A program made the position numbers and the translations under genes. Shown here in pieces: positions 1 to 37,532 of a stretch of 37,532 nucleotides of DNA; position 1 is the stretch's first letter, and every line of letters starts with the position of its first letter. A model generated the notes under the pieces. The model did no database searches. It was not told where the DNA came from and was given only the letters and a program-made list of their open reading frames with translations. Origin of the DNA: a virus; the IMG/VR virus record IMGVR_UViG_3300048121_000202, positions 1 through 37,532 of that record. One strand, given 5' to 3'.

Positions 1-945
1 TATTCTCATGCGTTCTGAGCCACCAGTCTTAAAAAATATAGGTGCAGCACCATTGGTGTTGGTATATGCGTCAATACCATCTCTACCATAATCTGTATAG
101 AAAAAGTCAGTAGTATCAAGAAAACGAACTTTAGATGAACTTGCGTCATTGATTTGCATTTTAGCAGTAGGACTACTCGTTCCAATTCCAACATTTCCTG
201 ACGAGTCTATTCTCATGCGTTCTGAACCATTGGTTCTTAAACCCATGTAATTACTTCCATGATGATACTGAATAAGACCTCTGTAGTTTTCTGCTCCAGT
301 TACTCCATCAGCAAAAGCTAAATAACCTATACCACTTGTTCCTGATAAAACCTGTATTTGACCATTTGTGCTAGAGCTTCCAACAACTAAATTTACACCA
401 GTATCAAAATTGTAGTCTGCTGGATTACTCATTCCAATTCCAACGTTGCCTGATGTGTCTATTCTCATGCGTTCTGCATCGTTGACTTCAAACGCCATAA
501 CTTGTGAGCTACCACTTGCTTTTATTTGTGTTTCCCCTGAAACAGCTAAAATTGCACCACCAAAAGTTCCTCCATATTCTAAATCTACTCTACCTTGATT
601 TGTTCCATTTACTGTTAATGTAGTTACATTACTGTAAGCATTTGGAGATGAAGTTCCAATTCCAACATTCTCACTACTATCAATTGTTATAGCTGTTGCA
701 CTAGCATTGTCATCAATACCTGTAGATGTAAAAGTCGTAAATGTTCCCGCAGCTGGGGTTGTGCCACCAATGACAGAACTATCAATTACTGCTCCGTCTA
801 GGTTTAATGCTACTGAAGTACCATTAGAGGCAAAGATTCCATCAAGAGTATCGAGGTCAGCGTTTAGCTTTGTTCCCCAAGTATCTGTAGATGCTCCTAC
901 TTCTGGTTTAGTTAAGTTTAAATTCGTTGTAAATGTATCTGCCAT
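1..945 (-). CDS. Tail fibre protein, N-terminal 315 codons only (partial copy)
   Basis: This is the first copy of the tail fibre gene, which is complete at 33136-34854. The window edge cuts it, so only the N-terminal 315 residues are here. They begin [17 protein letters not shown] and carry repeated '[19 protein letters not shown]'-type blocks. The C-terminal chaperone domain is missing only because the window starts here, so this is not a broken gene. See the entry at 33136 for function. Confidence 0.95.
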
Positions 946-958
946 AATTTATTCCTGT

Positions 959-1612
959 TTATGCTGCGATGTCAGTCCAATTAGTATTTGTTGAGGACTG
1001 ATCTGTCCAAGTTGTTGTAGCTGGTGATTGGTCTATGTAAATAGTATCTGCTACAGTCTGGTCTTCCCATTTTAAACTACCTATCGCAGAAAAACCACTT
1101 GTTTGTTGAATACTAGAAGTGCCAAACTGAATCAGTGAGCCAGTGACATCTAGGTTAGTTGTAGCGTTTATTTGACTTGCCGCTGATACGATAAAGACAC
1201 CAGTAGCAGTTACGTTTGTAGATGCGGTAATATTTGATTCACCAACATCAATTTGTGTGCCTACCGCACTAAGACTTGTTGATGCCGCCATAATAACGCC
1301 ACCAATATCAATCTGTGTACCTACAGCGGTTAGGTTAGATGTTGCTGATATGTTTGACGCACCAAACTTAACTATGACTGCATCTGATGTAAGACCAGAT
1401 GTTGCTGTTATAGATGATGCACCTTGTATTGGTACGAGTCCAACTGCTGTGACACTAGAAGAAGCAGTTATTAATGCTTCTCCAGTTACAGGTACAACAC
1501 CAACCGCAGTTAGGTTTGATGTTGCTGTGATTGAGCTTTCAGCTAATTCAAATTGTGGTGTTCCCCAGTAAGACTTACCGTATCCACCAAAACCATAGCC
1601 AACTGAAGCCAT
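959..1612 (-). CDS. Virion protein with eight 20-residue beta-rich repeats
   Basis: The protein is 217 residues long and belongs to no family I can name. A Gly/Tyr-rich start (residues 1-24) is followed by eight back-to-back repeats of exactly 20 residues (about 25-184). Their core reads 'SxITATSNLTAVG' followed by about seven variable residues ending in Gly. The C terminus is Thr/Asp/Trp-rich (WTDQSSTNTNWTDIAA). The fixed period and the alternation of small polar and hydrophobic residues suggest a beta-solenoid or stacked beta-arch fold. It lies between the Gp80-like gene and the tail fibre gene, so a tail-tip, fibre-attachment or head-decoration role is likely. No strong Shine-Dalgarno sequence precedes the ATG, which lies 4 nt after the upstream stop, so coupled translation is probable. 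The second copy is at 34868-35521. Confidence 0.85.
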   Translation of the reverse strand: MASVGYGFGGYGKSYWGTPQFELAESSITATSNLTAVGVVPVTGEALITASSSVTAVGLVPIQGASSITATSGLTSDAVIVKFGASNISATSNLTAVGTQIDIGGVIMAASTSLSAVGTQIDVGESNITASTNVTATGVFIVSAASQINATTNLDVTGSLIQFGTSSIQQTSGFSAIGSLKWEDQTVADTIYIDQSPATTTWTDQSSTNTNWTDIAA

Positions 1613-1616
1613 GTTA

Positions 1617-2000
1617 TTAAGCTACAGTTATGTCTATAGCACCTGCATTAAATCTAAATACATCTCCAGTAGAAACAGTTTTGCTTGTAGTTAAGTTACC
1701 ATAAGCAAGTAAGTTACCAGATGATAAAGCGTCAAAAACACCTACTGCAACAACAGTACCGTAATTAGCTGTAGCTGTTGGGTATTCTATAGCTGATGTG
1801 TTTGATGCTGTATCAGCAGTGACAGTAAAAGCTGCTGTTTTTCTTACATAGCCTCCGCCAGAAACTTCTGTTCCACCACCAGTATCAGATGGTGCTGATG
1901 TATATAATGCTACATATAATGTTGCTGGAGCTGTATAGGCTGATCCACCAAATACATGACCAACAACTTTGTTTTCTAAATAATCTGAAAATCCAGCCAT
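1617..2000 (-). CDS. Gp80-like phage structural protein
   Basis: This 127-residue protein begins MAGFSDYLENKVVGHVFGG and continues with 'YVALYTSAPSDTGGGTEVSGGGYVR'-like sequence (residues about 29-53). That layout is typical of a very common small phage virion family often annotated as 'phage tail fibre protein / Gp80'. It is rich in Thr, Ala and Gly and predicted all-beta, with no signal peptide or membrane segment. Its start is well supported by an AAGGAGA Shine-Dalgarno sequence. It sits directly downstream of the adaptor gene. The exact virion location is not known to me; head decoration and tail attachment are both possible. The second copy is at 35526-35909. Confidence 0.8.
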   Translation of the reverse strand: MAGFSDYLENKVVGHVFGGSAYTAPATLYVALYTSAPSDTGGGTEVSGGGYVRKTAAFTVTADTASNTSAIEYPTATANYGTVVAVGVFDALSSGNLLAYGNLTTSKTVSTGDVFRFNAGAIDITVA

Positions 2001-2014
2001 TCTATTCTCCTTTA

Positions 2015-2662
2015 TTAATTACCGTAGTAATAATTTCTTTTTTGTTTTTTTCCGTAAGTTCTTCTTCTCATCATTAAAGAACCTTTACCAAATGCAGCTT
2101 TCTCTTGTTCGAGTCTCATTTCTTCTAATGCTTTCTCAAACTGTTGAGTGAACATTGGTATTCTTTCATCTTCCATTAAGAAGATAGAAGCGTGTTTTAA
2201 TGCACCATATAAATAAACATCTGGGTGCGAGACTGATACAAAGTTACTTGTATTGGTATCACTTAATGCAGATATTTTAGCATAGTAAGTTAGCTGTAGG
2301 GTATATTCTCCATCAGGAGTTGGTGCTAATTCGATGGAGTCATCAACCATTGCAAAGTAAACTGGTTGACCTACAGAGTTGTTATTTGATTTTCTATAGA
2401 CATCTAATGACTCTATAGATTGTTGGAATAAAGGACTGAAATCGTTTGATGTAATTTCTACATTAATTGCCTCTATCCAATCTGTTGGAACTGTTAAATA
2501 TTGTGAGTCAGCTGTAGCAGTTGCTCTTTTAATCATGTCTTTGGTTCTTAACCTTCTGTTAAGTTCTGCTTCGACATTATCGATAAACGTATCTATATCA
2601 GACGTTAAATCTGATCTATTAAGATAATTTGCTATTGCTGTTTTTAATTCTGCATATGTCAT
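2015..2662 (-). CDS. Head-tail adaptor protein, SU10-adaptor-like
   Basis: The 215-residue protein opens MTYAELKTAIANYLNRSDLT and continues 'DIDTFIDNVEAELNRRLRTKDM'. This alpha-helical N terminus is characteristic of the phage adaptor family typified by phage SU10, which rings the portal and receives the tail nozzle. The C terminus is strongly basic (KGSLMMRRRTYGKKQKRNYYYGN, about residues 193-215), fitting a position near packaged DNA or the DNA channel. It overlaps the upstream gene by 4 nt (ATGA). The gene order capsid, small protein, adaptor supports the call. The second copy is at 35924-36571. Confidence 0.8.
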   Translation of the reverse strand: MTYAELKTAIANYLNRSDLTSDIDTFIDNVEAELNRRLRTKDMIKRATATADSQYLTVPTDWIEAINVEITSNDFSPLFQQSIESLDVYRKSNNNSVGQPVYFAMVDDSIELAPTPDGEYTLQLTYYAKISALSDTNTSNFVSVSHPDVYLYGALKHASIFLMEDERIPMFTQQFEKALEEMRLEQEKAAFGKGSLMMRRRTYGKKQKRNYYYGN

Positions 2663-2958
2663 ACTTTACCTTGCCAAGTTCTAAATACTTTATTATCTGG
2701 GTCGTTGAGCCATTGTTTCCATTTAGCTCTATCCTTTGACCAGCCTTCGCGTAATGCCTTTTGCCAAATCACCATAGGGACTTCAGCAATGTGTCGCATA
2801 TCTTTTCCAGGCTTAAGTGTATTGTCTCTTAGTTTCTTAACGTGGTCAATGACGGGAGCAACATCTTGAGTCGTATGATAAACCAGCTTGTCATCTTCGG
2901 TAATGAACTCTGATTTATAACCAGTTTTATGGTCTGTGATTGTACGTTTTGTTGCCAT
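2659..2958 (-). CDS. Small hypothetical protein between capsid and adaptor
   Basis: I do not recognise this 99-residue protein. It is charged, beginning MATKRTITDHKTGYKSEF, with a Trp-rich C-terminal half (IWQKALREGWSKDRAKWKQWLNDPDNKVFRTW) that looks helical. No Shine-Dalgarno sequence is visible before the ATG. Instead a GC-rich hairpin (2972-2991) lies 13 nt upstream, so its translation or transcription may be limited relative to capsid. It ends in an ATGA overlap with the adaptor gene, implying coupled expression. A minor head or connector protein is the simplest guess. The second copy is at 36568-36867. Confidence 0.75.
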   Translation of the reverse strand: MATKRTITDHKTGYKSEFITEDDKLVYHTTQDVAPVIDHVKKLRDNTLKPGKDMRHIAEVPMVIWQKALREGWSKDRAKWKQWLNDPDNKVFRTWQGKV

Positions 2959-2971
2959 GTTAAATAAGGGC

Positions 2972-2991
2972 GGGAGAGCCGAAGCTCTCCC
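2972..2991 (-). terminator. UUCG-tetraloop hairpin after the capsid gene
   Basis: In the minus-strand RNA an 8-bp perfect stem GGGAGAGC/GCUCUCCC closes on UUCG with a C-G closing pair, the classic extra-stable tetraloop. It fills the short gap between the capsid stop (3007) and the next start (2958). No uridine run follows directly (GCCCUUAUUUAAC), so it may be a partial terminator or an mRNA 3' stabiliser that sets high capsid expression. The identical second copy is at 36881-36900. Confidence 0.7.
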
Positions 2992-3006
2992 TGAATTCTA
3001 ACTAAC

Positions 3007-3948
3007 TTATGAAGTTGTTAAATCTGCGACTATACCGTGAGCAGCTTCGTTGCTCATTTCTAATCCATATTCTGTCACAATCATTTTAGTTTGTGCATCA
3101 CCTACAGTAGCGATATCAACTGTTTTAAAGTCTCTTAAGAAAGAAACTTTAGCATAGTCTGGATCAACTAATAATAGTGATCTTTCTCTACTGAAGTTAG
3201 ATGGAACGATTTTTAACTCACCAAAGTCTGAAGCATAAATAGAAACAGAAGCCTCTACTGTGTTTGCATCAACCATTTGTCTAGCTGAACTTCTACCTGT
3301 GAAACCAGATATTTTCTGCTTGTTTACAGGGCCACAGATTGCCATTGAAGGCTCTCCACCGTTTGTGAAACAAGATTGTAATACTGCTTTAAGTAAAGTT
3401 TCAGTTAAAGCTCTTTGAGTTCCGTCTGTTGGAGCTGTACCACCACCAGTAGGTGCGCCTGCTGCTGCTTTACTGTAATTGGATTTTATCCAAGACTCAA
3501 AGCCACCAGTTTTTCTAGCTGTTGTTGCGTTACCAGTTGTTTTACCACCATTTTGACAGAGAGCTGTTTCCATGTCTCTTTTCAATGCTTTAGCCATAAT
3601 AGCTAATTGATGAGCCATTTCTGACTTCTTACCAGCTGGGTCAGATGCTTGTTGAGAACCAGATACAGTTGCATCTCTTGAAGAGATCATTGCAACATTA
3701 CTAACTCTAGTTGTAGCAGTAGAAGCTGAAGTAGCTCCGTCTAATCTAAAGCCTTCTAGTTCACCAGCTGCATCAACAGTTGGTAGAGTTTCTGTTTGCC
3801 AATCGAAAACTACGTTCTTGATTGAATTTTTACCAATAGCACTCATAAATGGAGTAGCTTGTGGTGAGATGTTATAAATTACGTCACTCAGTTGTTCTCT
3901 ATCAGAAGTCGCTGAGTAAGTATCAAATGCGTTTGTTACTTTTGCCAT
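3007..3948 (-). CDS. Major capsid protein, SU10-type (DUF5309)
   Basis: The 313-residue protein has the layout of the SU10 major capsid family (DUF5309, HK97 fold). The N-terminal region reads 'SDVIYNISPQATPFMSAIGK' (about 21-40), with 'VFDWQTETL' after it. The central helix ('KSEMAHQLAIMAKALKRDME', about 109-128) is the expected spine helix. An Ala/Gly/Thr-rich insertion lies near 135-170, and the C-terminal beta domain follows. An AGGAATT Shine-Dalgarno sequence precedes the ATG. It follows the scaffold gene and is followed by a stable hairpin. It forms the icosahedral or prolate head shell. A 5'-truncated second copy runs into the window end. Confidence 0.9.
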   Translation of the reverse strand: MAKVTNAFDTYSATSDREQLSDVIYNISPQATPFMSAIGKNSIKNVVFDWQTETLPTVDAAGELEGFRLDGATSASTATTRVSNVAMISSRDATVSGSQQASDPAGKKSEMAHQLAIMAKALKRDMETALCQNGGKTTGNATTARKTGGFESWIKSNYSKAAAGAPTGGGTAPTDGTQRALTETLLKAVLQSCFTNGGEPSMAICGPVNKQKISGFTGRSSARQMVDANTVEASVSIYASDFGELKIVPSNFSRERSLLLVDPDYAKVSFLRDFKTVDIATVGDAQTKMIVTEYGLEMSNEAAHGIVADLTTS

Positions 3949-3975
3949 GATATTTAATTCCTATGTTTTAAAAGT

Positions 3976-4968
3976 TTATATTAATTGTTCAAATAATTTA
4001 GCTGCATCCTGAACCTTTCCAGTCTTAGCTAATTTTTGACGCGCTCTTTTCACAGGAGTTGTTGTTTTGGGTACGTTTGAAGTGCCAGGTCGTGCGGTTC
4101 GAGCTGCCGCTTTCTTTTCAGTTGGTTTCACTTTAGTCGCTTGTTGTGTCTTATGTTGTAGCCATGCGTTTCTTAAACCAAGTAAAACTCGGTAGTCATA
4201 AACGCTGTCCATCTCTTGAGGTGTGTACCCAAGAACATTAACACCATAATCACGAATTGCCATCTTTTCTTTTGATGCCATTTCGTTATCTTGCCATTCT
4301 GGTATTTGTTCAAGCAACTGTTGATTTCCGTATTCAACAAACTGTTGAAGTTTCTTTTGCTGTTCAGCTTGAGACTCTTGTTGGAGTCTTAGTGATTCAG
4401 CCTGTACGGATTGTAACTTTTGCTTTTTCTCATTCCAGATGTCTTTTTCACGGACATAAGCAATAGGGTCTGCTTCGTAAAGTGCATTCCAATCTGGCTC
4501 GTTTCCTAACTCGCCTTTCAAAGTCGCTTCCATTTTTGGTAACAACTGTGAATAAATTGCGTCTTTTTGAGAAACCTCTTGTTGTTGAGCTTCAATAGCT
4601 TTTCGCTGTTGAGCTAACTCTTGAGTTTTTCTCGTATAATCTCTTTGGCGACTGTATCCGTTTTGGAGTTCTTCAAGCGTGACCTGTGTATCTTCGCCAT
4701 CTACTTTAATTGTATATAGCTGTGGTTGCTCGGACTCCTCTTCTTCTACTTGATCTTCTTGAGGTTCGTCTTCATATACATCTGCTTCAAGCTCTTCTTC
4801 GTAAGATTCATTATCTTCGATAACTTCCTCTTCGTTAACTAGCTCTTCCGATGCTTGTTGTTCTATTTCGTTTTCTGGTTGCTCGTCTGGAGTCAAAAAA
4901 CTTTCAAAAGATTGTTCTGTCTCTTGCATGTTTGTTTGTAAACCAATCGGCTTTGCGTTGTTGGTCAT
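3976..4968 (-). CDS. Capsid assembly scaffold-like protein
   Basis: The protein is 330 residues from the preferred start. An ATG six bases upstream is possible but would abut the AAGGA Shine-Dalgarno sequence. The N terminus (about 20-80) is extremely acidic, with long Glu runs. The middle (about 95-200) is a Gln/Glu/Lys-rich, coiled-coil-like region (QRDYTRKTQELAQQRKAIEA). The C-terminal 50 residues are basic (VKPTEKKAAARTARPG, TTPVKRARQKLAKTGKVQ). This acidic, coiled-coil, basic layout directly upstream of the capsid gene is typical of phage scaffolds, in which the basic end contacts the shell. No protease gene is visible nearby, so the scaffold may leave intact. Family-level sequence identity was not established. 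Confidence 0.8.
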   Translation of the reverse strand: MTNNAKPIGLQTNMQETEQSFESFLTPDEQPENEIEQQASEELVNEEEVIEDNESYEEELEADVYEDEPQEDQVEEEESEQPQLYTIKVDGEDTQVTLEELQNGYSRQRDYTRKTQELAQQRKAIEAQQQEVSQKDAIYSQLLPKMEATLKGELGNEPDWNALYEADPIAYVREKDIWNEKKQKLQSVQAESLRLQQESQAEQQKKLQQFVEYGNQQLLEQIPEWQDNEMASKEKMAIRDYGVNVLGYTPQEMDSVYDYRVLLGLRNAWLQHKTQQATKVKPTEKKAAARTARPGTSNVPKTTTPVKRARQKLAKTGKVQDAAKLFEQLI

Positions 4969-5019
4969 AATCATTCCTTAAAAATGTAAAGTAATATTTT
5001 AACAATACTTATCTAAATT

Positions 5020-5280
5020 TTACACAACTTTGTGCAATCTTCCTAATTGAGCTTTTGTGATTTTACCCTTCTCTACGATAATGCGTAGATGTCTTTCGAC
5101 TTCTGGTAATAGTTTGATTGCTTTGTGTAAATTTTCTCTTTTACTTATATCATCTTGCTTGGATGATAACCATAAATTTATGTATTCATTTTTAAGTTCT
5201 TCGATTGCGTTTGTGAAAGTTTCAGCGTTAAGAATTAACTCTGCTTCGTTTGAATTTAAAATATCTTCTTGTGATGGCAT
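5020..5280 (-). CDS. Small helical hypothetical protein upstream of scaffold
   Basis: This 86-residue charged protein is probably all-helical (NAIEELKNEYINLWLSSKQ, then DISKRENLHKAIKLLPEVER). I do not recognise the family. There is no Cys cluster, signal peptide or membrane segment. It starts 3 nt after the stop of the 423-residue gene and has a GGAAG Shine-Dalgarno sequence. It sits between that gene and the scaffold, so a minor head-assembly role is plausible but unproven. Confidence 0.75.
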   Translation of the reverse strand: MPSQEDILNSNEAELILNAETFTNAIEELKNEYINLWLSSKQDDISKRENLHKAIKLLPEVERHLRIIVEKGKITKAQLGRLHKVV

Positions 5281-5283
5281 TAA

Positions 5284-6555
5284 TTATCTTCCAAATCTTC
5301 TAACTTGTGAATAGTCAATACCAGGTGTAAATGATGAAACTGGTGATGGCTCAAAACTTTGTAAACCACTTGGTGAAAAATCATTCTGGAAAGAATCAGA
5401 AATATTTTTTACTAATCCTAATCCTGGTACAGCCATAGGAACTACTGCTTCCATAAATGCTGGTATTCCTAAATTGATTGCACTACCTACTGGTAGTTCT
5501 TCTTTATATGTATCCATGTTTATAGGAGACTTATTTATAAATTCATCAAGCTCAACTTGATATTGATTTCTTACACCGTCATCAGCTGGTATTTGTGTTA
5601 GTTCATCTTTATTAGAAATTAAATTTAGTAACTCTTGTTGTGATGATACTTTTGCTGTTTCTTGTGGAGACATACCAACTGGTGTTTGAGGTGGATTTTG
5701 ATTTAGTAAATTATTAAGTGGTACTTGTGGTACTTTATAATCTTCACTTGGTATATCGATAAACCTTGACATATTATCAATAAATAGTTCATCTGGTACT
5801 TTTGGAATTATTAATGATTCAGGTATATCCGTTGGTATAGGCATATCAACTGGGCCTTGTACTAATTCTCTTGGAGTAAATATATCTTGTTCAATAAAAG
5901 GACTATCATTTATAAATAGTTGATCTTGCTGTATTGGAGGAAATGGCATATCAACTGGGCCTCTTATATTTGGTATATCTATTTCTGAGTCCGTTATATC
6001 TTGAAGAATTTGCTCTATATTAAATTCTTGTGGTGGTAATTGTACTGGTTGTTCTGTTGGGACTTGATATCCAGTAACGTCAGCATTATTACCAAAGATA
6101 TTTCTAAACGGTATATTTTTTCGGTCTTGATGTATTCTTACGCCACCGATACCAGTTCCAAAAAAGCTAGGATCGTCTGGAGTTCCTCGTGGTGGCACGG
6201 TATAGCCATAGGGATTTGAAACATTACCATAGTTAATGTCAGCTTGAGTAAACCCTTCTGGATTAGCAGCTGAATAACTCATGCTTGGTGCAATCATATT
6301 AGGTACGTTTTGGCCACCAGCTATTGATTGAGCATAGTTTAATCCACTTGAATAAGTGGGGTATGTTTGCGTATTTATTGGCATATCATAGCCTTGATTT
6401 TGAGTGTAGCCATTTATAACATTATTAAGGTTATCAATGTTTACTTGTCCATTGATGTCTGTTATGCCTTCAATACCACCTATTTCATCTCTCATTAATG
6501 GAGTTAGATTGCCTAATGCTGCGATATATTCTTCTGGGTCGTATGTTGTTGCCAT
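5284..6555 (-). CDS. Proline/asparagine-rich, probably disordered virion-associated protein
   Basis: This 423-residue protein has no recognised fold. It is rich in Pro, Asn, Gln, Ile and Gly with few charged helices, so most of it is likely disordered. Two 'GPVDMP' motifs, each followed by Pro-rich sequence (about 200-240), and several 'PxxxIPxxLFI'-type stretches form loose internal repeats. A hydrophobic segment near residues 365-385 (LGIPAFMEAVVPMAVPGLGLV) could associate with membrane. A TAGGAAA Shine-Dalgarno sequence supports the start. It lies between the lysis cassette and the head genes. A low-copy virion protein, or one that acts at the envelope during lysis, are both possible. Confidence 0.7.
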   Translation of the reverse strand: MATTYDPEEYIAALGNLTPLMRDEIGGIEGITDINGQVNIDNLNNVINGYTQNQGYDMPINTQTYPTYSSGLNYAQSIAGGQNVPNMIAPSMSYSAANPEGFTQADINYGNVSNPYGYTVPPRGTPDDPSFFGTGIGGVRIHQDRKNIPFRNIFGNNADVTGYQVPTEQPVQLPPQEFNIEQILQDITDSEIDIPNIRGPVDMPFPPIQQDQLFINDSPFIEQDIFTPRELVQGPVDMPIPTDIPESLIIPKVPDELFIDNMSRFIDIPSEDYKVPQVPLNNLLNQNPPQTPVGMSPQETAKVSSQQELLNLISNKDELTQIPADDGVRNQYQVELDEFINKSPINMDTYKEELPVGSAINLGIPAFMEAVVPMAVPGLGLVKNISDSFQNDFSPSGLQSFEPSPVSSFTPGIDYSQVRRFGR

Positions 6556-6564
6556 AATTATTTC

Positions 6565-6801
6565 CTAGTTAGCTATTAGTTTATCAATTTTTTCGTCTAA
6601 TTTGTCTAATCTATCGAAAATTCTTTGCATGTCTAAATGGAGGTCTTGTTTGGTTGCGTAGCGTGTTGGGATTTCTTCTCTGGTTTTATTAACAAGTATT
6701 TCAACTCGTTTAACATCTGCCGCGTTAGTACGGATACTATAGATAATAGGAACATACACCAACGTAATGATTGCGTTCCAAAATAAAATAGGGTTGTCCA
6801 T
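6565..6801 (-). CDS. Membrane-anchored coiled-coil protein in the lysis cassette
   Basis: The protein is 78 residues from MDNPILFWNAIITLVYVPIIYS. A GGAG Shine-Dalgarno sequence at the right distance favours this ATG over a TTG 12 nt upstream. Residues about 4-24 form one membrane span. The rest is a charged amphipathic coiled coil ending 'IFDRLDKLDEKIDKLIAN'. The start overlaps the endolysin stop by one base (TAATG). An N-terminal anchor plus a periplasmic coiled coil directly after holin and endolysin resembles an inner-membrane spanin (Rz-like) or a holin modulator. I see no lipoprotein partner, so the spanin reading is tentative. Confidence 0.75.
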   Translation of the reverse strand: MDNPILFWNAIITLVYVPIIYSIRTNAADVKRVEILVNKTREEIPTRYATKQDLHLDMQRIFDRLDKLDEKIDKLIAN

Positions 6802-7172
6802 TAATAACTCCAAATGTGTGGTCTTGGTCTGTTTGGTTTTTCTTCTGAAATATCTAAGTGTATAAATCGAGAGTCGCCTTTTTGGTTTACGCCAATACCA
6901 GTAAATCCATAATCTCTAGCTTTCGATACTATTTGTAGAGCCTTATCTCCTCTTACATATATATCAGCCGCTAGGCCTTCTGCATGAGTTCCTGGAGTTT
7001 TCTTCTTTGCTTCTATTGGGTGGTCTTCACACCTGTACCCAGAAGTTATAATAAAGGGAAAATCCAGCTCTGTTCTTAGTGATTGTAACTTATTTATTAG
7101 TTCGTGTGAAATACCATTTTTACCACAGTGTTTGCAAGAAAACTCTTCTTCTTTAAAGTTTACCCAAGACAT
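6801..7172 (-). CDS. Endolysin, zinc peptidase of family M15
   Basis: The protein is 123 residues from MSWVNFKEEEF. The open frame continues further upstream, but that part only overlaps the holin. The fold is the compact D-Ala-D-Ala carboxypeptidase/L-Ala-D-Glu endopeptidase type that cleaves peptidoglycan peptide stems. Zinc and catalytic signatures are visible: 'GTHAEGLAAD' gives His63 and Asp70, and 'FIHLD' gives His105. Two Cys (13, 16) near the N terminus are common in phage members. There is no signal peptide, so release depends on the holin. The start overlaps the holin stop by one base (TAATG) and its own stop overlaps the next start in the same way, so the cassette is tightly coupled. 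Confidence 0.92.
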   Translation of the reverse strand: MSWVNFKEEEFSCKHCGKNGISHELINKLQSLRTELDFPFIITSGYRCEDHPIEAKKKTPGTHAEGLAADIYVRGDKALQIVSKARDYGFTGIGVNQKGDSRFIHLDISEEKPNRPRPHIWSY

Positions 7173-7543
7173 TATTTCCCTACGCCTTTGACCCTTTCGT
7201 ATGATCTTAGTCCACCAAGACCCAACATACCCATGAGTACAGGTAGCATAGTTGAGGTGTCTGCTTGTGGTACGACAATACCAAATGGAGCAGCGAGTGG
7301 ACTGATTAAAAAGTTTACTGCAAAACCACATACACAAATCCATGCTGTAGCGGGTCGCCATGATGATTGAAACCAGTCGCCTTTAGCATCAAGTTTGTTT
7401 ACTTCTATTTGTGCTTTAGCAATTTCGTGAACGTGCTTTTCAGACATGGTTGCAATTTCATGTGCAATCTTTTGCTTTGTGTCTGCATCTGGAATGAACT
7501 TATCAAGAAGTTCGCTTACTGGTTTTATTAGTTTTTCTATCAT
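7172..7543 (-). CDS. Holin, GTA_holin_3TM-like
   Basis: The 123-residue protein has a charged helical N terminus (1-55) and the family signature 'SSWRPATAWICVCGFAVNF' (about 60-78). A 'LISPLAAPFGI' segment and a last hydrophobic helix (about 98-114) follow. This matches the three-transmembrane holin family found in gene transfer agents and many alphaproteobacterial phages. It forms inner-membrane lesions that let the M15 endolysin reach the wall. The leader before the ATG is A/T-rich and lacks a Shine-Dalgarno sequence, which could keep synthesis low and help time lysis. It is first in the lysis cassette, upstream of endolysin. Confidence 0.88.
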   Translation of the reverse strand: MIEKLIKPVSELLDKFIPDADTKQKIAHEIATMSEKHVHEIAKAQIEVNKLDAKGDWFQSSWRPATAWICVCGFAVNFLISPLAAPFGIVVPQADTSTMLPVLMGMLGLGGLRSYERVKGVGK

Positions 7544-7581
7544 TTTTATTTTTATATAGTTGTTGTATTTTAGCCAAAGAA

Positions 7582-7734
7582 TTAACTGTCTGTTTTCTTT
7601 GTTTTTTTGTTTTTGTATTCATGCAAATGTTTATTAAGTTTCTTTGCTTTTCTTTTAAAAGACCATTCTAAATATTTACCAAGTAAGTAAGACAAGTTAC
7701 TTTTTGCCTTTAGCTTTTTTCTTAGCTGTTTCAC
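7582..7734 (-). CDS. Possible small basic protein, start uncertain
   Basis: A 50-codon frame beginning with GTG (7734), or 37 codons from a TTG at 7695, ends 'NKHLHEYKNKKTKKTDS'. The segment 'SYLLGKYLEWSFKRKAKKL' would form a basic amphipathic helix. Neither start has a good Shine-Dalgarno sequence, and the longer form overlaps the upstream gene. Its composition matches the neighbouring small Lys-rich genes. I do not recognise a family, and it could be noise. Confidence 0.4.
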   Translation of the reverse strand: MKQLRKKLKAKSNLSYLLGKYLEWSFKRKAKKLNKHLHEYKNKKTKKTDS

Positions 7735-7870
7735 TTAATTCGTTAAAATGAAATAGCCTTACACTTGTTGCAGTGTGATTTTTATTAGAATGTAAATGTC
7801 CGTTAGGCATTTTGTGAGAATTGCCTTTGTGTTCAGTTCCATCTCTTTTGTAATGTTTAACGCCTTTCAT
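7697..7870 (-). CDS. Small His/Lys-rich hypothetical protein
   Basis: A 57-residue protein starts MKGVKHYKRDGTEHKGNSHK. The N-terminal half is dense in His and Lys with Gly ('MPNGHLHSNKNH'), and the end is Lys-rich (ETAKKKAKGKK). The ATG overlaps the stop of the preceding 42-residue gene (TAATG), which strongly supports it as a real coupled gene. I do not recognise the family. Composition suggests nucleic-acid binding, possibly packaged with DNA or acting late in infection. Confidence 0.7.
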   Translation of the reverse strand: MKGVKHYKRDGTEHKGNSHKMPNGHLHSNKNHTATSVRLFHFNELSETAKKKAKGKK

Positions 7871-7998
7871 TATTTCTTTTTCTTTTTAGGAAAACCAGCT
7901 TTCATATTTGCGTAGGCTTTCTTAGTGATAGTAGATTTCTTTTTAGTTCTACTTGTTTTATTTTTCTTTCTGTTATTTATATTTGCATATAGTGACAT
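7870..7998 (-). CDS. Small Lys-rich phage protein (42 residues)
   Basis: This 42-residue, highly basic protein runs from MSLYANINNRKKN to AYANMKAGFPKKKKK. A strong AAGGAGA Shine-Dalgarno sequence sits before the ATG, and its stop overlaps the next start (TAATG). Similar tiny 'MSLYANIN...KAGFPKKKK' proteins are familiar from other aquatic phages, but I know of no assigned function. Likely roles are DNA or RNA binding, or a minor virion component. It lies in a run of four to six tiny basic genes between portal and holin. Confidence 0.8.
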   Translation of the reverse strand: MSLYANINNRKKNKTSRTKKKSTITKKAYANMKAGFPKKKKK

Positions 7999-8007
7999 AG
8001 TATCTCC

Positions 8008-8280
8008 TTACCATTTTACTTTGTCTGCCCAGTAAGCAGCAGACAGTTTACCTTTAGAAATATTCTTGGCGTGTCTTGCCTTAAATGATTTCTTCCTTGC
8101 TTTGTCTTTAGCAGTCATTGGATTTTTACCAGCACCGCTAACGCCTTGTTGACCAAAGCGAATAAGTTTTATGACATCTCCAACCTTTGCTAGAACAGCG
8201 TGTGATTTAGTTTTGTGACTAGGTGTTCTTTTAGGTTTGTTATAACCAGAGAACCTTTCGCCTCTATAAGTTATTGCCAT
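8008..8280 (-). CDS. Conserved small basic phage protein
   Basis: The 90-residue protein starts MAITYRGERFSGYNKPKRTP and contains 'KVGDVIKLIRFGQQGVSGAG' (about 32-51) followed by 'KARKKSFKARHAKNISKG'. I recognise this as a widespread phage family of unknown function with the same 'RFGQQGVSGAG...KSFKARHAKNI' core. It is strongly basic and has no membrane segment. The ATG overlaps the stop of the AT-hook peptide upstream (TAATG), with AAGGAAA as ribosome-binding site. A DNA-binding or virion-packaged role fits its charge and its place downstream of portal. Confidence 0.82.
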   Translation of the reverse strand: MAITYRGERFSGYNKPKRTPSHKTKSHAVLAKVGDVIKLIRFGQQGVSGAGKNPMTAKDKARKKSFKARHAKNISKGKLSAAYWADKVKW

Positions 8281-8378
8281 TATTTCTTTTTCCTTGGTCT
8301 TCCTCTTTTCTTAATAATTTTTTTTGGCTTCATTAAACTGTCAAGCCATTCCCATGTTTTAATTAAATATTTTTTCAT
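8280..8378 (-). CDS. AT-hook-like microprotein (32 residues)
   Basis: This 32-residue gene starts MKKYLIKTWEWLDSLMKP and ends with the basic block 'KKIIKKRGRPRKKK'. The 'RGRPRK' core matches the AT-hook motif, which binds the minor groove of AT-rich DNA. The first 18 residues can form an amphipathic Trp-containing helix. Both ends overlap neighbours by one base (TAATG at start and stop), which is strong evidence that it is translated. It may bend or condense the AT-rich phage DNA or act on the host nucleoid. No experimental role is known to me. Confidence 0.72.
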   Translation of the reverse strand: MKKYLIKTWEWLDSLMKPKKIIKKRGRPRKKK

Positions 8379-8560
8379 TAGTGTATTAAAGTTACTTTAG
8401 AAGATATTAGTTCTGAGTCGTGTGGTATCTGTAAAAATATCATAGCCACTCTTTTTGCTTCTTCTAGGTTTTTAGCTTTTATGTCAGAGCCAACATAAAT
8501 AAAATCTCCGTCAAGAAATTCTAAGTCGTAAATCTTATCCGATTGGTGGGTTGTTGCCAT
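8378..8560 (-). CDS. Small hypothetical protein after portal
   Basis: A 60-residue protein starts MATTHQSDKIYDLEFLDGDF and contains 'YVGSDIKAKNLEEAKRVAMI'. The predicted order beta-beta-helix-beta looks like a small ferredoxin-like or DUF fold, but I cannot name a family. It overlaps the 3' end of the portal gene by 26 nt and has an AAGGA Shine-Dalgarno sequence inside it. The stop overlaps the next start (TAATG). There are no Cys clusters or membrane segments. Confidence 0.78.
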   Translation of the reverse strand: MATTHQSDKIYDLEFLDGDFIYVGSDIKAKNLEEAKRVAMIFLQIPHDSELISSKVTLIH

Positions 8561-10682
8561 TAGTAAACATTCCTTGCGATTGGTTTTTTGCTACTTGCCT
8601 AATCGCTTCTCTATCTCTTTCCATAATTGCATTTATTTCTGCTACATTAATTTGTGCGCCATACTTAGCTTGTAATTCTGCAACCTTGAGTTTTAGATCA
8701 GCTTCATGTTCATCACGGTTTCTGTCGTCATCCATAATGATTTTCATTCTATCTGTCTCTGCATCAATGATAGCTTTTTGTGCTAAGTTCTGTGCTTTCA
8801 TTGCTTCGGCTTGTGCCAACATTTCTTCTGGAGAAGGCTTGGCTGCTTCTGGTGGTTGCGGAGGCATTGGAGGAACTTGTGTATTTATAAATGTTGTTGC
8901 ATCTTTAAATCCAGCCATCTCAATCATTTTAGTTAAAGTGTTTGCATACTGCTGTAAATTAACCAAAGGATTGTTAGGGCCTAGAGTTTGTAATATTTGT
9001 TCTTGTTTTTGTGATAGTGCTGTTAGGACTTGGAACTTTTCTTCGTCAGAGTTTTTAGAAATACCAACATTAATTACCATATCTTTATCAGCATCCCAGT
9101 ATCTAGGATCAATAGGAATAAACTCGTTGTTAAGTCTCATCATGTCTTGACCTTCTTGGTGCTTGATAACAAGTGAGTTTACAAGTTTAAATAAATCTTT
9201 CATTCCGTCAGCAAAGTGACGACAGATAAGTTCTACTCTTCCTTGTGCGCCAGACATAGTAGCCGATACAGCTGCGGAAGTTGTAGATTGTAATGCTTCT
9301 GCATTAAGTCCAGCCGAAGCCTTGGAAACACCTGTGCGGTTTTCTTTTGCTTCGTCTAAGTAAGACAATACAGGGAAGGCTTCTTTACCAACGAAAGGAA
9401 CAGAGAAAGGCTGAACCATTCCTGGCGCTCTCATTCTTATTGGTTGTCCTATGTCAGTATTAAGAACGTCATCAATGTTGACTTGTCCTTCTACTATACC
9501 CATTCGTGGGAAGATGGCGTGGCCTAGACTATCAAGGGTATCTCTCATTATCTGAGATTTAGCCGCTTGAATAGGCATCAAGTAGTCCGCGGGGCATGAG
9601 CCAATGGAGGTATGAGGCTCTGGATCGGGACAGAAGAGTGTAATAGGTAAATCATCCCAGGGTGTTGAATTAACAATATTTAATCCATTCCCTACAGTGC
9701 ATACTCTAATCCTTTCATCTATACCATCACCATCTAAATCATAAAAAACATAATGCTCTACATAGAGAACACTTTTACTATTACTGTCTGCTCTATCAAC
9801 ACCAGTAAAATCTGCGTATGGGTTTCTTGCTTGTTCTAGGTCGTAGGAGTCTTCATCGACTGCGCTTCCAGAACCAGCAAACTGTTCCATTTGTTCTTTG
9901 TCATAACCCATAGCAACCAAGTCACTTACAGTCTTAACCATTCTGTGTGCAACGTATGGAGAAGTATTTAAGTCTCTAGCGTGTCTTGAAATTAACACTT
10001 CTTCTGTTGGTACTGCTTCGATTACCACTTGGTCTTTAGGTTTAATTCTTCTAATTTTTACATCGTAACTAGCTGGAGTTTCTTGAGTTATCTCTTCGCC
10101 AGTTTCAGGATTCATTATTGTCATGCTTTGCATTTCAATTTTTTCTTCAATGACTTCTACATTTGGGTCAAGGGTAATAGCTTGATAGGCTTCTGGTGAT
10201 AGTCCTGTATATTCGTGAGTTGATGCAGTAATGCTGTCATCCCAGTAGGCTTTTACAAAACCAGTTTTTCTAATGAGTGCATCTTTGAACGCATCATATA
10301 AAACTTTAAATCCTGGATTTTTTTGTTGGATAACATAGTTGATGTAATCTGTTTGTTGTTTGGCTAGTTGTATGTCTTCTGGGCCATGAGGTATGAACTC
10401 TACTATTTTATTAGTACCAAAAAATGTACGCATGATTGATGGCAGCATGAACAACACGCTGTCTCTAACATCGGTTGATACAAACTCTGATTGCATAGAG
10501 CTTTGTGATGTTGGTGAGTTTCCAAGATAGTAGTCAGTAGCATCAGCTCTGTCCTGGTCTATCTGGTCGATAAAGTCTTTAGCGTCATCCATTTCGGACT
10601 TAAGTACGCCTTGTAGTTCTTCTTCATTGTAAGAATCTTCTACTTGTAACTCTTCGATTTCTTGATCTTTGTCGTATTCCAT
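8535..10682 (-). CDS. Portal protein
   Basis: The 715-residue protein is of the large podovirus portal type. The N terminus is acidic; 'STDVRDSVLFMLPSIMRTFF' (about 69-88) and 'DALIRKTGFVKAYWDD' (about 133-148) are typical portal sequence. Central 'PVLSYLDEAKENRTGVSKAS' and 'NAEALQSTTSAAVSA' blocks match the stem/wing region of P22- and SU10-like portals. The C-terminal 100 residues are Gln/Ala/Glu-rich coiled coil (EEMLAQAEAMKAQNLAQKAI), suggesting a barrel inside the head. It forms the dodecameric DNA channel at one vertex, docking the terminase and then the adaptor. It is 4 nt downstream of the large terminase gene. Confidence 0.92.
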   Translation of the reverse strand: MEYDKDQEIEELQVEDSYNEEELQGVLKSEMDDAKDFIDQIDQDRADATDYYLGNSPTSQSSMQSEFVSTDVRDSVLFMLPSIMRTFFGTNKIVEFIPHGPEDIQLAKQQTDYINYVIQQKNPGFKVLYDAFKDALIRKTGFVKAYWDDSITASTHEYTGLSPEAYQAITLDPNVEVIEEKIEMQSMTIMNPETGEEITQETPASYDVKIRRIKPKDQVVIEAVPTEEVLISRHARDLNTSPYVAHRMVKTVSDLVAMGYDKEQMEQFAGSGSAVDEDSYDLEQARNPYADFTGVDRADSNSKSVLYVEHYVFYDLDGDGIDERIRVCTVGNGLNIVNSTPWDDLPITLFCPDPEPHTSIGSCPADYLMPIQAAKSQIMRDTLDSLGHAIFPRMGIVEGQVNIDDVLNTDIGQPIRMRAPGMVQPFSVPFVGKEAFPVLSYLDEAKENRTGVSKASAGLNAEALQSTTSAAVSATMSGAQGRVELICRHFADGMKDLFKLVNSLVIKHQEGQDMMRLNNEFIPIDPRYWDADKDMVINVGISKNSDEEKFQVLTALSQKQEQILQTLGPNNPLVNLQQYANTLTKMIEMAGFKDATTFINTQVPPMPPQPPEAAKPSPEEMLAQAEAMKAQNLAQKAIIDAETDRMKIIMDDDRNRDEHEADLKLKVAELQAKYGAQINVAEINAIMERDREAIRQVAKNQSQGMFTNGNNPPIG

Positions 10683-10686
10683 AAAT

Positions 10687-12219
10687 TTATCCCACTCTGA
10701 TTATTCTTGATGTCAAGGGTTTCTTGAAATTATACCCTAAAAAGTTCTCGCCACCACTAAAACTTGCAGCGGAACTTGCCATGGTTAGTGCAAGTGCGTC
10801 AGCTTTATCTGGAGACTTAACACCTCTTTTTTTCATTTCGTCTTTTGACTCTATTTTTATTTTTCCAGTTGATGTATATTTATAACTAGGTGCTGCCAAT
10901 TCTGATACAAGCTCATCATCATTAGGAAGTCGGCAATTACGCAGCACCAACCAATCTTTGATTGCGAACCATAATTCAGCTCTTAAGTTCAAATAGTTTT
11001 TCTTAGTCGATGGTGCTTCTGCAACATTAACTCCTCTTACTGGTAAGTTTTGTTCAGCTAGTCTATCTACAACACCACTACCAAGACCAATTACGTCTAT
11101 AAGTATTTCTTGTGGTTGTTCTACAACTGTACTGTCGTCATATAAGTTTTTAACCGCACCGCATAATTGCATTAAATCCATCGATTTAAAAGTCTTAATT
11201 TCAAGAACAGTATTACCTTGTCTTATACATAGTGCAGAATTGTCTCCGCCAAAACGTGCAACGTCTAATCCCCAAACAATAGGTGCTTTGGTTGTTAGTG
11301 CCACATCTCTATCGACAGCGTTTCTTGCCAGTTCCATTGGTATGACTGAATCATCGTCAGCGTTGGGGAACTCGCCTCTTACTTCTACTCTAGCAACGGT
11401 AGAATCTTCACCGTATTGTTCGAGCATAGTCTGGAATAGTTTTTGGTCAGTACCTTCGACTGTGCGTGAGTCTATTTGTTCTAAGTTCCAGAACTTACGC
11501 TTGGATGTAAAACTCTCGTAGAAAGGCCCTGTGTTTCTTCTAGGGTTAGAGAAGGTAAACCAGAAACGATTTTCTGTAGGCTCTGTAAAGAAACCTTCGG
11601 AGACAGAATAGATGGGTGCGGGTATACCTGATGCCTCATCCATGATTAAGCAAACTCCGTAGGATGAGTGAATACCAGCGAAAGCGTCAGGGTTCTCTTC
11701 ACTCCATAACTGTGCTTGGGCGTAGTAGTAACCTGTATCTATTTTTAAGTCTCTTTTGAGTGCTTCTTCAAACCAACCATCTGGTTTTATGGTGGTAGCA
11801 GTTTTAGTAAACCAATGGCTGTTTATAGAAAGTGTTAGCCATTTACCTAACTCCGCCCATGTTCTTGATCGGAGCTGTTGCTCGGTGTTGGCAGTAACGA
11901 TAGTGGTTGAGCCTAATCTGGTTGACAGCATCCATAATATTAACCATGAAACTAAAGCAGACTTTCCTATTCCACGACCTGAAGCTACAGCAAGTCTAAA
12001 CATCTCTGGATTAATTTCGCCTTTATTTCTTTGTATGCTTATTGATAATTTTTTTAAAACATTTTTTTGCCACTCTCTTGGGCCTGTAAAGTCTTCAAGG
12101 GGGGTGTCCTTCTGTCCCCATGGGAAGATAAACATAACAAAGTTGTATGGATCATCCGCAACTTGAGGCGACCAAACTTCGGTCATTAGTTGTTGTTCAG
12201 CTTCAGCTCCGTATTTCAT
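10687..12219 (-). CDS. terL: Terminase large subunit
   Basis: The 510-residue DNA-packaging motor has both expected domains. The ATPase carries Walker A 'GRGIGKS' (81-87) and Walker B 'LIMDEAS' (191-197), and a 'FTFSNPRR' segment follows it. The RNase-H-like nuclease carries Asp319 in 'GLDVARFGGD', Asp375 in 'ILIDVIGLGSG' and Asp474 in 'SPDKADALAL'. It cuts and pumps DNA through the portal. Its ATG overlaps the stop of a 29-residue membrane peptide by 4 nt (ATGA). The Walker A variant with Arg (GRGIGKS) is common in this terminase clade. Confidence 0.96.
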   Translation of the reverse strand: MKYGAEAEQQLMTEVWSPQVADDPYNFVMFIFPWGQKDTPLEDFTGPREWQKNVLKKLSISIQRNKGEINPEMFRLAVASGRGIGKSALVSWLILWMLSTRLGSTTIVTANTEQQLRSRTWAELGKWLTLSINSHWFTKTATTIKPDGWFEEALKRDLKIDTGYYYAQAQLWSEENPDAFAGIHSSYGVCLIMDEASGIPAPIYSVSEGFFTEPTENRFWFTFSNPRRNTGPFYESFTSKRKFWNLEQIDSRTVEGTDQKLFQTMLEQYGEDSTVARVEVRGEFPNADDDSVIPMELARNAVDRDVALTTKAPIVWGLDVARFGGDNSALCIRQGNTVLEIKTFKSMDLMQLCGAVKNLYDDSTVVEQPQEILIDVIGLGSGVVDRLAEQNLPVRGVNVAEAPSTKKNYLNLRAELWFAIKDWLVLRNCRLPNDDELVSELAAPSYKYTSTGKIKIESKDEMKKRGVKSPDKADALALTMASSAASFSGGENFLGYNFKKPLTSRIIRVG

Positions 12220-12305
12220 ATATTTACCAAAATTATAAATAATAAAAAATTACCAAGTCCAGCTATGGTTGTTATTTCTATTATTCCTTTTATTACCTCT
12301 TTCAT
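12216..12305 (-). CDS. Possible 29-residue membrane peptide upstream of terL
   Basis: A 29-residue frame (MKEVIKGIIEIT ... LGNFLLFIILVNI) consists of a short charged N terminus and one hydrophobic helix. It ends in an ATGA overlap with the terL start, the arrangement expected of a coupled gene, since terL itself lacks a strong Shine-Dalgarno sequence. Its own ribosome-binding site is weak (TTGAGTAG, about 8 nt before the ATG). It may act mainly as a leader for terL translation or as a real membrane peptide. Confidence 0.5.
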   Translation of the reverse strand: MKEVIKGIIEITTIAGLGNFLLFIILVNI

Positions 12306-12449
12306 ATTCTACTCAAAAAAATTAAAAAAAATTAGCGCAACAGTTACACGTAATATACCCCGTGCGAAAAATGTAAGGGGGGGGTCAATCGTTTTAAATC
12401 GGAGCATGTGATTTGCAGATTGAAGGGCAACCCTTACAAGATAGCGTAA
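12306..12449. other. Non-coding gap between terminase subunits
   Basis: No convincing gene lies here. The stretch contains an unusual run of eight G (12377-12384) in otherwise AT-rich DNA, and a small perfect hairpin AAGGG-CAA-CCCTT (12423-12435) just downstream of terS. Terminase recognition or cutting sites (cos or pac) often lie in or next to the small-terminase gene, so this is a candidate region. The sequence alone does not show which type. Confidence 0.45.
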
Positions 12450-12959
12450 CTATCCGCCCTTATCATTCTTTTTTATATCGTCCTGATTATTTACCAGTTG
12501 TTCCAAGTCTGTATCTGTTGATTTAACAGCGTTTATAACCTTAGGCTGTTTGATAGTCGCCATAGAGTCGCCAAGTCTATCTTTTGCACCAGTCAAAACA
12601 TCATTTAGATTGATAGTAGCGTGAACGTTCTCGACTCGATCCTTCCACGTCTTCGCATCTTGATTCTTTAAGTAGAATATCTGGGCGGTTACGTTGCCGT
12701 CAGTGGCAGAAGTGAACAAAGAGTTTGTAACCTGTGCCAGTCCCTTCGCCTTCCCCCTTTTTATAGCATCCTCAAATTCAGCAGAACGTTTTCTGGAACG
12801 GTCTATAGTTGACCATGAAACGCCCATTGCACGGGCAATTTGAGTAGTACCAAGACCACGAGAAGCCAAGTTTTCTACTTGCTCCAAATCTAAATTAATT
12901 AACTTTCTACCCACTTTTTTGGGTGGTTTCTTGTCGTTTTCAGTCAAAAATTGCTCCAT
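12450..12959 (-). CDS. terS: Terminase small subunit
   Basis: The 169-residue protein has an N-terminal helix-turn-helix (about 24-62: 'LEQVENLASRGLGTTQIARA', then 'GVSWSTIDRSRKRSAEFEDA'). A helical oligomerisation block follows, with 'GKAKGLAQVTNSLFTSATDG' and 'NVTAQIFYLKNQDAKTWKDR', as in many small terminases. It recognises the packaging site and loads the large subunit. It is the first gene of the minus-strand late block. No clear Shine-Dalgarno sequence precedes the ATG, and the leader is T/A-rich. It is divergent from the plus-strand operon, with about 140 bp between starts. Confidence 0.88.
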   Translation of the reverse strand: MEQFLTENDKKPPKKVGRKLINLDLEQVENLASRGLGTTQIARAMGVSWSTIDRSRKRSAEFEDAIKRGKAKGLAQVTNSLFTSATDGNVTAQIFYLKNQDAKTWKDRVENVHATINLNDVLTGAKDRLGDSMATIKQPKVINAVKSTDTDLEQLVNNQDDIKKNDKGG

Positions 12960-13039
12960 ATTTGAAATTTTTTTATGCTCCGTAAACCCTTATATTACAG
13001 CATTCCTCATAAAAACACTAAGTTTTTTTGTCTAACTAC

Positions 13040-13067
13040 TTGATATATAAGTACATTTAGGTATGAT
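13040..13067 (+). promoter_or_regulatory. Strong sigma70-like promoter of the plus-strand operon
   Basis: TTGATA (13040-13045), a 16-bp spacer and TATGAT (13062-13067) lie 34 bp before the first plus-strand ATG, directly followed by an AGGAGG ribosome-binding site. Each hexamer is one base off consensus. This is the best promoter match I see in the window and suggests immediate transcription by host RNA polymerase. Confidence 0.7.
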
Positions 13068-13101
13068 TAGGGAGTCAAACGTAATACTTTAGGAGGTAAA
13101 C

Positions 13102-13266
13102 ATGACAAAAGAAATACAAAAACTAAGCAATGAAATTAATGCAATGAAAGAAAAGTTGCATAGCACATCATGGGATGCTTCCCCAAACAGTTTAACAACT
13201 AGAGATTTTATAGCATCTATTAATGCCAAAAGAATTCAACTAATCAAATTACAAAATAACCAATAG
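13102..13266 (+). CDS. Small coiled-coil hypothetical protein, first gene of plus operon
   Basis: A 54-residue protein starts MTKEIQKLSNEINAMKEKLH, a likely coiled coil. A linker (STSWDASPNSLTTRD) and a second helix (FIASINAKRIQLIKLQNNQ) follow. It has a near-perfect AGGAGG Shine-Dalgarno sequence and lies just downstream of a strong promoter, so it should be highly expressed early. The leader and first codons (AGGAGGTAAACATGACAAA) recur before the next gene. No family is recognised. Confidence 0.75.
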   Translation: MTKEIQKLSNEINAMKEKLHSTSWDASPNSLTTRDFIASINAKRIQLIKLQNNQ

Positions 13267-13275
13267 GAGGTAAAC

Positions 13276-13743
13276 ATGACAAAGAAAACATTTAAGTTTG
13301 GAAAAATAGACTACAACGGAACAGGTAGAAAAGTTAATGCTGTTACTGTAGATGTTAAATATGACGGAGAAAAATTCTCCGCTTGTGGCAATATCTGGAA
13401 CAGTAAGAAAACAGATATACTTCACGGTGGCCAGTGTTTAGATGAGATAAATAAACATTTATTTCCTAACGGAATATTTAAAAAGATTTACTCTATCTGG
13501 AAAGATTACCATTTAAACGACTGCACACCAGGAACGCCAAAACAAATGGCATATTTAAAAACTTTAAATAGGCCTAGTAATGCAGAATTTTACACGTGGG
13601 AATGTGAGCAATTAGAAAAAGCCAATCTCTTAATTGATGACCATAACGGAGAGCCATATAAATATGGTACTAAGTGGCTAACTACACCATTACCAGAACA
13701 CGTTAAAAAGTCATTAAATGGCTTAGGGTTAGAGGTGGCGTAA
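13276..13743 (+). CDS. Hypothetical phage protein with 'YHLNDCTPGTPKQ' motif
   Basis: The 155-residue protein starts MTKKTFKFGKIDYNGTGRKV. It has a beta-rich N-terminal half containing 'CGNIWNSKKTDILHGGQCLD' (about 37-56). The centre reads 'IWKDYHLNDCTPGTPKQ' (about 74-90), and the C terminus has 'YKYGTKWLTTPLPEHV'. I associate this layout ('W..yHLNdm.aGtp.Q' plus 'YGs.Wl') with a small family common on phages and plasmids, function unknown. It has a strong AGGAGG ribosome-binding site, and its stop overlaps the next start (TAATG). It is the longest gene in the plus-strand operon. Confidence 0.8.
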   Translation: MTKKTFKFGKIDYNGTGRKVNAVTVDVKYDGEKFSACGNIWNSKKTDILHGGQCLDEINKHLFPNGIFKKIYSIWKDYHLNDCTPGTPKQMAYLKTLNRPSNAEFYTWECEQLEKANLLIDDHNGEPYKYGTKWLTTPLPEHVKKSLNGLGLEVA

Positions 13744-13940
13744 TGAGTAACACTTACACAATTAAAGACGTTTTAAGAGTTGGCAACCTATTAGATGACG
13801 GAACTAGCTTTGCATGTAATAAATGCAACGAGTCCGGAGAAATGACATATCAAGCATTACCAGGTAAAGATTTTAAACATGGCTTTGATTATTCATGCGG
13901 ACATTGTGGCGAATGGCAATTACAGGCGGTGCAACAATGA
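13743..13940 (+). CDS. Zinc-ribbon microprotein
   Basis: This 65-residue protein has two CxxC knuckles, Cys25/Cys28 ('CNKC') and Cys52/Cys55 ('CGHC'), separated by about 23 residues. That is the spacing of a classic zinc ribbon. Such small ribbons often bind nucleic acid or host RNA polymerase. It starts at an ATG overlapping the previous stop (TAATG), and its stop overlaps the next start (ATGA). No enzymatic domain accompanies the ribbon. The place in an early operon makes a transcription or translation takeover role plausible, but this is inference. Confidence 0.8.
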   Translation: MSNTYTIKDVLRVGNLLDDGTSFACNKCNESGEMTYQALPGKDFKHGFDYSCGHCGEWQLQAVQQ

Positions 13941-14113
13941 GCAAAGAAACACGATCTAAAAACAAAAGCATAATAAGTCAACTTCGCAAGAAGTACGGAC
14001 TAAAAGATAACACGCCTATTCACAAGGTAGAAATTGCAATGACACCTAAGGACTGGAAAGAGTTTAGCGAGGCTTTAACCTTTCCAAATGGCAAACCAAC
14101 AAGGGGTAAATGA
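13937..14113 (+). CDS. Small basic hypothetical protein
   Basis: The protein is 58 residues from MSKETRSKNKSIISQLRKKY. The frame is open further upstream, but only in overlap with the zinc ribbon gene, and the ATGA overlap marks the start. 'KVEIAMTPKDWKEFSEALTF' (about 31-50) is probably helical, and the end is 'NGKPTRGK'. The N-terminal 20 residues are strongly basic. I do not recognise a family. It is coupled to genes on both sides. Confidence 0.75.
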   Translation: MSKETRSKNKSIISQLRKKYGLKDNTPIHKVEIAMTPKDWKEFSEALTFPNGKPTRGK

Positions 14114-14289
14114 TGGATAAAGTATTAAAAGCAGTAAGAGAAGCAAGTATATCTGTAGCTTGTTTATTAGATGACATTCCAACCGATACAAATATTTATA
14201 AAGATATAGTTCATATACAAAACCAAATAACAACAATAGAAAACTTTTTAGAACCGTTTACTGTTGCAGAGTTAGAGGAGCAAGACTAA
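14113..14289 (+). CDS. Small helical hypothetical protein
   Basis: The 58-residue protein starts MDKVLKAVREASISVACLLD and ends 'ENFLEPFTVAELEEQD'. It is predicted to be all helix with an acidic C terminus. An ATG immediately upstream in the same frame (14110) is possible, but AGGGG is better spaced for 14113. The stop overlaps the next start (TAATG). No family is recognised. Confidence 0.7.
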   Translation: MDKVLKAVREASISVACLLDDIPTDTNIYKDIVHIQNQITTIENFLEPFTVAELEEQD

Positions 14290-14375
14290 TGGACTGGCAA
14301 CTAATACTAATACTAATATTCATGGCAGTATGTCTTTATGGTGTCGCTCTAATCATCAAGGATAAAAACCAATGA
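14289..14375 (+). CDS. Single-span membrane microprotein (28 residues)
   Basis: The sequence is MDWQLILILIFMAVCLYG followed by VALIIKDKNQ: one uninterrupted hydrophobic helix (about 4-24) with a short basic tail. The start overlaps the previous stop (TAATG) and the stop overlaps the next start (ATGA), so it is embedded in a coupled chain and is very likely translated. It may alter the host inner membrane early in infection, for example in superinfection exclusion or inhibition of a membrane protein. It is too short for family assignment. Confidence 0.68.
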   Translation: MDWQLILILIFMAVCLYGVALIIKDKNQ

Positions 14376-14620
14376 TATTTTCAATAAACATCAACGGCTT
14401 AATCATTGATTGGTGCTACACCTTAAACAACCAAGAGAAACAGTATTACCAAACATGGATACCTAAACTCAGCGACATTCAAATAGTAACCAAAGAATTA
14501 AACGGTCTTACAGTTAGCGAAGTTAAAAAGCTAATTCTGGAAGACATACAACCAGATATACAAATGGTGCGAGATAACACCAACCAAAAGGCGAAAGCCA
14601 GGAGAAATAAAAATGTCTAA
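14372..14620 (+). CDS. Small hypothetical protein
   Basis: An 82-residue protein starts MIFSININGLIIDWCYTLNN. The beta-rich N-terminal half contains 'EKQYYQTWIPKLSDIQIVTK'. A helix ('GLTVSEVKKLILEDI') and a basic tail ('NQKAKARRNKNV') follow. It starts in an ATGA overlap with the membrane microprotein and overlaps the next gene by 8 nt. I do not recognise the family. Confidence 0.75.
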   Translation: MIFSININGLIIDWCYTLNNQEKQYYQTWIPKLSDIQIVTKELNGLTVSEVKKLILEDIQPDIQMVRDNTNQKAKARRNKNV

Positions 14621-14855
14621 TGATGCAGACAGAATAAGAGAACTTATAGAAATAGAACGCGATATTAAAACCATGCCGCAAGAAGAACCTCAAAAGGTAG
14701 TAATACAATTACAGCCAATCGAGTTTAATACTTTTGTTGGTCATCAACCACCAACGAGGGAGGAAATAGGCAGAGCAATAATACAAGAAATAGAAAACGA
14801 TAATTTCTATTACCATGAACTAATTAAGCACGTAAAAGAGGAGGTGCAAGAATGA
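14613..14855 (+). CDS. Small acidic hypothetical protein
   Basis: The 80-residue, mostly helical and acidic protein starts MSNDADRIRELIEIERDIKT. A central 'IQLQPIEFNTFVGHQPPTRE' segment (about 31-50) is followed by helix 'EIGRAIIQEIENDNFYYHEL'. A GGAG Shine-Dalgarno sequence inside the previous gene supports the start. The stop overlaps the next ATG (ATGA). No family is recognised. Confidence 0.75.
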   Translation: MSNDADRIRELIEIERDIKTMPQEEPQKVVIQLQPIEFNTFVGHQPPTREEIGRAIIQEIENDNFYYHELIKHVKEEVQE

Positions 14856-15178
14856 GTAAAGTAACATTTAAACTAAACCGCAATGAATTTGTAGATTGGA
14901 TGTATGAAGATTTTGATACATGCGAATTAATGGAGGCTTGGGAAAATGGAGAAACGCCTGAAGAACATGCATTAAGTATTGCAGGATTATTTCCAATACG
15001 ACATATCAAGAACTGGGAAGCAATAAAGCATTATTGGGATGATGTTCCTTATAAAGGAGAAATGGATAACGATAATAAAACCTTTAATTCATGGTCTGAG
15101 TATTATGAAGATGACGGACATGTTGAAGGTATACCCGACAATCTAAAGGTTGAATGGGTTTATGAGGAGCAAGACTAA
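14852..15178 (+). CDS. Strongly acidic hypothetical protein
   Basis: The 108-residue protein starts MSKVTFKLNRNEFVDWMYED and is dominated by Asp, Glu, Trp and Tyr, with 'WSEYYEDDGHVEGIPDN' near the C terminus. High negative charge in a small early phage protein is a property shared by DNA-mimic inhibitors of restriction systems and nucleoid proteins, but I see no specific match. It has a good GAGGAGG ribosome-binding site, starts in an ATGA overlap and ends in a TAATG overlap. Confidence 0.75.
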   Translation: MSKVTFKLNRNEFVDWMYEDFDTCELMEAWENGETPEEHALSIAGLFPIRHIKNWEAIKHYWDDVPYKGEMDNDNKTFNSWSEYYEDDGHVEGIPDNLKVEWVYEEQD

Positions 15179-15267
15179 TGAAACACGATCTAATGATGCG
15201 AATATCAATCATAGGATTATTAACCTGTGTATGGATACTTTATCTAATCAATGGCGGTGCAATGTGA
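15178..15267 (+). CDS. Single-span membrane microprotein (29 residues)
   Basis: The protein MKHDLMMRISIIGLLTCV plus WILYLINGGAM has a basic N terminus and one hydrophobic helix (about 8-25), so an N-in orientation is expected. Both ends overlap neighbours (TAATG at the start, GTGA at the stop). It is the second such microprotein in the operon and shares no clear sequence with the first. The coupling supports real translation; function is unknown. Confidence 0.65.
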   Translation: MKHDLMMRISIIGLLTCVWILYLINGGAM

Positions 15268-15542
15268 AGATTGACTCAATCCAACTAGAACAAGCAACCG
15301 CATACATTCTGGAAACCAATAAATACATATATGAACAGGCACAGGAACTGGCAAAACAACATCTAGAATCTAGCGACAATAAGAACTTTAAAGCTAGAAT
15401 CAAACGCTATGAACCTGAGAGCAAAGAAACACTTTTACATTTTACTGATGAAATTACTGCATGGGCAGAATGTGAAAAGAACTACCCTCTAATGGATTTC
15501 ATATACAAATTCTTTCAAATCAAAAAGGGGTATTATGAATAG
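15264..15542 (+). CDS. Hypothetical protein with GTG start
   Basis: The protein is 92 residues if started at the GTG in the GTGA overlap with the membrane microprotein. The same frame is open 114 nt further upstream but would overlap two other genes. The protein (KIDSIQLEQATAYILETNKY, then IYEQAQELAKQHLESSDNKN) is largely helical and charged, with Trp/Tyr-rich C-terminal sequence 'NYPLMDFIYKFFQIKKGYYE'. It overlaps the next gene by 8 nt. I do not recognise the family. Confidence 0.7.
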   Translation: MKIDSIQLEQATAYILETNKYIYEQAQELAKQHLESSDNKNFKARIKRYEPESKETLLHFTDEITAWAECEKNYPLMDFIYKFFQIKKGYYE

Positions 15543-15702
15543 AGTGCAAATACAAGGGACTACAATTTTTGGATACGTCAGAGAAGATTATAAAGACTCA
15601 GACAAAACCAAGGTTGATTTCCTAGACGAAGAAACAAACCAAGTAATTAAAGTAACTAAAAACCAAATTAAGGAAACTTATCAAAAAGAGAGGTATAACT
15701 AA
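15535..15702 (+). CDS. Small beta-rich hypothetical protein
   Basis: A 55-residue protein starts MNRVQIQGTTIFGYVREDYK and continues 'VDFLDEETNQVIKVTKNQIK'. Several short beta strands suggest a small barrel (OB- or SH3-like), but that is a guess. An AAAGGGG Shine-Dalgarno sequence within the previous gene supports the start, and 8 nt overlap that gene. The next gene starts 1 nt after this stop. Confidence 0.7.
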   Translation: MNRVQIQGTTIFGYVREDYKDSDKTKVDFLDEETNQVIKVTKNQIKETYQKERYN

Positions 15703-15703
15703 A

Positions 15704-15928
15704 ATGACGAAAACATTATTACAAAGCAGAATTACACATAAAGAAACTAAAAAACCTTATGTGCTTTTAAAACAAGAGGGCAATAAATACTATATTGATG
15801 TTCTTGAATACAAGGGTAACAAATACGAGCCAAAAAGAAAAAGCGGTATTTATTCAGACATTGAATATTTTAAAACTTACGATGAGGCAGATACTTCATT
15901 CATTCAATCTTGTTTAGGGTATAATTAA
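15704..15928 (+). CDS. Last small gene of the plus-strand operon
   Basis: This 74-residue basic protein starts MTKTLLQSRITHKETKKPYV and contains 'YYIDVLEYKGNKYEPKRKSG' (about 29-48), with an alternating strand pattern and an acidic end. The ribosome-binding site (AGAGAGG) lies in the previous gene. A 15-bp stem-loop starts 10 nt after its stop. I do not recognise a family. Confidence 0.75.
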   Translation: MTKTLLQSRITHKETKKPYVLLKQEGNKYYIDVLEYKGNKYEPKRKSGIYSDIEYFKTYDEADTSFIQSCLGYN

Positions 15929-15937
15929 CCAATCACG

Positions 15938-15994
15938 AAGGCCGAGGCGAGTATCCTCAAACCCCCTAAAGTATAAACTACTCGTCTTGGCTTT
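15938..15994 (+). terminator. Long stem-loop between convergent operons
   Basis: AAGGCCGAGGCGAGT (15938-15952) pairs with ACTCGTCTTGGCTTT (15980-15994) across a 27-nt loop. In plus-strand RNA all 15 positions pair, three of them as G-U. In minus-strand RNA the same three positions are A-C mismatches. The structure therefore appears kept for the plus transcript. No uridine tract follows, so termination may need a factor. Its right arm lies inside the last codons of the convergent gene. Confidence 0.6.
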
Positions 15995-16415
15995 CCCTTT
16001 CCAACATCACGCCCAAACCAACAAACAAAAAATGTTTATGTTGAACTCCTGCCTTCAAGTTTCTTAACACCTTCTTCTCTTTATCAATAGCACACCAAAT
16101 AATATTCTGATCCATAAGATTCTGAATACCTTTACTAACCGTATGCCTGTTCATGCCAATCATTAACGCCAAGTAGCTAACCGCATCATGGCTTGAATAA
16201 TCCTGTGCCGAATACCTCTCGCAAAGAGCATACAAGACTAGCTTCTCCCTACCCTTTATATCCGTTCTACCTAAATGTTTCTTATACCACTTCCAGACGA
16301 CCTTCTTCAGCTTCGAATAGTTCTTATACTTCATAGCTAGACCGTAAGGTATCAATCCACTTTCCTCTGGACTCTCAATCGCTTCAACAACTAACCACCA
16401 TTTCGTATTCTTCAA
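15978..16415 (-). CDS. Winged-helix DNA-binding protein (replication/regulatory)
   Basis: The 145-residue protein uses a TTG start lying directly after the upstream TAG; the first internal ATG is 27 codons in. The centre (about 57-105) is a winged helix of the HTH_36 kind: 'GREKLVLYALCERYSAQDYS', then 'SYLALMIGMNRHTVSKGIQN' as recognition region and 'LMDQNIIW' leading into the wing. Such domains occur in plasmid/phage replication initiators (DnaD/RepA N-termini) and in repressors. It is the second gene of a two-gene unit downstream of the 23-bp tandem repeats, which are obvious candidate targets. The 3' end overlaps the convergent stem-loop. Confidence 0.75.
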   Translation of the reverse strand: MKNTKWWLVVEAIESPEESGLIPYGLAMKYKNYSKLKKVVWKWYKKHLGRTDIKGREKLVLYALCERYSAQDYSSHDAVSYLALMIGMNRHTVSKGIQNLMDQNIIWCAIDKEKKVLRNLKAGVQHKHFLFVGLGVMLERESQDE

Positions 16416-16781
16416 CTAACTAACCGCCTTGAGACTAAAATCCCTTTTCGTAAACCAATCATTTATTAAATCCATTGAGCCTTCACACACTCTATACACT
16501 CGCTTCCTCTTATCCTTCCCCACATCCTTGCACATATATCCTCTCGCTACAAAGTCGTCTAACACCGTTGCTATCGTTGACCTACTCCCCATGCTGCTAG
16601 GCAATAGTTCCACTATTGTTTCAAAATTAATGCTTTTGCTACTCGCGTTAGCAATAGCAACCTCTAAGACTAAAACATAATGTAACGGGTCAGACCACCA
16701 AAACGACATGAATCCTCTCTGCCTTCTGTTTCTATAAAACTGATCCTTTGCTTCTATCATTCTTGCTTCTAACTGTTTCAT
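16416..16781 (-). CDS. MarR-like winged-helix protein
   Basis: The 121-residue protein has an N-terminal helix (MKQLEARMIEAKDQFYRNRR) and a winged helix about residues 48-105. The latter reads 'INFETIVELLPSSMGSRSTI', 'ATVLDDFVARGYMCKDVGKD', then wing 'KRKRVYRV'. The 'STI..vLddfvarGym.kd...D.R.r.Y.v' pattern is MarR/IclR-like. An AGGAG ribosome-binding site fits. No ligand domain is attached. It is first in a pair with the adjacent winged-helix gene and could control lysogeny, or form a replication initiator acting at the 23-bp repeats 150 bp upstream. No CI-like repressor was seen elsewhere, which makes this pair the main candidate. Confidence 0.75.
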   Translation of the reverse strand: MKQLEARMIEAKDQFYRNRRQRGFMSFWWSDPLHYVLVLEVAIANASSKSINFETIVELLPSSMGSRSTIATVLDDFVARGYMCKDVGKDKRKRVYRVCEGSMDLINDWFTKRDFSLKAVS

Positions 16782-16995
16782 TGTTTCTTGCTCCTATAAA
16801 TTTTATCGATTCATGTAGTGATTTGTTACATTATTACAACCCAGCTTTATGAGTAAATATTACTGATATTTTTTTCCCTGAGAGATGAGCCGCAAGGCTC
16901 ACTCTCTCTATTAGTCTAGTCTTGGATATTCGGCTACCCGTATAGCCGATAATCGGCTAGGCATCTATACGATAATCGGCTACCCGTGTATCCGA
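16782..16995. promoter_or_regulatory. Non-coding regulatory gap between winged-helix genes and the 43-residue gene
   Basis: This 214-bp gap has no gene. It holds the leader of the winged-helix pair (a TTTACT...TAATAA promoter-like pair on the minus strand near 16830-16860 is weak), a stable 12-bp hairpin (16880-16908) and three 23-bp tandem repeats (16928-16996). The density of structured sequence suggests an origin or operator region. Confidence 0.55.
16880..16908. other. 12-bp hairpin with GCAA tetraloop
   Basis: GAGAGATGAGCC (16880-16891) pairs with GGCTCACTCTCTC (16896-16908) with one bulged C (16902) around a four-base loop. On the plus strand the loop is GCAA, a GNRA tetraloop. Neither strand has a following uridine run, so it does not look like a standard intrinsic terminator. 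It may be an RNA-processing, transcript-stability or origin structure. Confidence 0.55.
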
Positions 16996-16996
16996 T
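16928..16996. repeat. Three 23-bp tandem repeats, iteron-like
   Basis: Units lie at 16928-16950, 16951-16973 and 16974-16996, head to tail with no spacer. Each starts A(A/T)TCGGCTA and ends CGAT. Unit 1 contains a perfect 7-bp dyad, TCGGCTA and TAGCCGA, around a 6-bp centre; units 2 and 3 keep partial dyads. A 23-bp period is just over two helical turns, so bound proteins would line up on one face. This is typical of replication iterons or cooperative operators. Two winged-helix genes lie immediately downstream. Confidence 0.85.
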
Positions 16997-17127
16997 TACT
17001 TTTTCTTTTCGTCCTTCTTTTCAGTCTCTTTTTTGGTCTTTTTCTTACCAAATATCCTATCCCAATTATCCTCAAATACTTTTTTATCTACTTGTCTTGG
17101 TCGTTGGTCGCTTCCCTTTCCGTTCAT
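16996..17127 (-). CDS. Small Lys-rich conserved phage protein (43 residues)
   Basis: The 43-residue protein starts MNGKGSDQRPRQVDKKVFED, continues NWDRIFGKKK and ends in a Lys/Glu-rich tail. The 'GSxQRPRQVDxxxFExNWDxIFG' pattern is one I have seen in many phage genomes as a tiny unannotated gene; function is unknown. The start overlaps the methyltransferase stop by one base (TAATG), with GGAGAT as ribosome-binding site. The last base of the third 23-bp repeat coincides with the final base of its stop codon. Confidence 0.78.
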   Translation of the reverse strand: MNGKGSDQRPRQVDKKVFEDNWDRIFGKKKTKKETEKKDEKKK

Positions 17128-17978
17128 TATTTAATCTCCATGTTTTTTAATATGTGTGCAATTGTTTCTATAGTCCAACCATTACCCAACATTTTATATC
17201 GCTGCGTATTGCTTACATGGTTAGTATAATTATCTGGTACTGTTTGTAATCGTTCACACTCAACTGGGGTTAGTTTTCGCCATTTTGTTTCTTTAGTTTC
17301 TATAACACCATAAGGAACGCCTTTGTGCATATTTGCTGTTAAACACATACCCTTTTCGCTTTCATGTTTTATATAAATATCTTTTCTAGTTTTACCTCCA
17401 GACCACTTACTTGAACTTCTATTCATGTAATCAATAGCTTTATCTGATAAACCCTCTACTTCTTTTGTCTCTAATATATCCCTTAAAACTATACCTCTTT
17501 GTTCAGGCTGTTCTATTCCAGGTATGTTAGTCCAATAATATCTAACCCTATTCTGTGCTGATACCAACGCTGAATTAATCATTATTGGCTCGACACCCAT
17601 GTATTCAGATATAACATCTAAGTATTCTTTTTTCATTCTTACATTTTCTAATAAAAAATATTTAGGTTTAAGATGTTTTACAGCTCTCCAAAAACAAAAA
17701 AATAAAGCACTTCTTGGGTCATCAAACGCTAACTGTTTACCAGCAAAACTAAATCCTTGGCATGGACTACCACCCATAATTAAATCAATTTGCGGTAACT
17801 CATCATAGTTAATCTTTGTTACATCTCCAATTTGTATAATATCTGGATAATTAGCTTCACTAACTTTCATAGCATACTTATCTATTTCACTAGCGTAATA
17901 ATTATCTACTTTAATACCAAGACGATCTAAAGCGATACGCCCACAACTCATGCCATCAAATAGGCTTAATACATTCAT
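17127..17978 (-). CDS. DNA (cytosine-5) methyltransferase
   Basis: The 283-residue enzyme has all main C5-methyltransferase motifs. Motif I is 'LSLFDGMSCGRIAL' (4-17, AdoMet binding); motif IV 'GGSPCQGFSFAG' has the catalytic Cys73. Motif VI is 'ENVR' (111-114), motif VIII 'QNRVR' (142-146) and motif X 'GNGWT' (265-269). Residues about 150-240 form the short target-recognition domain. It transfers a methyl group to C5 of cytosine in a sequence not readable from the gene. No matching restriction endonuclease is adjacent, so it is an orphan enzyme, probably protecting phage DNA from host restriction or marking it for regulation. A strong GGAGAAAGGA leader supports the start. The neighbours are primase-helicase and the 43-residue gene. 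Confidence 0.93.
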   Translation of the reverse strand: MNVLSLFDGMSCGRIALDRLGIKVDNYYASEIDKYAMKVSEANYPDIIQIGDVTKINYDELPQIDLIMGGSPCQGFSFAGKQLAFDDPRSALFFCFWRAVKHLKPKYFLLENVRMKKEYLDVISEYMGVEPIMINSALVSAQNRVRYYWTNIPGIEQPEQRGIVLRDILETKEVEGLSDKAIDYMNRSSSKWSGGKTRKDIYIKHESEKGMCLTANMHKGVPYGVIETKETKWRKLTPVECERLQTVPDNYTNHVSNTQRYKMLGNGWTIETIAHILKNMEIK

Positions 17979-17990
17979 TTTCCTTTCTCC

Positions 17991-19847
17991 TTAGTCCCAA
18001 TCAAAGGACGTTTTATTTTCTAATATTTCCAGAACTGCACCACGTCTAACCAAAGTCTTGGTTTCATAGTCTACATTTCCAGAGTTACTTTTAACCAGAC
18101 TGGCTTTAACGACTGCCATTCTGTCTACCTTTATGCCTTGCTCCATGCATATCTTTTCGCACGTATCGTTATCCGCTAACCACATAGCTATCGCAAACCT
18201 AACACTATCAGTGATACTTGATGCACCACGAATTTCAGCACGGTGCGAAAGTGCATCGTCTGAATCATTGGTAAGGGCAGATTTTGCCAAGTGATGAACT
18301 GTAAGAGTCGTAACACCTAATCTGGCTGATATGTTTGCACAATAAGAACCCCATAACTGGCCAACTTCATTACTTGAACTGATATTACCAGTCGTAAATG
18401 CTTGTAATGGGTCGAATACAACCAGTTTTAAGTTTGGAATACCTTTTAATTCTTCTACTAACTCTGTCGCTTGTGCTGTTACTCCCTCTTCTCTCAACAA
18501 AATCATTGGTTCTTTTTGTTCTGGAATCGGAAATACATAAACATCATACTCAGATTGAAACCTAAGTCCCATAGGATCAAGTGCATCAATCCTTCTATGT
18601 ACTTCAGACAAATCATCTTCAGCCGCGAATATTACAGTTGACCCTTTTTGTTTTATGGTTTTACCCCACCAGTTACCACCAGTCGCAATGCCCAGAGCCA
18701 ACTGAATCATTGATAAAGACTTACCAACGCCACCAACTGCCGCAATGATTCCAGGTTTACCAAAAGGAATGAAGCTATCTACCAACCATTCTATTGGTTT
18801 AGGTTCTTCAACAAAGTTTCTTATTGCATATTGTCTAATATTAAACTTAGACTCTACTAACTCTAACTTAACTTGATCTAAACCCTTCTCTAAATACAGG
18901 TCGTTAAAGTCTCCAACAATAGAAGGCAATCTGGAAACTGCATTACTAATACTGCTAACAACTTCATTGGCACATTTCTCGCCTATTCCAGAAGTATCAT
19001 TATCAAGTGCAATTATAAACTTTGCACTAGTGATAGAACGCAACCTGTTACACGCTGTTAAACAGAAATTTGCAGAGAATACCACCGCGACAGGTAGACC
19101 TGTAGCTTCGTATATAGAGCTTCCTGTGGCGTATCCTTCACATAAAATAATCGTTTCTAAACTAGGTAATTCATCTGCCTTACAACCAATTAAGAATACA
19201 TTACCCTTAACTTCTCCGCCTCCTGCAAACTTTTTACTGCCATCTGGCATGATGTATTGCAAAGACTTTATTTCTGAAACTAATAACCCATTATCATTAT
19301 TTCTTATGATAGAATGCACCCCGATTAATAGGTTTCCATTAATCGTTTTTAAACCATAATTTTTAATACCTTTATCTGTGAGATACTTATGATCTATAAC
19401 TTCATTCGCACTAGCAAACTTTTCTTTAACATATATGGCAACCTGTTGGTGCTGTATTTTCTTAGCCTCTTCTCTCCGCTTTTGTGCCTCCTCGAGCTTG
19501 GTTTGTAATACCCTTTTTTGCTCGGCAGACATCTCATTAGGATTGTAAGAAGTAAACTTGTTCTCTAAATTAGTACGCCAGTTACCGTAAACGCATACAA
19601 AGTTTTGATCTAACTGGTTATAAACATAATACCCAGAACGCTCTCCACCTTTATCTGGTCTATGTGTTGGCCCAGCACTTACAGGAACTCTAACTAAGTT
19701 TCCTGTTGTATCTAAGAAATCAACCAACAAACCATGAGAACGCATCTCATTGATTAAGTCAGCATTAGATTTACTTGTATTACTAAAGGCATAGTTCTGA
19801 TCGAGAACAATACCCTTGTCTCCATAAAATTTTGTTAAGTCAGTCAT
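17991..19847 (-). CDS. Primase-helicase (Toprim + RepA-like AAA ATPase)
   Basis: The protein is 618 residues from MTDLTKFYGDKG. A TTG 13 codons upstream is an alternative but lies deeper in the preceding gene. The N-terminal domain (about 1-130) is of the kind preceding phage/plasmid Toprim primases. Residues about 225-300 are a Toprim catalytic core, with Glu237 in 'ILCEGYATG' and Asp282/Asp284 in 'ALDNDTSG'. Residues about 350-560 are a RecA-fold helicase of the RepA/AAA_25 type, with Walker A 'VGGVGKS' (371-377) and Walker B 'KLVVFDPLQAF' (Asp479). It should prime and unwind phage DNA at the fork. No zinc-binding domain is present, unlike T7 gp4; a separate Cys-rich protein is encoded just upstream and overlaps by 8 nt. 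Confidence 0.9.
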   Translation of the reverse strand: MTDLTKFYGDKGIVLDQNYAFSNTSKSNADLINEMRSHGLLVDFLDTTGNLVRVPVSAGPTHRPDKGGERSGYYVYNQLDQNFVCVYGNWRTNLENKFTSYNPNEMSAEQKRVLQTKLEEAQKRREEAKKIQHQQVAIYVKEKFASANEVIDHKYLTDKGIKNYGLKTINGNLLIGVHSIIRNNDNGLLVSEIKSLQYIMPDGSKKFAGGGEVKGNVFLIGCKADELPSLETIILCEGYATGSSIYEATGLPVAVVFSANFCLTACNRLRSITSAKFIIALDNDTSGIGEKCANEVVSSISNAVSRLPSIVGDFNDLYLEKGLDQVKLELVESKFNIRQYAIRNFVEEPKPIEWLVDSFIPFGKPGIIAAVGGVGKSLSMIQLALGIATGGNWWGKTIKQKGSTVIFAAEDDLSEVHRRIDALDPMGLRFQSEYDVYVFPIPEQKEPMILLREEGVTAQATELVEELKGIPNLKLVVFDPLQAFTTGNISSSNEVGQLWGSYCANISARLGVTTLTVHHLAKSALTNDSDDALSHRAEIRGASSITDSVRFAIAMWLADNDTCEKICMEQGIKVDRMAVVKASLVKSNSGNVDYETKTLVRRGAVLEILENKTSFDWD

Positions 19848-20217
19848 CAGCCTGTGCCTTGGAGTTATTGAGATAACTTGACACAAGCCTTCTTATAAAA
19901 CTAATCCTGTCTTCTTTAGTCCATTCATGTAGGACAAACGATTTATTCTTTTTGGAAACTTCTAAGTATTTTGATTTACTTTCCGTGAGTGCAACAGATA
20001 ACAGCTCCTCATTAATCTGTGCGAAATTTTTAATATGCTCCATTTTTTTACCTTCTCCAATAAGTTTAAGATGTTCGTAACAACAAGCACCTTTAATCTT
20101 GCCATTACGGATATGAAGTAACGGAGAGCTAAGTCCATGACAGTATGAACATAGACTCGGCCTCCGATACTTAAGATCATCATTATTAAAAAGGTAGGTC
20201 GTCTTCGTCTTCGACAT
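19840..20217 (-). CDS. Small Cys-rich (putative zinc-binding) replication-module protein
   Basis: The protein is 125 residues from MSKTKTTYLFNNDDLKYRRP. The open frame is longer, but this ATG gives the least overlap (32 nt) with the DUF669 gene. Cys23/Cys26 ('CSYC') and Cys45/Cys46 with His49 ('CCYEH') could hold one zinc ion. The rest is basic and helical (YLEVSKKNKSFVLHEWTKED). It ends 8 nt inside the primase-helicase gene, so the two are translationally coupled. It could supply the zinc-binding function missing from that primase, or be an unrelated DNA-binding accessory. Family not recognised. Confidence 0.72.
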   Translation of the reverse strand: MSKTKTTYLFNNDDLKYRRPSLCSYCHGLSSPLLHIRNGKIKGACCYEHLKLIGEGKKMEHIKNFAQINEELLSVALTESKSKYLEVSKKNKSFVLHEWTKEDRISFIRRLVSSYLNNSKAQADD

Positions 20218-20683
20218 CGCTAGGGAACATTTCCTCTTTATCTTCTTTTGGTAATACGTCTTTAGGGTCAGCATTTTCTTTAGTAGCAGTAGAACCATAA
20301 GGCTTCCAACCATTACCAAAGTCATCTTTTATTTCTAAATAACCCTTCTCGCCAACGACTAATTCGCCTTCGACTTTTTTACCCAGAAGTTCATCAGTGT
20401 TTTTCATTGATGCTACTCCCATTGCATTAAGCATTTTCATTAATGACTCTCTGCCTATCTCAACAGGCTTGTCATTATTATGTGCCATTGTGAAAGCATG
20501 ACTAACTTTTATAATCTCGCCTTCTACTTCAAAGTGAATCTTCAAAGCCTTCCAACCATTCCTACCCTCAATCATTTCTGATCCAGCGTATTCAAAGTTG
20601 TATCTTCCAGGCTTTACCCTATCTCCACCGCCAGAGCTTTCTCCAGCTTCTATTTTATCCAAACCAAATTCTGTTAAATCCAT
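20186..20683 (-). CDS. DUF669 single-stranded-DNA-binding-like protein
   Basis: The protein is 165 residues from MDLTEFGLDKIEAGES; GGAGGT is ideally spaced for this ATG rather than one 27 nt upstream. The body 'VKPGRYNFEYAGSEMIEGRN' and 'GWKALKIHFEVEG', then 'GRESLMKMLNAMG', matches DUF669, which usually sits with phage recombinase or Sak4 ATPase genes. The C terminus is a disordered acidic tail ending 'DVEDEDDLPF', closely like the bacterial SSB tail (DDIPF) that recruits replication and repair partners. It most likely coats ssDNA and recruits the neighbouring ATPase and nucleases. Confidence 0.85.
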   Translation of the reverse strand: MDLTEFGLDKIEAGESSGGGDRVKPGRYNFEYAGSEMIEGRNGWKALKIHFEVEGEIIKVSHAFTMAHNNDKPVEIGRESLMKMLNAMGVASMKNTDELLGKKVEGELVVGEKGYLEIKDDFGNGWKPYGSTATKENADPKDVLPKEDKEEMFPSDVEDEDDLPF

Positions 20684-20721
20684 GTTGTTACCTCCGTAAA
20701 AATTTAACAATTAATAATTGA

Positions 20722-20916
20722 CTACCCAGGATCATATTCCTCGTAATCACTAGCTCGACTTATTTCTTCTTCAAGTGCATCAACAATATCTGCTAAGACT
20801 CTGTTCGCACCCAACGGGAGAATAAGGTCATCATCTCCGTTTTTATCCATACAATCTTCAACTAATATTTTAGCTTTAGTCATAAAGTAGATTATTTTTT
20901 CTTGCTGAGTTGCCAT
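20722..20916 (-). CDS. Small acidic hypothetical protein in recombination module
   Basis: A 64-residue protein starts MATQQEKIIYFMTKAKILVE and is mainly helical. 'GANRVLADIVDALEEEISRA' is followed by an acidic end (DYEEYDPG). The ATG overlaps the stop of the ATPase gene by one base (TAATG), so they are coupled. No family is recognised. Its place between the Sak4-like ATPase and DUF669 suggests an accessory role in recombination or replication. Confidence 0.75.
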   Translation of the reverse strand: MATQQEKIIYFMTKAKILVEDCMDKNGDDDLILPLGANRVLADIVDALEEEISRASDYEEYDPG

Positions 20917-21698
20917 TACTTCGCAATCAGTTTACCAATTTCAGTCCACGTCTTTTCAGCTCTAACAATAAAGTCATCGCCTTCTTCTACGACTGATATT
21001 TGTTCTGGTAATCCGTATCTGTTCTTGGCTACACAAGCTGGGGATTCAGTAGTTACTAATATCCTTCCAGATTGAACAGTCTTACTTGTTAGTCCTTTAC
21101 TACCTTGAACTTTTACCGTTCCTTTTTTGTAGTTTAAGAACAAGCACATATCACTTGCTTCAAGTACCAAGGCACTTGCTGCTTTGTGCATTTTAAGTTC
21201 ATGCCTATCGTATGCTTCTGTAGATGGATCGTGAAATGCTTTAATCTGGTTATGAGCAATCATAACAATACGCATTTTCTTTTCGTTTCTTAATCTATTT
21301 ACTAAATCAAGAACCTCTCTCCAATACTTTAACGCCTCTGCATAACCACGACCATAACCAAAAGATTCTATTGATGGTTGTTTATGTGCTTCACAAGTCT
21401 TTGCATGAATGAGTGGCTCTAACCAATCTAAACTATCAATAACTAAAGTGCTATATTCAAGTTCATCTGCATCAACTAAAGACCTTAGATAACCATAAAA
21501 AGTATCGTAGTCTTTTGCTAAAGGAAAGTGTGGAATGTCTCTATTATTAGTTAAGATTCCTAGTCCTTCTTCAGTTTGTAAAACAATAGGATTCTTACTT
21601 CCTACTGCCAGTGTTGTCTTACCTAAACCAGATGGGCCATAGATAATAACAATACTTGGTTTCGCTTTTGCTTTCTTTTGTATTGCTGCTAATGACAT
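20916..21698 (-). CDS. Sak4-like AAA/RecA-fold ATPase
   Basis: The 260-residue protein carries Walker A 'GPSGLGKTT' (21-29), 'IVLQTEEGLGIL' (38-49) and Walker B 'STLVIDSLDW' (Asp88). 'MRIVMIAHNQIKAFHDPSTE' is the sensor region. This is the AAA_24 / phage nucleotide-binding family that includes Sak4, a minimal RecA-like single-strand-annealing recombinase stimulated by SSB. It lies beside the DUF669 ssDNA-binding gene and two PD-(D/E)XK nuclease genes, giving a complete phage recombination cassette. Both ends overlap neighbours by one base (TAATG). Confidence 0.87.
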   Translation of the reverse strand: MSLAAIQKKAKAKPSIVIIYGPSGLGKTTLAVGSKNPIVLQTEEGLGILTNNRDIPHFPLAKDYDTFYGYLRSLVDADELEYSTLVIDSLDWLEPLIHAKTCEAHKQPSIESFGYGRGYAEALKYWREVLDLVNRLRNEKKMRIVMIAHNQIKAFHDPSTEAYDRHELKMHKAASALVLEASDMCLFLNYKKGTVKVQGSKGLTSKTVQSGRILVTTESPACVAKNRYGLPEQISVVEEGDDFIVRAEKTWTEIGKLIAK

Positions 21699-21997
21699 TA
21701 GTTAATCTCCTTAGTGACACCTTCTATCTTCACAGGTTTTTTATAAGGCGGTAGTTCTTTTTCTAACTTCTCTAAAGTGTTAGCTACATTCTTTCTTACC
21801 GCTTCCATGTGATGAACAGTTTTAGTTGCTAATTGATATGCTTCATTTAACTGTTGCTCTGCTTGTAAGTCTCTACTGATTTCTTCCACCAAAGGTGCAG
21901 TTGCATCAGTTAAGTCTCTTTCAAATATCTCTCTAGGGTTTCCATCTTTATCAGGAAAACTTAAAAGAGGTTGCTCTTTCTTCTTTTCATTTACCAT
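21698..21997 (-). CDS. Small helical hypothetical protein in recombination module
   Basis: The 99-residue protein starts MVNEKKKEQPLLSFPDKDGN. A long helix 'LVEEISRDLQAEQQLNEAYQ' continues to 'NVANTLEKLEKELPP' and ends 'YKKPVKIEGVTKEIN'. It is probably a coiled coil. It starts directly after the DUF2800 stop codon and ends in a TAATG overlap with the ATPase gene. No family is recognised. It may bridge the nuclease and ATPase. Confidence 0.75.
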   Translation of the reverse strand: MVNEKKKEQPLLSFPDKDGNPREIFERDLTDATAPLVEEISRDLQAEQQLNEAYQLATKTVHHMEAVRKNVANTLEKLEKELPPYKKPVKIEGVTKEIN

Positions 21998-22732
21998 TTA
22001 ATTATCCTCCATGGATTTATAGGTTTCGCAAACTTCTTTGTGTGAACAGAATTTGCACCAATTTCCAGCACTAAAGCTAGGCTCTTCGCCCATTGCTTCA
22101 TCACAAGCTGGTTTCAAAATATTCAAACCCCAGTCGACAAGATCAACTGCTTGAATATCCCAAGTTCTTATTTGCCCATCTTTATGAAAGGCTCTTTTGT
22201 TTGGTTGTATGATTGTCATTTCAATGACTGTATTTTCGTTACCCCATCTTGATAGGCAACCCAAGGCGTAGCACATTAGCTGTTCGTTCATCACGACATC
22301 TACTGCCCATGCACCAGACTTTAAATCGCCAACAACCATTCTGTTACCTTCGCCAAGTATGACTGCATCAGCAGTACCCCAAAGGTCATCACTTATATCT
22401 GGAGCATTTACTTTTTCTTCTACAAGTAATTTTCCGTTAAGTTCTTCAGTTCTTCTATTAATATAATCAACATAAATTTCTGCCATATCAATATCATCTT
22501 GCGTGATATCAAAGCTAAAACCATCTACGTCTACAGTTCTACCAAGATAATAGTCTTTTAGTGATATGCCATCTAATCTGTTTTTAAGTAAGGCTTCTAC
22601 CATTTCATGTGTAGAAGTACCTCTGGCTGCTGCCATGCTACCTTTACGTTCCGCAACTGCATTTATCTTTGCACTAGCTGGGCAACGAATTATTCTATTA
22701 ATACTACTGGGAGATAATATCGCGTGTGACAA
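21998..22732 (-). CDS. DUF2800 Cas4/RecB-like nuclease
   Basis: This 244-residue DUF2800 protein has the PD-(D/E)XK RecB layout: His42, Asp122 in 'WGTADAVI', and Asp136/Lys138 in 'MVVGDLKSG'. One Cys (17, 'IIRCPASAK') plus three near the C terminus (226, 229, 235 in 'WCKFCSHKEVC') form the Cas4/AddB-type Fe-S cluster signature. It is expected to act as a DNA exonuclease producing ssDNA for the adjacent Sak4-like ATPase and DUF669 protein. The start is a TTG with an AGAGGAG ribosome-binding site seven bases upstream, inside the preceding nuclease gene (29-nt overlap). Confidence 0.87.
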   Translation of the reverse strand: MSHAILSPSSINRIIRCPASAKINAVAERKGSMAAARGTSTHEMVEALLKNRLDGISLKDYYLGRTVDVDGFSFDITQDDIDMAEIYVDYINRRTEELNGKLLVEEKVNAPDISDDLWGTADAVILGEGNRMVVGDLKSGAWAVDVVMNEQLMCYALGCLSRWGNENTVIEMTIIQPNKRAFHKDGQIRTWDIQAVDLVDWGLNILKPACDEAMGEEPSFSAGNWCKFCSHKEVCETYKSMEDN

Positions 22733-23126
22733 GTCCGTACTCCTCTCTTATTAATGATGCAAATAGTTCCGTAGAAATATTCATTGCAACATTGAAATCT
22801 TCCATTTCAAATAAATTATTTTTAAGTGCGTATGTATTAGCAATCATTACACGCCAGTCTGATCTATCAGCTCTAAACCATAAGCATGGAAGTAAACTTA
22901 CTTTCTTTGCTTGTGTGGTTGTTTGTTCCCAGAAGTTTTTTAAGTCTCCTGGTGTAATGACTTTTCTTCTTTTAACTTCGATAGCAAAACCATCTAAGCC
23001 GAGTAAGTCGTGGCCACCACCAAATGTCTGTGAGTAGTTGACTTCTAATTGGATACCCAAGAGTGCTTTGATTTCGTCAATGACCTCTCGTTCTCCACGC
23101 CTACCCTTGTTTCTAGCGTTGACCAA
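22704..23126 (-). CDS. Holliday-junction-resolvase-like PD-(D/E)XK nuclease
   Basis: The 140-residue protein carries a compact PD-(D/E)XK core: Glu12 in 'KGRRGEREVID', Asp40 in 'GGGHDLLGLDGFAIEVK', then Glu50 and Lys52. 'NFWEQTTTQAKKVSLLPCLW' follows. This layout is that of archaeal-Hjc/phage resolvase-like endonucleases. It probably resolves branched replication or recombination intermediates before packaging. The start is TTG, supported by GGAGAG; it begins 1 nt after the excisionase-like gene's stop and overlaps the DUF2800 gene. Confidence 0.8.
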   Translation of the reverse strand: MVNARNKGRRGEREVIDEIKALLGIQLEVNYSQTFGGGHDLLGLDGFAIEVKRRKVITPGDLKNFWEQTTTQAKKVSLLPCLWFRADRSDWRVMIANTYALKNNLFEMEDFNVAMNISTELFASLIREEYGLVTRDIISQ

Positions 23127-23127
23127 A

Positions 23128-23310
23128 CTACTCTCCGACTTGTGATGTTTCTTCTAGCTTCTTGATGTCTTCAAACTTGTATCTAACTTGACCACCTATT
23201 TTTACATAAGCTGGGCCTTTGCCAGTTGAACGCCAGTTCTCTAAAGTTCTTGGAGACATTCCCCATCTGGACGCAAGTTCGTTTTGATTTAAAAATATTT
23301 TTTCTTCCAT
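23128..23310 (-). CDS. Excisionase-like helix-turn-helix protein (HTH_17)
   Basis: The 60-residue protein is almost entirely one MerR/excisionase-type winged helix: 'FLNQNELASRWGMSPRTLEN' (6-25), then 'WRSTGKGPAYVKIGGQVRYK' and 'FEDIKKLEE'. Small proteins like this act as recombination directionality factors or as repressors. It heads the replication/recombination block and lies 0.5 kb from the integrase gene, so it is the best candidate for excisionase, bending attL/attR DNA. An AGGTAA ribosome-binding site and an upstream promoter (23340-23369) fit. Confidence 0.85.
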   Translation of the reverse strand: MEEKIFLNQNELASRWGMSPRTLENWRSTGKGPAYVKIGGQVRYKFEDIKKLEETSQVGE

Positions 23311-23339
23311 GTTATTACCTATTACTTCGTGATTGTGAT

Positions 23340-23369
23340 ATTCTACTCTATGTAATTTTAATAAAGCAA
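23340..23369 (-). promoter_or_regulatory. Promoter of the replication/recombination block
   Basis: On the minus strand TTGCTT (23364-23369), an 18-bp spacer and TAGAAT (23340-23345) stand 30 bp before the excisionase-like start. It is a moderate sigma70 match in the 160-bp gap that also carries the divergent DUF3310 start. Confidence 0.55.
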
Positions 23370-23382
23370 GTAACTGAGCAAA

Positions 23383-23400
23383 AATAATAGAAATATTATT
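23383..23400. promoter_or_regulatory. Palindromic operator candidate in the divergent gap
   Basis: AATAATA (23383-23389) and TATTATT (23394-23400) form a perfect 7-bp dyad around GAAA. It lies just upstream of the minus promoter and about 70 bp before the DUF3310 start. It could serve one of the phage HTH proteins, though AT-rich dyads arise easily by chance here. Confidence 0.4.
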
Positions 23401-23471
23401 GAGATTAAAACTTCAGAAATAAATTACAGAAAATTTATCAATAAAATTTAATCATTAATTTGGAGGAATAA

Positions 23472-23747
23472 ATGAGTATAGATAATGTAACACCGCAAGA
23501 GTGGGATAGAGCTAGAATGAAAGCAACACAAAAACAAATTGGTGGAAGCCATTACAAAGATAAAGGTATTCAACCTTTAGAGTATGCGTATAGCAATGGA
23601 CTAACACCTAACTTAACCAATGTAGTTAAGTATGTAACCAGAGAAAAAGAAGATAGAGTGAAAGACTTACGAAAAGCTATTCACTATATAGAACTAGAAT
23701 TAGAAATGGTTTATGGCGTTGATCCAGAAGGTAATCCTTTAGATTAA
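23472..23747 (+). CDS. DUF3310 protein
   Basis: The 91-residue protein has the full DUF3310 signature: 'QIGGSHYKDKGIQPLEYAYS' (about 22-41), 'LTNVVKYVTREKEDRVKDLR' and 'KAIHYIELELEMV'. This small family is very common in phages, often called nucleotide-kinase-like, but its activity is not firmly established. It has a TTGGAGG ribosome-binding site and is the only plus-strand gene in this half of the genome. Its stop overlaps the convergent integrase stop by 4 nt, so neither gene has room for a terminator. Confidence 0.9.
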   Translation: MSIDNVTPQEWDRARMKATQKQIGGSHYKDKGIQPLEYAYSNGLTPNLTNVVKYVTREKEDRVKDLRKAIHYIELELEMVYGVDPEGNPLD

Positions 23748-24823
23748 TTAGACATCATTATCTTGGTCATATAGTCGCCTACGTTTTGCATTTCCTTGAT
23801 TGCTCTAGGCTCTCTTACTTTACGGTAACGTAAAACAGCAGACATACTTTTATGACCAGATAGTTTCATTAGTTCTGGTAGTTCCATAATCTCTCCAGCC
23901 ATAGTACAAAAGTTATGTCTTAGATCATGCAACCTTAGTTCTGGTCTACCAATCTTTTTAGCTAGTTGTTTCCACATCTTGACAGGGTAGTCTACATCTA
24001 AGATGTATTCTCCCTTTCTCTCTAGCTTATTAATAACCATCATAGCTTGATTGCTTAGATAGATAACTCTATCTTCATTAGTTTCATGGTCGGTCTTATG
24101 TTCGCTTAGAACTATCTTGTTATCTTTTAAATCAGACCACTTGGCACTGCCTATCTCACTCTTACATCTACCGCCTGAGTGCATACAAAGTTCTATGTAA
24201 TCCAAAGAGCTAACAAAGTTAGGTCGAACAGTTTGTCTCTTGATGTTTATTTGTCTTTGTAATTCAGCAAACTCTTTGTCTGATATTTCATTCTCACTAA
24301 TAAGTTCTTTGTTTAGTTTAATTTTACAAGGATTTATTTCTACCAGTGATAATGCTATCGCATGGTTATAACAACCAGATATCATCTGGACAACTCTGTT
24401 AGCAGCATAAGAACCTCTTTTAGATATTTCTAAATGTAATCTTGTAATATCACCCCTGTTTATATCTGTTAGAATTCTTTTACCTAAATCATTCTTAACA
24501 TCTTTATCCCACATTCTTACATACTCACCAGGCTTACCGTTCTTGTTAGGCATAGCAACTCTTCTTTTATTTTGTATTAACTTATCAATGTAATATTCAA
24601 ACGCTTGATTTAAAGTTTCCCCACCTCTGGTATTTAAAGGATCAATACCTTGTGCAACTTCACCAAGTATTTGTTGTGCTTTGTTTCTTGCTACATTGAT
24701 TGGTATGTCTCTAGTACCAAGAGTAAGTTCTCTCTTCCTTCCATTAATGCGATAGAAAACTCTATAAGTTTTTTCTGTGATTAATAAATTGTTTACCTTT
24801 GTATCTCTTTTATATCTAGCCAT
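23744..24823 (-). CDS. int: Tyrosine-recombinase integrase
   Basis: The protein is 359 residues from MARYKRDTKV. GGAGG seven bases upstream fixes this ATG; a TTG five codons earlier overlaps it. The N-terminal arm-binding domain (about 1-70, 'YRINGRKRELTLGTRDIPIN') and the core-binding SAM-like domain (about 70-175) precede the catalytic domain. Active residues are Arg219 ('GGRC'), Lys243 ('EHKTDH'), His299 and Arg302 ('HDLRH'), His324 ('SGHKS') and the nucleophile Tyr333 ('RYRK'). It integrates the phage at a site shared with a tRNA-Glu gene. It lies next to attP, so its promoter is separated from it by integration geometry only at the core. Confidence 0.95.
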   Translation of the reverse strand: MARYKRDTKVNNLLITEKTYRVFYRINGRKRELTLGTRDIPINVARNKAQQILGEVAQGIDPLNTRGGETLNQAFEYYIDKLIQNKRRVAMPNKNGKPGEYVRMWDKDVKNDLGKRILTDINRGDITRLHLEISKRGSYAANRVVQMISGCYNHAIALSLVEINPCKIKLNKELISENEISDKEFAELQRQINIKRQTVRPNFVSSLDYIELCMHSGGRCKSEIGSAKWSDLKDNKIVLSEHKTDHETNEDRVIYLSNQAMMVINKLERKGEYILDVDYPVKMWKQLAKKIGRPELRLHDLRHNFCTMAGEIMELPELMKLSGHKSMSAVLRYRKVREPRAIKEMQNVGDYMTKIMMSN

Positions 24824-24842
24824 AACTCGTACCTCCAAGCAG

Positions 24843-24874
24843 AGTCGCCATACAGTCGACCTTTAGTGTCGAAA
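24843..24874. promoter_or_regulatory. Left-arm integrase-binding motifs and int leader hairpin
   Basis: Three copies of a (A/T)GTCG(A/C)C-like motif lie at 24843-24850, 24854-24861 and 24867-24874. They sit 120-150 bp from the attP core, within an imperfect hairpin (24846-24879: CGCCAT/ATGGCG outer stem, TCGAC/GTCGA inner stem). Four related motifs lie on the other side of the core. Being in the int mRNA leader, the hairpin could also allow feedback on int expression. Confidence 0.55.
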
Positions 24875-24904
24875 TGGCGTGTATTTTAATTACCTATTCA
24901 GTAG

Positions 24905-24934
24905 ATTATAAATCGAATCTTGTAAAGAAAACAA
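24905..24934 (-). promoter_or_regulatory. Integrase promoter
   Basis: On the minus strand TTGTTT (24929-24934), an 18-bp spacer and a perfect TATAAT (24905-24910) lie about 80 bp upstream of the int ATG. A small dyad CTTGT/ACAAG (24919-24935) overlaps the -35 box and could be an operator. It lies between the attP core and int, so it stays with int after integration. Confidence 0.6.
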
Positions 24935-24991
24935 GGGTTTTTAGGGAAATAATGTACAGTCAAGAAATTGTGTGATGGATAAAATTTAAGA

Positions 24992-25029
24992 ATGAAAACC
25001 AGGTGTCCTAACCGATAGACGAAGGGGTC
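24992..25029 (-). other. attP: attP core: 5' half of a tRNA-Glu(UUC) gene
   Basis: Read on the minus strand, these 38 bases begin GACCCCTTCGTCTATCGG. They reproduce tRNA-Glu from acceptor base 1 through the D arm, the 5' anticodon strand (CCTGG) and the loop TTTTCAT with anticodon TTC. The tRNA match then stops at once: no 3' anticodon strand, T arm or acceptor 3' strand follows. A tRNA fragment beside an integrase gene is the usual signature of an attachment core. It starts 12 nt after the stop of the nuclease gene on the same strand. Confidence 0.85.
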
Positions 25030-25041
25030 AAAGACTAGAAA

Positions 25042-25515
25042 TCAGCCATTTATTGCAGCTTTTTTAGTACCAGAAGTCGACTCATTTTTGCCTTGTCGAC
25101 CATCAGTCGCCAAAATAATCGACTCCATAGCTTCTTTTAAACTTTCAACAGAATTGATTGATTTCATAATTTCGTCCTTTATCGTGATTTGTGTTGTTTT
25201 ACAATCAGAAAAGGCTTTGAAGCATACAGTCTGGTATTCAAGATTAACCATTGCGATTATATCTATTTGATCTTTTTTATAATGTCTTCCTGTAGTGGTA
25301 ATGCCTTTGCGTAAATCAAATCGCCAGTTCTTATATTTAGATTCTATATGTGTAACTGTTTTAACTTGGCATCTATAGAGTTTGTGTTCCCACTCAAAGA
25401 TTACATCAGCATGGGATGTATGAGGCATTATTGTAACGGTGTCTGATTCTCTCGCCAGTACTGAGCAGGTTAAGTATTCTCCACTCCTACCTATTCGCTC
25501 CGATCTGCGTGTCAT
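25042..25515 (-). CDS. PD-(D/E)XK nuclease-like protein next to attP
   Basis: The 157-residue protein resembles the PDDEXK endonuclease family that includes archaeal-resolvase-like proteins. 'RIGRSGEYLTCSVL' supplies Glu13, 'HTSHADVIFEW' supplies Asp37, and 'KLYRCQVKTV' supplies Gln50 and Lys52. A 'YKKDQIDIIAMVNLE' strand-helix follows. The last 25 residues are Ser/Thr/Lys-rich and probably disordered. It starts 11 nt after the 925-residue gene's stop without a Shine-Dalgarno sequence. It ends 12 nt before the tRNA-Glu half, and its 3' coding region contains four integrase-arm-like motifs. Possible roles are recombination, degradation of rival DNA, or a lysogen-expressed defence gene. Confidence 0.75.
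   Translation of the reverse strand: MTRRSERIGRSGEYLTCSVLARESDTVTIMPHTSHADVIFEWEHKLYRCQVKTVTHIESKYKNWRFDLRKGITTTGRHYKKDQIDIIAMVNLEYQTVCFKAFSDCKTTQITIKDEIMKSINSVESLKEAMESIILATDGRQGKNESTSGTKKAAING
25075..25124. promoter_or_regulatory. Right-arm integrase-binding motifs
   Basis: Four copies of the motif seen left of the core occur here: AGTCGACT (25075-25082), TGTCGACC (25094-25101), AGTCGCCA (25105-25112) and AATCGACT (25117-25124). They are 45-95 bp from the attP core and lie within the end of the nuclease gene. One exact 8-mer (AGTCGCCA) is shared with the left arm (24843-24850). Confidence 0.5.
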
Positions 25516-25526
25516 GGTATGTCATG

Positions 25527-28304
25527 TTAGTTAGAAGAATCATCGTTATCTAAAATTTCTGGCATATTATTTAATATGTATGCTCTTGCAGCTATTTGAT
25601 TTTGTTTAGTATCAGCCTTTAACATAAGAAGGGCAAACTCTGGATCAAGCATTGCTTTAGTAAGTAATTTCTCTCCCACCTCTTCAGCAGTTCCACCTCT
25701 TATCATATCGCCAAGCCATGAACTAACTGCAAAAACACCCCTGCCTTTAACAATACCATAAACAGAGGCTAAAACTGTTTTAACTCTTTTTGAATCTTGT
25801 TGTAGTGGATTAGTGCTACTTCCAGATGTTGTTTGTATATTTATCCTATCTAGTTCTGTAACTCTTTGTCTTACTCTATTTAAAGCATCCATTTCGGTTT
25901 TATTAAATATACCTTTTAAAACATTCTGCATTTTTGGCTCTGTTAGTAACTTGTTTAGTTTTGCTAAAGAGGCAACATTAATTTCATCACCAGTAGAAGT
26001 TACTCCTTTTGTGTTTACAAGTCTGCTATAAATTTCATCTCTAATACCAGCTTTAAGGCCAAGTTTTGCTTCTGGATTATTACCAATAATATTTTTTAAT
26101 TTAGCAAGTTCTACTGTTGGGTTTTCGCTTGATAATATTTTTCTTATCGCATCTTCTGGTTGTAAATCTGTAAAGTATTTGAATGCAGATTTGTTTGCAT
26201 CAGATTGTGTTTGTTTTAAATTATTTTTTGCATTTACAACAGCTTTAGCAAAACCAGTTGTTTTATCCGCCTGTCCTTTGAGTGTAGTTCTTAGACCAAC
26301 AATCTCAGATTTTAATCCTGGAAACTGATCTAATATTGAGTCATATCTTTTCAAAAACTCATATATTTGTTTAGGAGCTACTTCACCCTTACCTTTAAAT
26401 GCTCTTTGTGCTAATTCACCAATCATAAATTCTCTAACTTGAGCTTCCATTATTTCAGGGTTTGGTGCATCGTTAATAATCTGTCTAAGTTGTGTAGCAC
26501 CCTCTGTAGGCCCTAATAAAAATTTTTGTGCTGTTTGTGTTTGTAGATTTTTATTACTAACGGTATCATCCGCCCATTTACCACCAAGTCCATCTTTAAA
26601 TTTAGGTGCATAAACATTCTTATAAAAATCATTAGCTTTAACAGCTGCTTCAGCTGCATCAGATGGAATACTTGTAAAACCTTCAGGAACTATATTTTGT
26701 CCTTGATTAAAACTTGCTAAGTTTTCTGTATATTTATCAATAGTTCCTCTAATTTTTTCTAAACTTTTTGCAGCTACTGGTGAGTCGTTTTTGTATGCTT
26801 GGTTAATCGCATCATTAACACTTGCTCTTAAATCTATTAATTCTTTGTAAGAGCTTTTATTACCTTTTGCTTGTGCTTCTATAGCATTGTCTATAGCTTT
26901 AAAAACGCTTCCACCAAATGTTTGTACAGCTTCTGCTTCTGCTGTTTTTAATGGTGCTGTTGGCTTTCTTATAAAGTCAGCTGCTTTTTTTAATAAAGTT
27001 AAATCAACTAGTAATGTACCCTCTGGATCAATAGCATCATATAAATCTTTTTTCTGTTTATTTAAAACAAGCAACTCATTTTGTAGTTGATTATCTAAAG
27101 TTATAGATGCAGACTCTTGACTAGACCTAGTTGTATTGTTGTATTTTGCAATTTGTGAATCTAGCTCCTTTTGTGCTGCTTCATAGTTTTGTTCAGATTT
27201 TAAAACATTTGATTCAGCACTTCTTATATTTGTTTCTCTTATATCCTTAACAGCAGAAGCTGTATCTGCGATGTTACCAGTAGATGAACTTATATTTTTT
27301 GTTTCATCCCCTAAAGCACCTACATTTTTTATCATTCTTTGAACCATTTCTGGTCTACTTGATATAGCTCTTTCTGAAGCTATACCCATTATATCTCCAC
27401 TAGAAACACCTGTGGTTGGGTTGTAACCAGGTATATCAGCTCTGTTTACAACATTTTCAAGCTCAGTTGCTGATTTCTGAGGATCAAAAAATATGTTTCC
27501 AGGCTCTTGAAAGACCTCTGGTAATTCTTTTTCTATATTTTTCTGTGTTGGTAATTTTGAACCAATATATCTAAAAGGCGATAATACAGTATCAACTGCT
27601 GGGCCAATGCCTAAAACTTCTCCACCAACTTTTAGTCTTTGTGTTGCTGGGTCATCTGTTGGCTGTATTGCTGTAGGGCCTCCCAAAAGGTTTCCAAGAG
27701 AAGATGTTTCGCCTGGAACTGAAACAGCAACATCTGAAGCTGCTGATCCTAACAAACCAGAGACATAATTTACTACTTTAGGAGCATTAGCAAACTGTGA
27801 TGCTTTAAATGCAGCCATTCCAGGAACTGCATATTGTGCTATAGAACCAGCAGTATCTGTTCCTGGTAAACCGCCTTGTATTTTTGGAATTGTTTTTCTT
27901 ACAGACTCTGCTATGTTTGCTGAACCTTCTGAACCAGGTAATCCTGTTTTAGCATATAAGTCAAAAGGCAAAGAACCAACACCTCTTAAAACATTACTTG
28001 CTGCTTTAAAGGCTGTTTGTTCTAAAGGGCCGCTTGTTAAAGGATTGTAACCAAGATTAACAATATTTTGTCCCTGGTCATTTTTTTGTATGTTTTGTAT
28101 TCCTAGAGTTGCTAACGCAGTATCTTTAAAATTAGCTTTCTTTTCAATTTCGGGTTTAGGCTCAGGTATTAACTTTAAAGATTTTTTTTCATCTACAAGT
28201 ATTTTAATTTTTTGCAAGTTTTCTTCAGACGGGTTTCCATCGCCATATAAAAGAACAATAGCTTCATCAATTTTATCTATTTTTGCTTGATTGGCGTTTG
28301 CCAT
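25527..28304 (-). CDS. Large internal virion / DNA-ejection protein
   Basis: The 925-residue protein is the largest in the genome. The N terminus is helical and charged (1-60). Residues about 95-260 are Gly/Ala/Pro-rich with weak hydrophobic stretches ('GSIAQYAVPGMAAFKASQFA', 'VVNYVSGLLGSAASDVAVSV'). Residues about 340-900 are long Lys/Glu/Gln/Asn-rich helices. This resembles the ejection proteins that podoviruses inject to build a channel across the envelope. I see no lytic transglycosylase motif. It is the last of three consecutive internal-protein candidates downstream of the nozzle. No family name could be assigned. Confidence 0.75.
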   Translation of the reverse strand: MANANQAKIDKIDEAIVLLYGDGNPSEENLQKIKILVDEKKSLKLIPEPKPEIEKKANFKDTALATLGIQNIQKNDQGQNIVNLGYNPLTSGPLEQTAFKAASNVLRGVGSLPFDLYAKTGLPGSEGSANIAESVRKTIPKIQGGLPGTDTAGSIAQYAVPGMAAFKASQFANAPKVVNYVSGLLGSAASDVAVSVPGETSSLGNLLGGPTAIQPTDDPATQRLKVGGEVLGIGPAVDTVLSPFRYIGSKLPTQKNIEKELPEVFQEPGNIFFDPQKSATELENVVNRADIPGYNPTTGVSSGDIMGIASERAISSRPEMVQRMIKNVGALGDETKNISSSTGNIADTASAVKDIRETNIRSAESNVLKSEQNYEAAQKELDSQIAKYNNTTRSSQESASITLDNQLQNELLVLNKQKKDLYDAIDPEGTLLVDLTLLKKAADFIRKPTAPLKTAEAEAVQTFGGSVFKAIDNAIEAQAKGNKSSYKELIDLRASVNDAINQAYKNDSPVAAKSLEKIRGTIDKYTENLASFNQGQNIVPEGFTSIPSDAAEAAVKANDFYKNVYAPKFKDGLGGKWADDTVSNKNLQTQTAQKFLLGPTEGATQLRQIINDAPNPEIMEAQVREFMIGELAQRAFKGKGEVAPKQIYEFLKRYDSILDQFPGLKSEIVGLRTTLKGQADKTTGFAKAVVNAKNNLKQTQSDANKSAFKYFTDLQPEDAIRKILSSENPTVELAKLKNIIGNNPEAKLGLKAGIRDEIYSRLVNTKGVTSTGDEINVASLAKLNKLLTEPKMQNVLKGIFNKTEMDALNRVRQRVTELDRINIQTTSGSSTNPLQQDSKRVKTVLASVYGIVKGRGVFAVSSWLGDMIRGGTAEEVGEKLLTKAMLDPEFALLMLKADTKQNQIAARAYILNNMPEILDNDDSSN

Positions 28305-28305
28305 T

Positions 28306-29598
28306 TTATTGAATTCCTAGTTCATTTAATATATCGTCTACTGATTTGCTATTTTGTTGTGGGGCAGAATAACGAAATGCAGGTAAGGTTTTAAAATTAT
28401 TTACACTACTTTGTATGCTTTTGTTACCTGGATACATTAATTGTTGTCTTTCCAAATATGTATTGTGTTGACCACTTAAAGATTTGTGCAATGATCCTAA
28501 AACACTTAATCTTTTGTCTACATTAGCACCAGAGCCTCCAATCATTTCTATAGCAGCATCAACATCTTTATCTGATAATCTTCCACCAGGGTCTTGTTGC
28601 TTTGCCAGTGAATAAGCTAGTCTCATTACTGTGGATGTTGCTATACCTCTGTCAGATGATATTTTATCTAAAACGCCTTTATGTTTATTATTGATATAAT
28701 TAACTGTTTTCATATATTCATCAGGATGGTTTTTTTCATAATTAATTAGTTTATTAGCTGATTTAACTTGATAAATACCTGTATTTACAAGGTCGGCTAT
28801 TGCTCCAGCTAAAGTTGGTGAATCTCTACCTTGGTCAAGAACTGTAGCAAGATCATTAATTAAGTTTAAGGTGTTTTTTGTATCTTCCCATTTAACAGCA
28901 ATTTCTTCATTAGCACTTGTGGGTGCTGAAAATGCTCCAGATGGATTAGAACCAACTGTAGCAAATCCTTCTTTTGTTAATTTTTCAAGCAGTTCAGGAT
29001 TGTCATTCAAATCCCAGTTAGTAATAATTTTAGGAAGCGGATTGGCATTGCTGTCAAAAAATGGTATTACTTCCTTTGCTCCATATACATTTGTTTTTAA
29101 CAAATTCATTTCATATTGTTCTTGTGCGTTTAGATTAGTCTTATTGTTCAACTCCATAAGTCTAATTCTTGATCTTTCAGACTCCGTGTTAGGATTTTTT
29201 GAACCACTATATAAATTATCATAAGCAGCCTTTGCACCAAATATCTCAAATATTCTTTGAGTTTCGGGTGGTAGCGATGCAAGTAATTTTTCTTGATCTC
29301 TTTTTGCTTGTTCTGCTTTTAATCTGGCTTGTTCTTCAGCTCTTCTATTAGCGAGTCTATTTGAGTATAAAGCTACACCTTGAGTGTTGCCTGATTTATT
29401 AGCATTAACCATGCGAAAAGTATCAGCAAGGTTTTGTAGCTTTAAAGATTGTTCAGCTCTTTTTCTTTTTGCCTCGTCTTCTTCAGCTTGTTTTGCTCTA
29501 GCATCAAGAGTAGGACTTATATTTAAACCAAGAGAGCCTGTAGGATTGTTATTTACTCCTAGCAATCCCATTGGATTATTAAAATCATATATTGCCAT
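28306..29598 (-). CDS. Internal virion protein candidate
   Basis: The 430-residue protein starts MAIYDFNNPMGLLGVNNNPT. A highly charged helix follows (about 30-105: 'RAKQAEEDEAKRKRAEQSLK', 'LANRRAEEQARLKAEQAKRD'). The C-terminal half contains 'RGIATSTVMRLAYSLAKQQD' and 'GGRLSDKDVDAAIEMIGGSG' (about 320-360), blocks I have seen in phage proteins encoded near ejection genes. It starts 3 nt after the preceding stop with a GGAGG ribosome-binding site. Its position between two other internal-protein candidates supports an ejection or inner-core role. Family not established. Confidence 0.7.
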   Translation of the reverse strand: MAIYDFNNPMGLLGVNNNPTGSLGLNISPTLDARAKQAEEDEAKRKRAEQSLKLQNLADTFRMVNANKSGNTQGVALYSNRLANRRAEEQARLKAEQAKRDQEKLLASLPPETQRIFEIFGAKAAYDNLYSGSKNPNTESERSRIRLMELNNKTNLNAQEQYEMNLLKTNVYGAKEVIPFFDSNANPLPKIITNWDLNDNPELLEKLTKEGFATVGSNPSGAFSAPTSANEEIAVKWEDTKNTLNLINDLATVLDQGRDSPTLAGAIADLVNTGIYQVKSANKLINYEKNHPDEYMKTVNYINNKHKGVLDKISSDRGIATSTVMRLAYSLAKQQDPGGRLSDKDVDAAIEMIGGSGANVDKRLSVLGSLHKSLSGQHNTYLERQQLMYPGNKSIQSSVNNFKTLPAFRYSAPQQNSKSVDDILNELGIQ

Positions 29599-29601
29599 TA
29601 T

Positions 29602-30696
29602 TTAACCTCCTGATGGTGGGAATAAACTTGAAACCGAGTTATAAATATCTAAAGCATCACCAATTCTACCACCCATACCTTGTTTAGTAGTATCAGTTTG
29701 TCCTGGAGTCATACCAAAGACCGCACCTGATAATAAACCAAGTTGTTGTGGCCCATAATTAATGCCTCGTAAGAACTGTTCGTAACCAGCATCCATTCCA
29801 GCTTGTGATAGAGCTTGTGCTGATCTTCCTTGATTGCCAAGTAAGCCTAAGTTTCTGTATTGATTGCTAACTTGATTATTTAAAAGATTTTGTTGGAACT
29901 GTCTGTTTTGCAAATCCAACCCTGGTTGCATAAATCTTGCTCTGTTTTGTGCATCCATGTTAGCAATACCAAATTGATTACCGTAACCAGCATTAGTCAT
30001 CTCAACCTGTCTATCTACATCAGACATATATCTATCTGCATCAAACTGTCTTCCTATATCTTGACCAGCTAATGATGTAGCTCTATCAAAACCTTGTGAA
30101 CGTAAATTACCAGATGCTTTAGCTGCTTGTTCTGCAAATTTTCTGTTTGTTTCTGATTCTAATAAAGCTGAACGTGAACCACCAAAAGCACCTCTTCCGA
30201 TTGCTGCATCTTGGTCGCTTTGTATTTGCATTTGTCTTGCTCTGTTTAAATCACCAAGTGTATTGTCTATAACTTGTGATTGAAACGGATTTTGATATGC
30301 ACTTAAATTTGTATTCAATAATGATTGTGGTCTTACATCTCTTATATTAGACCTATTAATGTCTGTTGCTGAACCAGTAAAAGGTGTTACGCTTGGTTTT
30401 GAGTATCTGCTTTCATTAAACAAACCTTGTAAACCAGCTTGAGGATTAAATTGTTGTGTTTGATTAAATAAACCTCTGGTTGCATCCATACCAGCAAGTT
30501 GGTCTGGATTATATCCAGCTACCCTTGGGCCAGTATAAGGAACGAAAGGTTGGTTCGCTACACCTTTGGCTCTATTGTATAAATCATCGTAACGAGCTTG
30601 TGTCGCTGGATCAGTATTTGATACAATTGTATCTCCACCACTTTGTGAAGCACTGTATAAGCCTACTGCTGCTGGTATTAATGTTTCCCATCCCAT
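29602..30696 (-). CDS. DNA-injection / internal virion protein candidate
   Basis: The 364-residue protein begins MGWETLIPAAVGLYSASQSG. It has a Gln/Asn/Arg-rich body with 'AIGRGAFGGSRSALLESETN' (about 165-184) and repeated 'GLLGNQGRSAQ/GYEQFLRG'-type helices. The 'GAFGGSRsal' motif within long Gln/Arg-rich helices is common in podovirus and siphovirus proteins annotated as DNA transfer or injection proteins. The N terminus has one short hydrophobic segment. It follows the gp13-like gene and starts the run of three large internal-protein candidates. It probably leaves the head with the DNA to help cross the periplasm. Confidence 0.75.
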   Translation of the reverse strand: MGWETLIPAAVGLYSASQSGGDTIVSNTDPATQARYDDLYNRAKGVANQPFVPYTGPRVAGYNPDQLAGMDATRGLFNQTQQFNPQAGLQGLFNESRYSKPSVTPFTGSATDINRSNIRDVRPQSLLNTNLSAYQNPFQSQVIDNTLGDLNRARQMQIQSDQDAAIGRGAFGGSRSALLESETNRKFAEQAAKASGNLRSQGFDRATSLAGQDIGRQFDADRYMSDVDRQVEMTNAGYGNQFGIANMDAQNRARFMQPGLDLQNRQFQQNLLNNQVSNQYRNLGLLGNQGRSAQALSQAGMDAGYEQFLRGINYGPQQLGLLSGAVFGMTPGQTDTTKQGMGGRIGDALDIYNSVSSLFPPSGG

Positions 30697-30698
30697 AA

Positions 30699-31124
30699 TT
30701 ATAATTCCTTCTTGACTATATATTCTTGTTCAAAACCAAGATGTTTTAATTTTCTTATCCAACCTTTACGACCACCGCCATAAAGATATTTACATTCACA
30801 ATTTTTTGCAAATTCTTCAATGCTTGGAAACATCTCTTCTAGTTCTTCGTAGCTTCCACCACACAAAAATAAATTTAAAACTCTGTATTTAGGAAACTCA
30901 CCAAAGCTAGATATGTAAAAAGCATCTTTTCCAGGCCATATATGAAACATTCCTTGGCCTATTTTTTCTTTAATATCACTTAGATTATACCTATCTTGGT
31001 GCTTTAATGCACGAAGAATATGATGCTCTAACCTTTCAAACTCTAGTTCCCAGTCTTCTTTAGACTGTTGTGGAGGTGGAGAGTGTTCCGTTGTCTGCGA
31101 CACTAACTTTATATTTTGTTCCAT
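30699..31124 (-). CDS. T7 gp13-like / GNAT-fold virion-associated protein
   Basis: The 141-residue protein contains 'IGQGMFHIWPGKDAFYISSF' (about 55-74), 'VLNLFLCGGSYEELEEMFPS' (about 82-101) and 'LYGGGRKGWIRKLKHLGFEQ' (about 114-133). These match the small family that includes T7 internal protein gp13. It has an acetyltransferase-like (GNAT) fold, with 'GRKGW' in the place of the acetyl-CoA loop. In phages it is encoded beside internal virion genes, as here. Whether it binds acetyl-CoA is unknown. The first 21 codons overlap the preceding gene by 65 nt; no better downstream start exists. Confidence 0.78.
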   Translation of the reverse strand: MEQNIKLVSQTTEHSPPPQQSKEDWELEFERLEHHILRALKHQDRYNLSDIKEKIGQGMFHIWPGKDAFYISSFGEFPKYRVLNLFLCGGSYEELEEMFPSIEEFAKNCECKYLYGGGRKGWIRKLKHLGFEQEYIVKKEL

Positions 31125-31287
31125 TTGGACTTACCAATACTAACTCGGTGGCATCACCACCATTTATTTGTATTCTTTCACCTTTGTTGAAAGTCATACC
31201 TGTTTGATATTCTATCTCTGATATTAAATAGTTAAGATAGTTTTTATCGTAATCTTCACCTGGTCGTGTCAGTGTTTTTCTTGCCAC
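31060..31287 (-). CDS. Small hypothetical virion-region protein
   Basis: The 75-residue protein starts MARKTLTRPGEDYDKNYLNY. An N-terminal helical part (YLISEIEYQTGMTF) precedes a beta-rich end (LVLVSPNGTKYKVSVADNG). It begins in a one-base overlap with the nozzle gene's stop (TAGTG-type arrangement at 31287) and overlaps the gp13-like gene by 65 nt. The family is not recognised. Its place just after the nozzle suggests a small tail component. Confidence 0.72.
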   Translation of the reverse strand: MARKTLTRPGEDYDKNYLNYLISEIEYQTGMTFNKGERIQINGGDATELVLVSPNGTKYKVSVADNGTLSTSTTV

Positions 31288-32786
31288 TATCTACGACCTC
31301 TGTTTCTTAAATCTAATCGTATATTACCAACCTGAAACATCTGGTCAGTATCGCCAGTCACTTTCATACGAACTTGTCTGGCTGTAAATCTTGCATCTGT
31401 GTAACCATCACTATTAAAAGTAAAGTCACCAAAATCTGTTTCTGCTCCTAGTGGTGTAAATCTTCCTGTAAAACTTATAACAACACCAGGTAATGTATTT
31501 GCTTCTTCATCGGGGAGTATCTGATTACATTGCACATAGTTATCACCGTTACCTATTTCGATAGGCCCTGATTGTGCGTAAGGTACTGCTGTCCCTAAAT
31601 TCTCTGAATTGTTTAATGTTGTGCTGTCGTGCTGATAAACATTACCAAGTGAATCACAAGCGATAGGATAATCAAAAACACCTTGGTCTATCCAGCATCC
31701 TCTATCCATTTCACCAATTGACCAGACATTATCAACATAATTCCAGATGACATATTTATTAGGAGTTTTCTGTGAAGCACCTTCTGGATAAAACCACCAT
31801 ATCTCATTAAAGTTAGAATTGTGGCCACCACAAGCAATACGTCTATAAGCGTATTTAATATTATCAAATACATGGTCATGCACATCACATTTAATTTCTT
31901 TAACTGATCCATCAAAAACAAAGAAAGAGTTTTCACCCATCCATGCTAAGAAGTTACCAGAGGATACTATTGTTCTTGGTGATGCAGTTTTACAGTTAGT
32001 ACCAGCATCTTGAATACCGTATATAAAAGGAGAACCTGTATAGTAAAGTCTTGCTATACCTGTATCAGTAAAGATAATAACATCTGTTTGCCATTTAATA
32101 CCACTTAATATTCTGCCGCCTGTTGGTATCTGTAAATCACCAGCAGTATTCGTTGATGCAGCTGTCCAGGTTGTACTTGCTTCTCTTGATGACCATTGTA
32201 CTTTTCTTGGATCACCACCAGCACCCAGAGCTATAACATGACGTTCATTAGTGACTAAAACACCAGAACATCCTGTAGGAGAATTAGTTAGCTGTGAGCC
32301 TATGGTAGAAGGTGCAGAAGGCGACCATTTATAAATCTTGCCATCACTTGCACAACAGAAAAGTAAGTCTTCACCAAAGTTATCAAAAGACCATGATTTA
32401 GAATCAAAAAATAATCCAGATTGTGATCTAGCATCACCATAGTCTTCGACATCATAGTTATATGCACCGTACCCAAGTGGGTCTGTTGATAGGTCAGATA
32501 CAAAGCCTGAAGGAGTTATGTCATGCCAAGTTCCGTCATGGTTGACATAAATCTTTTGCCTTGTTCCAACTACTAAAACTTTTTTACCAGCATTAGTAAT
32601 GTACGCAAACATTCCTGTCGGCGTACCTGTTAGAGTAGTATTTCTTATTTTTTCCCAACCACCAATAGGTCGTAGAAAACCATTTTGAAAACGCACTAAA
32701 TTACTATCAGTCCAACGCCCTTTATTAGCGTAGTCTGTTCCATTGGTGACTACTCCAGCTGGAGGGGTGACTGGTAGTAAAGGCAT
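31287..32786 (-). CDS. Tail nozzle / stopper protein
   Basis: The 499-residue protein starts MPLLPVTPPAGVVTNGTDYA. Its repeated strand-turn blades ('KKVLVVGTRQKIYVNHDGTW', 'DLLFCCASDGKIYKWSPSAP', 'NERHVIALGAGGDPRKVQWS', 'KWQTDVIIFTDTGIARLYYT') are characteristic of the beta-propeller nozzle proteins of short-tailed phages (P22 gp10 and SU10 nozzle type). It would cap the adaptor and hold packaged DNA. 'RWTDSNLVRFQNGFLRPIGG' at residues 24-43 is a strongly conserved start in this family. Its neighbours are fibre genes upstream and internal-protein genes downstream. Confidence 0.88.
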   Translation of the reverse strand: MPLLPVTPPAGVVTNGTDYANKGRWTDSNLVRFQNGFLRPIGGWEKIRNTTLTGTPTGMFAYITNAGKKVLVVGTRQKIYVNHDGTWHDITPSGFVSDLSTDPLGYGAYNYDVEDYGDARSQSGLFFDSKSWSFDNFGEDLLFCCASDGKIYKWSPSAPSTIGSQLTNSPTGCSGVLVTNERHVIALGAGGDPRKVQWSSREASTTWTAASTNTAGDLQIPTGGRILSGIKWQTDVIIFTDTGIARLYYTGSPFIYGIQDAGTNCKTASPRTIVSSGNFLAWMGENSFFVFDGSVKEIKCDVHDHVFDNIKYAYRRIACGGHNSNFNEIWWFYPEGASQKTPNKYVIWNYVDNVWSIGEMDRGCWIDQGVFDYPIACDSLGNVYQHDSTTLNNSENLGTAVPYAQSGPIEIGNGDNYVQCNQILPDEEANTLPGVVISFTGRFTPLGAETDFGDFTFNSDGYTDARFTARQVRMKVTGDTDQMFQVGNIRLDLRNRGRR

Positions 32787-32788
32787 TA

Positions 32789-33133
32789 TTAACCTGCTAT
32801 TGTTTTTGTTTCGCTTGTTGGATTGATTTGTCCGTCAATGGCATTGTCTAATCCAGACTTTAGATTATCAACTTCATCTTCGCCCATAACATCTATAACC
32901 CAACCAGTAACCAAGTCATTGGTAAGATCAGCGAAAGGTACAAAGTTTGTTATGTCATCTGCATTAACGCCGTGATTACCATAAACAGAAGATGAATAGT
33001 TATTACCTTCAGCGTCTTGTTGATTGCTCTCTGCGTTTAATCGCCAGTGTACGTTGTAAACAACATCTGATTCGTTATCGTGTTCTGGGTAAACATCAAC
33101 TGTTTTACAATCCCATGTATATGTATTTGCCAT
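32789..33133 (-). CDS. Small acidic virion protein candidate
   Basis: The 114-residue protein starts MANTYTWDCKTVDVYPEHDN and continues 'SDVVYNVHWRLNAESNQQDA', then 'NFVPFADLTNDLVTGWVIDV'. The 'TWxCKTVDVYPE' start and 'VyNVHWRl' core are familiar from many aquatic phage genomes next to tail-fibre genes, with unknown function. It is acidic and beta-rich and has no membrane segment. It starts 2 nt after the tail-fibre stop with a strong ribosome-binding site inside that gene (AAGGAGAATAATAATG). Confidence 0.8.
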   Translation of the reverse strand: MANTYTWDCKTVDVYPEHDNESDVVYNVHWRLNAESNQQDAEGNNYSSSVYGNHGVNADDITNFVPFADLTNDLVTGWVIDVMGEDEVDNLKSGLDNAIDGQINPTSETKTIAG

Positions 33134-33135
33134 TA

Positions 33136-34854
33136 TTATTCTCCTTTAAGTAAGTTAACTTCAGACTGTAAGGCTTCAATCTGTGTTTGTTGTTCTTGTA
33201 TAGCTTTGATGCAAAGAGAAACCATGTGTGGATATCTTAAAGCATCAGGTTCGTTATCATCATTATATTCAACAAATTCTGTTAAACCTGCTTCATGCAC
33301 CTCTTCAGCTATTAATCCATAAAAAACTGTATCGCCATCATTGTTGCCTTTATATGTAACAGGTCTTAAATTATTTAATTCTGTTAAGCCTTTAGAAGCA
33401 TCTGTAATAGTGTTTTTATATCTTTCTGATGATGTTGACCTTACAATATTTCCATTACTTAAAACTCTTACGTTGGCTGCATCACTGCTTGTAGTGTTGT
33501 AAACACCATCTGCACTTATTACACCCCCTGATGATAACCTCATGCGTTGTGCATCGCCTGAATAAAAAATTAAATCATTGCTTTGAGCTCCTGTACCCAC
33601 AGTTCCACTTGTCCCACTGTCTGCAAATGTAATTATTGAATAAGCATCTCCACTTTCAAATTTAGCAGGAACATTTCCTGTGCCTGAATGGACGTGTAAT
33701 TTTTCTGAAGGACTAGTCGTTCCAATTCCCACATTACCTGATGAGTCTATTCTCATGCGTTCTGAGCCACCAGTATGCAGAGACATAACATTAGAACCCT
33801 GCATAACAATACCCGTATCAGCATCACCATTAGCTAGATATTGACTAGCATATAATGTACCCATATTTGAAAAGTCTTGACCTTGAAATTCTAACGCACC
33901 TGTTGCTGCTATTCTCATGCGTTCTGAGCCACCAGTCTTAAAAAATATAGGTGCAGCACCATTGGTGTTGGTATATGCGTCAATACCATCTCTACCATAA
34001 TCTGTATAGAAAAAGTCAGTAGTATCAAGAAAACGAACTTTAGATGAACTTGCGTCATTGATTTGCATTTTAGCAGTAGGACTACTCGTTCCAATTCCAA
34101 CATTTCCTGACGAGTCTATTCTCATGCGTTCTGAACCATTGGTTCTTAAACCCATGTAATTACTTCCATGATGATACTGAATAAGACCTCTGTAGTTTTC
34201 TGCTCCAGTTACTCCATCAGCAAAAGCTAAATAACCTATACCACTTGTTCCTGATAAAACCTGTATTTGACCATTTGTGCTAGAGCTTCCAACAACTAAA
34301 TTTACACCAGTATCAAAATTGTAGTCTGCTGGATTACTCATTCCAATTCCAACGTTGCCTGATGTGTCTATTCTCATGCGTTCTGCATCGTTGACTTCAA
34401 ACGCCATAACTTGTGAGCTACCACTTGCTTTTATTTGTGTTTCCCCTGAAACAGCTAAAATTGCACCACCAAAAGTTCCTCCATATTCTAAATCTACTCT
34501 ACCTTGATTTGTTCCATTTACTGTTAATGTAGTTACATTACTGTAAGCATTTGGAGATGAAGTTCCAATTCCAACATTCTCACTACTATCAATTGTTATA
34601 GCTGTTGCACTAGCATTGTCATCAATACCTGTAGATGTAAAAGTCGTAAATGTTCCCGCAGCTGGGGTTGTGCCACCAATGACAGAACTATCAATTACTG
34701 CTCCGTCTAGGTTTAATGCTACTGAAGTACCATTAGAGGCAAAGATTCCATCAAGAGTATCGAGGTCAGCGTTTAGCTTTGTTCCCCAAGTATCTGTAGA
34801 TGCTCCTACTTCTGGTTTAGTTAAGTTTAAATTCGTTGTAAATGTATCTGCCAT
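33136..34854 (-). CDS. Tail fibre with S74 intramolecular chaperone, complete copy
   Basis: The 572-residue protein has an N terminus ([20 protein letters not shown], then '[18 protein letters not shown]') typical of phage tail-fibre attachment domains. The long middle carries several '[19 protein letters not shown]' blocks, a motif of trimeric beta-helical shafts. The last 97 residues form a Peptidase_S74 chaperone. Ser476 and Lys480 in 'SSERYKNTI' are the expected self-cleavage dyad, followed by '[13 protein letters not shown]' and a C-terminal coiled coil ('[20 protein letters not shown]'). The chaperone trimerises the fibre and is then cut off before Ser476. The protein likely binds the host surface. 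A 5' partial copy occurs at 1-945. Confidence 0.92.
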
Positions 34855-34867
34855 AATTTATTCCTGT

Positions 34868-35521
34868 TTATGCTGCGATGTCAGTCCAATTAGTATTTGT
34901 TGAGGACTGATCTGTCCAAGTTGTTGTAGCTGGTGATTGGTCTATGTAAATAGTATCTGCTACAGTCTGGTCTTCCCATTTTAAACTACCTATCGCAGAA
35001 AAACCACTTGTTTGTTGAATACTAGAAGTGCCAAACTGAATCAGTGAGCCAGTGACATCTAGGTTAGTTGTAGCGTTTATTTGACTTGCCGCTGATACGA
35101 TAAAGACACCAGTAGCAGTTACGTTTGTAGATGCGGTAATATTTGATTCACCAACATCAATTTGTGTGCCTACCGCACTAAGACTTGTTGATGCCGCCAT
35201 AATAACGCCACCAATATCAATCTGTGTACCTACAGCGGTTAGGTTAGATGTTGCTGATATGTTTGACGCACCAAACTTAACTATGACTGCATCTGATGTA
35301 AGACCAGATGTTGCTGTTATAGATGATGCACCTTGTATTGGTACGAGTCCAACTGCTGTGACACTAGAAGAAGCAGTTATTAATGCTTCTCCAGTTACAG
35401 GTACAACACCAACCGCAGTTAGGTTTGATGTTGCTGTGATTGAGCTTTCAGCTAATTCAAATTGTGGTGTTCCCCAGTAAGACTTACCGTATCCACCAAA
35501 ACCATAGCCAACTGAAGCCAT
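34868..35521 (-). CDS. Eight-repeat virion protein (second copy of 959-1612)
   Basis: This is the same 217-residue gene as at 959-1612, seen again because the window exceeds one genome length. Here its downstream neighbour, the complete tail fibre gene, is visible, starting 13 nt after the stop. It has eight 20-residue repeats and no known family. Confidence 0.85.
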   Translation of the reverse strand: MASVGYGFGGYGKSYWGTPQFELAESSITATSNLTAVGVVPVTGEALITASSSVTAVGLVPIQGASSITATSGLTSDAVIVKFGASNISATSNLTAVGTQIDIGGVIMAASTSLSAVGTQIDVGESNITASTNVTATGVFIVSAASQINATTNLDVTGSLIQFGTSSIQQTSGFSAIGSLKWEDQTVADTIYIDQSPATTTWTDQSSTNTNWTDIAA

Positions 35522-35525
35522 GTTA

Positions 35526-35909
35526 TTAAGCTACAGTTATGTCTATAGCACCTGCATTAAATCTAAATACATCTCCAGTAGAAACAGTTTTGCTTGTAGT
35601 TAAGTTACCATAAGCAAGTAAGTTACCAGATGATAAAGCGTCAAAAACACCTACTGCAACAACAGTACCGTAATTAGCTGTAGCTGTTGGGTATTCTATA
35701 GCTGATGTGTTTGATGCTGTATCAGCAGTGACAGTAAAAGCTGCTGTTTTTCTTACATAGCCTCCGCCAGAAACTTCTGTTCCACCACCAGTATCAGATG
35801 GTGCTGATGTATATAATGCTACATATAATGTTGCTGGAGCTGTATAGGCTGATCCACCAAATACATGACCAACAACTTTGTTTTCTAAATAATCTGAAAA
35901 TCCAGCCAT
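35526..35909 (-). CDS. Gp80-like structural protein (second copy of 1617-2000)
   Basis: This is identical to the gene at 1617-2000, including its AAGGAGA ribosome-binding site. It is the same locus read twice rather than a gene duplication. Confidence 0.8.
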   Translation of the reverse strand: MAGFSDYLENKVVGHVFGGSAYTAPATLYVALYTSAPSDTGGGTEVSGGGYVRKTAAFTVTADTASNTSAIEYPTATANYGTVVAVGVFDALSSGNLLAYGNLTTSKTVSTGDVFRFNAGAIDITVA

Positions 35910-35923
35910 TCTATTCTCCTTTA

Positions 35924-36571
35924 TTAATTACCGTAGTAATAATTTCTTTTTTGTTTTTTTCCGTAAGTTCTTCTTCTCATCATTAAAGAACCTTTACCAA
36001 ATGCAGCTTTCTCTTGTTCGAGTCTCATTTCTTCTAATGCTTTCTCAAACTGTTGAGTGAACATTGGTATTCTTTCATCTTCCATTAAGAAGATAGAAGC
36101 GTGTTTTAATGCACCATATAAATAAACATCTGGGTGCGAGACTGATACAAAGTTACTTGTATTGGTATCACTTAATGCAGATATTTTAGCATAGTAAGTT
36201 AGCTGTAGGGTATATTCTCCATCAGGAGTTGGTGCTAATTCGATGGAGTCATCAACCATTGCAAAGTAAACTGGTTGACCTACAGAGTTGTTATTTGATT
36301 TTCTATAGACATCTAATGACTCTATAGATTGTTGGAATAAAGGACTGAAATCGTTTGATGTAATTTCTACATTAATTGCCTCTATCCAATCTGTTGGAAC
36401 TGTTAAATATTGTGAGTCAGCTGTAGCAGTTGCTCTTTTAATCATGTCTTTGGTTCTTAACCTTCTGTTAAGTTCTGCTTCGACATTATCGATAAACGTA
36501 TCTATATCAGACGTTAAATCTGATCTATTAAGATAATTTGCTATTGCTGTTTTTAATTCTGCATATGTCAT
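35924..36571 (-). CDS. Head-tail adaptor (second copy of 2015-2662)
   Basis: This is identical to the gene at 2015-2662, with the same ATGA overlap with the upstream 99-residue gene. It is the same locus read twice. Confidence 0.8.
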   Translation of the reverse strand: MTYAELKTAIANYLNRSDLTSDIDTFIDNVEAELNRRLRTKDMIKRATATADSQYLTVPTDWIEAINVEITSNDFSPLFQQSIESLDVYRKSNNNSVGQPVYFAMVDDSIELAPTPDGEYTLQLTYYAKISALSDTNTSNFVSVSHPDVYLYGALKHASIFLMEDERIPMFTQQFEKALEEMRLEQEKAAFGKGSLMMRRRTYGKKQKRNYYYGN

Positions 36572-36867
36572 ACTTTACCTTGCCAAGTTCTAAATACTTT
36601 ATTATCTGGGTCGTTGAGCCATTGTTTCCATTTAGCTCTATCCTTTGACCAGCCTTCGCGTAATGCCTTTTGCCAAATCACCATAGGGACTTCAGCAATG
36701 TGTCGCATATCTTTTCCAGGCTTAAGTGTATTGTCTCTTAGTTTCTTAACGTGGTCAATGACGGGAGCAACATCTTGAGTCGTATGATAAACCAGCTTGT
36801 CATCTTCGGTAATGAACTCTGATTTATAACCAGTTTTATGGTCTGTGATTGTACGTTTTGTTGCCAT
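36568..36867 (-). CDS. 99-residue hypothetical protein (second copy of 2659-2958)
   Basis: This is identical to the gene at 2659-2958. The UUCG hairpin preceding it recurs at 36881-36900. It is the same locus read twice. Confidence 0.75.
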   Translation of the reverse strand: MATKRTITDHKTGYKSEFITEDDKLVYHTTQDVAPVIDHVKKLRDNTLKPGKDMRHIAEVPMVIWQKALREGWSKDRAKWKQWLNDPDNKVFRTWQGKV

Positions 36868-36880
36868 GTTAAATAAGGGC

Positions 36881-36900
36881 GGGAGAGCCGAAGCTCTCCC
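36881..36900 (-). terminator. Post-capsid UUCG hairpin (second copy of 2972-2991)
   Basis: This is identical to the hairpin at 2972-2991: an 8-bp stem with a UUCG loop in the minus-strand RNA. Confidence 0.7.
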
Positions 36901-36915
36901 TGAATTCTAACTAAC

Positions 36916-37532
36916 TTATGAAGTTGTTAAATCTGCGACTATACCGTGAGCAGCTTCGTTGCTCATTTCTAATCCATATTCTGTCACAATCATTTTAGTT
37001 TGTGCATCACCTACAGTAGCGATATCAACTGTTTTAAAGTCTCTTAAGAAAGAAACTTTAGCATAGTCTGGATCAACTAATAATAGTGATCTTTCTCTAC
37101 TGAAGTTAGATGGAACGATTTTTAACTCACCAAAGTCTGAAGCATAAATAGAAACAGAAGCCTCTACTGTGTTTGCATCAACCATTTGTCTAGCTGAACT
37201 TCTACCTGTGAAACCAGATATTTTCTGCTTGTTTACAGGGCCACAGATTGCCATTGAAGGCTCTCCACCGTTTGTGAAACAAGATTGTAATACTGCTTTA
37301 AGTAAAGTTTCAGTTAAAGCTCTTTGAGTTCCGTCTGTTGGAGCTGTACCACCACCAGTAGGTGCGCCTGCTGCTGCTTTACTGTAATTGGATTTTATCC
37401 AAGACTCAAAGCCACCAGTTTTTCTAGCTGTTGTTGCGTTACCAGTTGTTTTACCACCATTTTGACAGAGAGCTGTTTCCATGTCTCTTTTCAATGCTTT
37501 AGCCATAATAGCTAATTGATGAGCCATTTCTG
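36916..37532 (-). CDS. Major capsid protein, C-terminal part (partial copy)
   Basis: This is the second copy of the capsid gene (complete at 3007-3948), cut by the window end. Residues from about 110 to 313 are present; the start would lie 325 nt beyond the window. It is not a broken gene. Confidence 0.95.
   Translation of the reverse strand, partial: EMAHQLAIMAKALKRDMETALCQNGGKTTGNATTARKTGGFESWIKSNYSKAAAGAPTGGGTAPTDGTQRALTETLLKAVLQSCFTNGGEPSMAICGPVNKQKISGFTGRSSARQMVDANTVEASVSIYASDFGELKIVPSNFSRERSLLLVDPDYAKVSFLRDFKTVDIATVGDAQTKMIVTEYGLEMSNEAAHGIVADLTTS

Follow-up and report, generated by a model that had tools for sequence, protein, structure and literature searches.

The tRNA fragment beside the integrase gene of this phage raises the question of what becomes of a host tRNA gene, and of its transcription, if the incoming DNA supplies the 5' half of that gene. 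Integration into tRNA genes is usually thought to be harmless, since the host promoter goes on driving the restored tRNA. The window (the whole 37,532-nt stretch analysed here, record IMGVR_UViG_3300048121_000202) is phage DNA and carries an exact 3,623-bp repeat at its ends (1-3623 identical to 33910-37532), indicating that the record is one circular map of 33,909 bp read past its start. Portal, terminase, holin and phage-stabilisation-type genes are present, with relatives among podoviruses; for the cultured relative HTVC106P (portal 34%) no integrase appears in the annotation. A C5-cytosine DNA methyltransferase gene (PF00145, E = 3.5e-49) lies at 17127-17978. A tRNA search found no complete tRNA gene in the window, and no CI-type repressor was recognised among the ORFs searched. 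Taken as a whole, the phage is probably a temperate-type podovirus of SAR11.

The fragment occupies 24992..25029 on the minus strand (25029-24992, GACCCCTTCGTCTATCGGTTAGGACACCTGGTTTTCAT) and corresponds to bases 1-38 of tRNA-Glu(UUC), not 39-75. Among 84,980 species genomes the exact 38-mer is found in three only (L040, L041 and L042), two assemblies titled uncultured Alphaproteobacteria and one Pelagibacteraceae bin, all of SAR11 type, and in each it starts an intact, normal tRNA-Glu(TTC) gene; with 38/38 identity to these genes the fragment constitutes the attP/attB common core. A chance match was rejected, given 38 exact bases and only three host species. Identity runs no further than base 38, where the anticodon loop ends. 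When 110 family genomes were surveyed with 3 mismatches allowed, the tRNA-Glu gene was found once each in 81 and never twice, and the exact 38-mer was again limited to the same three genomes, other copies differing mainly in the anticodon stem. The confinement of the exact match to three hosts indicates that the phage fits one narrow host group, and the phage CCTGG pairs with the CCAGG of that group. The same 38-mer is present in 24 IMG/VR contigs, every time between phage flanks. The identity to three SAR11-type genes bears out the earlier note, which had read the 38 nt near int as tRNA-Glu(UUC) bases ending in the anticodon loop, had looked to bacterial tRNA-Glu genes for a match to 24992-25029, and had pointed out that the phage supplies the 5' half, a departure from the usual, though not obligatory, 3'-half polarity in which the host promoter stays with the tRNA.

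Read along the minus strand, a large gene (25527-28304) is followed by a small PD-(D/E)XK-like gene (25042..25515), a gap of 12 nt, the tRNA piece, about 170 nt and int, an order that agrees with the 12-nt gap and common strand described before. The int gene (23744..24838, minus; frame bounds 23744-24823/24838, ATG at 24823) encodes a tyrosine integrase with an arm-binding domain (PHROG 1, E = 1.9e-37; Pfam PF00589 and PF13356), in which the catalytic R/K/HxxR/H/Y residues were identified by inspection of an alignment. The core 38-mer lies 168 nt from the int ATG, placing the attP core outside int. For the upstream gene, 'nuclease' is a weak assignment (PF11645; PDDEXK_5, E = 0.00096, below Pfam's cut-off; PHROG 5018), the fold model of its product, at pLDDT 54, is too poor to use, and the protein gave no PDB or PADLOC match. 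Homologues lie upstream of attP in most relatives, with distant ones in the tRNA-Lys phages described below; in L021 and L151 there was no match to the protein.

The anatomy of this region is that of a lambda-like attP in a tRNA gene: a block of identity to a host tRNA gene lies beside int, arm-type repeats are present on both sides of the core, and the integrase carries an arm-binding domain. The anticodon loop, TTTTCAT (24992..24998, minus), where identity ends exactly, is the inferred 7-bp overlap within which strand cleavage would occur. The fragment of the tRNA-Pro relatives likewise ends after CCTGG plus 7 nt, and the 3'-type fragments of the tRNA-Lys phages start exactly at the anticodon loop. 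Immediately before the overlap, CCTGG (24999..25003, minus), on the 5' strand of the anticodon stem, is a candidate core-type integrase site with the host CCAGG as its partner; the same motif precedes the overlap in the tRNA-Glu type, in the anticodon type and in most tRNA-Pro D-arm types, variants of the last having TCTGG or CTTGG in its place. A conserved element, GGCTGATTTCT(A/G)G (25035..25047, minus), lies 49 bp from the overlap, shares bases with the nuclease stop codon and is common to Glu, Pro and Lys phages. GGCTGATTTCTGG is separated from the inferred overlap by 48-49 bp in Glu5 attP and in several of the Pro5 attP, by 60 in the Pro anticodon type and by 37 in Lys3. The Glu and several Pro attP share the 48-49-bp spacing even though their tRNA pieces upstream of the core are of lengths 11 nt apart, and in a further group of Pro phages a weaker motif, defined differently, stands at 44-45 from the overlap. 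These steps approximate one helical turn, which we interpret as fitting a protein-bridged attP. Candidate arm sites, recognised as repeats by sequence only, were located on the P side (GGCGACT..GGTCGACA..GTCGACT, 25076..25111, minus) and on the P' side (GGTCGACTGTATGGCGACT, 24843..24861, minus), and relatives have their own, lineage-specific repeats flanking the core at about -100/-88 and +137/+149.

Joining phage and host in silico at the 38-mer restores the tRNA at one junction. For all three hosts, ARAGORN identified a full tRNA-Glu in attB and in the predicted nuclease-side junction (CTTTGACCCC..TTTTCAT joined to CCAGGAAAG), and no tRNA in attP or in the predicted int-side junction (host tRNA 5' half joined to TCTTAAAT). 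Restoration at a single junction is again as expected of a lambda-like attP and agrees with the earlier proposal that the intact tRNA would be composed of phage 5' half and host 3' half and lie beside the nuclease gene.

The sequence preceding the two halves differs between phage and host. All distinct host upstreams, 22 for Glu and 19 for Pro, have a TATA-like -10 box whose end lies 7-15 nt upstream of base 1, and the resulting 41 of 41 compares with 1 of 30 distinct phage upstreams (L262 only), a count that is descriptive, the criterion having been chosen after viewing the host sequences and many of the phage upstreams being closely related. The window's own tRNA half lacks a host-type -10 box upstream, and consequently the restored single-copy tRNA would have to be transcribed from further inside the prophage; under this model transcription would have to start further upstream, either within the nuclease gene, the likely source of read-through, or ahead of it. 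Consensus and weight-matrix promoter searches upstream of the tRNA half returned nothing above shuffled sequence, and host tRNA promoters score no better, so that the method could not have shown a promoter; these scans, in which AT-rich phage, host and shuffled sequence score alike, were set aside as uninformative, and the -10 box at the host position was used as the criterion instead. No convincing promoter was found upstream of the tRNA half, and a viable lysogen is therefore not made plausible at the level of transcription.

At the other end, the truncated half would face int. A putative int promoter, TTGTTT-N18-TATAAT (24905..24934, minus), matches the consensus only, although much of its sequence is retained in diverged relatives; a terminator search of the stretch from the core to int found none. 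In a lysogen, int may thus be readable from the host tRNA promoter as well as from a site of its own, and need not depend on the former. These findings bear unevenly on the transcriptional part of the earlier note, according to which the restored tRNA loses its promoter and needs prophage transcription, the host promoter reads into int, and lysogen viability, nuclease expression and int expression become linked. The loss of the promoter is consistent with the absent -10 box, while a substitute promoter gained no support; the geometry does point the host promoter at int, which also has a promoter-like site of its own; and the proposed linkage gained no support from the data, int being possibly independent.

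Relatives of the integrase indicate that this polarity is not peculiar to one phage. Two integrase scans of viral contigs gave about 115 loci, many of them from the same contigs, and relatives with a recognisable site, down to about 39% integrase identity, have a 5' tRNA fragment: tRNA-Glu 1-38, tRNA-Pro 1-27 (or 1-28) or tRNA-Pro 1-39. Where the integrase is about 45-65% identical to that of the window, the fragment is tRNA-Glu 1-38 in the window type (L055/L106, 65%) and tRNA-Pro 1-27/28 at many other loci, and in these relatives it is always about 175-200 bp before int and on the int strand. The integrases of L262 and L263 (39% identical) accompany tRNA-Pro 1-39, which stops at the end of the anticodon loop. 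At the same place and on the same strand, loci with integrases about 33% identical (L169-L182, without L180) have tRNA-Lys bases 32-76, an ordinary 3' half; no tRNA piece was found in L180. By sequence comparison, the 5' polarity is thus a clade-wide trait with a 3'-type tRNA-Lys outgroup. An exact-match survey missed or shortened the tRNA-Pro pieces of L122-L126, L142, L154 and L167, which have the same piece with a base difference, and phages and hosts alike are polymorphic (C or T) at tRNA-Pro position 16. If tRNA-Pro is the target of the 1-27 type, exchange would take place before base 28, in or near the D arm.

Several further observations were made on these loci. In many SAR11 genomes about 8.3 kb separates the tRNA-Glu and tRNA-Pro targets, which share a strand (e.g. 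G001:C7:47467 and 55729). L010 (5820-7092) encodes an integrase identical to that of the window at 362/364 positions beside the tRNA-Pro attP of L019/L020, which could mean that one integrase has two targets, that the locus is recombinant or that the assembly is chimeric; as a single metagenome contig that may be chimeric, it was set aside as proof that one integrase uses two tRNAs. Between attP and int of L262 (7657-7995, minus), and also in L263, a small cysteine-rich ORF (CIGVCSTS..CKGCGRT) overlaps the int start and presumably resembles DUF1289.

The pattern of conservation suggests that the tRNA part of attP is functional. The 31 distinct Pro attP compared were picked by a pattern with variation at two positions only, which would overlook strongly altered copies. 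Their mean column majority is 0.99 for tRNA-Pro bases 1-27 but 0.74 over the preceding 30 nt and 0.73 over the following 33 nt, and 25 of the 27 columns are invariant as against 5 and 3 in the neighbouring stretches. Conservation starts sharply at base 1 after unrelated leaders, and this start is not a product of row selection. The 16 distinct window-type attP have 0 variable sites in the 38 bases and 31 in 230 flanking positions, the zero being built in by collection of the contigs with the exact 38-mer.

The explanation that best accounts for these data, and one that we consider probable, is an integrase-driven recombination with the single host tRNA-Glu(UUC) gene in which the phage 5' half restores the tRNA at the nuclease side. 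The lambda-like tyrosine integrase would exchange strands in the anticodon loop, leaving an intact tRNA of phage 5' half and host 3' half at the nuclease-gene end of the prophage and a truncated 5' half, facing int, with the host promoter. The restored tRNA would then form the 3' portion of a prophage transcript that passes through the nuclease gene, the precursor being trimmed by RNase P and other RNases, and the viability of the lysogen would hang on constitutive prophage transcription at the nuclease-side end. A variant in which the host tRNA promoter gives way to a dedicated one, situated within the nuclease gene or just ahead of it, so that viability is uncoupled from other prophage expression, appears rather unlikely, though not negligible: promoter-like pairs do occur in the 600 nt upstream, but their scores do not exceed those of shuffled sequence and there is no host-type -10 box beside the tRNA half in the window type.

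The earlier note had also proposed a search for prophages with the predicted junctions: none was found by int in 162 Pelagibacterales genomes or, by junction, in IMG/VR. Integrase matches in the 110 family and 162 order genomes reach 23-34% identity only, no prophage was found by int in genome contigs, and IMG/VR yielded no integration junction for the Glu core and none for tRNA-Pro past base 27; L264 and L265, in IMG/VR, continue as tRNA-Pro past base 27 on contigs of 177 and 104 kb. This raises the possibility that integration takes place during infection while stable lysogens are rare, or not viable without an adequate tRNA promoter, the phage being lytic in practice. The missing lysogens and adjacent promoter would fit such a life, as would the T7-like cyanophages, which integrate into tRNA-Leu without stable lysogens (PMC8776855). 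It is nevertheless improbable: integration would require the overlap and core sites but no faithful copy of tRNA bases 1-15 or 1-26, and the exact retention of these bases across diverged lineages suggests that cells whose tRNA has been restored do have progeny. The absence of lysogens is weak evidence because single-cell and bin genomes are often incomplete and prophage contigs are easily lost. Far less credible still is that attP is a relic, with lysogeny being lost and the tRNA fragment drifting. L013 and L017 have indeed lost the attP core, together with the left arm between nuclease gene and int, and the integrase frame of L017 is broken, possibly a step to lytic life; yet most integrases are intact and tRNA-Pro 1-27 is nearly invariant across diverged lineages beside its variable flanks.

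Restoration of a host tRNA from an incoming 5' half has precedents. Reversed polarity is known but rare, being described for the archaeal pTN3 (PMC5495485), with similar bacterial cases seldom met (PMC8371274); the situation of the window is that of these bacterial cases, but here it is usual throughout an entire integrase clade. The attP of the pTN3-like integrases of Thermococcales is the 5' part of tRNA-Leu, 41 bp in length (PMC5495485; PMC8371274), and as in the window the restored tRNA is parted from its original promoter. In pTN3, however, int contains attP and is split by integration, and the rebuilt tRNA ends up behind the int promoter, whereas in the window, a bacterial phage with a different tRNA target, int stays whole and the restored tRNA would lie at the opposite end, behind the nuclease gene. 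The Pelagiphage HTVC019P-like phages and T7-like cyanophages are likewise marine podoviruses that encode a tyrosine integrase and have a tRNA-derived attP, but differ in phage type and in tRNA (tRNA-Leu, 39-46 bp; PMC3861242, PMC8776855). Fionnbharth-type actinobacteriophages also target a single-copy essential tRNA gene and make the lysogen dependent on the phage for the tRNA; there the tRNA is not rebuilt but replaced by a complete phage tRNA gene with its own promoter (PMC10865867), whereas the window, with a 38-bp core in place of a short core and a complete same-isotype tRNA gene, would rebuild the tRNA and lose only the promoter. In ICEKp1 and relatives the host tRNA promoter similarly points into int after integration, and int was shown to be readable from it, but the polarity is ordinary and the tRNA keeps its promoter (PMC13023037). 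Relative to the known 5'-half attP, the new features here are the occurrence in bacterial phages, an int intact at the other end, two tRNA targets and a 3'-type outgroup.

It is possible, though we hold it only tentatively and as somewhat doubtful, that 5'-half restoration is the rule of the clade, that the only tRNA-Glu or tRNA-Pro of a lysogen is the tail of a prophage transcript, and that exchange for tRNA-Pro 1-27 takes place in or near the D arm. If so, a tRNA made as such a tail would represent host dependence on a prophage through promoter capture, and a D-arm exchange would be a sublocation outside the three listed for bacteria in PMC8371274. In summary, the restored tRNA would be a single-copy essential gene moved under prophage control, and this reading predicts the prophage end at which a lysogen has to keep transcription going. 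It thereby offers a handle on lysogeny in SAR11, where no such prophage was found among the 162 Pelagibacterales genomes, and the related 3'-type and 5'-type integrases provide a natural comparison of how attP polarity flips.
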